A stretch of DNA of 64,000 bases, from assembly GCF_007747445.1 (NCBI RefSeq), contig NZ_CP036425.1, positions 3,332,175 to 3,396,174 of the forward strand, read 5' to 3'. Made by a program: the position numbers and the translations under genes. Source of the DNA: Poriferisphaera corsica (GTDB taxonomy: Bacteria > Planctomycetota > Phycisphaerae > Phycisphaerales > Phycisphaeraceae). A model generated the notes under the pieces. It was not told where the DNA came from. It searched no databases and saw only the letters and a program-made list of their open reading frames with translations. Shown here piece by piece: positions 1-64,000 of the stretch. Position 1 is the first letter of the stretch. Each line of letters begins with the position of its first letter.

Positions 1-221
1 ACGGCTGACTTTCTGTGACTTACCACTATAAACGATGGCAATGTTATAGAGAGTTATTCTGCGCTTAGATAGCAGAGCACTTCTTATCGTTAGGCCGTGG
101 CGATACTGAAACATAAAAGTAAATGAATTGAGATAAGTCTAAGAGATTGGCTGCGCGATTGGTTTAATTGCGCGGCGGTATCGCATGAGAGGGCTGAAGC
201 TGAGGCTTCGCAGCGATTTGT

Positions 222-596
222 ATGTCGAGAAAACAACGTAAAAACAAGCAGTTTTATTGTATTCATTGCAGGCAACCGATCAGTGCAGACGCGTATGGAA
301 CGAAGCACCGAAACCATTGCCCGTTTTGTTTGTGGTCAAAGCATGTCGACGAGTTGCCGGGCGATCGAAATTGCGCCTGTCAGAGCGCGATGCGCCCGAT
401 CGCAGTAGAAACGCGAGGTGATGGAGAATGGGCGATCGTCCACCGATGTGAAGGGTGCGGGGAGATGAAGGCGAATCGCATTGCAGGCGATGATGATGAA
501 TTACAGCTATTGGGATTGATTTTAAGGCCGCTCACGGCTGCACCATTCCCAATCGATCACTTACCTATGAGAGGGCCAATGATCCCCTATAAATAA
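222..596 (+). CDS. RNHCP domain zinc-binding protein
   Basis: A 124-residue soluble protein. Two CxxC knuckles are seen in the first 40 residues (C13/C16 and C33/C36), the second inside the RNHCP signature that names this family, and a further CxxC at C76/C79. The spacing suggests one or two structural zinc sites. RNHCP proteins are short, widespread and of unknown biochemical role; nucleic-acid binding is only a guess from the zinc-ribbon look and the basic N-terminus. The gene stands alone, with no clear ribosome-binding site. Family assignment is firm, function is not. Confidence 0.85.
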   Translation: MSRKQRKNKQFYCIHCRQPISADAYGTKHRNHCPFCLWSKHVDELPGDRNCACQSAMRPIAVETRGDGEWAIVHRCEGCGEMKANRIAGDDDELQLLGLILRPLTAAPFPIDHLPMRGPMIPYK

Positions 597-706
597 TGGC
601 TAACTAACAGATAGGTTCTATGAAATAGAATAATTATTTTTGTAAAACTAATACTGACGTGTGCAATCACTGCATAGTAAAAGCGGTGTGGTGATTGCAT
701 GCGCTT

Positions 707-853
707 TTACTTGCTCTGATCAATATCGGAGGCAGGCGGCTCTTTTACTTTATCTCTATAGCAACCACGGAATTCGACATTACCAACCGCGACGGCAACC
801 ACGACTGCGAGTAACACACAGAAGATTCCAAAAAGAAGGATAAGGATATCCAT
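707..853 (-). CDS. Small membrane protein, 48 aa
   Basis: A 48-residue ORF beginning ATG at 853 and ending TAA at 707-709. The first 25 residues are a continuous hydrophobic helix (MDILILLFGIFCVLL...), followed by a charged tail with Lys, Asp and Glu, so a single-pass membrane protein is expected. A purine-rich ribosome-binding site (GAGGAAG) lies inside the last codons of the gene before it, two bases of spacer away, so translation is probably coupled. It is the third gene of a reverse-strand cluster with the 58-codon ORF and the DUF378 protein. Function unknown. Confidence 0.6.
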   Translation of the reverse strand: MDILILLFGIFCVLLAVVVAVAVGNVEFRGCYRDKVKEPPASDIDQSK

Positions 854-855
854 GC

Positions 856-1032
856 TTACTTCCTCGTTTTGCCTAGAAGATAGAAATTGCCGAAGCTAAG
901 GATGGACGGCACCCAGAGTCCGACGAAGATTGCTTCAATACGGTTGTGTGAAAACCAGAGACTGATTGAGAACAAAAAGGAAACAGCAACTGCGATGTAG
1001 ATATAGCACTTAGCGGTTTTTAAGTAGTTCAT
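856..1032 (-). CDS. Small membrane protein, 58 aa
   Basis: A 58-residue ORF starting ATG at 1032, with a GGAG ribosome-binding site 8 bases upstream. Two hydrophobic stretches are visible (about residues 8-25 and 34-53), giving a predicted two-helix inner-membrane protein with a basic C-terminus (KTRK). It follows the DUF378 gene by 31 bases and precedes the 48-residue ORF by two bases, which argues for one transcript of three small membrane proteins. No family was recognised. Confidence 0.62.
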   Translation of the reverse strand: MNYLKTAKCYIYIAVAVSFLFSISLWFSHNRIEAIFVGLWVPSILSFGNFYLLGKTRK

Positions 1033-1063
1033 ATGGCACTCCGATAGCTGCGAATCACGAGGA

Positions 1064-1315
1064 TCAGCGATCGTATGAGGCAGAAGATTGATCCCTAGAA
1101 GCGTATCGGTTGAAGAAGGTATAGAAGGTTAGATGCAACGCTGCGATCCCAACAAGGGCATGGCTGAGGAAACCTAATACTGGGTACGAATCAAGAATCG
1201 CAGACAAAATATCGATACCGTAAAGGCCGAATAGCCCGGTATTAATGCCGACGATGATTAGAAGAAATGCTGGAATCGAATTAAGAACACGAGGCACGTT
1301 TTTATTAGAAATCAT
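1064..1315 (-). CDS. DUF378 family membrane protein
   Basis: An 83-residue protein with two transmembrane segments (about residues 13-35 and 45-68). The pattern of a first helix ending in a Gly-Leu-Phe-Gly-Leu-Tyr-Gly turn and a second helix beginning at a small-residue-rich Ala-Leu-Val-Gly-Ile-Ala stretch matches the DUF378 (YuzA-like) family, usually about 70 residues and of unknown function. It heads a reverse-strand cluster of three small membrane proteins. The charged tail (RYASRDQSSASYDR) is longer than in typical family members. Confidence 0.75.
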   Translation of the reverse strand: MISNKNVPRVLNSIPAFLLIIVGINTGLFGLYGIDILSAILDSYPVLGFLSHALVGIAALHLTFYTFFNRYASRDQSSASYDR

Positions 1316-1671
1316 GCGAAAGTATAGACACGAAAGGTCCTGGAATCACGCATCCAGACACTGTGCCACTTTGGGGAGGCCCAACGAGCTTTGAGTGATG
1401 AGTTCGGACAGACCGGAGCACAGAATAATCAGTGCCAAAGATGGGGTTTTCAGCATAAATCGAAAATTTTATGCTAATTCGGGCAGTTTACATGAGGGTA
1501 GGACGTCCCCGAGGGCAAATCCGGTTATAATTTGCGTCTCAAGCTGCGGCTTTTGCCAGATTCAAGCGACGCCAGAACGCGGCATGATGCTAAGGTGAAT
1601 TCGGTCACATCAGCTTGAGCAACCGTGTTCATGATTACAAGTGGATTCAATCATTTTTAGCGAGAACGAAT
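1316..1671 (+). other. Intergenic, no convincing gene
   Basis: This 356-base gap lies between the divergent DUF378 cluster and the next small gene. A 67-codon ORF at 1395-1598 has no family resemblance and no ribosome-binding site, so it was not called. A TTATAAT hexamer-like box near 1524-1530 could be a forward -10 element, but no matching -35 was found. Otherwise nothing is seen. Confidence 0.4.
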
Positions 1672-1899
1672 ATGCAACTCCAAGAAGCACTCAACCTCAT
1701 TCATCAGAAATTCGTCAACGAATCACAGGGCAAAGAAGAAGAAAGCGTCAGCGCGAAATACTTCGAAGCTTTTGAAAAATTCCCAGCCGTGATGGAAACC
1801 GCATCACAGATCTTTGCAGCTCAGATCATTGCTCAAAATATCCAACAGCAGCAAGCTGCGGGCCAAGGCGAAGCTCCAAGCCCAATCCAGACACCATAA
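1672..1899 (+). CDS. Small hypothetical protein
   Basis: A 75-residue soluble protein if the ATG at 1672 is used; an in-frame TTG at 1615 would add 19 residues. Neither start has a strong ribosome-binding site; the ATG has a weak GCGAGAA upstream. The sequence is Gln/Ala/Glu-rich and probably alpha-helical, with a Gln-rich stretch (NIQQQQAAGQG) near the end and a Pro-rich tail. A strong intrinsic terminator follows 20 bases downstream, supporting a genuine transcription unit. No family recognised. Confidence 0.5.
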   Translation: MQLQEALNLIHQKFVNESQGKEEESVSAKYFEAFEKFPAVMETASQIFAAQIIAQNIQQQQAAGQGEAPSPIQTP

Positions 1900-1920
1900 G
1901 TGCCTGAACAGATCAAATAA

Positions 1921-1950
1921 AAAAGCCCGCACAAGTGTGTGGGCTTTTTT
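1921..1950. terminator. Bidirectional intrinsic terminator
   Basis: AAAGCCCGCAC and GTGTGGGCTTT form a GC-rich stem with a short loop, flanked by A-runs on the left and T-runs on the right. It sits between two convergent genes (the small hypothetical and yqeY) and can serve both. Confidence 0.85.
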
Positions 1951-1973
1951 TATGATTGACTATAACTTTTCGG

Positions 1974-2411
1974 TTAGCCTCGGATTGCTCGAATGGCAGC
2001 ATTCACATTCTTACCTTCAACAGCATGCTCAGCTACTTTGAGATGCTTCATTGCTACGCCCATGGCTTGACCATCATTGCCTGCAGCAACCACATTATCC
2101 TTCACGGATTCGAGCTCAGCAACGATTTCATCAACGGTTAAAGTCTTGGGCAGAAGCGTTTCTAAAATCACGATCTCGGCTTTGCATCTCTCTGCCATCG
2201 CCTTGTCTTTTGTAAGACTAATCGTTTCGTTAGATGACTTCACCATCTTACGGATGATTTTTTCGCAACGCTCGTTGGTCATCGGATCGACAGAACGACT
2301 AGCTTCGGTTTCCAAATCACCCAGTGCGACTTTGAGGATACTTTTTTCGAGTTCGTTTCGTTCCAGCATGGCTTTGCGGACACGTTGTTTGATCACTGCG
2401 ATCATGCTCAT
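1974..2411 (-). CDS. yqeY: GatB/YqeY domain protein
   Basis: A 145-residue protein matching the full length of the YqeY family (about 147 residues). Recognisable elements are the N-terminal helix with the ILKVALGDLETEA segment, the central LETLLPKTLT motif and the C-terminal AMGVAMKHLKV segment. The domain resembles the tRNA-binding tail of GatB, the amidotransferase subunit that corrects misacylated Glu-tRNA(Gln) and Asp-tRNA(Asn), but free-standing YqeY has no proven activity. A good ribosome-binding site (AGGAG) lies 6 bases before the ATG. Confidence 0.92.
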   Translation of the reverse strand: MSMIAVIKQRVRKAMLERNELEKSILKVALGDLETEASRSVDPMTNERCEKIIRKMVKSSNETISLTKDKAMAERCKAEIVILETLLPKTLTVDEIVAELESVKDNVVAAGNDGQAMGVAMKHLKVAEHAVEGKNVNAAIRAIRG

Positions 2412-2504
2412 GATTAACTCCTGAGATTATTGGTGTGTGGGTGATTCTATGATTAAGCAGCATATTGTAGCGTTTTTTTCGACGAAATCATTGCCGGTCA
2501 ACGC

Positions 2505-3038
2505 TCAATCATTCGGTAATCGATAGAACCCCTTGCCCTCCTGAAGCAATTGCCTTCGCTTAACCAGCTCCTCCCAAACAGCTTGCGGGTAGGTTGCCGG
2601 CGGCTGAATGGCAAACATTTGCTCCGCCTCACGGCTCGTCGCTGCATCTAACTTTAGCTTGAGCCGCCGCCTAAATGCCCGCATGGCCTGCTTGAGCATT
2701 ACATCGGACAGCCAATCAATTTCTTCGTCTTCTCCCTCATCTTCATCTTCCTCAATCGGGGCCAAAGGTGGCAGATCCGTTTCGGTTAATGCTGTGGGTA
2801 TACCCATTGAAATGGGTTCCGGTTTTGAAGGAAGTTTTATCTGTTCGAGCAGATCGTTGAACTCATCTATATCACGATCTCGCACTATCTGAAGATGACG
2901 CATGACATCCGTATCGATCTCTCTCAATTTCTTAGCCACATCCTGCCACAAGATCGCCAGCTTCGACTCATCGTCTTCCAAAAATACTTCAACAGCCAAA
3001 CGCTCCAGCTGCTCAACACTCTTTTTACGATCACACAT
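2505..3038 (-). CDS. Hypothetical acidic/helical protein
   Basis: A 177-residue soluble protein with no signal peptide. The first 70 residues are helical and charged; a Pro-rich linker leads to a strongly acidic patch (EEDEDEGEDEEIDW, about residues 97-110), then a basic helix rich in Arg and Lys (about 119-133). ATG at 3038 was preferred to the in-frame TTG at 3044. It lies 93 bases upstream of yqeY on the same strand, so co-transcription is possible. No family recognised. Confidence 0.6.
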   Translation of the reverse strand: MCDRKKSVEQLERLAVEVFLEDDESKLAILWQDVAKKLREIDTDVMRHLQIVRDRDIDEFNDLLEQIKLPSKPEPISMGIPTALTETDLPPLAPIEEDEDEGEDEEIDWLSDVMLKQAMRAFRRRLKLKLDAATSREAEQMFAIQPPATYPQAVWEELVKRRQLLQEGKGFYRLPND

Positions 3039-3203
3039 CTTCAAAACCCAATAGCATGGTTATAACGATTACGTCAATGACATAACATAAACATAACAGG
3101 AAGTTTGGGTAAACACTTGTGGAATATGTCAATTGTCGCCACAATGATGAAGTGTCCAAGCCCTGTACTTGTTCCATAATTATAGTGGAGATGAGCAAAT
3201 AAG

Positions 3204-3605
3204 ATGCAAGACAAGATCAGCAAATCTGAACAGGAATGGAAAGAAAAACTTACACCTGAGCAATACCACGTTCTCCGTGAAAAGGGCACAGAGCGTGCTT
3301 TCACCGGAACTTACAACAATAGTAAGAAACATGGCACTTACTGTTGTGCGGGATGCGGGACAGAGCTATTTGAGTCAAATACCAAATTTGACTCAGGCTC
3401 AGGCTGGCCGAGCTTCTTCGAAGCCATATCTCCCGAAAATGTCGAGCTTGAAACAGACATGTCGCATGGCATGGTTCGCGTCGAAGTGATGTGCGCGAAA
3501 TGCGGAGGACATCTCGGACATGTCTTCAATGACGGCCCTGCTCCATCAGGAAAACGATTTTGCATCAACTCTGCTTCGCTCAATCTCAACGAAAACAATG
3601 ATTAG
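3204..3605 (+). CDS. msrB: Peptide-methionine (R)-S-oxide reductase MsrB
   Basis: A 133-residue stand-alone MsrB, which reduces methionine-R-sulfoxide in oxidised proteins using thioredoxin. The zinc site is complete (C48-x2-C51 and C97-x2-C100), the core [10 protein letters not shown] and [12 protein letters not shown] motifs are present, and the catalytic cysteine is C120 in RFCINS. There is no signal peptide, so it acts in the cytoplasm. It is not fused to or next to msrA. It is divergent from the yqeY pair. Confidence 0.96.
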
Positions 3606-3871
3606 AACAAGGTGCGACATCATACCTCGTTCAACTGCAAACCTTTTATAAAATATTATTCCATCAGGTATGCCCGCATTGCCTTGCGTGTAATATCCGA
3701 TTTTCTTTTTCCTAACTCCAAGTCATTCTAGTAGTAACAAAACAGACGACGGATTTGCTGCTGCATATCAAATTTCTTTATTCATTTCGTCGCCTTCGTG
3801 TCTCATCAATGAACACACATCGATAACATCGCACTACATGTTTCTAGTTGCGATGACCCTTGGGGATGACC

Positions 3872-4375
3872 ATGATAGCAGAGTGCTTAAGACAATTACT
3901 TGATAGAAAAATGATCACTGTTAAAGAGATCGAAGAAGCGACCGGCCGCGGAAATTCAACAATATATCGCTGGCTCGAGAACAAATCTCACCCAGACATC
4001 AACGATTACATCACGCTCATCCACCGGATTGAAGATCAACGTGTTCGTGCCGCTTTGCTTGACGCCATCACTTCCAATCTACCGGTTTCGATACATTGGG
4101 TCGAAGAAGATGAAGAAGTCAATCATCACAATATCTTTGGCAACTTTATCCTTGAGGCGAAACAGCAAACCATCCAAGCCATTCAAGTTCTCCTCGACAT
4201 TCTCAACAAACTAGAAAACAACGACGTCAACGAACGTCTATCAACACAAGACTGTGCTGATATTAATGAAGCAATCAACACCAATATCAGCATCCACACA
4301 CACCTCAAACAAGGCCTATCTCGTCACGCTGGACGTCGGCGCAAGGCGCGGCCGCTACAGTACGTCAGCACATAA
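3872..4375 (+). CDS. Small HTH DNA-binding protein
   Basis: A 167-residue protein with an N-terminal helix-turn-helix (about residues 8-45: ITVKEIEEATGRGNSTIYRWLE), like the phage or plasmid regulator folds in which the second helix reads DNA. A helical middle and a basic C-terminal tail (RHAGRRRKARP) follow. Three in-frame starts are possible (TTG 3860, ATG 3866, ATG 3872); the last has a GGGG-type ribosome-binding site five bases upstream. It stands alone, so its target is unknown. The HTH call is by pattern; no family name is claimed. Confidence 0.6.
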   Translation: MIAECLRQLLDRKMITVKEIEEATGRGNSTIYRWLENKSHPDINDYITLIHRIEDQRVRAALLDAITSNLPVSIHWVEEDEEVNHHNIFGNFILEAKQQTIQAIQVLLDILNKLENNDVNERLSTQDCADINEAINTNISIHTHLKQGLSRHAGRRRKARPLQYVST

Positions 4376-5015
4376 CCACCTGCAAGAACATCGTAATTCC
4401 TCCAAATATCCATCCGCACCAACTCCATCTTTCATATTCTGCCAAATAATTCTTTTCCCATTTTTCGAGTAACGGTTAATAGCTAATAGATTCATCATCT
4501 CCAAGACTGGCTTCCCATATTTTCAGTGTAAACTGCTCAGTGGAATGCCTCCACATACTCAAAATTTCGACATCACCCGTATCAATACGCTATCTAATAC
4601 AAGGTCGCACCTACAAAATACCGGAGGGTGTCGATCTTGCCTGCATTCGGCCAAATATATTATTCGCGTCATTCTCACACGTTTTCGGCCGCCAATATCC
4701 TGTCATTATTTCAGCATATCGCTACCACAAAGCCCCGAATCGCAAACACTTAAAGCCTGAAAAGACCAAAATACAGCAAACACTCTTTTCCAGAATCTGC
4801 TACAATAGCCCACAGTATTCAGCTCGGGTATTGTCAGGTTTTGGTCTACCTCTCGCTTGCACTGACAATTTCTTTGACAGCAGGTTTCGCGAAACATTTT
4901 CTTTACCGACCATTAGGCGGCATATGCCATCCCGATTCCTGACTTTGAGCTGGTGATTTTTCATCACACCAACATTGATCCATTCCTGAGAGCAGTCTGG
5001 ATTACAAGCGTCATC
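4376..5015 (+). other. Intergenic, no convincing gene
   Basis: About 640 bases between the HTH gene and the WG-repeat gene. A 138-codon ORF at 4540-4956 starts with GTG, lacks a ribosome-binding site and reads as random composition, so it was not called. No terminator, repeat or structured element was noticed. Confidence 0.4.
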
Positions 5016-6272
5016 ATGCAAATGCAACGATTCATTTCGCTAATCCTGTTATTCGCCACATTGTTGTGTACACACGCGCACGCTCAGATTAATGATGATT
5101 TTCAGCAAATCTTTGGCAGCAAGTACGTAGGTGATGGAGCGTATCTCAAAAAAGCCGAATGGGATGACCATTTTTACCCCATTAATATCAACAATAAATG
5201 GGGATATATTAATCAACGCGGTGAAATCACCATCTTCCCACAATTCGATTGGGCTGACGTCCAATACGCAGGCATCATGCGCATCGTTGTCGGTGGCCGA
5301 ACGGGATTTATCACTTACAACTCCGGCAGTGGCCAAATTGAATGGCTCGTTCAACCCATCTACGCATGGGCCGACCATTTTGCAGAGGGCGTTGCCATTA
5401 TCTCCGATGGCAACAAATACGGCTTCATCAATAGAATCGGCATCCAAACAGTTCCACTCGAACTAGATGGTGCATTAAGATACAGAGAAGGATTAGCCGC
5501 TTTCCAAAAAGGCAATCTCATCGGTTACATGAACCGTGTCGGCAAAGTAATGATCCCTGCTAAATTTGACCTCGCGCATTCATTCTCAGAAAACGTTGCG
5601 GTTGCACGCACATCAACGAGATCTAGCAAAACACTTGGCTACATCGATCGCAAAGGTGAATTCGTTTACACAGTCAAGAACAATCAATTCGATACGCTTT
5701 CGAGCTTCTCAGATGGCTTGGCTGCCATTGAAAAAAATGGCTTATGGGGTTTCATTAACCGTAAATACGAGTTAGTCACAGAACCTCAATTCGAGCAAGT
5801 TCGCCCATATTTCAGCGACTTTGCAGCCGTCAGGAAAAACGGTAAATGGGGTTACATCAACAAAGAAGGCAAGACAGTCATCGAGCCACAATACGACGAA
5901 GCTTATGACTTCCAAGAAGTTCTTGCCATGATTAAGGTCAATAACAAATACGGCTTCATCAACCGTGAAGGTGAAAATATCATCCCACCACAGTTTGCTG
6001 ATGCCCTGCCCTATTACTTTGACACCGCACGCATTTCACAATTCCCCAATTTCGGTTACATCGATATCGAAGGCAGCATCATTTGGGATCCACGATCACC
6101 TCATGACGGTATCTACAATCTCAACGACAACAAAAAGCGAATGAAGGCACCGACTAAACGTAGCCAAGCCAGTATTCCTTACAAGCAAGACCACATCTAC
6201 CAAGACAAATTGCCTAAAGAACGAGACAATTCAAAAAGCCGTTCACGTTCTCGCAGAAATCGAAGACGATAA
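5016..6272 (+). CDS. Secreted WG-repeat protein
   Basis: 418 residues from the ATG at 5016, which gives a clean signal peptide (MQMQRFISLILLFATLLCTHAHAQ, cleavage after AHA); an in-frame GTG at 4953 would bury it. The body is a string of about eight WG repeats, each carrying a W/F/Y-G-[FY]-I/M-[ND] core (KWGYIN, KYGFIN, LIGYMN, TLGYID, LWGFIN, KWGYIN, KYGFIN, NFGYID) and a P-x-F/Y-D/E end. WG repeats form beta-hairpin scaffolds for protein contacts. The C-terminal 50 residues are highly basic with a Ser/Arg tail (SRSRSRRNRRR). An exported binding or structural role is likely. Confidence 0.85.
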   Translation: MQMQRFISLILLFATLLCTHAHAQINDDFQQIFGSKYVGDGAYLKKAEWDDHFYPININNKWGYINQRGEITIFPQFDWADVQYAGIMRIVVGGRTGFITYNSGSGQIEWLVQPIYAWADHFAEGVAIISDGNKYGFINRIGIQTVPLELDGALRYREGLAAFQKGNLIGYMNRVGKVMIPAKFDLAHSFSENVAVARTSTRSSKTLGYIDRKGEFVYTVKNNQFDTLSSFSDGLAAIEKNGLWGFINRKYELVTEPQFEQVRPYFSDFAAVRKNGKWGYINKEGKTVIEPQYDEAYDFQEVLAMIKVNNKYGFINREGENIIPPQFADALPYYFDTARISQFPNFGYIDIEGSIIWDPRSPHDGIYNLNDNKKRMKAPTKRSQASIPYKQDHIYQDKLPKERDNSKSRSRSRRNRRR

Positions 6273-6304
6273 CCGCATACCGCCATCATCAACCTAAAAC
6301 ACGG

Positions 6305-6329
6305 ACACCCACATCATAAATGTGGGTGT
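6305..6329 (+). terminator. Intrinsic terminator
   Basis: ACACCCACAT and ATGTGGGTGT form a perfect 10-bp stem with a 5-base loop just downstream of the WG-repeat gene. Only a short T-rich stretch follows (TATTTAT), so termination may be partial. Confidence 0.65.
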
Positions 6330-6480
6330 TATTTATCTGAATTCAATTCTGTATAACTGCCGCGTCAGCATAATTTGTCGCATCCCATTCATGGCATTTT
6401 TCGCAAAAACCCTTTTTCCATAGGGGTTTAGCATATCTCATTTTATAATCACAACCTCTCCTGTTCTTGGCATCAAATAC

Positions 6481-7467
6481 ATGAAAACGCATAAAACAAT
6501 CACAACTCTATGCATCGTCGTGATGTGTATACTTTTGCCCGCTACTGGCACCACAGCAAGTGATCAAACTGCGCAAGAAACTTACTCATGGATGCCTACC
6601 AACTCAAATAACATGCAATCATGCATCAAAGCAGAAAAACGATATGCTAAACAAGTAAATGAACAACTTAACATCAACCTCACACTATACGAGACAGATT
6701 ACTTTCTCCTCTACACCGATCTACCGAAAAACAATGCCACGCATTGGCGTAATCAACTTGATTCAATGTATAAAAAGCTGATTCGCTTACTTAAATTACC
6801 TCATAACTACAACATTTGGGCTGGCAAAGCATCAATCTATCTGTTCAATAAAAAGCAGCAATTTATAGAGTTCGAAAAAACCTTCTATAAAAACAAGATC
6901 ACATTTGAAGCCGCCCTTTGCCACCAACACTACACAGGCGAAGTACGCCTTGCTTTATATTCGCTCAAAGACCAGCTTTTCATGCAGCAACTTTTCATAC
7001 ATGAAACCATGCATGGCATCATTCACCGCTACAAAACATCCGTCCGTATCCCAACATGGTTAAACGAAGGCATCTCTGAATGGGCTGCGAACCAAATCTT
7101 AGGCGATGCACCTTCTTTCCGTACAAAAAAACTGCTCAGTAAAAACTATCTACAAAAAATTGGCTATTTACCATCTGATTTTTTCAGTGACTACCGCTTC
7201 AAGCCAGAATTCTATGGTATCGCATTAGAGCTCACGCGTTCTCTCATGTCTCGCAGTCAGGACAACTTCATTTATCTTCTTACGCAAATCAAAAACAAAA
7301 AACCTTGGCATAAAGCTCTTAAATCAACAAATGATATCACACCCGAGGAACTCATCCTTTCATATGCTCACTCAATAGGCCTTGAAGACCTACCAATTGA
7401 AATTCCCTCATCAAACGAAACTCATCAACCACCAAAAAACCTGCCTCAGTCTGCTATACCAAAATGA
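6481..7467 (+). CDS. Secreted gluzincin-type metalloprotease
   Basis: 328 residues with an N-terminal signal peptide (about residues 1-27). The zinc site is visible: HETMH (HExxH) near residue 175, then WLNEGISEW about 20 residues on, whose Glu is the third ligand in gluzincins. This matches the peptidase-MA/DUF1570-like group of secreted proteases common in planctomycetes. The N-terminal third contains a Tyr-rich segment with YLF and is likely the substrate-side lobe; the C-terminus is Pro/Ser-rich. Substrate unknown. It shares direction with the WG-repeat gene but is separated by a hairpin. Confidence 0.8.
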   Translation: MKTHKTITTLCIVVMCILLPATGTTASDQTAQETYSWMPTNSNNMQSCIKAEKRYAKQVNEQLNINLTLYETDYFLLYTDLPKNNATHWRNQLDSMYKKLIRLLKLPHNYNIWAGKASIYLFNKKQQFIEFEKTFYKNKITFEAALCHQHYTGEVRLALYSLKDQLFMQQLFIHETMHGIIHRYKTSVRIPTWLNEGISEWAANQILGDAPSFRTKKLLSKNYLQKIGYLPSDFFSDYRFKPEFYGIALELTRSLMSRSQDNFIYLLTQIKNKKPWHKALKSTNDITPEELILSYAHSIGLEDLPIEIPSSNETHQPPKNLPQSAIPK

Positions 7468-7485
7468 TAAGGCAGCCTGAGGCAG
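7441..7485. repeat. Inverted repeat at convergent gene ends
   Basis: CTGCCTCAG (7441-7449) and CTGAGGCAG (7477-7485) are perfect 9-base inverted repeats spanning the protease stop codon. No T-run follows, so it may be a rho-independent-like mRNA end stabiliser rather than a full terminator. Confidence 0.5.
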
Positions 7486-7566
7486 TTCACATCTCTATTC
7501 CCCCTAAACCTATCTCGTGATTAGTAGCACCTAAACCTTACGCACATCTAAAAAGTAATGGCAAAA

Positions 7567-8487
7567 CTACTTCTTCAAAAGATATCGCCACCGCCCTCCC
7601 ATTGGCAGCAGCATCTCTCCCTCCTCTTCATCATCTTCCTCCCAATCCACATCTAACTCTTCCGCCATATCCATAGCACATTCCCCCGCCATTTCCAACT
7701 GAGCCAGCTTCTCCTTCCGTCTCAGTTCTTTCTCAATCTCCCATTCCTGGACTATGTCTAGCCCGTTAACAATCTCCATCCGCCCCGTCGAATCCTCGAC
7801 TATCGCAGTACAACTCTCCACCCAATCTCCGCAATTCAGGTAAACCACATCCTCATCCTCAATCCGATCGCTATGATGAATATGCCCACAAATCACACCA
7901 TCCAACTCCTGCCTTCTAGCCTCAGCAATCAACCTTTCTTCAAAACGACTAATAAAAGTGCAAGCATGCTTTACCTTTAACTTCATGTAAGCTGACACTG
8001 ACCAGTATTTATACCCCAATAATGCACGACATTTGTTGTACCAAGTATTGATTCGTATCAACCACTCGTATGCCACGCTCCCCAGCACCGATAAAAATCT
8101 TGAGTGCTTGACCACCAGATCATACTGATCTCCGTGTGTCACCAAGTATCTCTTTCCATCTCCACCATCGTGCACCACAAACGGCTCAACCTTCACACCA
8201 CCAAACTCCAAACCATAATACTGCCTTGCCGCCTCATCATGATTCCCCGGCACAAATACCACTTCTGTCCCCCGCTTAATCATCTTCAAGATTCGCCGCA
8301 CAACTTCGTTATGCTCAGCAGGCCAATACCACCGCTGCTTCAGCCGCCACATATCGATAATGTCACCCACCAAATACAGTTTCTCACAATCAACACATTT
8401 CAAAAACTTGGCTGCCTCTTTCGCTTGGCTTCCATTACTACCCAAATGAATGTCCGAGATAAAAACCGTTCGGTATTTCAGCTTCAT
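7567..8487 (-). CDS. UDP-2,3-diacylglucosamine diphosphatase-like phosphoesterase
   Basis: A calcineurin-like metallophosphoesterase of 306 residues from the ATG at 8487; a GTG at 8559 would add 24 poorly folded residues. The metal motifs occur in order: SDIHLGS, GDIIDMW, GNHDE, a His in THGDQYD, and GHIHHSD. The layout matches the LpxH/YbbF-like group seen in bacteria making lipid A, where the enzyme cleaves UDP-2,3-diacylglucosamine to lipid X, but related proteins have other substrates. The C-terminal 50 residues are unusually acidic (WEEDDEEEGE). It has no lpx neighbours here, so the substrate is inferred. Confidence 0.78.
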   Translation of the reverse strand: MKLKYRTVFISDIHLGSNGSQAKEAAKFLKCVDCEKLYLVGDIIDMWRLKQRWYWPAEHNEVVRRILKMIKRGTEVVFVPGNHDEAARQYYGLEFGGVKVEPFVVHDGGDGKRYLVTHGDQYDLVVKHSRFLSVLGSVAYEWLIRINTWYNKCRALLGYKYWSVSAYMKLKVKHACTFISRFEERLIAEARRQELDGVICGHIHHSDRIEDEDVVYLNCGDWVESCTAIVEDSTGRMEIVNGLDIVQEWEIEKELRRKEKLAQLEMAGECAMDMAEELDVDWEEDDEEEGEMLLPMGGRWRYLLKK

Positions 8488-8737
8488 CTTTGACTGCCGA
8501 CACTTTGTCAGCCTCCTGTGTGTTCGCTCATGAGTCCGCCCGACACCCCATACGCTCACAACCTAATCTCATCTCACGCACATAAGTTTACTCCTCCAAA
8601 CACCCCCTAGCACCCAGCCTTATCTATTTCTAACCATGCAAACCCCACGTTATCTATTTGTAAAAACAATGTTAAACACAACCCTGATTCCGATTATTTT
8701 CACATCCATCTAACACGTCATTAGCCAAACAAAAAAA

Positions 8738-8757
8738 GCAGCGATGAATCGCTGCTC
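8738..8757 (-). terminator. Intrinsic terminator of the FKBP gene
   Basis: AGCAGCGA and TCGCTGCT form an 8-bp stem with a 4-base loop; read on the reverse strand it is followed by seven Ts. It lies about 30 bases after the stop codon of the reverse-strand FKBP gene. Confidence 0.85.
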
Positions 8758-8785
8758 TTAAAAATTCTAATCATTATCATGCTTT

Positions 8786-9595
8786 TTATTCAGTCGAAGC
8801 TTTTTTCACATCATGCAACTGAACTTTGAATATCAAAGCAGCATTCGCAGGGATGTTCGGCGGAGCACCGCGTTCACCATAACCAAGATCCGACGGAATA
8901 TACAACATATACGTCGCACCCGGCTTCATGTATTGTAAGCCCTCAGTCCAACCTTTGATGACGCCATTCAGTGGAAACTCAATCGGCTCACCACGTGCAA
9001 ATGAACTGTCAAACACAGTCCCATCAACCAGCTTGCCTTCATAATCTACCTTCACCGTGTCTGCTTCAGTCGGCGAATCGCCTTCACCTTCTTCAATTAC
9101 TTCATACTGCAAACCACTAGGCAACACGACAACACCTTCACGCTCAGCATTTTTCTTCAAGAAATCTGAACTAGCATCAACGCCTGCCGTTTTCCCTAAT
9201 TCAGCCTGCTTCTTCTCCGCTTCAGCCATCTGCTTCAGCATCGCCTGCTGGAAGTAAGCCTGCAATGCAGTCTGAGCCTCGTCCTTCGTCATCGCCCAAT
9301 CTTCTTCGTCGGCACTCAACCCAGCTTGAACACCTTTGAGGACTTCATCAATATTGATCCCCATACCCAATTGCTCAAGCTGATCCTTTTGGCTCTGAAG
9401 TTGATACGCAAGATTCAAACCAATCGCATAGCTTGCCTTCGCTTCATCAACCTCTGCCGGCATCGCAGCAACCAAGTCCTGCATATTAACCTCAGGCTTC
9501 GCAGCTTCATCACCGTCTTGAGCCCATACAAGCAGTGGAGCGCTCGCCATCACGAGTCCAAGCAACCCACTTACTGCTAACTTCTTCATGTCCAT
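8786..9595 (-). CDS. Exported FKBP-type peptidyl-prolyl isomerase
   Basis: 269 residues. A signal peptide (MDMKKLAVSGLLGLVMASAPLLVWAQ) is followed by an FKBP N-terminal dimerisation region (about residues 50-145: ASYAIGLNLAYQL...AYFQQAMLKQM) and a C-terminal FKBP domain (about 160-265) with the VDYEGKLVDGTVFDSS, FPLNGVIKGWTEGL and YGERGAPPNIPANAAL motifs. This is the Mip/FkpA architecture: an extracytoplasmic homodimer that speeds proline isomerisation and acts as a folding chaperone. A GGAG site lies 8 bases before the ATG at 9595. The N-terminal linker after the signal is acidic. Confidence 0.95.
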   Translation of the reverse strand: MDMKKLAVSGLLGLVMASAPLLVWAQDGDEAAKPEVNMQDLVAAMPAEVDEAKASYAIGLNLAYQLQSQKDQLEQLGMGINIDEVLKGVQAGLSADEEDWAMTKDEAQTALQAYFQQAMLKQMAEAEKKQAELGKTAGVDASSDFLKKNAEREGVVVLPSGLQYEVIEEGEGDSPTEADTVKVDYEGKLVDGTVFDSSFARGEPIEFPLNGVIKGWTEGLQYMKPGATYMLYIPSDLGYGERGAPPNIPANAALIFKVQLHDVKKASTE

Positions 9596-9849
9596 GCTGG
9601 TTTCTCCAGTTAGTATTGTTCATTCATCAGCAATATCTATGCTGATCATTATCCTAGCAACACCACCCATCAACATCTCCCTCACTCACTTATACCTCCC
9701 CATTTTACCGCCTATCATACCCGAACCCTCCGACTTTCGCCCCGTAATTGCCTTAGTCCAACCACCCATTCAACCATTTTATCCAAATCATTTGCTTCTT
9801 CCTGTCATATTAGCCTTCACCATCTAACCAAATTGATTAAAATCCCCCA

Positions 9850-10362
9850 ATGCACACTTACTTTGCATACGGCTCAAACCTCGATCCTGTTCAGCTTCAA
9901 ACACGCTGTCCACAATCTAAACCCATTCACGCTGCATATATCGACGATTATTACCTGACATTCCCCCTCGCAAAAATCCCCGTCACCCGCGGCGGTGTCG
10001 CCTCAATCTCGCTAACCTCACTCCCCTTTAAACTCCTATCGCTCACACCACCTACCCGCATCCACGGCTTCCTCTACGCTCTCTCGGACTCAGATCTACT
10101 CAAACTCGACCAATGCGAGCACACACACATCCCCCGCTACCTTCGCCAACTCATTCACGTAAAGATCCCCACCCCTAGCGCACCCACTCCATATAAATAC
10201 ACTTCCGCATGGACCTACTTTGCAATCCCTCAAACACTCGCTCCTCACGAGCACTTCGCACCATCAACCGAGTACCTCCAAACCATCATTCGAGGCGCAA
10301 CACACCACAACCTCCCCGCCGATTACATCAATTGGCTCTCCACAATCCAAACCTGCGATTAG
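9850..10362 (+). CDS. Gamma-glutamylcyclotransferase-like protein
   Basis: 170 residues with the hallmark YGSN loop at residues 6-9 (YFAYGSNLDPVQL) that binds the gamma-glutamyl group, and a LDQCEHTHIPRYLR segment whose Glu corresponds to the catalytic acid/base in the GGCT/AIG2 family. These enzymes release 5-oxoproline from gamma-glutamyl amines or dipeptides. The stop codon TAG lies in the sequence CGATTAG. Substrate cannot be read from the sequence. The gene is followed by 220 bases without another gene. Confidence 0.82.
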   Translation: MHTYFAYGSNLDPVQLQTRCPQSKPIHAAYIDDYYLTFPLAKIPVTRGGVASISLTSLPFKLLSLTPPTRIHGFLYALSDSDLLKLDQCEHTHIPRYLRQLIHVKIPTPSAPTPYKYTSAWTYFAIPQTLAPHEHFAPSTEYLQTIIRGATHHNLPADYINWLSTIQTCD

Positions 10363-10583
10363 CCTAATTATCTCGGTTATTTCCCCAAAGACATCACCAA
10401 CAAGCCAACATAAAGTGTCATGTACCCACAGCAACCAATGACTCAATAAAAGAATCATCCTGCAAAACACACGATCGCATAATTCTAGCTTTTTTCCACA
10501 TCGCCATCCCGCTGAAATACATTCACCGATCAAACCGTTAGGCAGGCACAACCCCAACCCACAAACACGATCGAGAGATTCCC

Positions 10584-10967
10584 ATGATCATCATCACAAC
10601 CCTATTCGCCGCCCTTTATCTTGCCCTGGGACTAACCTTCTACACTATCATCAACTTCGCCACACCCACCGCCCTCATCCCACCCCTCGTCATCGCCATA
10701 CTCTTCGCGATCATCGCCTTCCTTGCCAGCAAGCCTAAACTCCGCATGCACACCATGCACGCTGCCGCACTGCTATCGCTCATCCTCTTCTTCGCTTTCC
10801 TTTCCAATTACGGCCCCGCCTTCGACTACCTCACCGCAGCACCCGGCCACGAAACCCTCCAACGCCCACTTGCCGCCGTGGAAAAAGCCGCAATCTCCAT
10901 CCTCGCGCTCATCTACTTCCTCATCACTTTCGCGTCTTTCTTCAAAGCCCGTGTCCTCAAAAAATAA
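10584..10967 (+). CDS. Four-helix membrane protein, unknown
   Basis: A 127-residue, very hydrophobic protein with four predicted transmembrane helices (about residues 3-24, 30-48, 58-78 and 103-122) and a short polar loop (AAPGHETLQRPLAAVEK) between helices three and four. The ATG has a GAGAG ribosome-binding site. It was not recognised. It is alone between the cyclotransferase-like gene and the SirB1-like gene. Confidence 0.68.
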   Translation: MIIITTLFAALYLALGLTFYTIINFATPTALIPPLVIAILFAIIAFLASKPKLRMHTMHAAALLSLILFFAFLSNYGPAFDYLTAAPGHETLQRPLAAVEKAAISILALIYFLITFASFFKARVLKK

Positions 10968-11154
10968 ACGCAAAAACGCGCCATTTCACCCCTTTAAAGC
11001 CAACTAACACCATTTAATCTTCACACAATCAACCTCATAAACTCAACATCCACACAACCTGCAATTCAAACCACACCCTCAACCTGACAACGACCTCAAA
11101 CTGTGCAATAATACTCCCGTTCTCATATTTCCGGCGAGGGAGAAAATTGCCCCG

Positions 11155-11868
11155 ATGAGCGTTCCAAGCCATACCCCACAACCCATGCACTGTCGGCTCG
11201 AAGCCTACGAGTTTCTTGCCGACCAACTCGCGAATATCGATTGCACACAGAATCTTCTCCGTGCCGCAATTGCTGTGTCTATGCATGAGTTAGAAGAGGT
11301 ACGCATCGCAGCCATCGAACGCGATCTCATGGAACTCACCAATAAAATCGCCGCTCGACTTAATTCCTCTCACCACCGTGCCATCATCGCCCATGCCCAC
11401 GAAGTCCTCTTCACCGAAGAACGCTTCAAAGGCTGCCGACACGACTACTACAACCCCAAACACTCCTATATCCCATACGTCATCAAAACCCGGCGCGGCC
11501 TCCCCAACACCCTCTCCATCGTCTACAAATACATCCTCGAACAACTCGGTCTACAAGTCGATGGCATCGGCGTCCCCGGACACTTCATCGTCCAAGTCAC
11601 TGTCTCCGAAATGGAGAACGCCCCCCCTTCCGTCCAGCTCATCGACCCATTCTTCTCTGGCCGCATGATGACCGGTAACGAAGTCACACGACGCGCCCAC
11701 AAAATGACCGGCCAACTCTTCGACCCTTCCGATATCTTCCAGCCCGTCACCCATCACCAATGGCTACGCCGGATCATCCTAAACCTCATCAAATCTTTCG
11801 ATCAACGCGGCCGTACCGAAGATTTCAACGCAATGCACGAAATGCTCAACCTCGTTGACGCACACTGA
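11155..11868 (+). CDS. SirB1-like transglutaminase-fold protein
   Basis: 237 residues of the transglutaminase-core-2 / SirB1 type. Recognisable: an N-terminal helical repeat region, HDYYNPKHSYIPYVIKTRRGLPNTLSIVYKYILEQLGL, and VDGIGVPGHFIVQV with the PGHF loop. The Cys normally used by transglutaminases is replaced by Ser/Thr-rich sequence, as in other SirB1 proteins, so a non-catalytic or different role is likely. A GAGGGAG site precedes the ATG. It is followed 68 bases later by the degenerate receiver-like gene. Confidence 0.85.
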   Translation: MSVPSHTPQPMHCRLEAYEFLADQLANIDCTQNLLRAAIAVSMHELEEVRIAAIERDLMELTNKIAARLNSSHHRAIIAHAHEVLFTEERFKGCRHDYYNPKHSYIPYVIKTRRGLPNTLSIVYKYILEQLGLQVDGIGVPGHFIVQVTVSEMENAPPSVQLIDPFFSGRMMTGNEVTRRAHKMTGQLFDPSDIFQPVTHHQWLRRIILNLIKSFDQRGRTEDFNAMHEMLNLVDAH

Positions 11869-11936
11869 TCCCTTCTCCCCTTCATACATCCCATTTTCGC
11901 ATATCCGATCCGACACAGATCCATTACAATCTGCCC

Positions 11937-12305
11937 ATGCCTATCACACAGATCATCCTCGTCGGACACTGCGGCTTCGACACCGCCAACCTCACACGTT
12001 TCATCAAAAAACACACCGACCTCCCCATACATGCCGCTCAATCACCCAAAGAACTCACCCCCTATCTCTCCCCAGACGCACTCCTACTTATCAACCGCGT
12101 TATCCCGCGAGCATTCAAACTCCCCACTGGCATCGAACTCATTGCTCAGCTCAACCAGCAACCCAACCCGCCCCGCTCTCTACTCATCTCAAATTTCCCC
12201 GAATCACAACAACAAGCCATCACCGCAGGTGCCCTCCCCGGCTTCGGCAAATCCCATCTCACAGACCAAAAATCCATCAAGCTCCTCACCGATGCCCTCC
12301 AATAA
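11937..12305 (+). CDS. Receiver-like hypothetical protein
   Basis: 122 residues with the alternating strand/helix pattern of a response-regulator receiver (ITQIILVGHCGFDTANLTRFI, PDALLLINRV, PRSLLISNFPE), but the acidic pocket and phosphoacceptor Asp are not conserved: the position where MDxxMP would be reads LLINRVIPR. It could be a pseudo-receiver that signals by protein contact. The C-terminal segment AGALPGFGKSHL is an odd ending for a receiver. The link to the upstream SirB1-like gene is only by closeness. Confidence 0.6.
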   Translation: MPITQIILVGHCGFDTANLTRFIKKHTDLPIHAAQSPKELTPYLSPDALLLINRVIPRAFKLPTGIELIAQLNQQPNPPRSLLISNFPESQQQAITAGALPGFGKSHLTDQKSIKLLTDALQ

Positions 12306-12457
12306 AGACCCCATCCATCGCGCACCTCAACACAGTAAAACCGCATAAACATTTCTACATCACGCCGCAATATTTAAGCTTGTCTTTCACCTCGCCGATA
12401 CCCTAAACTGAACCTCCACAATACAACTTCAACCACACAACTATTCACTGGTTAGAC

Positions 12458-13537
12458 ATGGCAACCAACGGCCGAAAATCTCGCTGCATCACACACACCT
12501 CTCCAACGTCCCCTGCACCCTGCTGGGCCCGTTATACCGATTCCGATCTTCTTGACCTCCGCTTCTGTGACCTCAAAATCACACTTAATTCACCCGCCGC
12601 CGCACCTTTACGCCACCGCATTGATCGTCTGTACAACGAGCTCGATCGCAAAGGCTTCACCAACTTCAAACCCCACTGCTGGCTCTCAACCGAATGGTTC
12701 TCCCCCGACGGTGTCCCCGGCATCGCCATCCCCTTCTATCTCGCACATCCCAGGCTCGCAAAACTCGAAAAGAAGCAAATGCTTCAAGCCGAAGGTAATT
12801 CCGAATCCGAATGCCTCAAAATCCTCCGTCACGAAGCCGGCCACGCCATTAACACCGCCTACCGCCTACACTATCGCAAAGCCTACCGCGACCTCTTCGG
12901 CTCATACGCCACCCCCTACCCCGAAACCTATAAACCCAAACCCAACTCTCAAAAATTCGTCCACCACCTCGACTATTGGTATGCGCAAGCCCATCCCGCC
13001 GAAGATTTCGCTGAAACCTTCGCCGTCTGGATGACCCCAAAATCCAACTGGCGAAACCACTACAAAAATTGGCCTGCCCTCCGCAAGCTCGATTACATCG
13101 ACACCCTCATGACCGAAGTCGCCGGCTCCCCTACTAAAATCCGTTCTAAGCAATTCATTGAACCCATCACACACAACCAACAAACCCTCCGCGAATACTA
13201 CCGCACACGCAAACTCACTCTCGCCGACGAATTCCCATCCTTCTTCGACACCGATCTCACCAAACTCTTTTCAAACGAGGCCAAATACACGCGACGCAAA
13301 ACTGCCGCTGCCTTCCTCCGTGATTACGCACCCGAACTCCGCAGCACTGTCGCCCACTGGACCGCCGCCCACCCCTACACCATTGACCAGGTCCTCCGTG
13401 ACATGATCGACCGTTGCAAAGAACTCCGTCTTCGCTGCAAGCACACCGATCACCTCACCCTTCCCCAAGCCTACATCATGCTCACCGTCCAGACCATGAA
13501 CTACATCCACTCCGGCCATTTCCGCCTCCCACTCTAA
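12458..13537 (+). CDS. Putative zinc-binding metallopeptidase
   Basis: 359 residues without a signal peptide. The zinc motif HEAGHA (HExxH) lies near residue 127, and PAEDFAETFAVWM about 60 residues later supplies the third ligand Glu, as in the 'putative zinc-binding metallopeptidase' (Peptidase_Mx-like) family. Four aromatic-rich segments around the site (YRLHYRKAYRDLFGSY) are typical of the family. Substrate unknown; cytoplasmic location is likely because no export signal is seen. It is a monocistronic gene. Confidence 0.78.
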   Translation: MATNGRKSRCITHTSPTSPAPCWARYTDSDLLDLRFCDLKITLNSPAAAPLRHRIDRLYNELDRKGFTNFKPHCWLSTEWFSPDGVPGIAIPFYLAHPRLAKLEKKQMLQAEGNSESECLKILRHEAGHAINTAYRLHYRKAYRDLFGSYATPYPETYKPKPNSQKFVHHLDYWYAQAHPAEDFAETFAVWMTPKSNWRNHYKNWPALRKLDYIDTLMTEVAGSPTKIRSKQFIEPITHNQQTLREYYRTRKLTLADEFPSFFDTDLTKLFSNEAKYTRRKTAAAFLRDYAPELRSTVAHWTAAHPYTIDQVLRDMIDRCKELRLRCKHTDHLTLPQAYIMLTVQTMNYIHSGHFRLPL

Positions 13538-13762
13538 CTTTCAATTAGACCGATAAACAACCGCATCACAACCTATCTACTGATTAGCCCATATCTAACC
13601 GATGATTTGACCTCATCGTCAGTACTTCTAAACAACTCAACACACGCCTCTAGTCACAGCAAACCCCCATCAAACCTCAACTTATAACCCTCTCCCCTTT
13701 TACCGATATTTAAGCTAAAATAGTACATCTGTCGTAGCCAAGTCCGCTATGCACATATTGTT

Positions 13763-14788
13763 ATGAATAAGAAACGTATTATCATCCTCATGCATTCCGA
13801 CCTCATCCCCCCCGACTCCATTGAGGGGCTTACCGATGAGGAAGTACTCCCCTATAAAACCGAATTCGATGTCACCGCCACACTCCGCGAGATGGGCCAC
13901 GACATCCAACCCCTCGGCGTCACCTCCAACCTCGAACGCATCAAAGACGCTGTCGATGAATTCAACCCCCACATCGTCTTTAACCTTCTCGAAGAATTTC
14001 ACGGCATCGGCGTCTACGACGCACACGTCGTCTCATTCCTCGAACTCCTCAAAACCCCATACACCGGCTGCAACCCACGCGGACTCATGCTCGCCCATAA
14101 CAAAGCGCTCTCCAAAATGATCTGCCGCTATCACCGCATCCGCGTCCCTCAATTCCACGTCTTCCCCATCTACAAAAAAGTACGCCGCCCTTCCAAGCTC
14201 CAATTCCCACTCATCGTCAAATCACTCACCGAAGAAGGCTCCGTCGGTATCTCCCAAGCATCCATTGTCTACAACGACGAAGCACTCGCCGAACGCGTCG
14301 ACTTCATCCACCGCACACTCACCACCGATGCCATCGCCGAACAATACATCGAAGGCCGCGAACTCTACGTCGCCGTCTCTGGCAATGATCGCCTAGAAAC
14401 CTACCCTATCTGGGAGTTAGAATTTAAAAAGCTCCGCGAAGATGCACCACGTATCGCCACCGGCCGCATTAAATGGGATCTCAAATACCGCAAACAGGTC
14501 GGCATCGACTCCTCACTCGCCAAGGAACTTCCCGAAAATCTGCTCACCGAAATCCCCCGCTTCTGCAAGCGAGCCTATAAAGCCCTCATGCTCTCAGGCT
14601 ACGCACGCATGGACCTCCGCCTTACGCCAGAAGGCAAAATCTATCTTCTCGAAGCAAACCCCAACCCCGAGCTCGCCTATGGGGAGGACTTCGCCGAGTC
14701 CGCAGAAGCCGCAAACATCTCCTACGAAAAACTCCTTACACGCATCATCAACCTCGGCTTACGCTACAGGCTCAAGGGTCAAGCCTAA
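13763..14788 (+). CDS. D-Ala-D-Ala ligase-like ATP-grasp protein
   Basis: 341 residues with the three-lobed ATP-grasp layout of the D-alanine:D-alanine ligase family: an N-terminal Rossmann-like lobe (KRIIILMHSDL...), a nucleotide-binding lobe with FPLIVKSLTEEGSVGIS, and EQYIEGRELYVAV plus the metal-binding LEANPNPEL near the end. The family joins a carboxylate to an amine through an acyl-phosphate. A housekeeping Ddl usually sits with mur genes, which are absent here, so this may act on another amino acid or peptide. Function is inferred only at family level. Confidence 0.82.
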   Translation: MNKKRIIILMHSDLIPPDSIEGLTDEEVLPYKTEFDVTATLREMGHDIQPLGVTSNLERIKDAVDEFNPHIVFNLLEEFHGIGVYDAHVVSFLELLKTPYTGCNPRGLMLAHNKALSKMICRYHRIRVPQFHVFPIYKKVRRPSKLQFPLIVKSLTEEGSVGISQASIVYNDEALAERVDFIHRTLTTDAIAEQYIEGRELYVAVSGNDRLETYPIWELEFKKLREDAPRIATGRIKWDLKYRKQVGIDSSLAKELPENLLTEIPRFCKRAYKALMLSGYARMDLRLTPEGKIYLLEANPNPELAYGEDFAESAEAANISYEKLLTRIINLGLRYRLKGQA

Positions 14789-14928
14789 TCTCCCTTACCC
14801 ATCTTCACACCTAATCATCGAATAGCCTCATGATAGATCACTAAAAGGCTATACCCTAACCTTTACCTTCACTTCATTTTATAGCATTACCACTTGACCA
14901 GCCTCCAATTCCCCGTAACACTTATCAC

Positions 14929-15990
14929 ATGGCAGATCACCCACACAAACTCCGATATGGCATCCTCTCCACCGGCAACATCGCCCGCCAATTCGCCCAC
15001 GGCGTACAGGAAGGCGCCTCCCTTTCCACCATCCATGCCGTCGCCTCACGTGACCCCCGCAATGCCCTCACCTTTGCAAATACCTACAACATCCCCAAAC
15101 CTCACAACTCTTACGACGATCTCATCAACGACCCGAATATCGACGCCATCTACGTAGCCCTCCCCAACAACTATCACCACGAATGGACTATCCGCGCCCT
15201 CAATGCTGGCAAGCATGTCCTCTGCGAAAAACCTCTTGCCGTCACCACGCAACAAGCTACCGAAATGTTCCAAGCCGCTGAGCAAAATGACCGCCACCTC
15301 GCTGAAGCCTTCATGTACCTCACCCATCCACTCACTAAAACCTACATCCAATCCATCAAAAACGGTGACATCGGCACACCCAAACTACTCCGCACTTCGT
15401 TTTCCTTTTCCGTTGCCTACCCCGAAAACAACTCACGTTTCTCAACCGCACTCGCAGGCGGCTCCATCATGGACATCGGCTGCTACTGCGTCACACTTGC
15501 ACTCCTCGTCGCCGACGCTACCACCTCCCCCGGCTCATACCCCTCACAAATCCATGCCATCGCCCACCTCCACGAATCAGGCATCGACGACTATGCCGCC
15601 GTCACACTCCGATTCCCAAACAACCTCATCGTCTCCTTCGTCTCCGGCATGACCGCACAAATGGACAACACCACCTACATCTCAGGCGACAATGGCTACA
15701 TCCAAATCCCAGTCCCCTGGAAACCTCCCGTCCAAAACGCAACCTTCCACATCGACCACAACATCCCTTCTAAACAAGACAAACTCGCCAAACCCACCGG
15801 CAGCTCTCCAAACCAAAAGCAATCTTTCAACATCAACACACCCAACGACAAGCCCCTCTACGCACTTGAAGCCGACGCTTTCGCCGATACCATCCTCAAC
15901 GATGCTCCCCCCTTCATCACCCCCGAATTCTCACTCCGAACTGCCCGCATCCTTGACGAAATTCGTTCTCAAATAAACCTCCCCTTCTAA
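14929..15990 (+). CDS. Gfo/Idh/MocA family oxidoreductase
   Basis: 353 residues. The N-terminal Rossmann NAD(P)-binding segment is YGILSTGNIARQFAHG, with the GxGxxA-type glycines shifted to STGNIA, followed by the family's CEKPLAVTTQQA motif (Lys of the EKP catalytic triad), MDIGCYCVTLALLV, and a C-terminal substrate lobe. These enzymes oxidise or isomerise sugar and polyol derivatives. The substrate cannot be told from the neighbours; no sugar operon is nearby. It starts at ATG 14929, with no obvious strong ribosome-binding site. Confidence 0.88.
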   Translation: MADHPHKLRYGILSTGNIARQFAHGVQEGASLSTIHAVASRDPRNALTFANTYNIPKPHNSYDDLINDPNIDAIYVALPNNYHHEWTIRALNAGKHVLCEKPLAVTTQQATEMFQAAEQNDRHLAEAFMYLTHPLTKTYIQSIKNGDIGTPKLLRTSFSFSVAYPENNSRFSTALAGGSIMDIGCYCVTLALLVADATTSPGSYPSQIHAIAHLHESGIDDYAAVTLRFPNNLIVSFVSGMTAQMDNTTYISGDNGYIQIPVPWKPPVQNATFHIDHNIPSKQDKLAKPTGSSPNQKQSFNINTPNDKPLYALEADAFADTILNDAPPFITPEFSLRTARILDEIRSQINLPF

Positions 15991-16139
15991 TTTTCTTGTT
16001 TATGTGCACAAACCCGTACGAAATTCGTCCAAAATTTTCTCACATTCACTCGCCCCTTCACCTGACATTCCCACACTTTCCCCCGTAAAATACAAGTCGT
16101 TTGTTCTTCCAAGTACACACCGACTTCATCCATCCGCCC

Positions 16140-16700
16140 ATGAGTACACCTGCCTACAACATCGACGGCTTCTACTTCCGCTCAGGACCAAACATCCAAA
16201 TCAACCTCGTCTCCGCAAAAGAAATCCTCCCGCTCCGACACCACGTCCTACGCCCCAACCGTCCCCTCGAATCCGCCGACTTCCTTGGCGACGATGATCC
16301 CTCAACCTCCCACTTCGCCGCTTACGACACCGAAGGCAACCTCGTCGCTTGCGCCACACTCCTCGACAAACCCTTCATCATCAACCCCGATATACCCACC
16401 ACCAAAGACTTCCAGGAATTCCACCCCGAACTCCTCTCAACCATCGGCATGCGCGCCCGACAACTCCGAGGCATGGCCGTCCACCCCGATCACCACAAAA
16501 AAGGTATCGGCTCACTCCTGCTCAACTACATCGAAACCCATCAATCCATCCCCATGCAAACCACCGACCTCTGGTGCAATGCACGCACCCACGCCGCATC
16601 CTTCTACCAAAACCATGGCTGGATCACCGTCACTCCTCCCTTCGACATCCCCAACGTCGGCCCGCATGTCCAGATGTACCGCAAAATTCGACAATACTGA
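16140..16700 (+). CDS. GNAT family N-acetyltransferase
   Basis: 186 residues from the ATG at 16140; an upstream in-frame TTG at 16101 is less likely. The acetyl-CoA-binding motif A is visible as LRGMAVHPDHHKKGIGSLLL (Q/RxxGxG/A with the KKGIG turn), and the C-terminal LWCNARTHAASFYQNHGW matches motif B, giving a standard GNAT fold. The acceptor is unknown. The first 40 residues add a strand and helix before the fold, which is short of a full tandem GNAT. Confidence 0.88.
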   Translation: MSTPAYNIDGFYFRSGPNIQINLVSAKEILPLRHHVLRPNRPLESADFLGDDDPSTSHFAAYDTEGNLVACATLLDKPFIINPDIPTTKDFQEFHPELLSTIGMRARQLRGMAVHPDHHKKGIGSLLLNYIETHQSIPMQTTDLWCNARTHAASFYQNHGWITVTPPFDIPNVGPHVQMYRKIRQY

Positions 16701-16726
16701 CCCCAACACAACGCATACAATCAAAC

Positions 16727-17086
16727 ATGAAGCCCAAGCAACTCGTCCAACAATGGATCCAAGCCTTCAATCAAGCTGACCCAGAACGCTTAGCCAGCTT
16801 CTACGCAGACAACGCCATCAATCACCAAGCACCCGAGCCGCCTCTTCATGGCAAGCAAGCCATCAAACACTTCTTTATCAAAGAATTCGCACTCGCCAAC
16901 ATGACGTGCATCGTCGAAAACCTCTTCGAAGACGGCGAATGGGCCATCCTCGAATGGAAAGACCCCTCTGGCCTTCGCGGCTGCGGCTTCTTCCATATCC
17001 AAAACGATAAAATCATCACCCAACGCGGCTACTGGGATAAGCTCTCATTCCTCAGACTCAACAACCTCCCATTACCCACCAACTAA
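16727..17086 (+). CDS. SnoaL/NTF2-like protein
   Basis: 119 residues with the cone-shaped NTF2-like fold pattern: an N-terminal helix (LVQQWIQAFNQADPERLASFYADNAINH), the HGKQAIKHFF segment, and beta strands ending in HIQNDKIITQRGYWDKLSFL. This resembles SnoaL-like polyketide cyclase and ketosteroid-isomerase-type domains, whose roles range from small-molecule chemistry to passive binding. The ATG at 16727 is 27 bases after the acetyltransferase stop, so the two are probably co-transcribed. The same frame is open far upstream, but that part overlaps the acetyltransferase gene and is not used. Confidence 0.8.
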   Translation: MKPKQLVQQWIQAFNQADPERLASFYADNAINHQAPEPPLHGKQAIKHFFIKEFALANMTCIVENLFEDGEWAILEWKDPSGLRGCGFFHIQNDKIITQRGYWDKLSFLRLNNLPLPTN

Positions 17087-17115
17087 CCTTCGATTAGAGC
17101 AAAACGACCTAACCC

Positions 17116-18432
17116 CTACCCCCAATAATACGACCCATCCTTTCCAAGCTGCCGTTCAATCTCAAGCAGCCGGTTATACTTCGCAATCCGCTCACTGCGG
17201 CACGCCGATCCGCTCTTCAAATGCCCACCATCCATCGCCACCGTAAAGTCCGCCAAAAACGTATCTTCCGTCTCTCCCGATCGGTGAGACAAGAAGTACC
17301 GCCACCCCGCCTGCCGACACTTCTTCACCGCCGCAATCGTTTCCGTCACCGTCCCGATCTGATTTAATTTAATCAGCGCAGCATTCGCCGTTTTCTCCGC
17401 AATCCCTCGCTCTATAAACTGCACATTCGTCACAAAGTTATCATCCCCCACGACTTCGATCCGATCGCCGAAACGCTCTGTAAACAACCTGAAACCTTCC
17501 CAGTCATGTTCACCAAACGGATCTTCCCAAAGCACGATCGGAAACTCATCTAAAAGCCGTTCATACACCGACATCATCCCCTCACGATCCTTCACTCCGC
17601 CCCCCGACCACTTCATCACATACTGCCCCTCCTCTTGCGGCATCGCAAACGAAGTCGCCGCCGAATCCACTGCCAACGCAATCTGTTCTCCCGCCTTATA
17701 ACCCGCCTTCTCGATCGCCTCCACAATCAACTCCAACGCCTCCTCGTTACTCTTCAAGTTCGGCGCAAACCCGCCCTCATCCCCAACACTCGTCGCAAGC
17801 CCACGCTCTTTCAAAATACTCTTTAAAACATGGAAAACCTCAACGTTCCACCGCAGTCCTTCCGAGTAACACGCAGCACCCACCGGCACGATCATGAACT
17901 CCTGAAAATCCACACTGTTATCCGCATGCACCCCGCCATTCAATATATTCATACAAGGCACTGGCATACGCGTCGCCCCCACACCTCCCAGATAAGCATA
18001 CAGCGGCAAGTTAGACATCACCGCTCCCGCCTTCGCGACCGCCATTGATACGCCCAATATCGCATTCGCTCCAAGCCGCTCTTTGTTCGCCGTTCCATCC
18101 AATTCAATCATCATCCGGTCAATCCGCCTCTGATCCCGCACGTCCACCCCTACCAGCGCGTTTCGAAGCTCACCCCGCACATGACTCACCGCTTCCTGCA
18201 CCCCTCTGCCGCCATACCGTTTACGGTCACCATCCCTCAGTTCCACCGCCTCATACTCACCCGTCGACGCGCCTGAAGGCACGGTCGCGCTCACGCGCAC
18301 ACCATGCCTCGCTCCCCCCCCTGCTCCACCGTGCCCAGCTTGCAAGAACACTCTCACCGTTGGATTTCCTCTTGAATCCAGCACTTCAAGCGCATCAATT
18401 CCGGTAATCTGCATCTCATCACGCTGACCCAT
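17116..18432 (-). CDS. eno: Enolase
   Basis: 438 residues from the ATG at 18432, which has an AGGAAAGG ribosome-binding site eight bases upstream; an in-frame GTG at 18438 is also possible. Enolase converts 2-phosphoglycerate to phosphoenolpyruvate in glycolysis. Key motifs are present: DSRGNPTV, VPSGASTGEYEAVELRDGD, NGGVHADNSVDFQEF, SVGDEGGFAPNL, WEDPFGEHDWEGF with VVGDDNFVTN (metal Asp), ALIKLNQIGT (catalytic Lys), SHRSGETEDTF and KSGSACRSERIAKYN. Unusually, a Gly/Ala/Arg/His-rich insertion (HGGAGGGARHGVRV) sits in the N-terminal region before VPSGAST where most enolases have a short turn. Apart from this, length is near normal. Confidence 0.97.
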   Translation of the reverse strand: MGQRDEMQITGIDALEVLDSRGNPTVRVFLQAGHGGAGGGARHGVRVSATVPSGASTGEYEAVELRDGDRKRYGGRGVQEAVSHVRGELRNALVGVDVRDQRRIDRMMIELDGTANKERLGANAILGVSMAVAKAGAVMSNLPLYAYLGGVGATRMPVPCMNILNGGVHADNSVDFQEFMIVPVGAACYSEGLRWNVEVFHVLKSILKERGLATSVGDEGGFAPNLKSNEEALELIVEAIEKAGYKAGEQIALAVDSAATSFAMPQEEGQYVMKWSGGGVKDREGMMSVYERLLDEFPIVLWEDPFGEHDWEGFRLFTERFGDRIEVVGDDNFVTNVQFIERGIAEKTANAALIKLNQIGTVTETIAAVKKCRQAGWRYFLSHRSGETEDTFLADFTVAMDGGHLKSGSACRSERIAKYNRLLEIERQLGKDGSYYWG

Positions 18433-18572
18433 AACCACAACCTTTCCTACAAACCCATATCACTCGCCGCAATCTTGCCCCTCAACCAGTCTGAATGCTA
18501 TCGACCTATTCACCAATATCCGCGCAGCAATCGCGGCCCAATCACTCATTCATGTCCAAATACATATTATCA

Positions 18573-18580
18573 CCCCCCCC
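18573..18580 (-). repeat. Homopolymer tract (G8 on the gene strand)
   Basis: Eight consecutive Cs on the plus strand, i.e. G8 on the strand of eno, about 140 bases upstream of its start and 24 bases downstream of the nucleotidyltransferase stop. Such tracts are prone to slippage; functional meaning here is unproven. Confidence 0.6.
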
Positions 18581-18603
18581 TCCACACACACATATCCCCA
18601 TCA

Positions 18604-19500
18604 TTACCAATCCGTCACCGCATGTCGGCCGGTGTACCAGCTCATCTCACAATCCAGCTGATACAGCGACACCATCTCATCCGCCTCAAGCGCCCGTCGC
18701 CCACCGCCCAATCCTTCCCACCACGTCAACAATGAATGATAAAAATCATCCATCGCCTCATCACTCATTTCGCGCAGCAACCGCCCCGCTTTATCCTCAA
18801 TACCTACAGGCTTCTTAACTGCCCCCCTCACCTGCGTCATCAACTGCTTATGACATTCAAATACAATATCATTCTCAACCAATATCACACGCATCCCAAA
18901 CAGCACCACTTCCATCGCCGCCTTACTCTTCAAATACACTTCCCCCATCCGCTTACCTTCTTCCCAAAAACAATACCGATTCCCCTGCAACTGCGCCCAG
19001 AAAGACGCCATCTTTTCTTCATGCCTATCTCTCGCATAGACACCTGTCACCTCACCCAAAACATCCTGACCCCAAACACACATCACCCCGTCCACCCCAT
19101 TCATCGCTGGCTCACTCCCCTCCGCCATGACCCGCTCTACATACCCCACTGGCACATACCGCCCCTCCGCATAATTCTCCCAGCCCGGCAAGATATCAAA
19201 CCAAATAAATGAAACATCTCGCGCCACGCGCCTCCGCTCCCAGCTCGCCTCATCCAACACCACCATCAGGTCAACATCCGAGTCTACGCGCTCGCGACCC
19301 TTTGCAATCGACCCTCCCAAATAAACCGCCACAACCTGCTCGCCAACACCCTCCGCAATCGCCAACACCCGTCTCACGCCCGCCGCCAATGCAAGCCGAT
19401 GATGCTCATACTGAACCCGCGATTCCACCTTTGCCCACATCTTCGTATCAAACACATCGCAAAGCTCATCCCGCATCACATCAAAATCAATACCGCTCAT
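18604..19500 (-). CDS. Nucleotidyltransferase-domain protein
   Basis: 298 residues from the ATG at 19500. The N-terminal half carries a minimal nucleotidyltransferase signature, LGGSIAKGRERVDSDVDLMVVL (GGS-x9-DxD), the metal-binding core found in kanamycin nucleotidyltransferases and MNT-type proteins. The C-terminal half is helical with several Trp and Cys and no recognised domain. Substrate unknown; an upstream in-frame start at 19533 is less likely. The gene is 166 bases upstream of eno on the same strand but is separated from it by a poly-C tract. Confidence 0.78.
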   Translation of the reverse strand: MSGIDFDVMRDELCDVFDTKMWAKVESRVQYEHHRLALAAGVRRVLAIAEGVGEQVVAVYLGGSIAKGRERVDSDVDLMVVLDEASWERRRVARDVSFIWFDILPGWENYAEGRYVPVGYVERVMAEGSEPAMNGVDGVMCVWGQDVLGEVTGVYARDRHEEKMASFWAQLQGNRYCFWEEGKRMGEVYLKSKAAMEVVLFGMRVILVENDIVFECHKQLMTQVRGAVKKPVGIEDKAGRLLREMSDEAMDDFYHSLLTWWEGLGGGRRALEADEMVSLYQLDCEMSWYTGRHAVTDW

Positions 19501-19889
19501 CGCCCGTAGCTTTCTATCCCTCAAACCCGCCACGTCTAATCATACGCTGCATGTATGCAACAACAATATCAACACGGGCGCAGGACACAATGTATCATTG
19601 AGATACTAAGTTATAGAAGACTCAACCACCAGTTTTTTACACCCGATTCTTTGACATTTTATGACCATTTCTCACCAAAGTTTGCCCACAACTGATCAAA
19701 GTTTTCGATTCTTGAGCATAATTATTTTCCAGCCCAAATAGCACATCACCGCTTTTTCTATAACCAAAATTCATAACTCTTTGATGCAGACAGAGAATAT
19801 TATAAAAGCTGCGAAAAAGTCTTATTTTTTCGCAGCTTTTGGAATTTGTCTTTGTGCGCAAAGAGACGCATTCGTGCGCCCAAACGCGC
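19501..19889 (-). other. Intergenic with terminator only
   Basis: About 390 bases between the nucleotidyltransferase and the PEP-CTERM peptidase gene on the reverse strand. The only structure seen is the terminator at 19805-19840. A 74-codon reverse ORF at 19637-19861 overlaps that terminator and was not called. Confidence 0.4.
19805..19840 (-). terminator. Intrinsic terminator, 3' of PEP-CTERM peptidase
   Basis: AAAGCTGCGAAAAA and TTTTTCGCAGCTTT form a long stem (roughly 14 bp) around a short loop, with T-rich flanks on both strands; it follows the reverse-strand PEP-CTERM gene by about 50 bases. Confidence 0.8.
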
Positions 19890-21560
19890 TTATTTACGCC
19901 GTCTCAGCAAGGCCAAACCACCCAACAACATAAGACTTCCGCTCAATGGTTCTGGAATAACCGTCGCCACAAAGCTGTCATAAACACTCTGCTGCGCCGC
20001 ATCAAACGTCACATCCTGATACTGACTAAACATCAAAAGGTCATCCGCATCCACATCCCAATCGCCATCCCAATCACCCATCGCCCAACCCTTCATACCC
20101 TCATGGTAAGCAAGCTCACCTGTGAAGTTATTCATAAGTGCTGTGAAATCAAGATAATCCACATCACCATCCAGATCCGCATCACCATATTCCGTGCTTA
20201 AAATATCTCGCACCAGAAAATCAACATCCTTCTGTGTCACCAGCGTGCTGGTTGCAGCCAGATTAAAGATTTCCGCGTCCCCGCCAATGTTCTTGTACAG
20301 CAGATCAATATCAGACGCATTCACATCACCATCGATATTAAAATCGCCTGCCGCATCCGCGGTCATCGCAACCCGACCTGTCGAACGTAAATCGATGTGT
20401 ACGTGGTTGATATGAACACCCGACGAATCGCCGACCGCGTAGGCATTCAAACCAAGCACATCCATACGGTCATTAAACGCATCACGGATATCCGTATTAC
20501 TGATAATCATCTTGTATGCTTCAACACCAGTCGCCGCATTAACTACGAAGGCTTCCATCGTATCAACAACCCATTTCTCACTACTGCTGAGCGTGCCGTT
20601 ACCCCAGTTCATCGCACTACCAGGAATATTCAGATCAACATCCATGCCCCCTTGATGGGTTTGATGCCACGCCGATGAACCGTAACCGTCATCCGTTGAA
20701 AGCGCGTTGTAGGTTTGCGTGCCTGATGCCGCTGCCGACGCCGCCACAATCGTGTCGACCGTCCAGCTTGTTGCCCATCGCTCTGGCTGCGGGGTTGCAC
20801 CAGAGCGAGCCCCTGTTCCGGGATCGCGGCCGGGAAGAATATCGAAGTTGCCGTTGCCGTTATTGATACTGAAATAGCCGGTTTGCGGATCTGGATCAAT
20901 GAGTTCAACCCAAGACGGTGCGTTGGCTGCGTTGAGCCATGCGGTGGTGTTGGGGCCGACAACGCCGTCCATGTTGGCTGGCTTGCTGTTGCTAAATGAG
21001 GCTTGGAATAGTTTGACCGCTGAAGTGGAGGATGGGCCATAATCGCCGTCAACAACAAGTGAATCGCCGCCCTGACGTGGGTAACCGAAATAGTTGAGAC
21101 GATGCTGCTGACCGGCGACGGAGACTTTGTCATCCGCATCAACGACCGCGCCGCGCCCCGCACCCGTATATCCTTCACGTACCGTCACTTCGAACGATTT
21201 CTGCACACCGTCTACGAGCACATTGCCGGTGAGCGTGCCTTGAAAACCTTTTGCATTGAGATTGAGGTCGTTGCTGGTGGTGCCGACGGCATCCGGAACG
21301 ATGAAAAACTTGCCGGTGTTAGTGAAGCTAGCGCCAGTCCAGTTGGTGGTGCTGGGTACATCGAAACCTGGCGCATTATTGAAAGTGAGGCCGGTGAAGT
21401 TGCTGCCGCTACCGAAAGCTGCGGCCAGATCAATGGCTATGACATCACCCGTGCGGCCATAAAAATCGGCATCTGTATCGTAAACATTTGCTGTTGCTGC
21501 AGTTGAAGCTCCCAAAACCGCACATAACGCTGCAATACCTAAAGGTTTATTCAAACTCAT
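19890..21560 (-). CDS. PEP-CTERM protein with LAS peptidase and dockerin
   Basis: 556 residues in five parts: signal peptide (1-24); an N-terminal beta-rich region; a peptidoglycan-binding-like segment (about 152-215, with YFGYPRQGGDSLVVDGDYGP, FQASF and DGVVGPNTTAWLN); a LAS-type (M15/M74) peptidase with WHQTHQGGMDVDLN near 301 and HINHVHIDLR near 384, giving the H..D and HxH zinc ligands; three calcium-type dockerin repeats (about 405-510: GDFNIDGDVNASDID, GDADLDGDVDYLDF, GDWDGDWDVDADD); and a PEP-CTERM tail ending LLRRRK. It is probably exported, sorted by an exosortase, and cuts peptide cross-links in the wall. An AAGGATC ribosome-binding site precedes the ATG. Peptidase class is a strong match by ligands, not tested. 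Confidence 0.82.
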   Translation of the reverse strand: MSLNKPLGIAALCAVLGASTAATANVYDTDADFYGRTGDVIAIDLAAAFGSGSNFTGLTFNNAPGFDVPSTTNWTGASFTNTGKFFIVPDAVGTTSNDLNLNAKGFQGTLTGNVLVDGVQKSFEVTVREGYTGAGRGAVVDADDKVSVAGQQHRLNYFGYPRQGGDSLVVDGDYGPSSTSAVKLFQASFSNSKPANMDGVVGPNTTAWLNAANAPSWVELIDPDPQTGYFSINNGNGNFDILPGRDPGTGARSGATPQPERWATSWTVDTIVAASAAASGTQTYNALSTDDGYGSSAWHQTHQGGMDVDLNIPGSAMNWGNGTLSSSEKWVVDTMEAFVVNAATGVEAYKMIISNTDIRDAFNDRMDVLGLNAYAVGDSSGVHINHVHIDLRSTGRVAMTADAAGDFNIDGDVNASDIDLLYKNIGGDAEIFNLAATSTLVTQKDVDFLVRDILSTEYGDADLDGDVDYLDFTALMNNFTGELAYHEGMKGWAMGDWDGDWDVDADDLLMFSQYQDVTFDAAQQSVYDSFVATVIPEPLSGSLMLLGGLALLRRRK

Positions 21561-21648
21561 CGTTCTTGATCCTTATCCGGTAGTCATGGTCAATTCTCTG
21601 ATGTCGCGCAAACAAAACGATCGCGCATCAGTGCCTCCTGTCGTTTCC

Positions 21649-21657
21649 GGGGGGGGG
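21649..21657. repeat. G9 homopolymer tract
   Basis: Nine Gs on the plus strand about 90 bases upstream of the PEP-CTERM peptidase start, in its leader. Replication slippage here would change leader length; no functional evidence. Confidence 0.6.
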
Positions 21658-22233
21658 AGGAGGCGCTGATCTTTTCTACGAAGCCACACATATACGATGA
21701 GATTGCGGATGCTCTCTCAACCCATCCACAACTAAATATATCTCCTGATCGCTTAACCACAAGAAAATTTCGCGCGATTGTTCTATAAAACCATCCTGCA
21801 ACATAGGCCACCCATTCTCGCCTTCCCCACCCCCCATGCCCCCCTAATTTACCATATCAGACTGATTCGATGTCCTTCTAAAACACACAGGCTTATGCAA
21901 CTTCGTGCTCACCATGCAATCGAAAAGAAAACACATCAAGCGATTGAAAATAAATACAAAAAAGTCCTCAAAACAATACGGATACATGTTGATGATTATT
22001 GCGATATATTGTTAAGTTTTTTCTGTAATGAATCAATGAAACGCTCGTATTTACCCGTATTATTCGCATTAAATGCATAATTTTTATTGGCGCGATCTAT
22101 AACTCGGGTTAAACTTACCGCGCTTGTTAATCGAGTTCGTCTGTGTTGTATCATTTCATTTTTACGAACTTGTAAGCTGTTTTGTGTGAATCATCTTTTT
22201 AACCCTCTGCGCATTGTTTTCACAATCAATCAC

Positions 22234-22247
22234 TTGATCAATATCAA
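22234..22247. promoter_or_regulatory. FNR/Dnr-type palindrome
   Basis: TTGATCAATATCAA is an exact match to the TTGATnnnnATCAA consensus of the FNR/DNR group of oxygen- or nitric-oxide-responsive regulators. It lies about 298 bases upstream of the forward PEP-CTERM gene and about 674 bases upstream of the divergent one. Such matches occur by chance, and the regulator is not in the window, so this is a candidate only. Confidence 0.35.
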
Positions 22248-22544
22248 GGTTTATTGCTTTGTTTTGTGTGACATTCAGGTTACACAAGATTGACTTGGCT
22301 AATTTCTTCATAGCTGAGATTGATTGATATATCAGTACATTCAAAGTGTATTTTAATTTGATATATAACAAATACAGACGTACATGAGGCATTTATTTAT
22401 TAGTTTTATATTCGCTCATTGCGATATGGATAAATTTGAGGGCAGAATAATTGTATGGCATGCAGCGCACTCCTACATAGACGGTGCATGCCTGGGAGAT
22501 AGCGGAGACACATTTAATTTTGATCCAAGAGAGGAACGAAAAGT

Positions 22545-23438
22545 ATGAAGACGAAAACACTAGGATTATGCGCCGGTATAGCGGCGGGTTTGGGATTTGC
22601 AGCTAGCGTTGATGCGGCGGTACTGTTTGAGGAATCATTTGATTCTGAGGCCGCAGCAAAAGTCAACGCAACGAATTTGGGCCAAAATTCGATCGATTAT
22701 GTCGACTATTCAAACTTTAGCGTAGACGGCACTGCGTTCTCGATCGGCTCAGCTCAAACAGGTATGGGAACGAACGGTGTGCTCATCCGTAGCAATTATG
22801 ATGAGGGCGTGAATTCCGGCGTCCAGTTTTATGCACTTGAAGGATTGGCATCAGATGCTGCAGCTTTGAAATCGTTCAATGGCAATTACATTATGAAATG
22901 GGACACATGGCAAAACATGGGTGTACCCCTGGCAGCCACTGGCTCGACTGAATGGTCAACCTATGGTGTTGGCCGTGATGCGGATACATACAACGGTTAT
23001 GCAAATGCATCATTCCAAGGTACCTGGGGTGTTAACCTGACCGGTGGTGATTTTAATACATGGGATTATCGAATTGCTGTAGACGGCACCGTGGAAGCGG
23101 AAATAAACAATGAGTCGGCTGAGGCGACGGCGGCGTTCCCAAGCAACGATATTGTGGGTACACCTATCAACGCATGGACTCACTGGGAATTAGTTGTTGA
23201 CGGTGACAGTGACAATGTGAAGCTATACGCAAACGGTGAAATGCTGTTTGACATTACGTCGGCTGTAACTGATGGCTATGCGTACATTGGCTATTCAGAC
23301 CGTTATAGTTCGGTCAATAGTGATCCTGTCAATACATGGGCCATTTTGGATAACTTAAAGATTACTGACATTCCTGAGCCTGCTTCATTGGCATTGTTTG
23401 GCTTAGGCGGGTTGGCGATGCTTCGTCGTCGTAAGTAA
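22545..23438 (+). CDS. PEP-CTERM protein (paralog A)
   Basis: 297 residues with an N-terminal signal peptide (about 1-24) and a C-terminal sorting tail (IPEPASLALFGLGGLAMLRRRK). The body is beta-rich with Gly, Asn and aromatic residues and the segments WDTWQNMG, WELVVDGDSDNVKLYANGEMLFDI, which look like a concanavalin/LamG-type sandwich, but no catalytic residues are evident. It is followed by a terminator whose upstream sequence is shared with the next gene. It is likely exported and exosortase-sorted. The paralog immediately downstream is the best comparison. Confidence 0.85.
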   Translation: MKTKTLGLCAGIAAGLGFAASVDAAVLFEESFDSEAAAKVNATNLGQNSIDYVDYSNFSVDGTAFSIGSAQTGMGTNGVLIRSNYDEGVNSGVQFYALEGLASDAAALKSFNGNYIMKWDTWQNMGVPLAATGSTEWSTYGVGRDADTYNGYANASFQGTWGVNLTGGDFNTWDYRIAVDGTVEAEINNESAEATAAFPSNDIVGTPINAWTHWELVVDGDSDNVKLYANGEMLFDITSAVTDGYAYIGYSDRYSSVNSDPVNTWAILDNLKITDIPEPASLALFGLGGLAMLRRRK

Positions 23439-24079
23439 TGACTGAGAATTGCTGCATGATTATCACAAAACACAATCATCTTGTGTATGCGGCTTAAAAA
23501 TAGACCACTCAACCCAATGGCCGTCGAGCGTACATGCGTTCGGCGGTTTTTTTTGATATCGCATATGATGATATTTATGAGCCATGTGGATCACGATAAT
23601 TAAGCATTTCGAAGCCTTGCAACAGCGTCAAAGTGAATCCATTCTGGATTGTGATCTATAAGAGGTATAAAAAAAATGAACATTACTGCCTAATTTAACC
23701 TTCGTACGATTTCACGGCGATTGGCAGCCCCATGGCGCATGTGATGCGTGTTTTGATCACGTTAATTCTTCATAATCAACTGGTTACACATGTATTCACA
23801 TGAGTGTGGTAAAAACGACATTCGTACACTTTTTAATTCGCGCTTATGCGCTCATTATGTTAGAATTTTTCGACCTTAATTCTATAACTTTTTGCTTGGC
23901 AACGATTAATTTCAGGTGTAACATTCATATCGACTAAGACACTTACCTAGATTTTTCTACTTATTTTTTTCAATTAATTCTGGCGTTTCAGCTATCAAGC
24001 TTTAAATGATATTTATTGTTCGCAAAGTCATTTCGTGCGAGCACACTCGGAGACTTTTTAAGAGAGAGGCATATTAATC
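23439..24079. other. Intergenic between tandem paralogs
   Basis: 641 bases holding the terminator of the first paralog and a leader for the second; no ORF. TTGATCACGTTAA at 23753-23765 is a degenerate relative of the FNR-like palindrome, and GGTTACACA occurs here (23782-23790) and upstream of paralog A (22278-22286). Nothing else is seen. Confidence 0.4.
23521..23554 (+). terminator. Intrinsic terminator of paralog A
   Basis: CCGTCGAGCG and CGTTCGGCGG form a stem around TACATG, followed by eight Ts. The 25 bases at 23503-23527 are identical to those at 25096-25120 after paralog B. Confidence 0.92.
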
Positions 24080-25057
24080 ATGAAATCTATGTTTACTACA
24101 GGCGCGCTTTTAGCAGCAACATTGGCTTTTGCAGGCTCAGCATCGGCAGCGGTTTTGTTTGAATCTGATCTAAGTTCAGCAGAAGCTTCCAAGTTTGCAG
24201 TTGCAGGTACGGCAGACAGTGCTGCACAATTTGGTTTTGATTACAGCGCATTAGGTATTGAAGCTGCACCTAACGGTAGCGGCGACACGGTTGGCCTTCG
24301 TTTGGCAGCAAACATGAGTGCTGGCGCTGCGCATGAAGTCGCAGTTGTCACAAACCAATCATTCAGCGGCAAATACATCGTCAAATTTGACGCATGGGCG
24401 AACGTGAACGGCCCATTCCCCGGCGGCGGCGGCGGCTCAACTGAATTCTTCGGTGGTGTTGTTGGTCACGATGGCGTGACAGCTGGCCGTAATGGTGCAG
24501 GCTTATTGATCACTGGTGATGCTGGTTCAGCACGTGATATTCGCGGTTACAAAGATGCGGGCGAGCAAGACATTGCTAGCGGGCAGTACGCTGTAACAAG
24601 TCAGAACCAAGACGCTTTGGTTCCGATCTTCGGTCACGGCGACCAAGGTTATGCCGCTCCAATTTGGCAGCAGGAAAACTACACACAACAGAACGGCTCA
24701 GCTATCAAAGATAGCGAGGGTATCCCAACTGGTGAGTTTAACGACCCGAATTTGTATGCCGGTGCCGCGGGTTTTGCATGGCACGCATTTGAAGCAGTCG
24801 TAGATTCGGAAGCTGGTACCGTGAAGTGGGCTCTTGATGGTGTAGATATCATCACGATCGACAGCAATATAGGCAGTGCGGTTGCGACTGACGGTAAAGC
24901 TGGCTTGCTCTATATGGACCTATTCGGTTCAGTGTCAGATAATGCTGATTTGAGCTTCGGCGTGTTTGATAACTTTGTTATCACAGACGTGCCAGAACCT
25001 GCATCACTGGCACTGTTCGGTCTTGGTGGTTTGGCAATGCTGCGTCGTCGTAAATAA
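24080..25057 (+). CDS. PEP-CTERM protein (paralog B)
   Basis: 325 residues, signal peptide (1-23) and the same sorting tail as paralog A (VPEPASLALFGLGGLAMLRRRK). The alignment by eye follows through KYIVKFDAWANVNG versus NYIMKWDTWQNMG, WHAFEAVVDSEAGTVKWALDG and the final 20 residues. It adds a loop with a poly-Gly stretch (GGGGG) near residue 115 and a longer insert in the middle. A GAGAGAGG ribosome-binding site is present. Predicted to be secreted and possibly cell-surface bound; no enzymatic motif seen. Confidence 0.85.
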   Translation: MKSMFTTGALLAATLAFAGSASAAVLFESDLSSAEASKFAVAGTADSAAQFGFDYSALGIEAAPNGSGDTVGLRLAANMSAGAAHEVAVVTNQSFSGKYIVKFDAWANVNGPFPGGGGGSTEFFGGVVGHDGVTAGRNGAGLLITGDAGSARDIRGYKDAGEQDIASGQYAVTSQNQDALVPIFGHGDQGYAAPIWQQENYTQQNGSAIKDSEGIPTGEFNDPNLYAGAAGFAWHAFEAVVDSEAGTVKWALDGVDIITIDSNIGSAVATDGKAGLLYMDLFGSVSDNADLSFGVFDNFVITDVPEPASLALFGLGGLAMLRRRK

Positions 25058-25113
25058 TGACGCACTAAGCAAGGGTTTGCTTACCAATACAATTTGACCA
25101 CTCAACCCAATGG

Positions 25114-25142
25114 CCGTCGAACCTCTTGGTTCGGCGGTTTTT
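25114..25142 (+). terminator. Intrinsic terminator of paralog B
   Basis: CCGTCGAACC and GGTTCGGCGG form a 10-bp stem with a short loop, followed by five Ts. It is preceded by the same 25-base sequence found before the terminator of paralog A. Confidence 0.92.
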
Positions 25143-25605
25143 CATTTGTATAGATGTGCAAAACTTAGCTTTACCGCGTGTATCGCGAATAAAGGGTGAA
25201 AATTGGAGAAAAAGATTGCCTTATCGGTTGTTTTAACTTTAAATGTGTATAGATGTGATCCCAATTCTTAGCGCTATGTGTTGTGTATTAGTCTTTGAAC
25301 GGTCTATCTGAAGTAGCACTGCTTTGCATTTCTATTAGAGCAGTGTTTTAGGTTGTATTGATTGAATGAAAAATCATACATTGTCCTGCACGCGACAGGT
25401 TTTGGTGCAACTTTGAATTTTGATGTGTACGTAACAAATCAGTGGCGGCTTCTCATTTGGTATTAATGTGCAATGTGCGGCGAAGCCATTTGATAAGACG
25501 GGCACATCACAATCAAAATCTGCTGAAACCATGCGATGGGTTAGCGTTTGGTGGCGAAATCGTGTGCTGTTCGTGTAACACTTGGTTATTGCGTGGAGGC
25601 TACCT
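25143..25605. other. Intergenic upstream of octaheme operon
   Basis: About 460 bases with no convincing ORF. A 168-codon reverse ORF at 25374-25880 overlaps the start of the octaheme gene and has no family look. No palindrome or hairpin was noticed. The promoter of the downstream operon must lie here but could not be defined. Confidence 0.35.
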
Positions 25606-26838
25606 GTGACATTTCGAGCAATATTTACAGCGGTTATCGTTGCAAGCGCATTATTGTTGGTCGTTTTGATGGTCAACTCGAGACGGCCTGAGATTGAGGT
25701 GGCACAGCCAACGGTTGATCTTGTACGTGCATCTGGGAAGTGTGCGGAATGCCATTCGCGCGAGACGCATGCGATTGTATTTGAGTATTCGTTGTCTGGG
25801 CATGCGAAGGCGAAGGTGAATTGTTTGGAATGCCACCAGGCTTTGCCGGGCCAGCAGAAGATGGAACATCGTGGGTTCATTATTGCGAACCGATTGACTT
25901 CTAAAAATTGTTCGCAATGTCATGCACAGCAATATGACCAATTTTTGAGATCCAGACATGCGGCACCGGCATGGGCAGCAGTGAAAGGGCCGGATGACTT
26001 TACGGCTGAACAGATTTTGTTTGCTGAAAAATATCACAAAGGGGCGGTTAAACGGCCTGCGAACAAGTTGGCGGCTTTAGAGGGCGGACCTGCGATCGAA
26101 GTGGGGTGCGCGAAGTGTCATAACATTGGGAAGCCGAACCTGGACGGATCCATTGGGACGTGTACAGCATGTCATGCTCGTCATGCATCGTCGGTTGAGT
26201 TGGCGAGATTGCCGCAAACGTGTGGGCAGTGCCATATGGGGCCGGATCACTCGCAGATTGAGATTTACAACGAATCTAAGCACGGCGTGCTGTTTAACCA
26301 ACAGCGAGGGATCATGGATTTGAAGGCGAAGCCGGGAACGCTGACAACGAATGATATGCCGGTACCGACGTGCGCAACGTGCCACATGTCGGGGCTTAAC
26401 GGGTTGAAATCGACGCATGACACGTCGGAGCGTTTGTCATATTGGCTGTTTGCGCCAGTATCAGAAAAACGACCTAACTACACGTTAGCTCAGGCGAATA
26501 TGCAAGATGTCTGTAAACAGTGCCACACTGCACCATATGTTGAACGTTTTTACCAAGAAGCAGAATCGGTTGTTGATGCAACAAACGTGAAGATTGGTAA
26601 GGCTCGCGATCAGATGCTGAAATTAAAAGCGGATGGCTTACTGGAACATGCGCCTTTCTCGCAGGAAATTGATTTTGTGTATTTTGATATGTGGCATTAC
26701 TTCGGCCGCACAGCAAAACATGGTGCATTTATGGGCGGTGCTGACTTTGTGCAATGGCATGGGAATTATGAATTGCTGCACTCGCAGGTCATGCTTGACG
26801 AATTGGCGAAGAAGTTAGAAGAAGAGCATGAGAAATGA
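25606..26838 (+). CDS. Octaheme cytochrome c, HAO-like
   Basis: 410 residues from a GTG at 25606 that has GTGGAGG six bases upstream (a TTG at 25582 is the alternative). A single N-terminal membrane helix (about 6-23) leads to eight CxxCH heme c sites: CAECH, CLECH, CSQCH, CAKCH, CTACH, CGQCH, CATCH and CKQCH. The C-terminus carries a WHYFGRTAKHGAFMGG and GGADFVQWHGNYELL block that marks the hydroxylamine oxidoreductase family. These enzymes oxidise hydroxylamine/hydrazine or, in the reverse-HAO group, reduce nitrite or hydroxylamine. Whether the cross-linking Tyr of P460 heme is present was not resolvable by eye, so direction is open. Its stop overlaps the next start (ATGA). Confidence 0.88.
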   Translation: MTFRAIFTAVIVASALLLVVLMVNSRRPEIEVAQPTVDLVRASGKCAECHSRETHAIVFEYSLSGHAKAKVNCLECHQALPGQQKMEHRGFIIANRLTSKNCSQCHAQQYDQFLRSRHAAPAWAAVKGPDDFTAEQILFAEKYHKGAVKRPANKLAALEGGPAIEVGCAKCHNIGKPNLDGSIGTCTACHARHASSVELARLPQTCGQCHMGPDHSQIEIYNESKHGVLFNQQRGIMDLKAKPGTLTTNDMPVPTCATCHMSGLNGLKSTHDTSERLSYWLFAPVSEKRPNYTLAQANMQDVCKQCHTAPYVERFYQEAESVVDATNVKIGKARDQMLKLKADGLLEHAPFSQEIDFVYFDMWHYFGRTAKHGAFMGGADFVQWHGNYELLHSQVMLDELAKKLEEEHEK

Positions 26839-27695
26839 ATCAGAAGCATGCAATGATTAATCGCGTGGTGAGTGCGGTAGAAGTCGGGCCTTGCGGCTTG
26901 ATTGAGTTGTTCTGTTTTTCGAATTTGGCGTTCTTAACGATCGATATCTATTTCGCACACTCAATCAATGCTTTCGCAATGTCAACAGAATGGATTCCGT
27001 TCTATTTTTCGATCGTTGGATCGGTGGCGCTGATTGTGAGCATGATCAAGGGGAAGCTAGAGCCTAACGAGAAATGGTCGAAAGTACTTGGGCTCATTGT
27101 GGGATGGGGAGCGGTCATAACGGGTGTGCTGGGAATGATCTACCACTTGGAATCGCGATTTTTTAAGGAATACACACTGGCGTCATTGGTGTATGCGGCT
27201 CCGTTTGCTGCCCCATTATCCTATACAGGTATCGGGCTGCTTCTGATCATGAATCGTACAGTGAAGTACGGAACACGGAACTGGTGGCAGTGGGTCATCG
27301 TTTTAGGATTAGGTGGGTTTGCGGGGAATTTTGTGCTTTCTGTTTTAGACCATGCACAGAACGGGTTTTATGAGTGGACAGAATGGATTCCTGTTATCGC
27401 CAGCGCAGTGGCTGTAGGCGTACTGATTCCATTGATTTGGGAACGAGTAACCAAAGCGTTTTTGCTGGTTGTGGTTTGGGTGATGGTCACACAAATGCTG
27501 GTGGGCGGACTTGGATTTTACTTCCACGGGATCGCTGATCTTCAGGGATCATCGGAAAGCATGTGGGAAAACTTAGTTTTTGGAGCACCGATTTTTGCAC
27601 CCCTGCTGTTTGCAAATATCGCTTTGCTTGTACTGATTGGGCTCTGGGGTGGGTATATTTGGATGATGACGCAGGAAAATGAATCAGATCACTGA
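26835..27695 (+). CDS. Membrane protein coupled to octaheme cytochrome
   Basis: 286 residues with roughly seven or eight transmembrane helices and no signal peptide. The start overlaps the octaheme stop by four bases (ATGA), so both are made together. Several intramembrane or loop His residues (MIYHLESR, VLDHAQNG, FYFHGIADL) could bind heme b or metal. It is likely the membrane anchor or quinol-linked partner that passes electrons to or from the octaheme enzyme. No family name is claimed; it is not a recognised NrfH/NapC type, because no CxxCH motif is present. Confidence 0.72.
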   Translation: MNQKHAMINRVVSAVEVGPCGLIELFCFSNLAFLTIDIYFAHSINAFAMSTEWIPFYFSIVGSVALIVSMIKGKLEPNEKWSKVLGLIVGWGAVITGVLGMIYHLESRFFKEYTLASLVYAAPFAAPLSYTGIGLLLIMNRTVKYGTRNWWQWVIVLGLGGFAGNFVLSVLDHAQNGFYEWTEWIPVIASAVAVGVLIPLIWERVTKAFLLVVVWVMVTQMLVGGLGFYFHGIADLQGSSESMWENLVFGAPIFAPLLFANIALLVLIGLWGGYIWMMTQENESDH

Positions 27696-27890
27696 TCATT
27701 CCAATGAATATTTGGGCAAAAGTGATGGGGGAAGCATGTGTGTGGATTGGTACGAGGGTTATGTGTCGGGGAGATGACTATATAATAGATGCAGGTATTG
27801 AGTTGTAGTAGCCGAGAGTAAAAGTGGCTATGGCTGTGGCTGAAGTATGACGATACGGCCAGCTAGAATGAATGCCAACGGAGCGTAAGA

Positions 27891-28340
27891 ATGAAAGTAG
27901 CGATAGCGTGTGATCATGGTGGATTTCCACTGAAGCAGGATTTGATTGGTGTGATCAAGTCGATGGGCCATGAAATTGTGGATCTTGGGGCACATCAGTA
28001 CGACAAAGATGATGATTACCCGGATTTCGCACGCTATCTTGGGCAAGCGATCCAACATGGGCAGGCAGATCGTGGGGTATTGCTATGCGGATCGGGCGTT
28101 GGGGCATCCGTTGCAGCGAATAAATTGACGGGGGTTCGAGCGGCAATTTGCCACGACTCCTATTCTGCACACCAGGGTGTAGAGCATGATGACATGAATG
28201 TCTTGTGTATGGGTGCGAGGATCGTGGGTGCGGCCTTGGCGAACGAGCTAGTACGAGCATTTTTAAGTGCAAATTTTTCACAGGAAGATCGGCACGTACG
28301 CAGACTAGAGAAGGTCATCGGGATGGAAGCTGGGGGCTGA
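27891..28340 (+). CDS. rpiB: Ribose-5-phosphate isomerase B
   Basis: 149 residues of the RpiB/LacAB family: KVAIACDHGGFPLKQDL at the start, DKDDDYPDFARYLG, LLCGSGVGASVAANK, VRAAICHDSYSAHQGVEHDDMNVLCMGARIVG. These place the phosphate-binding and proton-transfer residues (the Cys in LCGSGVG and the later His) as in RpiB, which interconverts ribose-5-phosphate and ribulose-5-phosphate in the pentose phosphate pathway. A CGGAG site precedes the ATG. A related LacAB or allose isomerase cannot be excluded. Confidence 0.93.
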   Translation: MKVAIACDHGGFPLKQDLIGVIKSMGHEIVDLGAHQYDKDDDYPDFARYLGQAIQHGQADRGVLLCGSGVGASVAANKLTGVRAAICHDSYSAHQGVEHDDMNVLCMGARIVGAALANELVRAFLSANFSQEDRHVRRLEKVIGMEAGG

Positions 28341-28384
28341 TCGGCTTTTAGAGCCCATCCGAGGGATATTAAATTGATAACAAA

Positions 28385-28417
28385 CCGTCCACAGCAGAAG
28401 CCTCTGGGCGGTTTTTT
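28385..28417 (+). terminator. Intrinsic terminator of rpiB
   Basis: CCGTCCACAGC and GCCTCTGGGCGG form an imperfect GC-rich stem with a small loop, followed by six Ts, about 45 bases after the rpiB stop. Confidence 0.75.
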
Positions 28418-28570
28418 GATGCGAAAAGTGCGATATTTTCCCAAGTATTGAAATCTGGACACCGATAATCGAAATCTATGTTAGGCAGCTTGCCGCGGGC
28501 GTGAAGTTGTCTATCATGCTTGTATCTGAATTCAGACAATTTCACCCTTTATTATTGAAGGATCGGATCC

Positions 28571-29530
28571 ATGCCAAAACGCGCAAAGATTTCTATCATC
28601 GGTGGTGGTAACGTCGGTGCATCATGTGCAATGTGGGCAGCAGCGAAAGAGCTGGGCGACATTGTTGTTCTCGACATCCCACAGGCTGAAAACATGGTTA
28701 AGGGCAAGATGCTCGACCTGTTCCAGTGTGCTCCACTCGAGCGTTTCGACGCGAAGATCACCGGCACTGCTGACTACAAAGATATTGCTGACTCTGACGT
28801 GATCATTGTTACAGCTGGTCTACCACGTAAGCCTGGAATGAGCCGCGATGACCTGATTGAAACAAACGCGAAAATCGTGAAGAGCGTTTCCGAAAACATC
28901 AAAGAACACTCACCTGAAGCAAAGGTTATCCTTGTTTCTAACCCACTCGACGCAATGGTCTACACAGCTTGGAAAGCAACTGGCTTCCCAACAAACCAGA
29001 TCATGGGTCAAGCTGGCTGCTTGGACGTTGCACGCTACAAAGCTTTCATCGCAATGGAAACTGGTTTCTCAGTTGAAGACGTTAATGCTCTTCTCCTCGG
29101 TGGCCACGGCGACACAATGGTTCCACTGCCACGCTTCACGAATATTTCTGGCATCCCAATCACCAACTTCATCAGCGAAGAACGCCTCAACGAAATCGTT
29201 GATCGTGCTAAAGTTGGCGGCGGCGAAATCGTCAAGTTGATGGGTACTTCTGCTTACTACGCACCAGCATCCGGTTCTGTCCAGATGGCTGAAGCAATCA
29301 TCAAAGACAAGAAGCGCATCCTTCCATGTGCTGCCTTCTGTGGTAACAATGAATACGGTGCACAAGACCTGTTCGTCGGCGTACCTGCGGTACTCGGCGC
29401 GAACGGTGTCGAGAAGGTTCTTGACCTTGACCTCAATGCGGAAGAAAAAGGCTACATGGACACATCCATCGAAGCCGTCAAGGAACTCGTTGGCATCGTC
29501 AACAAAATGTTCCCTGAGCTCGCAAAATAA
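28571..29530 (+). CDS. mdh: Malate dehydrogenase
   Basis: 319 residues of the LDH-like malate dehydrogenase type. Visible: the NAD-binding IIGGGNVGASCAMWAAAKELGDIVVLD, the acidic Asp that selects NAD, GLPRKPGMSRDDLIETNAKIV (substrate-binding Arg), VSNPLDAM, LGGHGDTMVPLPR with the catalytic His, and SGSVQMAEAIIKDKKRILPC. It oxidises malate to oxaloacetate in the TCA cycle. Compared with rpiB and the octaheme operon its codon use is C-ending and more like the rest of the window. A terminator follows. Confidence 0.95.
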   Translation: MPKRAKISIIGGGNVGASCAMWAAAKELGDIVVLDIPQAENMVKGKMLDLFQCAPLERFDAKITGTADYKDIADSDVIIVTAGLPRKPGMSRDDLIETNAKIVKSVSENIKEHSPEAKVILVSNPLDAMVYTAWKATGFPTNQIMGQAGCLDVARYKAFIAMETGFSVEDVNALLLGGHGDTMVPLPRFTNISGIPITNFISEERLNEIVDRAKVGGGEIVKLMGTSAYYAPASGSVQMAEAIIKDKKRILPCAAFCGNNEYGAQDLFVGVPAVLGANGVEKVLDLDLNAEEKGYMDTSIEAVKELVGIVNKMFPELAK

Positions 29531-29556
29531 TTATCTAATATTATTTAGATATTCAA

Positions 29557-29586
29557 ACCCAAGGCGATTTGCCTTGGGTTTTTTTA
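29557..29586 (+). terminator. Intrinsic terminator of mdh
   Basis: ACCCAAGGC and GCCTTGGGT form a perfect 9-bp stem with a 5-base loop, followed by a T-run, about 25 bases after the mdh stop. Confidence 0.92.
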
Positions 29587-29783
29587 TGCGACCAGCAACA
29601 AGTCTTAGCGCATAAAAAGACCGGCCTGCCGTTGCAGCAAGCCGGTCTGATCAAGTGCGGCGAAGATGACAAATTGAATACTGGTTACTTCGCGTGTAAT
29701 TGCAGATTTTCACTACTTAAACAACATCTTGAGAGACTTTTAAGAGAGAAACTACTTAAGGGCGGCCTTTCGGCCATTCAGCT

Positions 29784-30079
29784 ATCTTTCTCCTCCCAGG
29801 CACGCACAAATGTGCCGGGTACTACAAAACTACATCTTTCTTTCTGACGACTAAATCTTTCTACTCCAAAATGGAGGGATGAGAGGTTCTCCTTTCAAAA
29901 GAACAAACTTCGCATCTTTGAATCAAACTACATCTTTCAACTCCGGGAGAACGGCTAAAAACATTATGCTTTTATCTCCCGCGCTTGATCTCTTTCTCTA
30001 CCTACTTCATCTTCGTCACTACTTAGTATCTTTCTCTTTTCCTACACATCTTCAACACTTGATCGTATCTTTCTACTCC
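29784..30079 (-). repeat. Six-copy ATCTTTC motif cluster
   Basis: The 7-mer ATCTTTC occurs at 29784, 29834, 29855, 29932, 30028 and 30067; two copies extend to ATCTTTCTACTCC. On the reverse strand these read GGAGTAGAAAGAT or close variants. Spacing is irregular (21 to 96 bases), so it is not a CRISPR. Six copies in 300 bases is far more than chance. Confidence 0.6.
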
Positions 30080-30251
30080 AAATCTGCAATTGCGGCTACG
30101 CAAGGCTCCTACCTCCTGCGTCGCACGAAGGACAGTATTCACATGATTCGAATCAAAACTTCGCTATTGATTCGAAACAATTCTATTGTTAGCAGTTAAG
30201 CACTGCTTGACATTATTTTGCGGACGATCACCTGACGCAGAACAGGTTTTA

Positions 30252-30413
30252 TTAACCTGAGCTACAGCTTGCCCATAACAAGATGGCTTGTCGACAGTGG
30301 GTATCGTCGTGTATTGATGACAACTGTAAGGTATATCTGCTGCTGATCTTTTGCATGTAAAGATCGAAGCATTGACCCGTTACGGCCGCAGTATATCTGC
30401 TACGCTTAATCAT
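30252..30413 (-). CDS. Possible 53-aa ORF, unknown
   Basis: An ATG at 30413 follows GGAGG with a 5-base spacer, an excellent ribosome-binding site, and the frame stays open for 53 codons to a TAA. The peptide is MIKRSRYTAAVTGQ..., contains the near repeat SRYT twice (encoded by two copies of AGCAGATATAC) and is Ser/Cys-rich at the end (WASCSSG). No hydrophobic helix, no similarity recognised. It may be a leader peptide of the candidate transcript or a chance ORF. Confidence 0.35.
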   Translation of the reverse strand: MIKRSRYTAAVTGQCFDLYMQKISSRYTLQLSSIHDDTHCRQAILLWASCSSG

Positions 30414-30538
30414 CTTTTCCTCCAAGAAAAGCGCGAGTATAGCGTTCTTTTACACAAACTAAGATTCAGTTGTCTAGATGGGATTCATCTTCGCCAAAAG
30501 ATGTCCTCACCTCCGTACTGCTTTGCCTAGCAGGATCA

Positions 30539-30565
30539 GTGCTAGAACGGGAGCGATACTAGCAC
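30539..30565. promoter_or_regulatory. Operator-like inverted repeat
   Basis: GTGCTAG (30539-30545) and CTAGCAC (30559-30565) are perfect 7-base inverted repeats, with 13 bases between. They overlap the putative reverse-strand -10 (TAGTAT). This placement fits a repressor operator or the start of a structured 5' end. Not tested. Confidence 0.35.
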
Positions 30566-30699
30566 ATGATTTTCAGGCCACAACAGGGGGGTTTCCCGTA
30601 CTTCTAAAAAAATAATCGATACTTAACAATGACTTTTCGAATATCAAAACAGCATAGAAATTGCAGGAACGTCGTTTGCTACTCTGCATGCGATACAAA

Positions 30700-31398
30700 T
30701 CACGCAACGAAGAACAACCAATAGCCAATCGCAAATACCGCAACATCAACAATTGCATGGCTTACATATCCCGGCCAAATTGACTCGTATTTCATGTACA
30801 TAACAGACCAGATGGCCCCGCCGCTCGCGATGCCGACACAGCAAAGTAGATTGATTGGTAACGAGAAATATATACTAAGCGCGAGATAGTGATGAATTGT
30901 AAACGCGATCGCACTCAATATCACAGCTACAATTGGATTAAAAATCACTTCAAATTTCTTGTAGACAAACCATCGCCACACATACTCTTCCACGAGCGAA
31001 TTGAATGAAATCCAATATATTGCACCAATCAAATATTTCGTCTGGCTATCTAAACCGATCTTCTCTGCCATTAATTGTATGCGGGATATATCAATCCAAT
31101 TTGTACTAAGCCACCAGTAGATCACAGCAATAAGGATACTTATACCCACTCCCCAAACAGCTCCAACAAATAGCTTACTTTCTTTAACAGGCGAGAAGCT
31201 CACTGGTTGTCTATCTAGAAGCAGATGCCATGTCGCGGGCAGTAGTAATATCCAGACTTTAGTCACTACAAACATGAGCTGGCCAATCGTTGTGCCGGGC
31301 ATCATCATCATTGCGATATATACGCCCAGTGATGGCACGGGTACAAGCAAACACAAAGCTAATATCGCTTTAAATTTTAGTTGCGTGTTTGTAGACAT
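30700..31398 (-). CDS. CPBP family intramembrane metalloprotease
   Basis: 232 residues with about seven membrane helices. The conserved CAAX-protease/bacteriocin-processing motifs are seen: SLVEEYVWRWFVYK (EExxxR), FTIHHYLAL (second His-containing motif) and VSHAIVDV (third). In eukaryotes the family cleaves prenylated proteins; bacterial members process peptides or act in immunity. It has a GAGGTAA ribosome-binding site and is divergent from the DUF4173 gene, sharing an 82-base promoter region with it. Target unknown. Confidence 0.88.
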   Translation of the reverse strand: MSTNTQLKFKAILALCLLVPVPSLGVYIAMMMMPGTTIGQLMFVVTKVWILLLPATWHLLLDRQPVSFSPVKESKLFVGAVWGVGISILIAVIYWWLSTNWIDISRIQLMAEKIGLDSQTKYLIGAIYWISFNSLVEEYVWRWFVYKKFEVIFNPIVAVILSAIAFTIHHYLALSIYFSLPINLLCCVGIASGGAIWSVMYMKYESIWPGYVSHAIVDVAVFAIGYWLFFVA

Positions 31399-31480
31399 TT
31401 TAGAGTTACCTCGAACAAATCTATTGTAATTCGCGTATTTTAAATGAATCCATTAACAAATAACACATCCGAGGTTTGCT

Positions 31481-33055
31481 ATGGCAACATCGTTGCGTAG
31501 TTATCGTAAATTCGGCCTGATCGCATCGGCCGGGGCCGCTGTAGCATTGGCGGATTTCTTATTTTACAAACATTCAATTGGATGGACATCTGGAATATAT
31601 GCAATATTCCTATCTATGCTTATCTATTTTCATGGCAAACAAAGATGTCTTCAATGGCAAAACATCATTATTTTCTCATGCCTAATTTACTTGGCGATCT
31701 CTTTAGTTTTACTGCCTTCAATAATGACGCTTTCATTGTTCTCAATCACAATCATCACATACTGCATTTCAAGTCGAAGCTATTGGCCAAAAACACTACC
31801 CCAAATCGTTCGATCTTGGCTCATATTCATCAACATAACATTCAATACTTGGCTTTGCTCGATACCAATATTGAAGACTCCTATGCGACGAGGAATTTTT
31901 CAGTATAAACCACACATAAAACTCATCCCTTGGCTTATTCCAATCTTTTTTGGTGCAATGTTTATAGCATTATTTATCAATGCGAATCCAATATATGAAA
32001 AAATGTACGATATCATTGAAGGATATATCTATGGCTTTTTTATTGATGCGATCCAATATATAACGCCCATACGAATACTGTTTTGGATCATGGTTTGGAT
32101 GATTACTTATCCACTTTTTTCTGTTCGTATTTTGAAGCGAAAGAACATCGCCAAAGCCAAAGATCAAGGGGAAATAACTGATGGGAAAAATTCATTCTTA
32201 CTAAAAACAAACGTATTGTTGGTTTGCCTTGTACTCTTTAATCTAATCTTTTTATTACAAACGATATGTGATATCCAATACCTGTGGAATAGTAACGAAT
32301 TGCCAGAAGGAATGACGTATGCCAATTATGCACATAGAGGAGCATATCCACTTGTTTTCACAGCGTTATTGGCTGGTCTTTTTGTTATGTTTTCATATCG
32401 ACGAGGTTTACAATCCCAACAAATTACGACACACAAAATCATTCTACTGTTCTTGTACCTTTGGATATTTCAGAATGTTTTTCTAATAATTAATGCTGGT
32501 TACAGATTGGCTTTATATGTAAATGCATATTCGCTCACAAGATGGCGTATTGCAGCAGCTCTATGGATGCTTCTAGTAACACTTGGGCTTATTACACTCA
32601 TTTACAAAATCATGAATAACAAAAGTAATTACTGGCTAACAGGAAAATGCGTCTGGTATTTTTACTTCTTATTATTGCTGATATCACCCGTAAATATTGA
32701 TCGTTATATTGCAATGTACAATGTCAATACATGCAGTGAGATCACGGGTAAAAACGCAAATATTGATATTGGGTATTTGACATCTTTAGGGATACATGCG
32801 CTGCCTGCGATGCAATGGCTAGCAAACCAATCAAGTGACCCAAAGATACGCGTAACGTTGCAAGCCAGCATTAATAAGCAAAGTGAAAATTTAATCAATT
32901 CATTAGCGGATTGGCGTACATGGTCTTACTATAAACAGCAGATTCTTAATACTACTCGCATTCAATTACCTAGCGATATCGACAGGATGACTACGGCTGA
33001 TTACGATGGAATAGTAAATTCAGAGCAAGCTATGCATAGGCATGAAGGTGACTAA
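31481..33055 (+). CDS. DUF4173 family multi-pass membrane protein
   Basis: 524 residues with roughly ten to twelve transmembrane helices. The middle carries LPEGMTYANYAHRGAYPLVFTALLAGLFVMF, the signature of the DUF4173 family, followed by Tyr/Trp-rich helices; the last 120 residues are polar, with several Asp/Glu. Function of the family is unknown. GAGG precedes the ATG. It is divergent from the CPBP protease, so the two may be co-regulated. Confidence 0.82.
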   Translation: MATSLRSYRKFGLIASAGAAVALADFLFYKHSIGWTSGIYAIFLSMLIYFHGKQRCLQWQNIIIFSCLIYLAISLVLLPSIMTLSLFSITIITYCISSRSYWPKTLPQIVRSWLIFINITFNTWLCSIPILKTPMRRGIFQYKPHIKLIPWLIPIFFGAMFIALFINANPIYEKMYDIIEGYIYGFFIDAIQYITPIRILFWIMVWMITYPLFSVRILKRKNIAKAKDQGEITDGKNSFLLKTNVLLVCLVLFNLIFLLQTICDIQYLWNSNELPEGMTYANYAHRGAYPLVFTALLAGLFVMFSYRRGLQSQQITTHKIILLFLYLWIFQNVFLIINAGYRLALYVNAYSLTRWRIAAALWMLLVTLGLITLIYKIMNNKSNYWLTGKCVWYFYFLLLLISPVNIDRYIAMYNVNTCSEITGKNANIDIGYLTSLGIHALPAMQWLANQSSDPKIRVTLQASINKQSENLINSLADWRTWSYYKQQILNTTRIQLPSDIDRMTTADYDGIVNSEQAMHRHEGD

Positions 33056-33061
33056 AAAGTA

Positions 33062-33089
33062 CGACCCGGGCAGAGGATACGCCGGGTCG
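33062..33089 (-). terminator. Intrinsic terminator, reverse strand
   Basis: CGACCCGG and CCGGGTCG form a perfect 8-bp stem. In the reverse direction it is followed by TACTTTTT, so it most likely ends the reverse-strand gene at 33120-33728, while also lying just after the DUF4173 stop. Confidence 0.65.
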
Positions 33090-33119
33090 CACTCGATCAG
33101 GGGTCTAAATATATCTATT

Positions 33120-33728
33120 CTAACGGCCAGATGACTTGACCATTTTTTGTTTGATTTCTACGTAATTTCTAGGAGTTTTCCGTTTTTTGTGATGCTTGCC
33201 TGGAATAGGTTTATGAATGATCGCTTCCGGGGAGAACATCTCATATACTCCAGATTCCTGCTGAATATGACCATTGAATTCAGTAAAAACGCGCGGCTGG
33301 TTATTGAGTGTATTGAAGAGCCGTTGTGATTGTCGAAGTGAGTGGTTGTAGTCAATGCCGCCTGTCTTGTTCCAAACTCGCTTGCCGAGCAAAACATCTG
33401 TTGGATCCACAAAAACTGTAATACTGCCTTGCCTAACTTCAACTAAATTAGGCCATGTTGGTTGTTTAGCAATGCCGTTGCTGACAAGGGAAGAACGATC
33501 GACGATCTTTCTTTGCACAACGCGCGTCGTCTGAACAGGTTGATTCGTTGAATAATACTTGGGGTAATACTCAACCGCACGGCTAGGCACAGTTTGTACT
33601 TGTGGCTGGGACAATTCATTACGAAACGTGAAAACACGTGACGCATCGGTTGAGAGCTGCGCGTAAAGATTGCCTGCGGATAATCCAACAGCCATGATTG
33701 CAATACAAATTATTTTAGACCATGCCAT
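33120..33728 (-). CDS. Exported hypothetical protein
   Basis: 202 residues with a signal peptide (MAWSKIICIAIMAVGLSAGNLYAQ). The mature part contains a short segment VRQGSITVFVDPTDVLLGKRVW that looks like a beta hairpin, a Gln/Asn-rich middle and a basic C-terminus (HHKKRKTPR). AAAGGAG precedes the ATG. No family recognised. Likely periplasmic or surface. Confidence 0.65.
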   Translation of the reverse strand: MAWSKIICIAIMAVGLSAGNLYAQLSTDASRVFTFRNELSQPQVQTVPSRAVEYYPKYYSTNQPVQTTRVVQRKIVDRSSLVSNGIAKQPTWPNLVEVRQGSITVFVDPTDVLLGKRVWNKTGGIDYNHSLRQSQRLFNTLNNQPRVFTEFNGHIQQESGVYEMFSPEAIIHKPIPGKHHKKRKTPRNYVEIKQKMVKSSGR

Positions 33729-33753
33729 AACGCTTCTCCTTTGCCGACAATCA

Positions 33754-33918
33754 ATGGCGGTGTTGCCAGATACATCCCTGGTACCTGTTAGAGATCGTTT
33801 GATCCCTACCCTTGGTGCTGCGGATCAGGCAGCGGCGTATGAGTCCATGAGCAATGAGGCGAAGAATGCGCTGGCTCGGCTCCACATGGCGTCTCACTTC
33901 CTCGCGGGCGACAGTTGA
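33754..33918 (+). CDS. Possible 54-aa ORF
   Basis: An ATG at 33754 opens a 54-codon frame: MAVLPDTSLVPVRDRL..., ending MASHFLAGDS, with the first GGCGTCTCACTTCCT repeat coding that end. There is no good ribosome-binding site. Composition (Ala, Leu, Glu, Asp) is protein-like, unlike the neighbouring gaps. Later repeat copies read similar residues (ASHFL) but are not in a full ORF, so it could be a remnant of a duplicated gene end. Confidence 0.3.
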   Translation: MAVLPDTSLVPVRDRLIPTLGAADQAAAYESMSNEAKNALARLHMASHFLAGDS

Positions 33919-34159
33919 ACCAGCTCATCTTCAAGTCCTGGCGCTCTAATTTTGGATTAGAGCAAATCGGGTCTCAATCAAATACTAGGCGGCTCACAGA
34001 TCGAACAAGGCGTCTCACTTCCTTCGGGCGACGGCTGCATGCCAACGAGTATTTGATCCTACTTGTCAATCCCCTACCCTTGCCTCTTCTAGGCCCCTAA
34101 CGCCTCTCTCTTACCCCTCCCCGATCTCTTTTCCATTTTTATCAGGCGTCTCACTTCCT
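33888..34159 (+). repeat. Three copies of GGCGTCTCACTTCCT
   Basis: Exact 15-base copies at 33888-33902, 34009-34023 and 34145-34159. Copies one and two continue as CGCGGGCGAC and TCGGGCGAC; after copy three, CGGGCGAT reappears after an insert containing a CTTAAC/GTTAAG hairpin. The whole unit thus reads GGCGTCTCACTTCC...CGGGCGA three times. Confidence 0.75.
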
Positions 34160-34496
34160 GATTTTCACTTAACCGCGTCTCAAGTCAGTTAAGTTCCGGG
34201 CGATGATTCATGTATTGGCAACTGCCGTGCCACATGCCAAAACCATCAAACATTAACCACAAACACATTAGCATCAGCCACTTATGAATCGCCCCACGTT
34301 TTCGATTGCTATTTCACCCTGCGCCCGGATGATGCATCCCTGCAACATACGCCAACGTGATGATGTATGAATTACGCAACACGTACATTTTTTTCAACAT
34401 TCTTACCGATTACCCCCTTGTGCATGAGATAGAGCGAACGATAATGCCCTGCTTTACAGTTGGATAATTCGAGGTTTAGCCTCAAGGAAGTGCGTT

Positions 34497-35954
34497 GTGC
34501 CCCTCCAGACGATTAACACGGCTGATCATACGCTTCGACGTGGTGAGCTACGGGAAAAACTTGTTCGGATTAACTATGCATGGATCCCTGGCTCATTGTG
34601 GCTTTGGACGATTACCGGTGCTGCGCTTGTTCGCTATGCTCAGGGATTAGGAATGCCGGCAAGCTACTTCGGCATACTTGCGGCTCTGCCTTTCATTGGC
34701 AATATCATGCAGTTGCCAGCTTCATATTTTCTTGAGCAGCATTCATTAAGACAAAAAACAACGCTCTACGGCATCTTCCTGTCGCGGATTTGCTGGATAT
34801 TGATCGGACTCGTGCCTTGGATCTTGCCTAAGGAAATGACATGGCCCGCGATGCTGATACTCGTTGGCGTCTCATGGCTTACACTGCATTTTGGCGTGCC
34901 TGGTTGGATCTCATGGATGGCGGATCTGATGCCCAGCCGAATTCGTGGACGTTTCATCGGTAAACGCCGATTGCTTTCACAAATTGTTGGTGTTGCATCT
35001 TCATTGATGGTCGGGGAAATGCTTGACCTTGTAGAGCGGGCCAATAATGAACCGCAAATATTGCTGAAGGTTCTTTCTGCTGTTTTTGTAATCGCAGGTC
35101 TGTGTGGCGTTCTAGAAGCAATTGGGTACCTACGTCAGTTTACGCCGGACCGCCCTAAGCCCATCACACAAACAAGTTGGTTAAAATCTCTGCATAAGCC
35201 ATTAACAACGAGAGGATTCAGGCCATATATTCTGTTTAATGTTGTTCATACGCTTGGATTCGCTTCGGTTTCTCAGTACATCTGGCTTTATGTTTTTGAT
35301 CGCCTCGAATTCAGTAACCGTGGTGCAAACTTCCTTTTAGTAACAATTCCTTTGCTTTTAGGTTCTGTTGGGTTTGTGTATTGGGGGCGTATGATCGATC
35401 GCGTGGGCAAAAAGCCTGTACTTTTGGTCACAGGCATTATTGCGACGTTGACCACAATCGGCTGGCTCTTCTGTGATAGAACGGGATATGGACTTGGCTA
35501 TGCGCTTGTGATCATTAGCGTCATCACATGGCCAGGCGTTGATCTATCAAACTTCAACATCCTCATTGGCATTGCCGGTAATCCAAAGGACGGTTCAGTA
35601 TTCGTAGCAGTTAACTCTGTGTCGGTAGCAATCGCCGGGGCTATTTCAGGCGTCAGTGCTGCGATAATCGCATGGCAATTTAAGGATTTCACATTTACGA
35701 TCCCGCAGATTTCTGATCAACCTTACGATTACATCGCCGTGCTACTGATACTTTCAACTGCTCTTAGACTTGTCTCGTTTGTATTCGTTTTCTTTATTGA
35801 AGAGCCAAAAGCCAGTCCAACTCGCGATGCAATCCGGTTCATGACAACCTCGATTTATTCCAATATCAGGCAAGCAGCACTCATGCCTACAAGAGCTGTA
35901 GGCTCCTTATCAAAACGCACATATATCCTGACTCAAAAACATGATAAACCCTGA
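34497..35954 (+). CDS. MFS transporter
   Basis: 485 residues with about twelve transmembrane helices and a GTG start at 34497 preceded by AAGGAAG seven bases upstream. The loop after helix two (LEQHSLRQKTTL) and the loops MPSRIRGRFIGKRR and MIDRVGKKPVLLVTG are Arg/Lys-rich, in MFS style; the latter matches the second-half GxxxDRxGRR-type motif. Substrate unknown. The long intergenic region with repeats lies immediately upstream. Confidence 0.85.
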   Translation: MPLQTINTADHTLRRGELREKLVRINYAWIPGSLWLWTITGAALVRYAQGLGMPASYFGILAALPFIGNIMQLPASYFLEQHSLRQKTTLYGIFLSRICWILIGLVPWILPKEMTWPAMLILVGVSWLTLHFGVPGWISWMADLMPSRIRGRFIGKRRLLSQIVGVASSLMVGEMLDLVERANNEPQILLKVLSAVFVIAGLCGVLEAIGYLRQFTPDRPKPITQTSWLKSLHKPLTTRGFRPYILFNVVHTLGFASVSQYIWLYVFDRLEFSNRGANFLLVTIPLLLGSVGFVYWGRMIDRVGKKPVLLVTGIIATLTTIGWLFCDRTGYGLGYALVIISVITWPGVDLSNFNILIGIAGNPKDGSVFVAVNSVSVAIAGAISGVSAAIIAWQFKDFTFTIPQISDQPYDYIAVLLILSTALRLVSFVFVFFIEEPKASPTRDAIRFMTTSIYSNIRQAALMPTRAVGSLSKRTYILTQKHDKP

Positions 35955-36089
35955 GTTATAGATACGTCCGATTGACTTATCGCGGTTTTATTCAGCAATT
36001 TCAATTCAAATTCACGACGATACACATGGTGTTTCGCTGTGGTTTTACATCACGAATTTGATGATGACAAGAAAAGCAGGAGTCTGTAT

Positions 36090-36629
36090 ATGCGTAGGAC
36101 AAAATCATGTGGCCGAGCCTTGTGTACATTTATGGCAGTTATCACACTCAGCGCGTGCGCCTCGACAGATTCGATGGATGAAGATCCAAAAGAGCAAACA
36201 ACGCGCGATCCAAATCAAATCCATCCTGTGGTTTTCAAACAGTTCACGGATGAAGTCGCTGAAGAGTTAAAGACACAAATCAACGAAGCGCCGCTAGTTA
36301 CAGACTCAGAGAATAGTTTTGTAATCGTATTCGAACAATTCATCAATAAAACTGAAACAATTCCGCTAAACGATTTTGAATATTTCACAAAAAGATTACG
36401 GACAGATCTAGATGACCCGTTCTCTAAAAACAAGGTCACGTTCGCAGATAAAATGCCCACATCAGTTCAGATAAAAGATACAACCATTTACTCACTCAAT
36501 TGCGAGCTATCTCGAACACGTTATGTGAAAACCAATCTTTACTTTTTAAAGTATCAGCTTGTTGACCCTCAAACCAAAGAAACTGTTTTCACTGGACAAA
36601 CCATAAACCAGAAAATCAATACTCGGTAA
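36090..36629 (+). CDS. LpoB-like lipoprotein
   Basis: 179 residues from ATG 36090 (an in-frame start at 36039 is less likely). The N-terminus MRRTKSCGRALCTFMAVITLSAC has a lipobox (LSAC), so a lipid-anchored lipoprotein is expected. The mature part, with VIVFEQFINKTETIPLNDFEYFTKRLRTDL and YSLNCELSRTRYVKTNLYFLKYQLVDPQTKETVFTGQ, resembles the LpoB/YcfM fold, in which the Enterobacteriaceae lipoprotein activates PBP1B for peptidoglycan synthesis. The YcfL-like gene follows by 51 bases, as in E. coli where ycfL and lpoB are adjacent. No PBP is in the window. Confidence 0.68.
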   Translation: MRRTKSCGRALCTFMAVITLSACASTDSMDEDPKEQTTRDPNQIHPVVFKQFTDEVAEELKTQINEAPLVTDSENSFVIVFEQFINKTETIPLNDFEYFTKRLRTDLDDPFSKNKVTFADKMPTSVQIKDTTIYSLNCELSRTRYVKTNLYFLKYQLVDPQTKETVFTGQTINQKINTR

Positions 36630-36680
36630 CCAATAATTAGCGATTCGCAAACTTTCTCAATATATGATTCATACTTAATC

Positions 36681-37115
36681 ATGAAGAAACACATCTACAT
36701 CATCATTGCTGCCTTTACTTTGCTAACAATTCTTGTGTTAGCCAGTGCTTGTGAATCACAACAAAACCATCAGAGCGCGTCGTTGCAACAACTTTCAGAA
36801 CAGTCATATCCGAAAATTGAATTACAAGGTGATTTTCCAGTTAAGGTTGTCTATGGCATGCCATCGGTCCAATCATCACCCTATAAAATGATGAAAGTGT
36901 CTGTGCCAATACGTTTAACCACTGACAAGCAGCTCGCGGTTAAGTATCGTTACATTTTTTATGATAGTGCTAATTCACGAATCGAACCTGTAAGCGATTG
37001 GCGAGAACGAACACTTTTTAATAATAACACCTATCTTTCAGGATCAACTGAAAACCCGACCGCTTCCGATTGGCGACTTGAAATCAAACCTACTGATCTG
37101 ACTTATGCTCGCTAA
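36681..37115 (+). CDS. YcfL-like (DUF1425) lipoprotein
   Basis: 144 residues. MKKHIYIIIAAFTLLTILVLASACESQ is a lipoprotein signal with lipobox ASAC. The mature segment, with MMKVSVPIRLTTDKQLAVKYRYIFYDSANSRIEPVSDWRERTLF, matches the YcfL/DUF1425 family of beta-rich lipoproteins. Its position just after the LpoB-like gene parallels the enterobacterial order and supports both calls. Function of YcfL is not established. Confidence 0.72.
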   Translation: MKKHIYIIIAAFTLLTILVLASACESQQNHQSASLQQLSEQSYPKIELQGDFPVKVVYGMPSVQSSPYKMMKVSVPIRLTTDKQLAVKYRYIFYDSANSRIEPVSDWRERTLFNNNTYLSGSTENPTASDWRLEIKPTDLTYAR

Positions 37116-37145
37116 TTTCGCATAACCCGATTCAGGTCAATCGAA

Positions 37146-38036
37146 TTACAAACAGATACGCGACATGTTTGGCTCACAGCCAACCGCATCTGTATTCACA
37201 CGAAATACTGCCCCCGCATTCACACCAGCCCAATCATCTAAATGACCACCTGCACTGGTCACGAACATATCTTTGTACCCTTGCCCGCCAAAGCACACAC
37301 TGGATACCTGAGCTGCGGGCAATTCGACCTTCTCTTTCATTTGCCCATCCGGCCCATACCGATACACCCCCCAACCATCCCACCGCGCACTCCAAACATC
37401 ACCCGACTTATCAACCGTCAACCCATCTGGAACACCTTCTCCTTCAGGCACCTCCACAAAAACCCCCCGCCCATGTAAACCGCCATGGCTTTGATCATAT
37501 TGATATGACCAAATTGTTCGCATCTCGCTATCTGTGTAATACATCATCTTCTGATCTAACGTCAGATCCATGCCATTTGAACACGCGACCCCGCCTAACA
37601 CTTCGTGCCAATCCCCGCCCACATCAAGCCGAATCAGCCGCCCCATCAGCCCACTACCACAGACAGTCCCTGCATAGACACGCCCCATCGGATCAGCACA
37701 CACATCATTAAACCGTTCATTTGCATGTCCCGGAATCTGATCGATCACCGTTCCGCTTTCATGACCATCCTGCCACACCACCACATTCCCATTATCACGA
37801 AACAGTAACAACGAGCCATCCGCCTGAACCGTGAATCCGCCCACCTTGCGGCCTTCATATACCACTTCGGCTTCACAACCTTCCACCCATCGCCACAACC
37901 GTCCTAACTCAATATCCGTCCAGTACAATGCTTGCTCGTGTGGGTGCCACACCGGCCCTTCACCCAAGACACACCTCACATCAGCAATAATATCGTATCG
38001 TTCCGCTTGCATGCGACGCACACCCTTGATTAGCAT
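37146..38036 (-). CDS. SMP-30/gluconolactonase/LRE family protein
   Basis: 296 residues from ATG 38036, or 288 from ATG 38012, which has an AAGGG site. The six-bladed beta-propeller family motifs are present: LGEGPVWHPHEQALYWTDI, HANERFNDVCADPMGRVYAGT, CSNGMDLTLDQKMMYYTDS and VPDGLTVDKSGDVWSARW. The metal ligands (Glu of GEGP, Asn of RFND, Asn of SNGM, Asp of PDGL) are in place. Enzymes in the family hydrolyse sugar lactones such as gluconolactone. Substrate is not certain. Confidence 0.9.
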   Translation of the reverse strand: MLIKGVRRMQAERYDIIADVRCVLGEGPVWHPHEQALYWTDIELGRLWRWVEGCEAEVVYEGRKVGGFTVQADGSLLLFRDNGNVVVWQDGHESGTVIDQIPGHANERFNDVCADPMGRVYAGTVCGSGLMGRLIRLDVGGDWHEVLGGVACSNGMDLTLDQKMMYYTDSEMRTIWSYQYDQSHGGLHGRGVFVEVPEGEGVPDGLTVDKSGDVWSARWDGWGVYRYGPDGQMKEKVELPAAQVSSVCFGGQGYKDMFVTSAGGHLDDWAGVNAGAVFRVNTDAVGCEPNMSRICL

Positions 38037-38217
38037 AAATCATTCAATACAATAAAGTTACAGTTAATACCATACATACATTCCCCCAACCTCTCCCCAG
38101 CTTCTATCGGCAACCTGTACTTGATTTGGAAAATACTTCATTTCCAGCTACACTATCCGACTCGAAACGCAACAATATATGCGTCTAAACACAATAATCC
38201 ACAACCAGAGGTTGAAG

Positions 38218-38532
38218 ATGTACGCAATCATCGAAGACAGCGGCACACAGATCAAAGTTTCCGAAGGCACAGTCATCAAGATCGACAAGCGCGAGCTTGC
38301 TGATGATGCTTCCTCCGTCACTTTCGACAAGGTTATCTTCGTCGGCGGCGAAGGCGAAGCTAAAATCGGTGCTCCTCTTCTCGAAGGTGCTTCAGTTGAA
38401 GCTGACATCCTCGAAGAAGGCCGCGACGATAAAATTAACATCGTTAAATTCAAGCGTCGTAAGGGCTATCACCGTAACAACGGCCACCGTCAGTCCTACA
38501 TCAAGGTACGCGTCACTAAAATTAGTGCGTAA
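38218..38532 (+). CDS. rplU: 50S ribosomal protein bL21
   Basis: 104 residues from ATG 38218: MYAIIEDSGTQIKVSEG at the start, FDKVIFVGGEGEAKIGAPLLEGASVEADI in the middle, and a basic C-terminus (KFKRRKGYHRNNGHRQSYIKVRV), the full-length bL21 pattern. It binds 23S rRNA domains in the large subunit. In most bacteria rplU is followed at once by rpmA (bL27); here it is not, and a terminator follows, so it is a single-gene unit. Confidence 0.95.
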   Translation: MYAIIEDSGTQIKVSEGTVIKIDKRELADDASSVTFDKVIFVGGEGEAKIGAPLLEGASVEADILEEGRDDKINIVKFKRRKGYHRNNGHRQSYIKVRVTKISA

Positions 38533-38599
38533 GACGGCCCTCGGAAGTGTGACCACTTCCAATCGAATGTACGAAGTACATTCTTAGAATTGCCAAACG

Positions 38600-38626
38600 A
38601 ACGGCAGCCTTCTTGGTTGCCGTTTT
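38600..38626 (+). terminator. Intrinsic terminator of rplU
   Basis: AACGGCAGCC and GGTTGCCGTT form a near-perfect stem with TTCTT as the loop, followed by TTTTC. It is about 68 bases downstream of the rplU stop. Confidence 0.8.
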
Positions 38627-38704
38627 CTCATGCGCATATATTGCCCAATACTCTACCCCCCCACAAACCCCGCCAAATCTAGATTACGTCACCACCAAAA
38701 CAAG

Positions 38705-39271
38705 TCACAGCCAAGCCCCCTCATCATCATCATACTCATCATCCACACCGCCCTGCTCCATGGCACTTACACCATATGTCAGTGGGACGCGCATCATATC
38801 GCTTAAGCCAATGGCCATCTTATTGGCTTTTTCTCTCACTTCTTCCCAATTACCAGCTTCCCCCTCTTCAAATCGCTGTACCTCGACATACCTCCCATTA
38901 AGCATCACCGCCACAGCCCAACGCTCAGTCCGATCAGCCCCCTTCCCAAATCCATCATCAATCAGCTTCACACCATCCACACATTCAAACCCCATCTTCT
39001 TCGTCCACAAAACTAGCAGCCCAAACAACAACCACTTCCATCTCACCTCCCGATTCACGCGATCAATCTCAATCTGCTGATACACCGCACTGATCACTAG
39101 CATCGCGCTCACGACCAACCATGCCACGACTAATTCCCCATCACTGATGTAAATCCATCTCGCCCATAATCCAAACCCCGCCCCGATCGCAATACACAGC
39201 AAAACCATTCTCCCCCACCATCGCCCAACTCTGACCTTCAAGCAGTCCGTTTCTTCTTGCTCCACGCTCAT
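38705..39271 (-). CDS. Two-helix membrane protein, unknown
   Basis: 188 residues with two transmembrane helices (about residues 22-42 and 47-67) followed by a cytoplasmic-type segment and an acidic C-terminus ([12 protein letters not shown]). The start overlaps the yjbQ-like stop by four bases, so it is translated with it. No family recognised; it might be a membrane regulator, since no enzymatic motif is seen. Confidence 0.68.
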
Positions 39272-39690
39272 TCCCCAATAATTTTCACAAGTACGCGTTT
39301 ACGTCTTTTGCCGTCAAATTCACCATAAAAAATTTGTTCCCATGGCCCAAAATCCAATCGACCATCTGTAATCGCCACAACGACTTCACGCCCCATAATC
39401 TGTCGCTTCATGTGCGCATCCGCATTATCCTCGCCCGTTCTGTTGTGATGATACACATCTCCACTCGCATTAAACGGAGCCAACTTCTCCAGCCATTCCT
39501 CATAATCATGAAGAAGCCCACCTTCATCATCGTTTATAAACACACTCGCGGTAATGTGCATCGCGTTCACAAGCACAAGTCCATTCATCACGCCTGATTG
39601 CTGAATTAAATCCTCAACCTCACCCGTGATATTCACAAATCCTCTACGGCCAGGAATGTTAAACCACAATTCTTTTCGCAAATGTTTCAT
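39268..39690 (-). CDS. YjbQ/UPF0047 family protein
   Basis: 140 residues of the YjbQ family, with [94 protein letters not shown]. The conserved HxTA and HxxR-like residues are present. Members have been reported with thiamin-phosphate synthase activity in some hosts, but the true role is uncertain. It overlaps the downstream membrane-protein gene by ATGA. Confidence 0.88.
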
Positions 39691-39780
39691 ACTTTGCTCA
39701 TCCTAATTGCTGATTAGCTCTGCATCATCTTCCTCCCACATCATACCCGACCCGACCATTCACTTCATCAATATCAGAGC

Positions 39781-39810
39781 AAAAAAGCGATCCACTCTCG
39801 TGGACCGCTT
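39781..39810 (-). terminator. Intrinsic terminator, reverse strand
   Basis: AAGCGATCCAC and GTGGACCGCTT pair with one mismatch around TCTC; in reverse reading it is followed by six Ts. It lies about 28 bases after the stop of the 1299-residue protein. Confidence 0.85.
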
Positions 39811-39837
39811 GCCAATCTCTAGCTTGTCAATATCGTT

Positions 39838-42800
39838 TTAGTTCAAGAAATCAAACGGCGATGAACTCACCTCTTCCTTTTCCTTTTCGACAGCTTCAAC
39901 ACCAAACTCGATCGAAGGCTCACCCACCGTTTCCGGATAACGCATACGATGCTTTATGCCATGCTGGATGGGTGCCCCCAGCCAATCACGCATCTGCACA
40001 TAATGGGCTTCGGTAAACAAATCTGGCTTTTCATCTGTGATCATCCGCATTTCCATCACACTTCGCCATTTGAATAGCTGCCAGTCAACACCCTCCATAA
40101 AGCCGTCATCCACCCACTCCCAGGCCTGCTCATCAGCATCAATGAACATCCGCATCATGTCAGCTGTCGCTTCACCTGAAGGGAAATGCGTCTTTCTAAA
40201 CGACCGTTGATTCATCCGCTTAATTGTCTCTGGATCCTTCTCATACATCAAAATCAGAATCGCATTTTGCACAGGCACATGGTCAGCTGCCACCGCACCT
40301 GCCCTACCCAAATTACGCTGAACGAATGTGCAAATACGAGCAACATTCTTCACGTACTCTACTGCCTCACGATGCCCCATGCCGAATAGTTTTCTTGCTG
40401 CGACATATTTTGCAAAACTCGGTGGACGTTTAATCTTACGAGGCAAAGTACCAAAACGACCTCGGTCAACACCGTGCACAACACCCTTCAAAAACTCAAG
40501 CGATATTTGTTCATCAACACGCCCCCAGGCTTCTCCTGCTGCATACGGTGCCGCTTCGAAATCTTTGCTTAATTGCGTGAAGTAATCCAGCCCTGAACCT
40601 TCTCCCTGATACCCCGGCAAAACCGTTGTCAAAACAATATCACGCTCACTCTGACGCGGCGAACCTCGCAACTTCATTCTACTATCAATCTCAATCAATT
40701 GGCCTCTTACATAAACACGCCCCAAATCTTCATCCGATTTCAAGCGGTCAATTAGTGTCTGATACCCCATCTGGAAACCTTTGAAGTCAGCCTCGACGTA
40801 CGACGCGTACTTCGCCACCCAATCGTCCAGCAGCAAACTACACTCACCGCCAACAAACGGCTTCACACGTAACAATGGATCGTTCTCATCACGCACACCA
40901 AGCGCCTGTTGGCACGATAACGCCGCCGGCCGCTCTGCACCCAATCCAATAAATTCGCCAACATAAACCTCGCCATCCAACCCCATTGGAATCTGCACAC
41001 CCCCCATTTGCGCCCATACCTGATGCAGACGCCCCATCATTTTCTCTTTACCTATCAGCACCGAATCTTCTCGATCACGAGTCTGCTTACTCACCTGCAA
41101 CCCACGGACCCATTCACCCAACACATTCATTGCCCCCTCATCGATCACATTAATACGTTTCTCGCCGATCACCTCACCCGTCGAGACATCGATGCCTCGC
41201 ATCGTGATACCAGCTTCTCCCGCATCATCCAACCATACACGCCCTGTCAGCATCAGCGTACCCTGCCCCGGCAACCCTGTAGATTCACGAAGGTTACTCA
41301 CGTTCACACCATCCAACACTTCAAATAGCTTGCCTTCTAACTCAGCAGCCAAACGATCCGCACCATAGTATTTACGCATCTGGTCAGCCATCACAATCGG
41401 CCCAACCAACGCGTGCACAGGCCGACCTTTCGCATCGGCCACCCCACTAAACGCGCCACTACGCTTCAATGGACTCACATACTTCTTCACCGCCAAAGCC
41501 AACTCGGTTAAGGATAATTCGCCGACCTTCGCCTCATATAGCTTTCGCTTCCCGCCGCTCATAAAATCCTTCACCCATAGCGCTACGCGTGTTCCATCGA
41601 CACGTGATTCATCAACAAACACAAATTCCAAATGTGCAGGCAACCCCTGCCATTCATCCCGCTCCTTCACACCATTGCGTGACATCGCATCATAGAACAA
41701 ACCAACCCGTGTGCGATCTAAAATCTGAACATTGCCTTCTTTACGAAGCACTTCAGAGATCGCATCTAAACCATTGATTGTTTCCATGGATGAGCCGGAA
41801 TACACCAACTCTGATTGACCAAGCACAATATTAAGCGCCGCCAATCCTTGCTCTGCTTTCACCCAATCGCTTTCAACCCTCGGCCTGTACGCAACCAACA
41901 CCGGCAACTCACCAACATCTGCCACCCAAGCATTCGATTTCACCAACCCATCATCATTCGGCGAGCCAATCGGAACAACCACAACCTCATATCGATAACG
42001 ACCATTCACTTCGACCTGTGTATCGCGATACTCGCTCACATTTATGTTCAATACATCCAGTAATTTTCGCTCGCCCCGACCACTTACGCGATACACCGCA
42101 TAACCCATCGGATCAGCATATGCACTTGCAGTTGCCGCAACCGATGCTCCATCCCAACTTAATTTCACTTCATCCTCATAAGGCACCACCGTCATATCCG
42201 TCGGCTGTCCCGCATACGCAATACTCACCTCATGCAAATCACCCGAAACTTTTGGCTTAAACATAATCCCGCGACTCAACAAGTTACCTCGCATATCGCG
42301 GCGTTGCTCAACCGTAAGGTTCTCAAACTCACGTACGTTTGGCACCATATCCACCACATCATCACCGTCACCATATACAGGCAACAAACCGACCGGCGAC
42401 AAGTCACTCTCCCCATCAACCCGCCTGATCAATTCCTCATTCGACGCAACCTGCCAATTTACCAAACCCGTATCCGTGATATCAGCCCCAACAGGCATCA
42501 CGCACGACATCATCACACGCATCGGTGCACCCAATTTCGTATCGGGCAACATCTCACTGATCCCCTCTCGGCTTGCCACACGGTGAATCAACACATGATC
42601 CCAGCCCGGCATATCCAAATACACCTTCACCGTCATTTCACCAGACTCAACGCCTTCTGCCATCGGATTCCACTTCACACGTCCGGCCTTCACCAAAGGC
42701 ATACGCACGACAGGAAATTCACCCACAGGCGAATCGATCACGCGCTTACCCTCACGGTCCAATACCACCAACCGGTAGTAAACAAAGTTACCGACCTTTT

Positions 42801-43737
42801 CCTCGTCCATAAACGAGTTGTCTTTCATTTCAAAGACCAGCTCGCCCGTAACATGATTCATCTTTCCCACTGGCCGCTTATCAACCTGTACATAATCACC
42901 GTCTTTCGTCAGTGACCGATACAACACACCACGTATATTCCCTTTAAAAGCCTCACGATCTGACTTTGATGGTGTCACGCGCATCTCAAAACCATACTGC
43001 CTGCCGCGATCCTGCCATTTCGCAAAAACTTCACCACCAGCCACAGACAACTCGCTCAACATCGCGTCTTCCGCTACCTCCCATTTCTCATCTTCATCGC
43101 TAATCGTTTTCCCAATAATGTCGATCGGCTGCGCATCCTTCGGCCCATCCGCAACCGTACCACCAACATCACTACTATCCCCCAATGTCTGCCATACCAA
43201 ATAACCGCCGCCAACAACACCGATACAAATCACAGCCAGAGCAACCCCCAACCCCAAAGTAAATTTCCCCTTCTTACCCTTCTGTAGTTCCTCACCCGCA
43301 TACATCCCATACAACCGCTCCATGCGCGATTGCATCTCATCGTGCGTTTGCCCAGCACCTTGCACACCCAAATCCTCAGCCTTCAGTCCGCGACGCGCAC
43401 CAATACCGCTGCTACCTGTCCCGCCTGCACCCGGGAACCCTTCCTGTCCCTGCCCTTGATCTTGACTCGGCTGGCCACCAGCCATACCACCCGGCATCAA
43501 ACCGCTGGCTTCACCACCGATCTGTCCCTGATTATCTTGATTTGCATTCGGACTAAACAAATCCCCACCTAATAGCGCACCATTGCCTATCCCCGCGGCT
43601 CCTGATGAATCATCAGCCTTCATAGGCTCCGCCTTCAAAGCCTCACCACACGAACGACACTTGACTGTTTGGCCCTGCAATACAGCTGGCAAATCAAAAA
43701 TTGTCAAACAATGCTCACATTGAACTTTAATCTTCAT
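39838..43737 (-). CDS. Giant zinc-ribbon membrane protein
   Basis: 1299 residues. An N-terminal MJ0042-type zinc ribbon (C7-x2-C10 ... C27-x2-C30) is followed by a Gly/Gln-rich linker, one transmembrane helix (about 160-182, LGLGVALAVICIGVVGGGYLVW) and a large extracytoplasmic part with beta-rich repeats. From about residue 620 there is a region with VLRKEGNVQILDRTRVG, LEFVFVDES and MLTGRVWLDD...GIDVSTGEVIGEK that resembles the CsgG/LpoB-type nucleotide-like fold twice. The C-terminus is helical. This planctomycete architecture has no assigned function; a sensor or surface scaffold are both possible. The CsgG-like reading is a weak inference. Confidence 0.7.
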   Translation of the reverse strand: MKIKVQCEHCLTIFDLPAVLQGQTVKCRSCGEALKAEPMKADDSSGAAGIGNGALLGGDLFSPNANQDNQGQIGGEASGLMPGGMAGGQPSQDQGQGQEGFPGAGGTGSSGIGARRGLKAEDLGVQGAGQTHDEMQSRMERLYGMYAGEELQKGKKGKFTLGLGVALAVICIGVVGGGYLVWQTLGDSSDVGGTVADGPKDAQPIDIIGKTISDEDEKWEVAEDAMLSELSVAGGEVFAKWQDRGRQYGFEMRVTPSKSDREAFKGNIRGVLYRSLTKDGDYVQVDKRPVGKMNHVTGELVFEMKDNSFMDEEKVGNFVYYRLVVLDREGKRVIDSPVGEFPVVRMPLVKAGRVKWNPMAEGVESGEMTVKVYLDMPGWDHVLIHRVASREGISEMLPDTKLGAPMRVMMSCVMPVGADITDTGLVNWQVASNEELIRRVDGESDLSPVGLLPVYGDGDDVVDMVPNVREFENLTVEQRRDMRGNLLSRGIMFKPKVSGDLHEVSIAYAGQPTDMTVVPYEDEVKLSWDGASVAATASAYADPMGYAVYRVSGRGERKLLDVLNINVSEYRDTQVEVNGRYRYEVVVVPIGSPNDDGLVKSNAWVADVGELPVLVAYRPRVESDWVKAEQGLAALNIVLGQSELVYSGSSMETINGLDAISEVLRKEGNVQILDRTRVGLFYDAMSRNGVKERDEWQGLPAHLEFVFVDESRVDGTRVALWVKDFMSGGKRKLYEAKVGELSLTELALAVKKYVSPLKRSGAFSGVADAKGRPVHALVGPIVMADQMRKYYGADRLAAELEGKLFEVLDGVNVSNLRESTGLPGQGTLMLTGRVWLDDAGEAGITMRGIDVSTGEVIGEKRINVIDEGAMNVLGEWVRGLQVSKQTRDREDSVLIGKEKMMGRLHQVWAQMGGVQIPMGLDGEVYVGEFIGLGAERPAALSCQQALGVRDENDPLLRVKPFVGGECSLLLDDWVAKYASYVEADFKGFQMGYQTLIDRLKSDEDLGRVYVRGQLIEIDSRMKLRGSPRQSERDIVLTTVLPGYQGEGSGLDYFTQLSKDFEAAPYAAGEAWGRVDEQISLEFLKGVVHGVDRGRFGTLPRKIKRPPSFAKYVAARKLFGMGHREAVEYVKNVARICTFVQRNLGRAGAVAADHVPVQNAILILMYEKDPETIKRMNQRSFRKTHFPSGEATADMMRMFIDADEQAWEWVDDGFMEGVDWQLFKWRSVMEMRMITDEKPDLFTEAHYVQMRDWLGAPIQHGIKHRMRYPETVGEPSIEFGVEAVEKEKEEVSSSPFDFLN

Positions 43738-44291
43738 TATTATCTCACCCGCAGAATTAATCCTCGGTATCCGTACACATCACACGCCTGAAACAATAGC
43801 TTTCCCGGCATCAAAACGATTCATTGCTGTCTTTTCACAAGGCCCAGCCACACGTTTAGACGTACCTAACTCAGAATATGTTCAACAAATTCTCAGATAT
43901 ATCGCTCAAGCGACGCGCTGACCTATCAAATATCACAGCAGCATTAACCGCATCATATCAATGCGGTCCCCCTCGAAACACACCTCCATACCCCCAAAAC
44001 TTCTCGTCATATCCTACCTGATTCAAACTACTTTGGGCAGTCACGATCACCGCTTTCTCCTATCTTTGCACTTTTCACTTGCATATTCCTCAATCGAGCT
44101 TCTCCTAACTAACGCTAAACAAACAAACTGCTACATTAAACATCATTTACGCAATCAGTTACGCCACTCAATTCTTAAAATCACCTCACAACAACGCACA
44201 CCTCAACATAAATTATTCACACTCATGTTCAATACATAATTACCAATTGTGCAAACATCCAACCCGCATTTCGCACTTTCTGGAGCGATAA
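43738..44291. other. Intergenic, no feature
   Basis: About 550 bases between the divergent giant membrane protein and xylA. A CCGCAT/ATGCGG hairpin near 43951-43969 is the only structure seen. No ORF of any family resemblance. Promoters for both flanking genes should lie here. Confidence 0.4.
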
Positions 44292-45467
44292 ATGTCTATT
44301 AACACCTTCACGCCAACCCCTGCAGACAAATTCACCTTCGGCCTCTGGACACTCGGCAACACCGGCCGGGATCCTTTCGGCGAACCCACACGCTCGCCCC
44401 TCACTCCCGCCCAAATCGTCGATGCCATCGGCCAAGCCGGCGGCGCCTTTGGCGTCAATTTCCACGACAACGACCTCATCCCCTTGGATGCATCCGATCA
44501 AGCATCTGCACAAATCAAATCTGATTTCCGCAAAGCGCTCCGCCGCAACAAACTAAAAATACCCATGGCCACCACCAACCTCTTCTCTGACCCTGTTTTC
44601 AAAGACGGCGCGTTCACCTCCAACGATGCCGACATCCGCGCATACGCCATCCAAAAAACGATGCGTGCCATGCAACTCGGCGCTGAGTTCGGCGCAAAAA
44701 TCTACGTCATGTGGGGCGGACGTGAAGGCACCGAATCCGATGCCACCAAAGACCCTATCCTCGCCGTCAAACGCTACCGCAAGGCCATCAACTTCCTCTG
44801 TAAATACAACCTCGACCAAAACTTTGGCTTCAAGTTCGCCCTCGAAGCCAAAGCAAACGAACCCCGCGGCCACATCTATTTCGCCGTCACCGGTTCATAC
44901 CTCGGCTTCATCGAAACACTCGACCATCCCAAAATGGTCGGCGTCAACCCAGAGTTCGCACACGAAAACATGGTCGGCTTAAATTTCGTCCACCACGTCG
45001 CACAAGCCATCGAACACAAGAAACTCTTCCATATCGATCTCAATGACCAGGTCATGTGCCGTTACGACCAAGATTTCCGCTTCGCAAGCAACAGCTACAA
45101 ACAAGCCTTTTTCCTCGTCAAACTGCTCACCGACACACAATACCGCGGCTTCAAACACTTTGACTCACACGCATACCGACAATCCGATCATCAAGACGTC
45201 ATCGAATTCGCCAAAGGCTCCATGCGTTCATACAAAATACTTGAATACAAAACCGACCAATTCAACAAAGACAAGCAAATCCAAAAATTAGTAAAACTCA
45301 TCAACCGTGACAACCGCAAACTCACCTCGCTAACGAATAAATTTACTAAAAAGAACGCAGCACAACTCCTCGCCACAAACTTCAACCGCCACAAACTCGC
45401 AGAACGCCGCCTTCCTTACGAAGAACTCGACCAGCTCACATTCGACCTCCTCATGGGCGTTCGTTAA
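44292..45467 (+). CDS. xylA: Xylose isomerase
   Basis: 391 residues, the short class-I type. Motifs visible: FTFGLWTLGNTGRDPFG, GVNFHDNDL (catalytic His and Asp), KIYVMWGGREGTESDATKDP, FKFALEAKANEPRG (metal-site Glu and catalytic Lys), VNPEFAHENMVGLNF and LFHIDLNDQ, all in order. It isomerises xylose to xylulose (and glucose to fructose). There is no xylB, transporter or regulator beside it. GGAG precedes the ATG. C-ending codon use is strong, like other forward genes here. Confidence 0.96.
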   Translation: MSINTFTPTPADKFTFGLWTLGNTGRDPFGEPTRSPLTPAQIVDAIGQAGGAFGVNFHDNDLIPLDASDQASAQIKSDFRKALRRNKLKIPMATTNLFSDPVFKDGAFTSNDADIRAYAIQKTMRAMQLGAEFGAKIYVMWGGREGTESDATKDPILAVKRYRKAINFLCKYNLDQNFGFKFALEAKANEPRGHIYFAVTGSYLGFIETLDHPKMVGVNPEFAHENMVGLNFVHHVAQAIEHKKLFHIDLNDQVMCRYDQDFRFASNSYKQAFFLVKLLTDTQYRGFKHFDSHAYRQSDHQDVIEFAKGSMRSYKILEYKTDQFNKDKQIQKLVKLINRDNRKLTSLTNKFTKKNAAQLLATNFNRHKLAERRLPYEELDQLTFDLLMGVR

Positions 45468-45794
45468 GAAAGGCCACAATGCCATATCCCTACTTAGAGC
45501 AGTTCGTATAATGATTTGCTGTATAAGCAGAAACACCATCAACAGTAGATTCACTTCAATAAGCATTCAATTACGTTACGACCAACTGGTCAACACGGAA
45601 AGTATTTACGAAAAACGCTCTAAACTATACGAATTTATCATTTTTATTTATACTAGCCCTCAATATCGAGACATAGGCAATTCAAATCTCAGCCATTCAT
45701 CATCTCGGATTTAACCAAACGTTAAAGCGAAACAACTTATCTTGTAAGCAGTCTCGCATGTATTCACAATTTTTTTCTGGTAAGGCATCAAATC
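45468..45794 (+). other. Intergenic, no feature
   Basis: 327 bases with no ORF of interest and no clear hairpin. It likely contains the promoter of the downstream lipoprotein. Confidence 0.4.
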
Positions 45795-46262
45795 ATGATA
45801 AACAATCGCATCTTTAATTGGCTCGCTATCTGCTTCTGTGCAGCCATCCTTCTTTTACAAACAGGATGTGCAACCATCATCAGTGGCACAACCCAAGACA
45901 TTACCATCTCCACCGAGCCAAGCGGCGCAATTCTTAACGTCAACGGCATGACACTCGAATCCCCCGCAACCGTCACGCTCAGCAGGAAAAACAACCACGT
46001 TGTTGAAGTCACAAAACCCGGCTACCAAACCACACAAGTAAACATCGAAAAAGGACTCAACGGTTGGGTCTTCGGTAACATCGTCTTCGGCGGCATTATC
46101 GGCGGCGTCGTAGATATCGCCACCGGCAGCATCAACAACCTCAACCCCGGTGATATCCATCTCAATCTCGCCAAATCAGGCATGAACAGCGAGGTCATGG
46201 TCTGGGACGCAAAGTCACTCAAGGCAGAAGCCAAAAAGCAAAAAGATCTATCAAAAGAATAG
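45795..46262 (+). CDS. PEGA-domain lipoprotein
   Basis: 155 residues. MINNRIFNWLAICFCAAILLLQTGCATI has a lipobox (QTGC), so the mature protein begins with a lipid-modified Cys. Next comes a PEGA-type beta sandwich: ITISTEPSGAILNVNGMTLESPATVTLSRKNNHVVEVTKPGYQTTQV. A Gly/Ile/Val-rich hydrophobic patch (VFGNIVFGGIIGGVVD) follows, and a polar helical tail ends the protein. It is probably anchored to the outer membrane or inner membrane and binds wall or sugar. A terminator follows. Confidence 0.82.
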   Translation: MINNRIFNWLAICFCAAILLLQTGCATIISGTTQDITISTEPSGAILNVNGMTLESPATVTLSRKNNHVVEVTKPGYQTTQVNIEKGLNGWVFGNIVFGGIIGGVVDIATGSINNLNPGDIHLNLAKSGMNSEVMVWDAKSLKAEAKKQKDLSKE

Positions 46263-46290
46263 ACGCTCTCAAATAATTCGGATTCCAACC

Positions 46291-46317
46291 AAGGCTTCCT
46301 GGCAAAGGAAGCCTTTT
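46291..46317 (+). terminator. Intrinsic terminator of PEGA lipoprotein
   Basis: AAGGCTTCC and GGAAGCCTT form a 9-bp stem around a short loop, followed by TTTTTAT. Confidence 0.9.
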
Positions 46318-46544
46318 TATATACATACATCGCCGATTTCATCTAAGTAAAAACGCTACAAAACCACGTCATACCATCTCATGTCATATCTCGATTCCTT
46401 GCCTAGAATTGCCTGTCAATTTGAAGCGAACATGTGTCATATTCACTAAAAACTAAATCACTTAGAGAGTGCTCACTCGCTCTTCACAACGGAGAATGAC
46501 ACCCCGCAACGCTTCTGACAATAGGTCTGGCAGAGGTATGAGTA

Positions 46545-48890
46545 TTGAAATCTGATTCTAATCAATTCATCGATTTGAAGCGGCAATCTCGCTCGCACAC
46601 TCCTCGTCCGCGCTCACGCCACATCGCCTTTATCCACTGCGAATGCATCTTCCGTATCCTTCTTCTAGCACTGTTTATTCTTGTCGGATACATGATCTAC
46701 AACATGCTCTATACCATTCAAAAGGATACGGGCAGTATCGCACTCTCATATCTCAATGACCTCGGCGTCAACCTGCGAGATCAAATCCACGACGAAATCG
46801 ATCCCGCTTTACTCCGCACCCGCATGTTTGCCATCGACGACGTTATCATCAACGGCCTTCGTCAAGATAACATGGGCGAACTTGTTATGCGTGCAAACAA
46901 GCTCATCCAAATGACAATGGACATCGACGCACTCACCATCTTCAACCGACAAGGCAAACTCATTGCGATCAATACTGTGGATCACATGGGCAATCCATAC
47001 CCAAATCAAGAAGAAATCAATCGCCTCTACTCACTCATGCAAGAACCAGCAGACAACATTAAAGGCTGCTTGCAAAACGATCTTGTTAAAGAGCAAATCG
47101 AATTCCAATTCTCTTGTCGCGTCGTCCCAGCACTATTCGACACCCAAGGACTCTCCATCGCCATTAGTGTTCCTGTGATAGACCCTGAAACCAATCAACG
47201 CATCGGCGTCATCTCCACACGCTTACGCTTTGAACGTATCAACAAAAAAGTGCTCGCCGAAAACTTTCTCCGTGAAGGCAACTCCGTCTATTTCGTCACC
47301 GACGACGGACGTTATTTCTCTGACTCCATCCAATCCGGCAAATCAATCCCGCCTGTCTCCGGCAAGCAACTCAAAGAAATGATCCAACCCCTCGTACAGG
47401 GTGATGCCAACGACCTGCTCGCTAAAACTGATAAATACTACCTCAACATTTTCTCTCTCAGCAGCCCTGGCGAAACCATCGGCTCAAACATGCATGTCAT
47501 GCTCGTTGCTCAAGATCGCTGGCTCGATCAAGAACGCTCGCGCGTCGCACTCCTCAACCTCATCATGACACTCACCCTCCTTCTCCTCGCCGGCCTCGTC
47601 GCGCTCCAACTCTGGAACCGCGCCAAACAAAAGCGTACAGAATTACAACTCATTGATGCCCGCAACCAGGCCGAGGGAGCCTCCGACGCTAAATCTGAAT
47701 TCCTCGCCAACATGTCACACGAAATCCGCACACCCATGACCGCCATCCTTGGCTACGCGGACACCCTCGAAGAGGAACAAGACCGCAACAATACGCTCAA
47801 CGCAATCTCTGCCATCCACCGCAACGGCGAACATCTACTCCGCATCATCAACGACATTCTCGACCTCTCGAAAATCGAGGTCGGCAAACTCGGCCTTCTC
47901 GAAGAATCCATGTCCCCCGTCATGATTCTCGGTGAAATCCTTTCGCTGATGCGTCCCCGCGCGACTGAAAAAAATCTCACCCTTGAAGCAAACGTCATCG
48001 GCAGAGTCCCCGAACGTATCAACTCCGATGCCACACGCATCCGACAAATCCTCATCAACCTGGTCTCAAATGCCATCAAATTTACCCATGAGGGCAACAT
48101 CACCATCACCTGCCAATACACCGATTGGCAACCATGGAAAACAAACGAATCTGCTGGCGGTATGCTCCAATATCAAGTCACAGACACCGGTATCGGCATC
48201 GATGACCTCACCAAAGAACGAATCTTCGAACCCTTCAATCAGGGCGATAACTCCCCAACCAGACTCGTCGGTGGCACAGGCCTTGGACTCACCATCACCA
48301 AACGCCTCTGTGAACTCCTCGGCGGTTCGCTACAACTCACCAGTGAAAAAGGCCGCGGTTCCACCTTCTCCGTCAATATCCCACTCCAAGGCAAAGGCTA
48401 TCGCCTCGTCGAATGGCCCAGCATCTCACAACTCGCCGACACGCACACTGAAGCCTCTCAGCCACCTCCACCAAACGCCAATATCTCCCTCCAAAAACGC
48501 CACATCCTCCTCGCAGAGGATGCCACCGATAACCGTAAACTCATCTCATACCTACTCGAAAAAGCAGGCGCCACCGTCACGACCGTCGAAAACGGACAAG
48601 AAGCCCTCGACACAATTAAAAACCTCAGCAGCACAACACACCACTACGACCTTATCATCATGGACATGCAAATGCCCGTGATGGATGGCTTCACCGCAAC
48701 CCGTGAAATCCGTAATCTCGGCTACAAATTCCCCATCCTCGGCCTCACCGCACATGCGCTCGAAGGCGACCGTGAACAATGTATCGCCTCCGGCTGCGAT
48801 GAATACGCCACCAAGCCCATCGATCGACACGGCCTCATCGAACTTTGCGCTCATATCATCAATCTACACAATCAAAACGATTCGCCATAA
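46545..48890 (+). CDS. Hybrid sensor histidine kinase/response regulator
   Basis: 781 residues from a TTG at 46545 that has AGAGG eight bases upstream. Parts: transmembrane helix 1 (about 30-52), an extracytoplasmic sensor region (about 55-330), transmembrane helix 2 (about 336-358), a HisKA with SHEIRTPM (phosphorylated His392), a HATPase with VSNAIKFT, DTGIGI and GGTGLGLTI (about 510-620), and a C-terminal receiver with Asp707 in IMDMQMP and the Lys of TKP. It can relay phosphate from kinase to its own receiver. No output response regulator is adjacent, so the target is unknown. Confidence 0.93.
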   Translation: MKSDSNQFIDLKRQSRSHTPRPRSRHIAFIHCECIFRILLLALFILVGYMIYNMLYTIQKDTGSIALSYLNDLGVNLRDQIHDEIDPALLRTRMFAIDDVIINGLRQDNMGELVMRANKLIQMTMDIDALTIFNRQGKLIAINTVDHMGNPYPNQEEINRLYSLMQEPADNIKGCLQNDLVKEQIEFQFSCRVVPALFDTQGLSIAISVPVIDPETNQRIGVISTRLRFERINKKVLAENFLREGNSVYFVTDDGRYFSDSIQSGKSIPPVSGKQLKEMIQPLVQGDANDLLAKTDKYYLNIFSLSSPGETIGSNMHVMLVAQDRWLDQERSRVALLNLIMTLTLLLLAGLVALQLWNRAKQKRTELQLIDARNQAEGASDAKSEFLANMSHEIRTPMTAILGYADTLEEEQDRNNTLNAISAIHRNGEHLLRIINDILDLSKIEVGKLGLLEESMSPVMILGEILSLMRPRATEKNLTLEANVIGRVPERINSDATRIRQILINLVSNAIKFTHEGNITITCQYTDWQPWKTNESAGGMLQYQVTDTGIGIDDLTKERIFEPFNQGDNSPTRLVGGTGLGLTITKRLCELLGGSLQLTSEKGRGSTFSVNIPLQGKGYRLVEWPSISQLADTHTEASQPPPPNANISLQKRHILLAEDATDNRKLISYLLEKAGATVTTVENGQEALDTIKNLSSTTHHYDLIIMDMQMPVMDGFTATREIRNLGYKFPILGLTAHALEGDREQCIASGCDEYATKPIDRHGLIELCAHIINLHNQNDSP

Positions 48891-49460
48891 GCCCACCCTT
48901 TCTTCGCTCTCACTCCTCACTCCAAGCAAAAAAAAACACCCCCTTAACGCTCTCACATCTCATTTCCCGTCTCAATAACCAAACCACACACAACATAACC
49001 AAAAATTAGTACGATAAATTGAGCCATACTCCCCTCAATGCGCGATAGATATTCATATATCCCGACTACCACGCCTCTCATGCGCCTCTTCCTCAGAAAT
49101 ACCTCAAAAAAATAGGCAAGGCGGGTGAGCTGGGGGGTGTGAGATCCGTCCATGTGGATTATCATGGGTGCATAATTTCAGGCACACCGTTTTACTTCCG
49201 ATGTGGGTATGGATTGGGTGTATTAAATCGACTCCCCCAAACACTTTTCCCAACGCTCTTCGCAGCGATCCTCATGCCCCGCAGACGCTCTCAATCGTGT
49301 TCACAGCCTGGTCAGTGGTTTAACGGAACACTGCGGAAAAGTACAAAACGGGGAAAAGTAAATGGTTCGGGAGAGGGTTTACGTGCAGACGCCGACACGC
49401 GCGACTGCTTAATTAGTGATGGATAACAGCTACACAATGCGAACTGCAGGGATGTGACTG
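48891..49460 (+). other. Intergenic upstream of exbB operon
   Basis: 570 bases with short random ORFs only. The last 150 bases are purine-rich and may be a leader of the exbB transcript. No hairpin, repeat or convincing promoter was found. Confidence 0.35.
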
Positions 49461-50264
49461 ATGAAAAAACCAATTGTTTTAAGCGCAACCGCTTTCTTGA
49501 CCGCAATCGCGACTAGCCAGCTCCTATATGCCCAGGCCTCACCAACCGTCGGCACAATCGACCCCGAAACCGGCGCCCTCCCAACATTCCAACAAATGTT
49601 CATGTTCTCGCCATACATCAACGGCGCCATCGCGGCTCTCTCCGTCATTGCCGTTCTCCTCTTCGTGGTCTACCTCCTCTCCATCAGCCAACGAACCATG
49701 GCCCCCACCGACTTCCTCGAAGAAGTCAAAAAACTCGTACTCGCCAAAAAGTATGAAGCAGCCACCGACCTCTGCCGCGCCAATCGCAACCTCTTCGTCG
49801 CGACTGTCATCCAACGTTGCTGTGAACACGCCGGTAAAGACCAGGGCGTCATCATGGACATGATCGAAACCGAAGGCAAACGCCGCGCTGACATGCTTTG
49901 GAATCGCATCAGCTACCTCGCTGACATCGCCAACGTCGCACCCATGCTCGGTCTCCTCGGCACAGTCGTCGGCATGATCACCGCATTCTTCGGCCTCGAA
50001 GAGCAAACCGGCTCCATCAACTCAACCATCCTCGCAGCCGGTGTCGGCCAAGCCATGGCAACCACCATGTTCGGCCTCGTCGTCGGCATCGCCGCCACCA
50101 TCTTCTACACCATCGTCAAGGGCCGCGCAACCCGCACACTCGCCGAAGCCGAACAAGCAATCCACACCGTCGCAGACCACATCAAGCCTGAACTTCAAAC
50201 AGCATCAGCCTCATCAACTCCGAAGAAATCGCCTCGTCGTAAATCAAACGAGGAGGATGCCTAA
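49461..50264 (+). CDS. ExbB/TolQ/MotA-family proton channel
   Basis: 267 residues with a signal peptide-like N-terminus (MKKPIVLSATAFLTAIATSQLLYAQA), as is common in planctomycetal ExbB, then TM1 (about 53-75), a cytoplasmic helix (DFLEEVKKLVLAKKYEAATDLCR) and two paired C-terminal helices with IANVAPMLGLLGTVVGMITAF and GVGQAMATTMFGLVVGIAATIFY. These form the proton-conducting core. Its stop codon overlaps the next start (TAATG), so exbD is coupled. It uses the proton-motive force to energise an envelope process. Confidence 0.93.
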   Translation: MKKPIVLSATAFLTAIATSQLLYAQASPTVGTIDPETGALPTFQQMFMFSPYINGAIAALSVIAVLLFVVYLLSISQRTMAPTDFLEEVKKLVLAKKYEAATDLCRANRNLFVATVIQRCCEHAGKDQGVIMDMIETEGKRRADMLWNRISYLADIANVAPMLGLLGTVVGMITAFFGLEEQTGSINSTILAAGVGQAMATTMFGLVVGIAATIFYTIVKGRATRTLAEAEQAIHTVADHIKPELQTASASSTPKKSPRRKSNEEDA

Positions 50265-50704
50265 TGGGATTCGCTTCAGAAAGCCGCGAACGCGCTAAAC
50301 CCGTCGTGCCACTTGCTGGCATGGTCGACATCCTCTTCCTGCTGCTCATCTTCTTCATGACCGCAAGCACACTCCGCGATCAAGAACTCCAGATGCAAAT
50401 CGCCCTACCCGGCTCAGAAAACTCACAACTCACCGCAAATCTCGACGCCATGCAGACCAGCATCACCGTCGATAAATTCAACAACATCTTCCTCGGTCAG
50501 CGCCAAGTCACCATGCCCGAGCTACGTGATGTCCTCTCGCAACTCGCCAAAGACTACCCCAACGAAACGCTCGTCATCCGTGGCGATCGCGAATCTTCCT
50601 ATGGCACCGCAATCGAAATTATCGACCTCGCCCAAGCACTTGGCATCAACGACGTCCGCGCCGCAGAAGTCAAAAAAGCCTCAGCAATCTCAAGCCTCGA
50701 ATAA
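50264..50704 (+). CDS. ExbD/TolR-family protein
   Basis: 146 residues: an N-terminal cytoplasmic segment, one transmembrane helix (about residues 16-38) with the conserved Asp (PLAGMVDILFLLLIFFM) that carries protons, and a periplasmic domain rich in beta/alpha (QTSITVDKFNNIFLGQRQVTMPELRDVLSQLAK...VIRGDRESSYG). It pairs with ExbB. The start overlaps the exbB stop by one base. Confidence 0.92.
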   Translation: MGFASESRERAKPVVPLAGMVDILFLLLIFFMTASTLRDQELQMQIALPGSENSQLTANLDAMQTSITVDKFNNIFLGQRQVTMPELRDVLSQLAKDYPNETLVIRGDRESSYGTAIEIIDLAQALGINDVRAAEVKKASAISSLE

Positions 50705-50782
50705 CGCACCCAACCACCTATTCACTGATTAATACAAAAACTCAACAACGCATCAACAACGGAATGTAAGTAACCCTCAACA

Positions 50783-50790
50783 GGGGGGGG
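50783..50790 (+). repeat. G8 homopolymer tract
   Basis: Eight Gs directly upstream of the TPR-gene start (about 18 bases before the GTG, just before its ribosome-binding site). Slippage could change the leader. Confidence 0.6.
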
Positions 50791-50807
50791 ATGATACGGG
50801 AGTCGAT

Positions 50808-53441
50808 GTGAATAATCGAAGCACACAACCTGGGATAACAATGATGAGCGGTTCTCACCGTGAGCGCTCTGCCGCTAACTTCTGTTACAGGCTACGAACC
50901 ATTTTGCGCACCTCTCTCATCGCAACCTGCCTCTCCGCAACACTCTTCGCAACCCCTGCCCTACTCCATGCGCAAAGCAGTGCCGAACTACAACAATTCC
51001 GCTTCGCCTATAAACTCATGCAACGCGGCGAAACCGATCTCGCCGAAGAAGCATTTGACCAATACATCGACGAATTCCCCCAAGGCGACAAACTCGGCGA
51101 CGCCATGTACTACCGCGCCGTCCTCTTCCAACACGAAGGTAAATCCGCCGAAGCCGCACGCGTACTCTCACGCATCGAAACGACAAAACTTGTCCCAGAA
51201 GGCGCCGTCAATCTCCTCAAAGGCCAAGTCATGCTCGATCAAAAGTGGTATGACGATGCACTCGCCACACTCGAAAAAGTCAATGTCGCAAAACTAAAAC
51301 CCGGCGCAGCCGCAGCTGCCCTCTACCTCAAAGGCCGCGCCTACCGCGGCGCCGGCAACATGCAGGCCGCAGCCGAAGCACTCCGCCAATGCGCCAACCT
51401 CGAATCTAAAGTTCAAGTCCGCGCCATGATCGAGCTCTCACGTGTCCTCGTGAAACTCGACCAAACCCCCGAAGCAATTACCACACTCGAACAATCACTC
51501 GCGCTCAACTCAATGGAATACGAAGCCGAAGCCGCACGCATGGCCGGCGACCTCTCCTACCGCATCGGTAACTACGACCAAGCTGTCGGCTTCTACGATC
51601 TCGTACTCAAAGAACACCAAACCTCCGACCAGTTCGGCCCATCCGTTCTCGGCATGCTCTGGTCTCACCACGCCGCAGGACGATACGAACTCGTACTTAA
51701 AAAACTAGAATCCACCAAAGACCTGCTCTCCGAAGCAGACCTCGGTGAAGCCTACTATGTCGCAGGCGCATCCTCCGCCGCCGCCGACCATCACGAGCAA
51801 GCCGTCCAACTTCTCGACCATGCCCTCACCCTCGTCGGCAAAGGCATCATGGAAGAAAAAGTCCTCTACCGACTTGCCGTCAGTCAATTCGAACTCGGTT
51901 GGCTCGGCGAAATGAAAACGACCGTCGCCAAACTCAAAGCCTCCTACAAAGACTCCGACCTACTCACCGATGCCATGTACCTCATCGCCGTCGCTGAAGC
52001 CGAGCAAGGCGACGCCGCCGCAGGTGCCGCCAAACTGACCGAAATGATCGATAAGGGCGACACCAACCCCTACTACCATCAAGCCGTCCTTCGTCGCGCT
52101 CGCCTCTACGAAACCAACAACGAACTCGATGCCGCCTCCGCCGACTACAAACGCTACGTCCAAGCCGGCAGCCTCGACAACCCCGCCGTCATGCGAGCCG
52201 CCCTCAAATACGTTGACCTGCGTTATCAACTCGAAGACTACGCCGAAGCCGAAGCCGTCACTCAATCCATGCTCGACCTCCGCTTCACCGACGACACCAC
52301 CCCCGCCATGACCCTCGAACCCGCCATTGAGCAAGAAGCCATGTTCCGCCTCATGCTCGCTCAAATCAAACTCAGCAAACTCCAAGACGCCATCAACACA
52401 CTCAACAATCTCGAGTCTAACCATCCGCTGCACGCCTACCGAACCTACGGCACATACTACCGCGGCCTCCTTCTCATGAGCACTGGCCAAAAAACCGAAG
52501 CCATCGAACCACTCAAAAAAGCTTCCAGCTTCGAAACGCTCCCTACAGAACTCCGCACCAATGCCCTGCGACTCCTCGGCGTCTACTACCGGCAACTCGA
52601 AGAAACCGACGCCGCCACCCAAACACTCGCTTCCATCGAATCTCTCACAGGCAAAGATTCTCTTCAGGAAGATGAGCTCCTATTCCTTGCTGAAGAACTC
52701 CAAGATGCCGCACGACAAGACACCAACAAACGCGAACGCGCACTCAGCTACCTCAATCTCCTAATCACCTCTGGCGAATCAGACCAATCACAAATCTCTG
52801 GAGGCGCCATGGCCCGTGCCCTCTACATGCGTGGGCAAATCCACCAAGACGCCGGCGAACTCAACGAAGCCAAAGACTCCTTCGCCTACGTCATCGCACT
52901 CGGCAAAGGCTATGACCTCGACGCACAAATTGATCTTGCCGTTGTCACCGCCGAACAAGGCCAATGGGAAAAAGCACTCTCTGAACTCAAAGATCTACGC
53001 TCCAGCGAAGCCTCACACATCGCCGCTAAATCACTCCTCGAATCCGCACGCATTTGGCGTAAAATCGCCCAACAAAGACTCCTCGACGACCAACCCGTCT
53101 CAGCACGCGATGCCCGCCGTGAAGCCGAAAAACTCCTCAAACGCATGGTTCTTCTCTACCCATATCAAGAACTCAATCCACTCCCACAACAAGGCTACAT
53201 CGAACTCGCTTCCGTCGTCAGGATGCTCGAAAACCCAGACGGCGAACGCGAATTACTATCTGAAGTCGCTGAAAAATATCCCGAATCTGAATACGCAACC
53301 TACGCCAAAGCGCTCCTCGCCGAACGCCTCGGCAAGCTCGGCGACGCGCAAGTCTTCACCGCAAGAATTGCAAACACATCCGACCCATACCTCGCCGCTA
53401 GAGTCCAACTTCTCACAGGTCGACTGGGGGCACTACGATGA
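50808..53441 (+). CDS. Secreted TPR-repeat protein
   Basis: 877 residues from a GTG at 50808 with CGGGAG five bases upstream. An N-terminal basic region leads into a hydrophobic signal helix (LRTSLIATCLSATLFATPALLHAQS, about 32-57). The rest is tetratricopeptide repeats throughout, with typical helix pairs such as AEEAFDQYIDEFPQGDKLGDAMYYRAVLFQHEGKSAEAARVLSRI and repeats of AxxALYxRGQ. It is likely a periplasmic scaffold. Its end overlaps the next gene by four bases (ATGA). In this operon it probably links the energised complex to a substrate. Confidence 0.85.
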   Translation: MNNRSTQPGITMMSGSHRERSAANFCYRLRTILRTSLIATCLSATLFATPALLHAQSSAELQQFRFAYKLMQRGETDLAEEAFDQYIDEFPQGDKLGDAMYYRAVLFQHEGKSAEAARVLSRIETTKLVPEGAVNLLKGQVMLDQKWYDDALATLEKVNVAKLKPGAAAAALYLKGRAYRGAGNMQAAAEALRQCANLESKVQVRAMIELSRVLVKLDQTPEAITTLEQSLALNSMEYEAEAARMAGDLSYRIGNYDQAVGFYDLVLKEHQTSDQFGPSVLGMLWSHHAAGRYELVLKKLESTKDLLSEADLGEAYYVAGASSAAADHHEQAVQLLDHALTLVGKGIMEEKVLYRLAVSQFELGWLGEMKTTVAKLKASYKDSDLLTDAMYLIAVAEAEQGDAAAGAAKLTEMIDKGDTNPYYHQAVLRRARLYETNNELDAASADYKRYVQAGSLDNPAVMRAALKYVDLRYQLEDYAEAEAVTQSMLDLRFTDDTTPAMTLEPAIEQEAMFRLMLAQIKLSKLQDAINTLNNLESNHPLHAYRTYGTYYRGLLLMSTGQKTEAIEPLKKASSFETLPTELRTNALRLLGVYYRQLEETDAATQTLASIESLTGKDSLQEDELLFLAEELQDAARQDTNKRERALSYLNLLITSGESDQSQISGGAMARALYMRGQIHQDAGELNEAKDSFAYVIALGKGYDLDAQIDLAVVTAEQGQWEKALSELKDLRSSEASHIAAKSLLESARIWRKIAQQRLLDDQPVSARDARREAEKLLKRMVLLYPYQELNPLPQQGYIELASVVRMLENPDGERELLSEVAEKYPESEYATYAKALLAERLGKLGDAQVFTARIANTSDPYLAARVQLLTGRLGALR

Positions 53442-55240
53442 GAAAACACAAACCCTACAACCCATCACTCCTCACACGCCTACCCGCACTCGCACTCATC
53501 ATCGGCATCATCGCCACACTCACACTTCACCTCGGCGCAGCGCTCTACTACTTCGACAGCCCACTCGGCTTCGTCGACCCCGCACTCCTCAACTCCGTCA
53601 ACGGCCCCGTCCGCATCAAACGCGCATCCTTCGACAAACTCATCGACGACTACACCGCTGGCGGTCAATCCAACAACCCCGGCCTAAACGACGCGCCAAC
53701 CGACCTCTCCTCGCAAGGCCAAGAACTCCTCGACAACGCGCAAATCAAAATCAACGAAACCATCGAACAGCTCGACATGCAGCTCCGCACCCCCGACGAT
53801 GACAACCTCCGCATCGACGAGCAACCCATCGAACTACCCACCTTCGAACTTCCTAATGATGTATTAGAAATCAACGATCAACTCATCGCCGATGCTGGCT
53901 TCACCGATATCGAAGACACCCAATTCGGCGCCGAAGATATCAATACACAATCCTCGCAGTCATACGCACAATCCATGCTCTCCTCCATCTCCGGCGACGG
54001 CGCACTTGGCATCGGGCCCGGCAACGGCGGCATCGGCGACAACACCGGTTACAAACGTATCGGCCCTGCAAAACAAGTCACCGCCGAACGCAACACCGCC
54101 ATTGATTCCGTCGCAGACTCATTCTCCGATCGCTCCTCAAACGCAACCGACATCCCCATCGATATGCTCATCGAAGCTCCCTTCGAGATCGACGACCCCA
54201 ACGAACTCGCCATCTTCCAAAACGCCAAAGCGCTCGACACCGACTTCGATTACCTCCTCACCCGCTACGATGGCAAAAACGAAAAATCATACTTCCAAGT
54301 CGAAGTCTCAGCTCTTCGCACACTCAAAAAACTCCCCACGATGAAGAAAGACCTCGTCTTCCTCGTCGACACCTCATCCTCAATAGACCAAGAATGGGTC
54401 AACCAGGTCATGCGTGGCATCAAGCCCTCACTCCGCATGATGAACCCCGGCGACCGCTTCAATATCGTTCTCTTCAACGAACGCATCCGCTTCTTCTCAC
54501 GTACCGGCACAGTCGACGCCACGCCCCAAAACATCGAACGTGCAGAAAAATTCCTCTGGAAAACCGAATCCAAAGGCGCAACCGATGTCAACGCAGCGCT
54601 CAGCCAAATGCTCGCCCGTGACACCGAACCCGACCGCGTCTATAACATCGTCCTCGTCTCCGATGGCATGCCAACCCGAGGTGTCATGGACACCCGCAAA
54701 CTCATCAACCTCATCACCAAGGACAATGACCTCAACGCATCTATCTACTGCATAGGCATTGGCAACAAACAAAACCGCGAACTGCTCAACTTCCTCGCCT
54801 ATCGCAACAAAGGCTACTGCCTCTTCGTCGAGCAACGCGGCCTCACCATGGACACCGTACTCGACCTCACCTCACGCCTCCGCTTCCCCATCATCAAAGA
54901 CCTCAAAGTCAACGTTGCCGGCAAGTCCGTCTCCGAAGTCTACCCCATCAACCTCGCAAACATCCATCAAAACGAGCGATTCTCAATCCTTGGCCGCTTC
55001 GCCAAACCAGACAACTTCACCATCCAAGTCCTCGGCTACAACAACGGCCAACCCGTTGATTTCACACTCAACCGCGACCTCCGCAACGCTCGCTATGGCG
55101 AAGGACAAATCGCCTACGACTGGGCCTTCTGGAAGCTCCACCATCTCTACTCTGAAATCCTCCGCCAAGGCATGACCAACGACCTCAAACTCCAGATCAA
55201 CAAACTCCGCAACCGCTTCAAAATGAAGACTGTCTACTAG
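53438..55240 (+). CDS. VWA protein with TonB-like N-terminal helix
   Basis: 600 residues. The first part has a transmembrane helix (about 12-38, LPALALIIGIIATLTLHLGAALYYF) containing a His with Thr four before it (TLTLH), a pattern like the SxxxH of TonB's membrane helix; then an acidic, Pro- and Gly-rich linker (about 60-230), and a VWA domain (about 285-500) with MIDAS DTSSS, ATDVNAAL and SDGMP. The C-terminal 90 residues are helical. By place in exbB-exbD-TPR-VWA it is probably the TonB-like energy partner. No TonB C-terminal domain is seen. Confidence 0.78.
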   Translation: MRKHKPYNPSLLTRLPALALIIGIIATLTLHLGAALYYFDSPLGFVDPALLNSVNGPVRIKRASFDKLIDDYTAGGQSNNPGLNDAPTDLSSQGQELLDNAQIKINETIEQLDMQLRTPDDDNLRIDEQPIELPTFELPNDVLEINDQLIADAGFTDIEDTQFGAEDINTQSSQSYAQSMLSSISGDGALGIGPGNGGIGDNTGYKRIGPAKQVTAERNTAIDSVADSFSDRSSNATDIPIDMLIEAPFEIDDPNELAIFQNAKALDTDFDYLLTRYDGKNEKSYFQVEVSALRTLKKLPTMKKDLVFLVDTSSSIDQEWVNQVMRGIKPSLRMMNPGDRFNIVLFNERIRFFSRTGTVDATPQNIERAEKFLWKTESKGATDVNAALSQMLARDTEPDRVYNIVLVSDGMPTRGVMDTRKLINLITKDNDLNASIYCIGIGNKQNRELLNFLAYRNKGYCLFVEQRGLTMDTVLDLTSRLRFPIIKDLKVNVAGKSVSEVYPINLANIHQNERFSILGRFAKPDNFTIQVLGYNNGQPVDFTLNRDLRNARYGEGQIAYDWAFWKLHHLYSEILRQGMTNDLKLQINKLRNRFKMKTVY

Positions 55241-55320
55241 TTTCCACCCCTCCAAAAAGGCAATCATTAATAGGCTGCTAACATCGATGACTATTTATCG
55301 ATTAGATGCTATCTATTTGC

Positions 55321-55339
55321 TTATCAACACAACAGGCTA
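55321..55339 (+). promoter_or_regulatory. Shared 19-base upstream element (copy 1)
   Basis: TTATCAACACAACAGGCTA lies 146 bases before the start of the first large repeat protein. The identical sequence occurs 156 bases before the second, while flanking bases differ. It is a candidate promoter or regulator site. Confidence 0.5.
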
Positions 55340-55485
55340 CCCCGTCAAAAAAGCATTAACATTTCTGCTTTATGATCTACAATTCAAGTTCGCCTATATT
55401 AACTTTGAGCCAATTTACTTCGACGCATAGAACATGATTCTGCTGACGGGGCAGATATAAACTTTCATTTCAAAGGAGTCTCACT

Positions 55486-58400
55486 GTGATTAAATCACGG
55501 CATTTTAACATGCAAACTTTGCTCACTGCATTCTGTACCTTAGCCCTAACACAAGGCGCGTACGCAGGGTTTAAAACAACCAACAACATTAACTGGACTT
55601 ACGACAATAGCAACGATACCCACTATCTCGATACCCCAAATGCCTACCTAACAATAGAAGGTTTAATATCTGGCAACCCCAGCCTAGCCATACCAGATAA
55701 AAACTTCTGGCTTAATAATTCATACACCAATAACACACACCTCACATACACTGGCACGACATCAATCAGCACCAGTAAAAAGAACTTTACCGCGATCAAA
55801 TACAACACTGCCGCTGACAAAAAAGCAACAAACAATATCAATGGCAAAATTGTTGTTGAATCATCAAATAGCGGCACAAAACTTATCAGTAATGAAATAG
55901 GTAACCTAGAGTTCAGCAACGCAAAAGGTAGTTGGTACGTCAATTCAACTTCTAGCAATGCGTATGGAGTCTATTCAACAAACGATGTCATCTTCAACAA
56001 CGATTATGACGCAGGCATACATGTCGCCGGTAACGGATACTACATTAATGGTATCTATTCGAACAAAGAACTGATCATGAATGGTAATTTCGATGGAACA
56101 ATCTCAATCGAAAGCCCATCTGGCGCATACAATTACGCCCTATATGGCAAGGACGGCATCACAATCGACGGCTATATAGGTAGTGGTTTCGCCGTCACAG
56201 GATACGCCGCCAACAAAGGCATGTACTCATTACAAGATATCTATATCGGTGGTCATTTCGTGGGATTTGCAGAAGTAACCTCAACGAATGGTTCAGCATA
56301 CTCAATACATGCAGGCAACGATTTCACATTAGATGCCCAATTAGCTGCTCTCATAAATACAAGAGGTTCTTCACAGGTCGTTGGGATCAGAGCAAATCGT
56401 TATCTTAAAATTAACGAGGGCATGAACGCAGAAGTCATATCTAACAGTGCAGGCAACCATACAGGCGGTCTTTATGTAGACAACGGTGATATCACCATCG
56501 GCTCTGCCGCTACCCCTGAAGGTATCCGCGGTTACATACATACAAACGTGCAAGGTAACTACGAATCCGACGAAGACTATGCCGCTCGTTTTGGTACAAC
56601 ATCATATTCCTATGGCATTAACGCGCAAGACCAAACCAGCAACAGCTTCAATGTTGGCAATATCACAATCTATGGCAATGTCTCAGGCGATATCGATGTA
56701 CGTTCCGGCGGTAAACAAGCCTATGGCATGATCGCCGACCGAAACATCCACATCGTCGGCGACCTTTCCGGTAAGCTCAACGCAAGCTCAAATAACAACG
56801 AAGCCTACGGCCTCTACGCGTTAAACGATATCACCATCGATGGCAGCCATACCGGCCAAACCACGGTCAGCGCGGCAGGCAGTAACGCTTCCGCTTTCTA
56901 TACCAAATCCGGCGACATCAATGTGCAAGGTTCGCTAGGCGGAACCATCTCAACCACCAGTGGCGGACAAGCAACACACAGCGTTTATTCCGGTTCCGAC
57001 ATCAACATCAATCAAAACCTATCTGCCAACATCACAACCACATCTCAAAGCCACAACACCAGCGGCCTATACGCATCCGACATCCTCACTATCGGCGGCG
57101 ACGTCACCGGTAATATCGTCACCACCAGCACCAACGGCCACCGCAGCCGCAGCCTCTACGGCGGCAAAGGCATCTCAATTGCTGGCAACGTCTCAGGCGA
57201 CATCACCTCCAAAGGTGGCGGCGGCGAGATGCGCGGCATCATGACCAACAACACCGGCAGCATCTCAATCGGCGGCGACCTCACCAGTGACTTCCTCATC
57301 GAATCAGGCGGCTCCGCCCACGCCCTCTCATCCGGCATCGACATCATCGTCGACGGTGAATATGGCGGCTCAATCAACACTTCCGGATCAGCCGACACAC
57401 ACGGCTTCCGCGCTGGTCAACACATCAACATTAAAAAAGGCATCACAGGCAGCATCACCGCCAACAGTGCCGGCGATAAAACCAGCGGTCTCTACACGAC
57501 CAACGGTGACATCACCATCGGCTCAACCGTCGCCAACGGCATCACCGGCAACATCTACGTCAACACCAAAAAGGAAAGTGAAACCGAAGAACAATACACC
57601 ACTCGACTAGCCAGCACGGTGAACGCCTATGGCATCAACGCCGAAGATCAAACCAGCAATAGCTTCAACGTCGGCAACGTCACAATCCACGGCCCCTTCT
57701 CCGGTAACATCGACGTCCGCACAGGCGGTAAACAAGCCTACGGCATCCGCGCCGAACGTGACATCAACATCAACGGCAACATCACAGGCACGATCAATAC
57801 CGATGCAGGCAGTGAAAAATCTTACGCAATTTCCGCTGACGGCGACCTGAATATTAATGGAAAGTACATGGGCACCATCACGTCCAAATCTGGAGCCGCT
57901 CATGCATACGGGTTCTATGCCGGCAACGAACTTCTTTTCAATCAGTCAGTACTAGGTTCAATTACGGCAACCAGCGGCACAACTAATGCATACGGCATCT
58001 ACGCTGATTCGGATCTTACAATTCAAGGCGATTTACGTTCCGAAATCACAACGCAATCTAGTGGCTACTATACAGGCGCTGTTTATAGCAAGGGCAATCT
58101 GAATATTCACGGCGAAGTCTCCGAGAATATTCAAACTACCAGCACAAATGGCGCATACGCTTATGGACTACATGGTAATCAATCACTATCAGTTCACAGT
58201 GTTATAGATGGCGAAATTATTGTTAACTCAAACACTGCAGCGAGAGGACTATCCACCTATGGTGATCTCTTGGTAAATGGTGGAATTGAAGGTGATTTAA
58301 TCATTACATCGCAAGGATCCGTTGAAGCAATTAGTGCAGGCCAGAAGCTCACCTTAGGAAGATTAAGTGGTGAAATTCATGCAGTAGGCACCCAAAGCGT

Positions 58401-59382
58401 CTACGCAATCAAAGCAGGTTATTTTGATAATCTTATTGTTGACAATGAAGTCAATGCATCTGCAAGCAACGGCCAAGCCTACGCAATCCACACCGCCTCC
58501 TCTTACAACCACAACGAAACCGTTAATATCAACTATGGCGTCGATGTTTACGGTGACATCCACCTTGGCAATCACAACGGCACCGGCTCACGCGATACAA
58601 TCAATTTCAAAGGGTATGGCCAATATAATGATGACCTGTACGGCGTCGAAACCATCAACATCAATCAAGGTTCTTTAACGAGTACAAATCATACTTGGAA
58701 ACTCAACCTAGAAAATTCGGAAACATCGACCCGCAACAAGTTTGTTGATGTGAACGTCAACCACGGCAAACTTGCTTCAAACGCCAACATGACAACACAA
58801 AACCTAACAATCGCAAACGACGGCGGTCTCTCCTTCGCACTCACCAACCCTACCGACGATATCGCCATCACTGTCACACAAAACACATCACTCGACGGCA
58901 GCCTCGCGCTTGAACTCACTCAAACCGTAACAGATTACGATCTCGGCGACTCATTCAAACTCATCAACGGCAGCAACCTCTCCGGCATCTTCGATACCAT
59001 TGAAAACGCAATGGTCACTGAAACCACCGGCTTGGCTGTACTCTACAATCACTTCAGCGGCAACGATCTCATCGCCCGCTTCTCAATCCTCGGCGATGCC
59101 AATCTCGATAACGTCGTTGACATGGCAGACGTCAATCTTGTCCAAGCAAACACTGGAGCCACTACCACCCAAACCTGGGTCAACGGCGACTTCAATGGCG
59201 ACGGGATCATCAACGATGTCGATATGAATATCGTGACTGCCAACTACGGTGTAGACGCAACCAACATCGTCTACAATCCAAACGGCGCCGCTACCGCACT
59301 TAGCGCAATCCCAGAACCTTCTTCACTCCTCCTCCTCGGCTCCGCCGGCATACTTCTCATTCGTCGTAAACAATCCGCATAG
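55486..59382 (+). CDS. Large PEP-CTERM/dockerin surface repeat protein (A)
   Basis: 1298 residues from a GTG at 55486 with AAAGGAG seven bases upstream; signal peptide 1-27. The body is dozens of beta-solenoid-like repeats with SxGxxYGIYA, DITIDG and GNVSGDI/GxITG phrases, resembling autotransporter or adhesin passengers. A segment of about 110 residues (about 318-430) recurs at about 655-765, with a conserved TSNSFNVGN core and GGKQAYG. The C-terminal part holds a dockerin-like pair (about 1201-1255, GDANLDNVVDMADV and GDFNGDGIINDVDM) and a PEP-CTERM tail (IPEPSSLLLLGSAGILLIRRKQSA). It is likely a calcium-binding, exosortase-anchored surface protein. Confidence 0.82.
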   Translation: MIKSRHFNMQTLLTAFCTLALTQGAYAGFKTTNNINWTYDNSNDTHYLDTPNAYLTIEGLISGNPSLAIPDKNFWLNNSYTNNTHLTYTGTTSISTSKKNFTAIKYNTAADKKATNNINGKIVVESSNSGTKLISNEIGNLEFSNAKGSWYVNSTSSNAYGVYSTNDVIFNNDYDAGIHVAGNGYYINGIYSNKELIMNGNFDGTISIESPSGAYNYALYGKDGITIDGYIGSGFAVTGYAANKGMYSLQDIYIGGHFVGFAEVTSTNGSAYSIHAGNDFTLDAQLAALINTRGSSQVVGIRANRYLKINEGMNAEVISNSAGNHTGGLYVDNGDITIGSAATPEGIRGYIHTNVQGNYESDEDYAARFGTTSYSYGINAQDQTSNSFNVGNITIYGNVSGDIDVRSGGKQAYGMIADRNIHIVGDLSGKLNASSNNNEAYGLYALNDITIDGSHTGQTTVSAAGSNASAFYTKSGDINVQGSLGGTISTTSGGQATHSVYSGSDININQNLSANITTTSQSHNTSGLYASDILTIGGDVTGNIVTTSTNGHRSRSLYGGKGISIAGNVSGDITSKGGGGEMRGIMTNNTGSISIGGDLTSDFLIESGGSAHALSSGIDIIVDGEYGGSINTSGSADTHGFRAGQHINIKKGITGSITANSAGDKTSGLYTTNGDITIGSTVANGITGNIYVNTKKESETEEQYTTRLASTVNAYGINAEDQTSNSFNVGNVTIHGPFSGNIDVRTGGKQAYGIRAERDININGNITGTINTDAGSEKSYAISADGDLNINGKYMGTITSKSGAAHAYGFYAGNELLFNQSVLGSITATSGTTNAYGIYADSDLTIQGDLRSEITTQSSGYYTGAVYSKGNLNIHGEVSENIQTTSTNGAYAYGLHGNQSLSVHSVIDGEIIVNSNTAARGLSTYGDLLVNGGIEGDLIITSQGSVEAISAGQKLTLGRLSGEIHAVGTQSVYAIKAGYFDNLIVDNEVNASASNGQAYAIHTASSYNHNETVNINYGVDVYGDIHLGNHNGTGSRDTINFKGYGQYNDDLYGVETININQGSLTSTNHTWKLNLENSETSTRNKFVDVNVNHGKLASNANMTTQNLTIANDGGLSFALTNPTDDIAITVTQNTSLDGSLALELTQTVTDYDLGDSFKLINGSNLSGIFDTIENAMVTETTGLAVLYNHFSGNDLIARFSILGDANLDNVVDMADVNLVQANTGATTTQTWVNGDFNGDGIINDVDMNIVTANYGVDATNIVYNPNGAATALSAIPEPSSLLLLGSAGILLIRRKQSA

Positions 59383-59409
59383 TACGCAATCTCAAAACAC
59401 AATCATCTC

Positions 59410-59440
59410 AAAGGATCAAGGCATCAGCCTTGATCCTTTT
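59410..59440 (+). terminator. Intrinsic terminator of repeat protein A
   Basis: AAGGATCAAGGC and GCCTTGATCCTT form a perfect 12-bp stem with an ATCA loop, followed by TTTT. A nearly identical structure follows repeat protein B. Confidence 0.92.
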
Positions 59441-59560
59441 AATTTATCCCTATGACTCACTTGTCACTACACCAAAAGAGCTAGGAACGTTGTACTGCGC
59501 ATCATCAATGCTCTTGTTAAGAAGTTTTACTACTTTCAACAACGAAAACATATGTCCTAA

Positions 59561-59579
59561 TTATCAACACAACAGGCTA
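59561..59579 (+). promoter_or_regulatory. Shared 19-base upstream element (copy 2)
   Basis: Exact second copy of TTATCAACACAACAGGCTA, 156 bases before the start of the second large repeat protein. Confidence 0.5.
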
Positions 59580-59735
59580 GCCTTATCATTAATTACACAA
59601 TTTCCTTTACATAGAATAATCTCAATACTTACAATCACGTCCGATAACACCTATCATTTTCGCCTTAGCACATCGCCTTACCAAGGTTTTCAAGGATATT
59701 TTTCAATACCAAATCCATAAATATGGGGCAAACAA

Positions 59736-61793
59736 ATGCATCGTAAATATCACTATTTCTGCCGTCTCGGATTAGCTGTATTGTGTTCAATGAATACGAG
59801 TACTCTGGCATTTGGCTATTTCCAAGGTTCATATGGCAATTGGACTTACACATCAGCAGATACTGGAGATAAGACAAAGGGCGTTTTCCCATACGATTCA
59901 GTCAGGGTTCATGGCCAGATAGCCAACGTATCAAATCGCGTGTTCATAGATTCAAACAGTATGTATTGGATGACCAACAGCGGCAATGGGGCTGGCAATA
60001 ATACGATTACTTGCACCGGCAATACATATCTTCAAACACAAATTAAATCAGGCCTTCCTTTCTACGCCCTAAACTTTGGCAACAATGAACATCACACCCC
60101 AAATCTCACTATAAAAACTCAATTCGGCAATAAATCCGCAGAAATGTTTCACGTCAGATTTCAACCAAATTCTGTACCAATCAAAAATCGTGAAGTGGGT
60201 TTAATACGAAATGCAGGTGGCAACATCACATTCGACCAAGACTTTATTGGTAATTATGAGTTGCTTAACTTCTTCGGTTACGCTTACAGCGTTAGAGCTT
60301 TGAAATCTAGCAACAGTGACCCGAATAATTCGGGAAACATCACAATTAACAATGATTTACTCGCCACAATCTCTACCAAAGGCTACGGCTTTAGTAAAAG
60401 TTTCTACAGCCAATCCAACTTTACTGTTGGAAACAATTTTTCTGGATCAATATTTACCGAATCTGACCATAGCAGTGCATACAGCATTCACGCCTCCGGC
60501 AACGTAGATATCGGAAATCAATTAACTAGCCAGATCACATCTGATGGCGATACAGACGCATGTGGGATTTATGCAGGCAACAACATGAGCATCGCCAATG
60601 GCATCTCGGGCACAATCAATGCGCTGGGTGGTGATAAAGCACATGGTATTTACGGTGGTAACATCAACATCAATGGAATTTTTTCGGGCACTATTAGCGC
60701 ACAATCTGGAAATAAACAAGCATATGGTGCTTATGCAAACAATAATTTTTACGCGAAAAACATCACAGGCATTATTCAAACTACTGCAAGCAATAACTCT
60801 GCTTATGGCATATACGCCAAATCATTACAAATTGACAACATTAGCGGGACAATCAAAGCCATTTCAAATAGTTCTAATGCAAATAATACTGCTTATGCCA
60901 TTCAATCATACGGTAACGACAATGATTACATCGTTCTAAATACAGGCGCAAACATCATAGGCGACATTGATCTAGGAAATGACAAAGGTACAACGCGAGG
61001 TGATATACTCCACCTCCTAGGCTCTGGATCAATGAATTATGATTTACACAACATTGAGACATTACATGTATACGATGAAAAATACTCAGATCCAGAACTA
61101 TGGACTCTTAATCTTGCAAATACTGCAACCAGTTCACGAAATTCTTTTGTACATACCGAGATTGACGGTGGCATACTTCGTGCTAATTCTAACTTTCAAA
61201 CGCAAAATTTGAGAATTATGAATGAAGGCGGGCTTTCTTTCAACCTATATGACCCTAACCAAGATATCGCTTTAAATGTAACTAAGAGTACTAGAATAGC
61301 CGGCCGCTTAATATTAGATAAGGAATTTTCTGTAAACGAATGTGCAATAAATGATCAATACACACTTGTTGATGGCGACCTCATTCAAGGAAATAATATT
61401 GATGGCATGTTCGATATTATTTATGGTACTATAATATCTGACGAACTAGGTTTGGCAGTATTATACAATCACTATGGTAATGAAGATATTATTGCAAGAG
61501 TTACTCTGTTAGGCGATGCTAATCTCGATAATGTCGTGGATATGACCGACCTTCAAATTGTCCAAACGAAAATGAGTGAACCTTACCCTGTCGCAGGTGT
61601 TTGGACAGAAGGAGATTTTAATGGTGATACCATAGTCAATGACCTAGATTTAAATATAGTTACTGCAAATATGAACTTAAATGCAAATGACTCGTATTCC
61701 GCACTAACACTCCGTGCAATCCCAGAACCATCTTCACTCTTCCTCCTCGGCTCCGCCGGCTTACTCTGCTTCCGTCGTAAACGTATCGCATAA
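59736..61793 (+). CDS. PEP-CTERM/dockerin surface repeat protein (B)
   Basis: 685 residues, signal peptide 1-28, paralogous to the 1298-residue protein: the same architecture with SGTIxA, YGIYA and GNNxSI phrases, a dockerin pair (about 591-648, GDANLDNVVDMTDL and GDFNGDTIVNDLDL) and a closely similar tail (IPEPSSLFLLGSAGLLCFRRKRIA). It is about half the length of A, lacking one of A's internally duplicated blocks. The ribosome-binding site is weak. Likely an exosortase-sorted surface protein. Confidence 0.82.
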   Translation: MHRKYHYFCRLGLAVLCSMNTSTLAFGYFQGSYGNWTYTSADTGDKTKGVFPYDSVRVHGQIANVSNRVFIDSNSMYWMTNSGNGAGNNTITCTGNTYLQTQIKSGLPFYALNFGNNEHHTPNLTIKTQFGNKSAEMFHVRFQPNSVPIKNREVGLIRNAGGNITFDQDFIGNYELLNFFGYAYSVRALKSSNSDPNNSGNITINNDLLATISTKGYGFSKSFYSQSNFTVGNNFSGSIFTESDHSSAYSIHASGNVDIGNQLTSQITSDGDTDACGIYAGNNMSIANGISGTINALGGDKAHGIYGGNININGIFSGTISAQSGNKQAYGAYANNNFYAKNITGIIQTTASNNSAYGIYAKSLQIDNISGTIKAISNSSNANNTAYAIQSYGNDNDYIVLNTGANIIGDIDLGNDKGTTRGDILHLLGSGSMNYDLHNIETLHVYDEKYSDPELWTLNLANTATSSRNSFVHTEIDGGILRANSNFQTQNLRIMNEGGLSFNLYDPNQDIALNVTKSTRIAGRLILDKEFSVNECAINDQYTLVDGDLIQGNNIDGMFDIIYGTIISDELGLAVLYNHYGNEDIIARVTLLGDANLDNVVDMTDLQIVQTKMSEPYPVAGVWTEGDFNGDTIVNDLDLNIVTANMNLNANDSYSALTLRAIPEPSSLFLLGSAGLLCFRRKRIA

Positions 61794-61819
61794 ACACAAC
61801 ACATATCACCTAACCACAC

Positions 61820-61850
61820 AAAGGATCAAGGCATTCGCCTTGGTCCTTTT
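61820..61850 (+). terminator. Intrinsic terminator of repeat protein B
   Basis: AAGGATCAAGGC and GCCTTGGTCCTT form a long stem with one G-T change relative to the first, followed by TTTTC. It is the near-copy of the terminator after protein A. Confidence 0.9.
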
Positions 61851-61935
61851 CTTTTATCCCAGCTTTCTATTTGCTCCCCTGCCCTGCCCCTGCAACAATA
61901 TTGAGTACCTCACATCGCAACAGGAGTTTTAACAC

Positions 61936-62391
61936 ATGCGCGTCGTCTTACAGCGAGTTTCCAAAGGTTCCGTTACCGTCGAAAACCAAATCGTCGGTCA
62001 AATATCCCGCGGCTACGTCATCCTTCTCGGTATCGGACACGCCGACACAAAGCAAACCGCTGACAAAATGGCGGACAAGATCATAAACCTCCGAATCTTC
62101 AATAACGACGACGGCAAGTTCGATCTCTCCCTCCTCGATATCAACGGCGAAGCGCTCGTTGTCTCGCAGTTCACCCTATTCGCCGACTGCAAGAAAGGGC
62201 GCCGGCCCAACTTCACCAATGCCGGCAAACCCGATGAAGCCTCTCCACTCTGCGACTACTTCATGGATAAACTTAAAACACTCGGCATCAAAAACGTTCA
62301 GGGCGGTATCTTCGGCGCACACATGGATGTCGACATCCACAACGACGGCCCCGTCACCATCATCCTTGACTCTGAACAATTCGGGTTTTAA
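61936..62391 (+). CDS. dtd: D-aminoacyl-tRNA deacylase
   Basis: 151 residues, the full length of Dtd. It removes D-amino acids mischarged on tRNA. Signatures: MRVVLQRVSKGSVTVENQIVGQISRG, VSQFTLFADCKKGRRPNFTNAG (the SQFTL active-site motif) and the NDGPVTIILDSE (NxGPVT) motif near the end. AGGAG precedes the ATG. It is separated from the surface-protein genes by a terminator. Confidence 0.96.
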   Translation: MRVVLQRVSKGSVTVENQIVGQISRGYVILLGIGHADTKQTADKMADKIINLRIFNNDDGKFDLSLLDINGEALVVSQFTLFADCKKGRRPNFTNAGKPDEASPLCDYFMDKLKTLGIKNVQGGIFGAHMDVDIHNDGPVTIILDSEQFGF

Positions 62392-62416
62392 GCAATCCAC
62401 CACCTTCCATAACAAT

Positions 62417-62448
62417 AAAAAAACGGTGCATAATCGCACCGTTTTTTT
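62417..62448. terminator. Bidirectional intrinsic terminator
   Basis: ACGGTGC and GCACCGT stem with an A-run before and a T-run after, between the convergent dtd and PEP-CTERM genes. It can serve both strands. Confidence 0.92.
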
Positions 62449-62472
62449 ATTGAAACTTCACATTGAAGTATT

Positions 62473-63204
62473 TTAGACACGGCGTTGAACAAGCAATAAC
62501 GAACCAACGCAAAGTAAAACAGAAAACAACGCAGGTTCCGGTACAATCATAAAGTCTGGCGATGTCTGAAATACAACATGATCAATCATCATCGACCCTG
62601 TTCCTGAGATCATTGAACCTGAGCCATCACCGATCACCAGGGTATTACTGAACGTCGTAGGATACGCATCCCCATGATATAAAACCGTCGAACCATCTAA
62701 TCGATACGTCACCAATCCATCCTTCAACAACAGTTCGTACTGATGATATTCTGTCGTATCAACCGCAATAAGCTGCGTTTCAAGATTCCCTGTGGGCGTA
62801 TGATATTTTGTAATTTCAATCGTATGATTGTCAATCAACCCAAGCCCAGCAAAATGCGCACCATCATAAAAATACATACTCCATTCCGTCGCCAACGGCG
62901 CGAGTTTTGCGGTCACACTTAAATAATTACCATCACTACTCGGAGCCAAATTCCAAGGTACAGCAAAACTAGGATGGTTATATTTACCAAACCATATTCC
63001 TTCAGCCGGCGCTGTCGTTAATGTAAGTTCGCCACCACTTACGCTCCCACTTGTACTACTAAATTCAACATATGAAAACGGATCCGTATGATTGTTCGGC
63101 ATCACCGATGCGTCATAATCAATGTATATCGCATTCACAGGCGTAGCACTACAACATAAAACCAATGCAAAGCAATGGTACAACACATATCTGATATGTC
63201 TCAT
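62473..63204 (-). CDS. PEP-CTERM protein
   Basis: 243 residues with a signal peptide (about 1-25) and a PEP-CTERM-like tail (VPEPALFSVLLCVGSLLLVQRRV). The body is beta-rich with a LamG/jelly-roll look (SYVEFSSTSGSVSGGELTLTT, WSMYFYDGAHFAGLGLIDNHTIEITK, YHQYELLLKDGLVTYRLDGSTVLYHGDAY), without catalytic residues. AGGAGGAG precedes the ATG. The tail's basic end is QRRV rather than the LRRRK seen elsewhere, so sorting may still occur. Confidence 0.78.
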   Translation of the reverse strand: MRHIRYVLYHCFALVLCCSATPVNAIYIDYDASVMPNNHTDPFSYVEFSSTSGSVSGGELTLTTAPAEGIWFGKYNHPSFAVPWNLAPSSDGNYLSVTAKLAPLATEWSMYFYDGAHFAGLGLIDNHTIEITKYHTPTGNLETQLIAVDTTEYHQYELLLKDGLVTYRLDGSTVLYHGDAYPTTFSNTLVIGDGSGSMISGTGSMMIDHVVFQTSPDFMIVPEPALFSVLLCVGSLLLVQRRV

Positions 63205-63393
63205 AATCTCCTCCTATCGAGATAATGACATGAATATTCGCACGCATTCTAACGTGAACATTAAACACTCATAACAGGAGATACCCGCGATAACAATCGG
63301 GGTTACAGTCGAGAATGCGCATAAAAAATTGGCAGTATCTGTTGTGATGCTGCCAATGAAATAATTCTATTTAATGTTGAGCAATGAAGACAA

Positions 63394-64000
63394 TCACTCA
63401 ACAAACATGGCTTCGACAAATGACGGTGGATCGAACGGTTGCACATCATCCGGCGTCTCGCCCACACCAATAAACTTCACCGGTAAATTCAGTTCCTCAC
63501 GAATCGCAATCACGATACCACCGCGAGCGGAGCCGTCGAGTTTCGAGAGGAAGATGCCAGACACATCGGATGCTTGCGTGAAAATTTTCGCTTGGTTGAT
63601 TCCGTTTTGACCTGTGGTCGCATCGATCACAAGAATCGTTTCATGCGGCGCTCCCGGAATTTTTTTGCCGACGACGTTTTTGATTTTCGTGAGTTGGCGC
63701 ATCAGGTGTTCTTGTGTGTGCAAACGGCCTGCGGTATCGATCACCAAACAGTCAACACCACGAGCAACAGCGGCGTCGGCTGCATCAAATGCAACGGCAG
63801 CGGGATCCCCGCCCTGCTTACCTTTTACGACTTCAACACCGAGACGGTCGGACCAGATTTCGAGTTGTTCAACAGCAGCAGCGCGGAATGTGTCACAGGC
63901 AGCGAGCAGAACAGTTTTGCCTTCATCTCGGAGTGATTTGGTGATCTTAGCAATGGAGGTGGTTTTGCCTGCACCGTTGATGCCGGCAACAAGAATGACT
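63394..64000 (-). CDS. ftsY: Signal recognition particle receptor FtsY (3' part)
   Basis: The window holds about 201 C-terminal residues; the 5' end lies beyond the right edge. The SRP GTPase motifs are present in order: P-loop GINGAGKTTSIAK, DTFRAAAVEQLEIW, DTAGRLHTQEHLMRQL, SKLDGSARGG, and GVGETPDDVQPFDPPSFVEAMF, which distinguishes FtsY from Ffh. It docks ribosome-SRP complexes at the membrane. The missing N-terminal part should carry the helical NG domain start and the acidic A region. Confidence 0.96.
   Translation of the reverse strand, partial: VILVAGINGAGKTTSIAKITKSLRDEGKTVLLAACDTFRAAAVEQLEIWSDRLGVEVVKGKQGGDPAAVAFDAADAAVARGVDCLVIDTAGRLHTQEHLMRQLTKIKNVVGKKIPGAPHETILVIDATTGQNGINQAKIFTQASDVSGIFLSKLDGSARGGIVIAIREELNLPVKFIGVGETPDDVQPFDPPSFVEAMFVE

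Follow-up and report, generated by a model that had tools for sequence, protein, structure and literature searches.

What does an ExbB-ExbD motor act on when the arm encoded beside it ends in a VWA domain? The question is raised by a locus in the window, the 64,000-nucleotide stretch of Poriferisphaera corsica DNA analysed here, in which genes for ExbB, ExbD, a TPR protein and a VWA protein follow one another. The first-pass annotation had proposed this ExbB-ExbD-TPR-VWA operon at 49461-55240, and the open reading frames and their Pfam matches confirm it, as follows.

49461-50264, + strand: exbB, 267 aa; Pfam MotA_ExbB, 8e-25
50264-50704, + strand: exbD, 146 aa; Pfam ExbD, 4.7e-24
50808-53441, + strand: TPR gene, 877 aa, GTG start; TPR models in Pfam
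53438-55240, + strand: VWA gene, 600 aa; Pfam VWA_3, 7.4e-17
53486-53548, + strand: TonB-like membrane helix of the VWA protein, residues about 17-37, with T27 and H31
53567-54229, + strand: linker of the VWA protein, residues 44-264; low model confidence, presumably disordered
53609-53623, + strand: D-box-like segment VRIKR of the VWA protein, residues 58-62
54233-55237, + strand: head of the VWA protein, residues 266-600; predicted hybrid-domain strands, VWA with MIDAS, strands and closing helices

The four-gene unit and its conservation

The genes are tightly packed. exbB and exbD overlap by one base (TAATG) and the TPR and VWA genes by four (ATGA), in agreement with the overlapping starts and stops described for both pairs by the first-pass annotation, while 103 bases separate exbD from the TPR gene. 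An N-terminal signal sequence, judged by eye, marks the TPR protein as exported. Neither promoter-like sites (3 versus 2.9 in shuffles) nor terminator-like sites (5 versus 9.3) were found in excess.

The locus is a member of the first family of vWA force transducers described in 2025 by Williams-Jones et al. (PMC12204202), whose passages report a Ser-His motif, a motor box and a vWA head, with TPR, tolQ-like and paired tolR-like genes as neighbours in the PVC group; AF3 models there place the helix on the motor, and the function is given as unknown. Shared with that family, as those passages describe it, are the Ser-His-type helix, the disordered linker with a predicted motor-box strand, the vWA head and, in the PVC group, adjacent genes for tolQ-like, tolR-like and TPR proteins. 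The differences are one exbD here where a pair is often found there, Thr in place of Ser, a linker of ~220 residues against ~100, and a head read here as VWA plus a hybrid domain. The idea of a VWA-partnered motor put forward in the first-pass annotation is supported by sequence parts and conservation but was already in print. The prevalence of a single exbD, the homologue counts, the integrin-beta-like head, the altered Trp/Pro residues and the second locus, all presented below, were not found in the passages of PMC12204202 and are new relative to them. A literature search, with bioRxiv outside its scope, returned no other paper describing the system. The TPH-vWA second family of the same passages has a TolQ-like motor and a membrane-anchored VWA protein in common with the locus, but there exbD is missing and the helix carries an Asp, whereas exbD is present here and the helix of the VWA protein contains a His and no Asp.

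Conservation of the unit was examined at several depths. In a class sample, 6/120 genomes, that of P. corsica included, encode a close VWA relative at E<=1e-90, and all five other carriers keep the exbB-exbD-TPR-VWA order with one exbD each. A collection scan with the VWA alignment matched 194 stretches, 160 of them encoding a relative; the best 80 of these 160 were annotated with purpose-built profiles and include 38 loci of the window type, 6 of which are cut by a contig end. Among the 32 window-type loci with upstream room, 30 hold the full unit in order (L062, L063, L065 and L068 being loci already in the class-sample set), and the TPR gene occupies the same place in 30/32. Going by record titles, the 30 full units span Phycisphaerae, other Planctomycetota, Omnitrophota, Verrucomicrobia, Kiritimatiellae and Lentisphaerae, five phylum-level groups in all. 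Among the carriers is the non-pathogenic Planctomycetales bacterium ZRK34 (L064). Separation of exbB/exbD from the VWA gene, which the first-pass annotation would have counted against its proposal if seen in most genomes, is confined to two of these loci: L095 and L098 have a helix-bearing VWA gene and sufficient room, L098 as TPR plus VWA and L095 as VWA alone, with no adjacent motor. The remaining 42 of the best 80 loci encode VWA proteins without the unit, and a VIT domain was detected in 34 of the 40 motor-less relatives scanned versus 0/36 helix-bearing proteins. At the level of the order, the system was detected in 31/201 genomes (E<=1e-40), and 26 of these belong to the family of P. corsica.

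Motor subunits and the arm

The ExbB of the locus, which begins with a signal-like N-terminal extension ahead of TM1, would be a pentamer-type proton channel subunit with a presumed 5:2 stoichiometry to ExbD. In E. coli, according to passages of PMC12215075, TonB Ser16 and His20 contact ExbB Ser34 and Trp38, and Trp38 contacts Pro190. Equivalents of E. coli ExbB Ser34 and of the pore threonines Thr148 and Thr181 are present in 29/29 ExbB proteins, counted after two first-type ORFs of at least 420 aa had been dropped, while that of Trp38 is replaced throughout (0/29) and that of Pro190 is kept in 9/29, with Ala at the position in the window. The docking half of ExbB is kept, and the Trp/Pro relay beyond it differs from E. 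coli. D22 of ExbD is the equivalent of E. coli D25, the proton-binding Asp, and was found in 6/6 proteins of the first set and in 30/32 ORFs of a wider set from which ORFs of at least 220 aa had been dropped. The two Asp-less ORFs matching the ExbD profile are extra ORFs of L055 and L059; considered as a second motor subunit, they were rejected, having no Asp and a lipoprotein-like start. A single exbD is accordingly seen in the window and in 28/30 full units, the remaining two being L055 and L059 with their extra ORF. As a separate observation, passages of PMC2754498 report an exbB/exbD pair induced by salt in Rhodopirellula baltica, with no tie to the present system established.

The N-terminus of the VWA protein consists of basic residues followed by a helix reading TLTLH (T27, H31), and the TxxxH pattern likened to the SxxxH of TonB in the first-pass annotation is, in the form [ST]xxxH, kept in nearly all homologues. 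The helix His is invariant (35/35 window-type proteins), and the position four residues ahead of it is occupied by Ser (31 proteins), Thr (2), Val (1) or Gly (1), so that Ser/Thr is kept in 33/35 and the Thr of the window is a minority state (2/35); the loss of conservation at the His/Thr pair that would have counted against the proposal was not seen. The alignment of 35 omits L058, L069, L078 and L127, which are cut in or before the N-terminus, and the start of the L098 protein was set by the author. Within the first 160 residues, an [ST]xxxH motif embedded in a hydrophobic segment occurs in 33/35 window-type proteins versus 2/40 motor-less relatives, four of the latter (L079, L080, L089, L128) being cut at the 5' end. 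Within the TonB SHLS motif the Ser/Thr-His half is kept and the Leu/Ser half is variable; in Ton, too, these two residues show lower conservation, according to passages of PMC12215075. A helix is present at the TonB-like membrane segment in the AlphaFold2 single-chain model.

In TonB, strand 46-49 (SVTM), starting 26 residues past His20, is captured by the ExbD dimer, as passages of PMC10907165 report. VRIKR of the window begins 27 residues past H31, and the motor-box-type pattern it represents is a candidate for the same role, although the single-chain model shows no strand there. An alternating segment starting 22-31 residues past the His was found in the window and in 18/35 rows altogether, where 1000 shuffles gave 3.9 on average and never more than 10, and was not detected in the other 17; this count is indicative, as an earlier, narrower pattern allowed at any position gave 20/35 before the residue classes were widened and the place was fixed. 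The linker at residues 44-264, with pLDDT mostly under 50, is composed of 18% Asp+Glu, 8% Gly, 8% Asn and 6% Pro, and Pro ranges from 5 to 17.5% across the 35 homologues. The long Pro/Gly/acidic linker of the first-pass annotation is thus right as to length (~220 residues), acidity and Gly, but Pro was overstated for what is a Gly/Asn-rich segment.

The locus shares with TonB-ExbB-ExbD and TolA-TolQ-TolR the motor genes, an [ST]xxxH helix, a strand-like segment and a periplasmic linker. It differs from both in its VWA/hybrid head, no TonB/TolA C-terminal domain being present, and from the TonB system also in the ExbB Trp38 and Pro190 positions, which are not kept, and in a genome with no receptor plug.

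The VWA head and a second VWA-motor locus

At the C-terminal end, the claim that a metal-binding VWA domain stands in place of the TonB C-terminal domain is borne out at the sequence level. Pfam, at E up to 0.01, matched VWA models only, with no TonB/TolA C-terminal domain in the protein, and the MIDAS pattern (D311, S313, S315, T382 and D409) is complete in the window, its residues being invariant in 36/36 proteins, the second-type protein of L010 included.

An AlphaFold2 model built from 35 sequences has a mean pLDDT of 73, with the head from ~270 mostly above 90. The closest solved structure to the modelled head is ITIH1 (Z 25.9 over 321 residues), and sequence-profile matches likewise point to ITIH4 (8e-47) and ITIH1 (6e-43). 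The head runs from two strands at 270-292 through the VWA domain at ~301-480 and strands at 484-547 to helices at 557-594. In ITIH1, as passages of PMC7170535 describe it, the VWA domain is inserted in an integrin-like hybrid domain formed from flanking residues and is followed by helices. The modelled head is therefore read as a VWA domain inserted in a predicted integrin-beta-like hybrid domain, in the order of ITIH1. VIT-VWA proteins (TIGR03788) and ITIH heavy chains (ITIH1, PDB 6fpy) share the MIDAS VWA, a Hybrid1-like domain and closing helices, but the TonB-like helix and linker here replace their N-terminal VIT/Hybrid2 part, standing where ITIH1 has an N-terminal beta-sandwich; the VWA protein of the window scores 115 of 552 bits against TIGR03788, far under the cut-off.

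Force would enter such a head via the hybrid domain. In integrins, force is linked to hybrid swing-out and longer ligand binding, as passages of a review state (PMC9688440). By analogy, and as a speculative and rather improbable extension, the protein could be a bacterial, proton-driven counterpart of integrins, in which motor tension on the hybrid domain would open the MIDAS and tighten its binding to a ligand in the periplasm or outer membrane. Such a motor-loaded catch bond would let the head grip, pull and release in turn. Both VWA-motor systems of the genome would then be devices of this kind, in which motors may have been joined to VWA heads twice.

The second of these systems lies at 1.093-1.100 Mb of the same genome (L010) and comprises a VWA protein whose helix reads SMGIH, with Ser and His, followed by exbB, two exbD and a long protein for which no Pfam match was found. 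The L010 VWA protein has matches in 117/120 class genomes at E<=1e-5, some over the VWA part only. The best place in 80 of the other 116 genomes was inspected, taken roughly in order of score. In the own genome and the first 40 places, exbB and at least two exbD were found in 38/41; in the next 40, exbB and at least one exbD in 28. Combined, motor genes are present in 66/81, and at least two exbD plus the long partner in 57/81. Three of the 15 motor-less places (L155, L182, L223) may be contig ends, and 12 have room and no motor, most of these retaining the Ser-His helix. In an alignment of 51 second-type proteins, from which three ORFs of at least 460 aa had been dropped, Ser and His are each at least 90% conserved and the motif occurs in 48/51. 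A phylum-wide profile search matched 126/149 genomes at E<=1e-15, many rows over the VWA part only, and is not used as a count. From gene content and motif, a VWA-motor locus of a second type, with another gene order, is common across the class.

Quick trees, in which long branches are present, separate the two types with support of 100 for the VWA heads and 98 for ExbB. In a VWA core tree of 47 proteins picked from larger sets (17 window-type, 15 VIT-type and 15 second-type), window-type and VIT proteins stand apart from the second type with support of 100, and a tree that unites window-type with second-type heads was not rejected by an AU test (p 0.66) and had a higher likelihood. No claim as to how many times the VWA-helix fusion arose is drawn from the trees and the AU test.

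What the motor may act on

The most likely reading, and a probable one, is that a proton motor is dedicated to a VWA-headed arm, with the TPR protein as adaptor. In favour of it are the gene order (30/32), the His (35/35) and Ser/Thr (33/35) of the helix, the ExbB Ser/Thr residues (29/29), the ExbD Asp (30/32), the MIDAS (36/36), the D-box-like segment (18/35), the ITIH1-like head, the lack of VIT (0/36), the lack of a Plug match in this genome and the lack of any other gene recurring beside the unit in more than 5 of 34 loci; against it are Trp38 (0/29), Pro190 (9/29), the variable Leu/Ser half, the motor-less L095 and L098, the Plug proteins of three of six class-sample carriers, and a D-box-like segment that is missed in 17/35 and is no strand in the single-chain model. 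For its stoichiometry, docking, pulling, partner and purpose, we infer the following. ExbB and ExbD would form a Ton/Tol-like 5:2 proton motor dedicated to the arm. The VWA protein, its N-terminus inside, would lean its helix on ExbB via H31 and T27, and the segment ~27 residues past H31 would be taken up as a strand by the periplasmic ExbD dimer. The linker would span the periplasm, the head would grip a partner via its MIDAS metal, and the TPR protein may be a periplasmic adaptor or the first partner. Upon proton flow, the arm would pull on or remodel some component of the envelope that is not a TonB-dependent receptor. The proton-driven envelope machine pulling through VWA and TPR proteins, as envisaged in the first-pass annotation, is supported in its parts, order and conservation, while coupling and pulling stay at the level of a proposal.

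The Agl-Glt/CglB system of Myxococcus combines a TolQR-like motor with TPR and VWA proteins, the same part classes as here, its VWA protein being a surface lipoprotein adhesin. An adhesion or gliding device of this kind, in which the motor would move a VWA head engaging a surface adhesin or track, is conceivable but unlikely for the present locus. A gliding role is raised as a possibility in passages of PMC12204202; however, the VWA head sits on an inner-membrane arm here, not on a surface lipoprotein, and no adhesin gene is recurrent beside the unit in 34 loci. When the 233 flanking ORFs with a length of 110 aa or more were clustered, no cluster reached beyond 5 of these loci.

Rather doubtful is a static or chaperone-like envelope complex of the VWA and TPR proteins, sharing its operon with a motor of unrelated function. 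VWA-TPR partnerships without a motor exist in the Bat proteins, L098 and L095 have no motor beside them, and VIT-VWA proteins that have a similar head but no motor are frequent. Against this, the motor-binding His is invariant, the helix motif is absent in 38/40 motor-less relatives, and a motor accompanies the TPR-VWA pair in 30/32 loci.

A stand-in for Tol-Pal, in which the VWA arm would hold or constrict the envelope by moving an anchor in the outer membrane, would draw on the NCBIfam matches, in which ExbB and ExbD are closest to the TolQ and TolR models, though far under cut-offs, and the first part of the TPR protein fits YbgF/CpoB-type repeats over that model's cut-off. The TPR profile itself matched many TPR structures and suggested no partner. 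Such a role is improbable as well: no pal-like gene is recurrent beside the unit in the 34 loci, and carriage by 31/201 genomes of the order is low for an essential task.

That the system nevertheless energizes outer-membrane receptors, its VWA head replacing TonB_C, is very improbable. The motor and helix are TonB-like and Plug proteins occur in three of the six class-sample carriers (G053, G060, G066), but no Plug-domain match was found in this genome, G039 or G078. Plug domains are present in 44/120 class-sample genomes. The motor with its VWA-headed arm has no need of TonB-dependent receptors, though it may occur alongside them. The proposal of a different partner in the first-pass annotation gains from the three carriers without Plug and is weakened by the three with it.

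ExbB and ExbD are usually annotated as TonB energizers, yet this genome, with no detectable Plug domain, has two VWA-headed motor loci. The MIDAS site in an integrin-like fold would offer a handle for identifying the target of the motor, and the residues that never vary (His, Asp and MIDAS) lend themselves to clean point mutations. As the second locus type occurs in the majority of class-sample genomes, the question extends beyond a single organism.

A second VWA-motor locus in the genome

Besides the window unit, the genome of P. corsica holds a second, differently ordered VWA-motor locus.

L010:1427-8031 (~1.093-1.100 Mb): VWA(SMGIH)-exbB-exbD-exbD-long partner

Relatives of its VWA protein were matched in 117 of the 120 class genomes at E<=1e-5, some of the matches covering the VWA part only, and the motor adjoins the VWA gene in 66 of the 81 second-type loci examined. 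At L198, L203, L209, L211, L214, L215, L217, L218, L219, L226 and others the second-type VWA gene lacks exbB/exbD close by despite room. Most of these genes keep the Ser-His helix, the presumed motor-binding motif of the N-terminal membrane helix.

Window-type genes lacking an adjacent motor, and a protein with a TonB-like helix

Relatives of the window VWA gene also occur without adjoining motor genes or as a fragment, and P. corsica encodes a TonB-like helix protein beside an exbD.

L095:6002-7852: window-type VWA gene with Ser-His helix, standing alone, motor genes not adjacent
L098:1683-6202: window-type VWA gene with Ser-His helix and TPR gene, motor genes not adjacent
L050:1-501: second window-type VWA gene of genome G039, a fragment at a contig edge
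L011:4395-5810 (P. corsica, ~3.142-3.144 Mb): 314-aa protein with TonB-like helix (ALLIH), adjoining an exbD

The 314-aa protein gave no match in a Pfam search, exbB was not found in the L011 stretch read, and a search of the P. corsica genome for the Plug domain of TonB-dependent receptors returned no match.

ExbD-like ORFs, the window ExbB and the downstream gene

L055:3909-4328 and L059:3916-4329: extra ORFs between exbD and the TPR gene, ExbD profile match
49461-49620: signal-like N-terminal extension preceding TM1 of the window ExbB
55486-59382: 1298-aa repetitive protein directly downstream of the window unit

Both extra ORFs lack the Asp and have a lipoprotein-like start. In Serratia marcescens with HasB, ExbB is reported to carry a long extension in the periplasm (PMC9008036). 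The C-terminal end of the 1298-aa protein matches PEP-CTERM, at a score under Pfam's cut-off.
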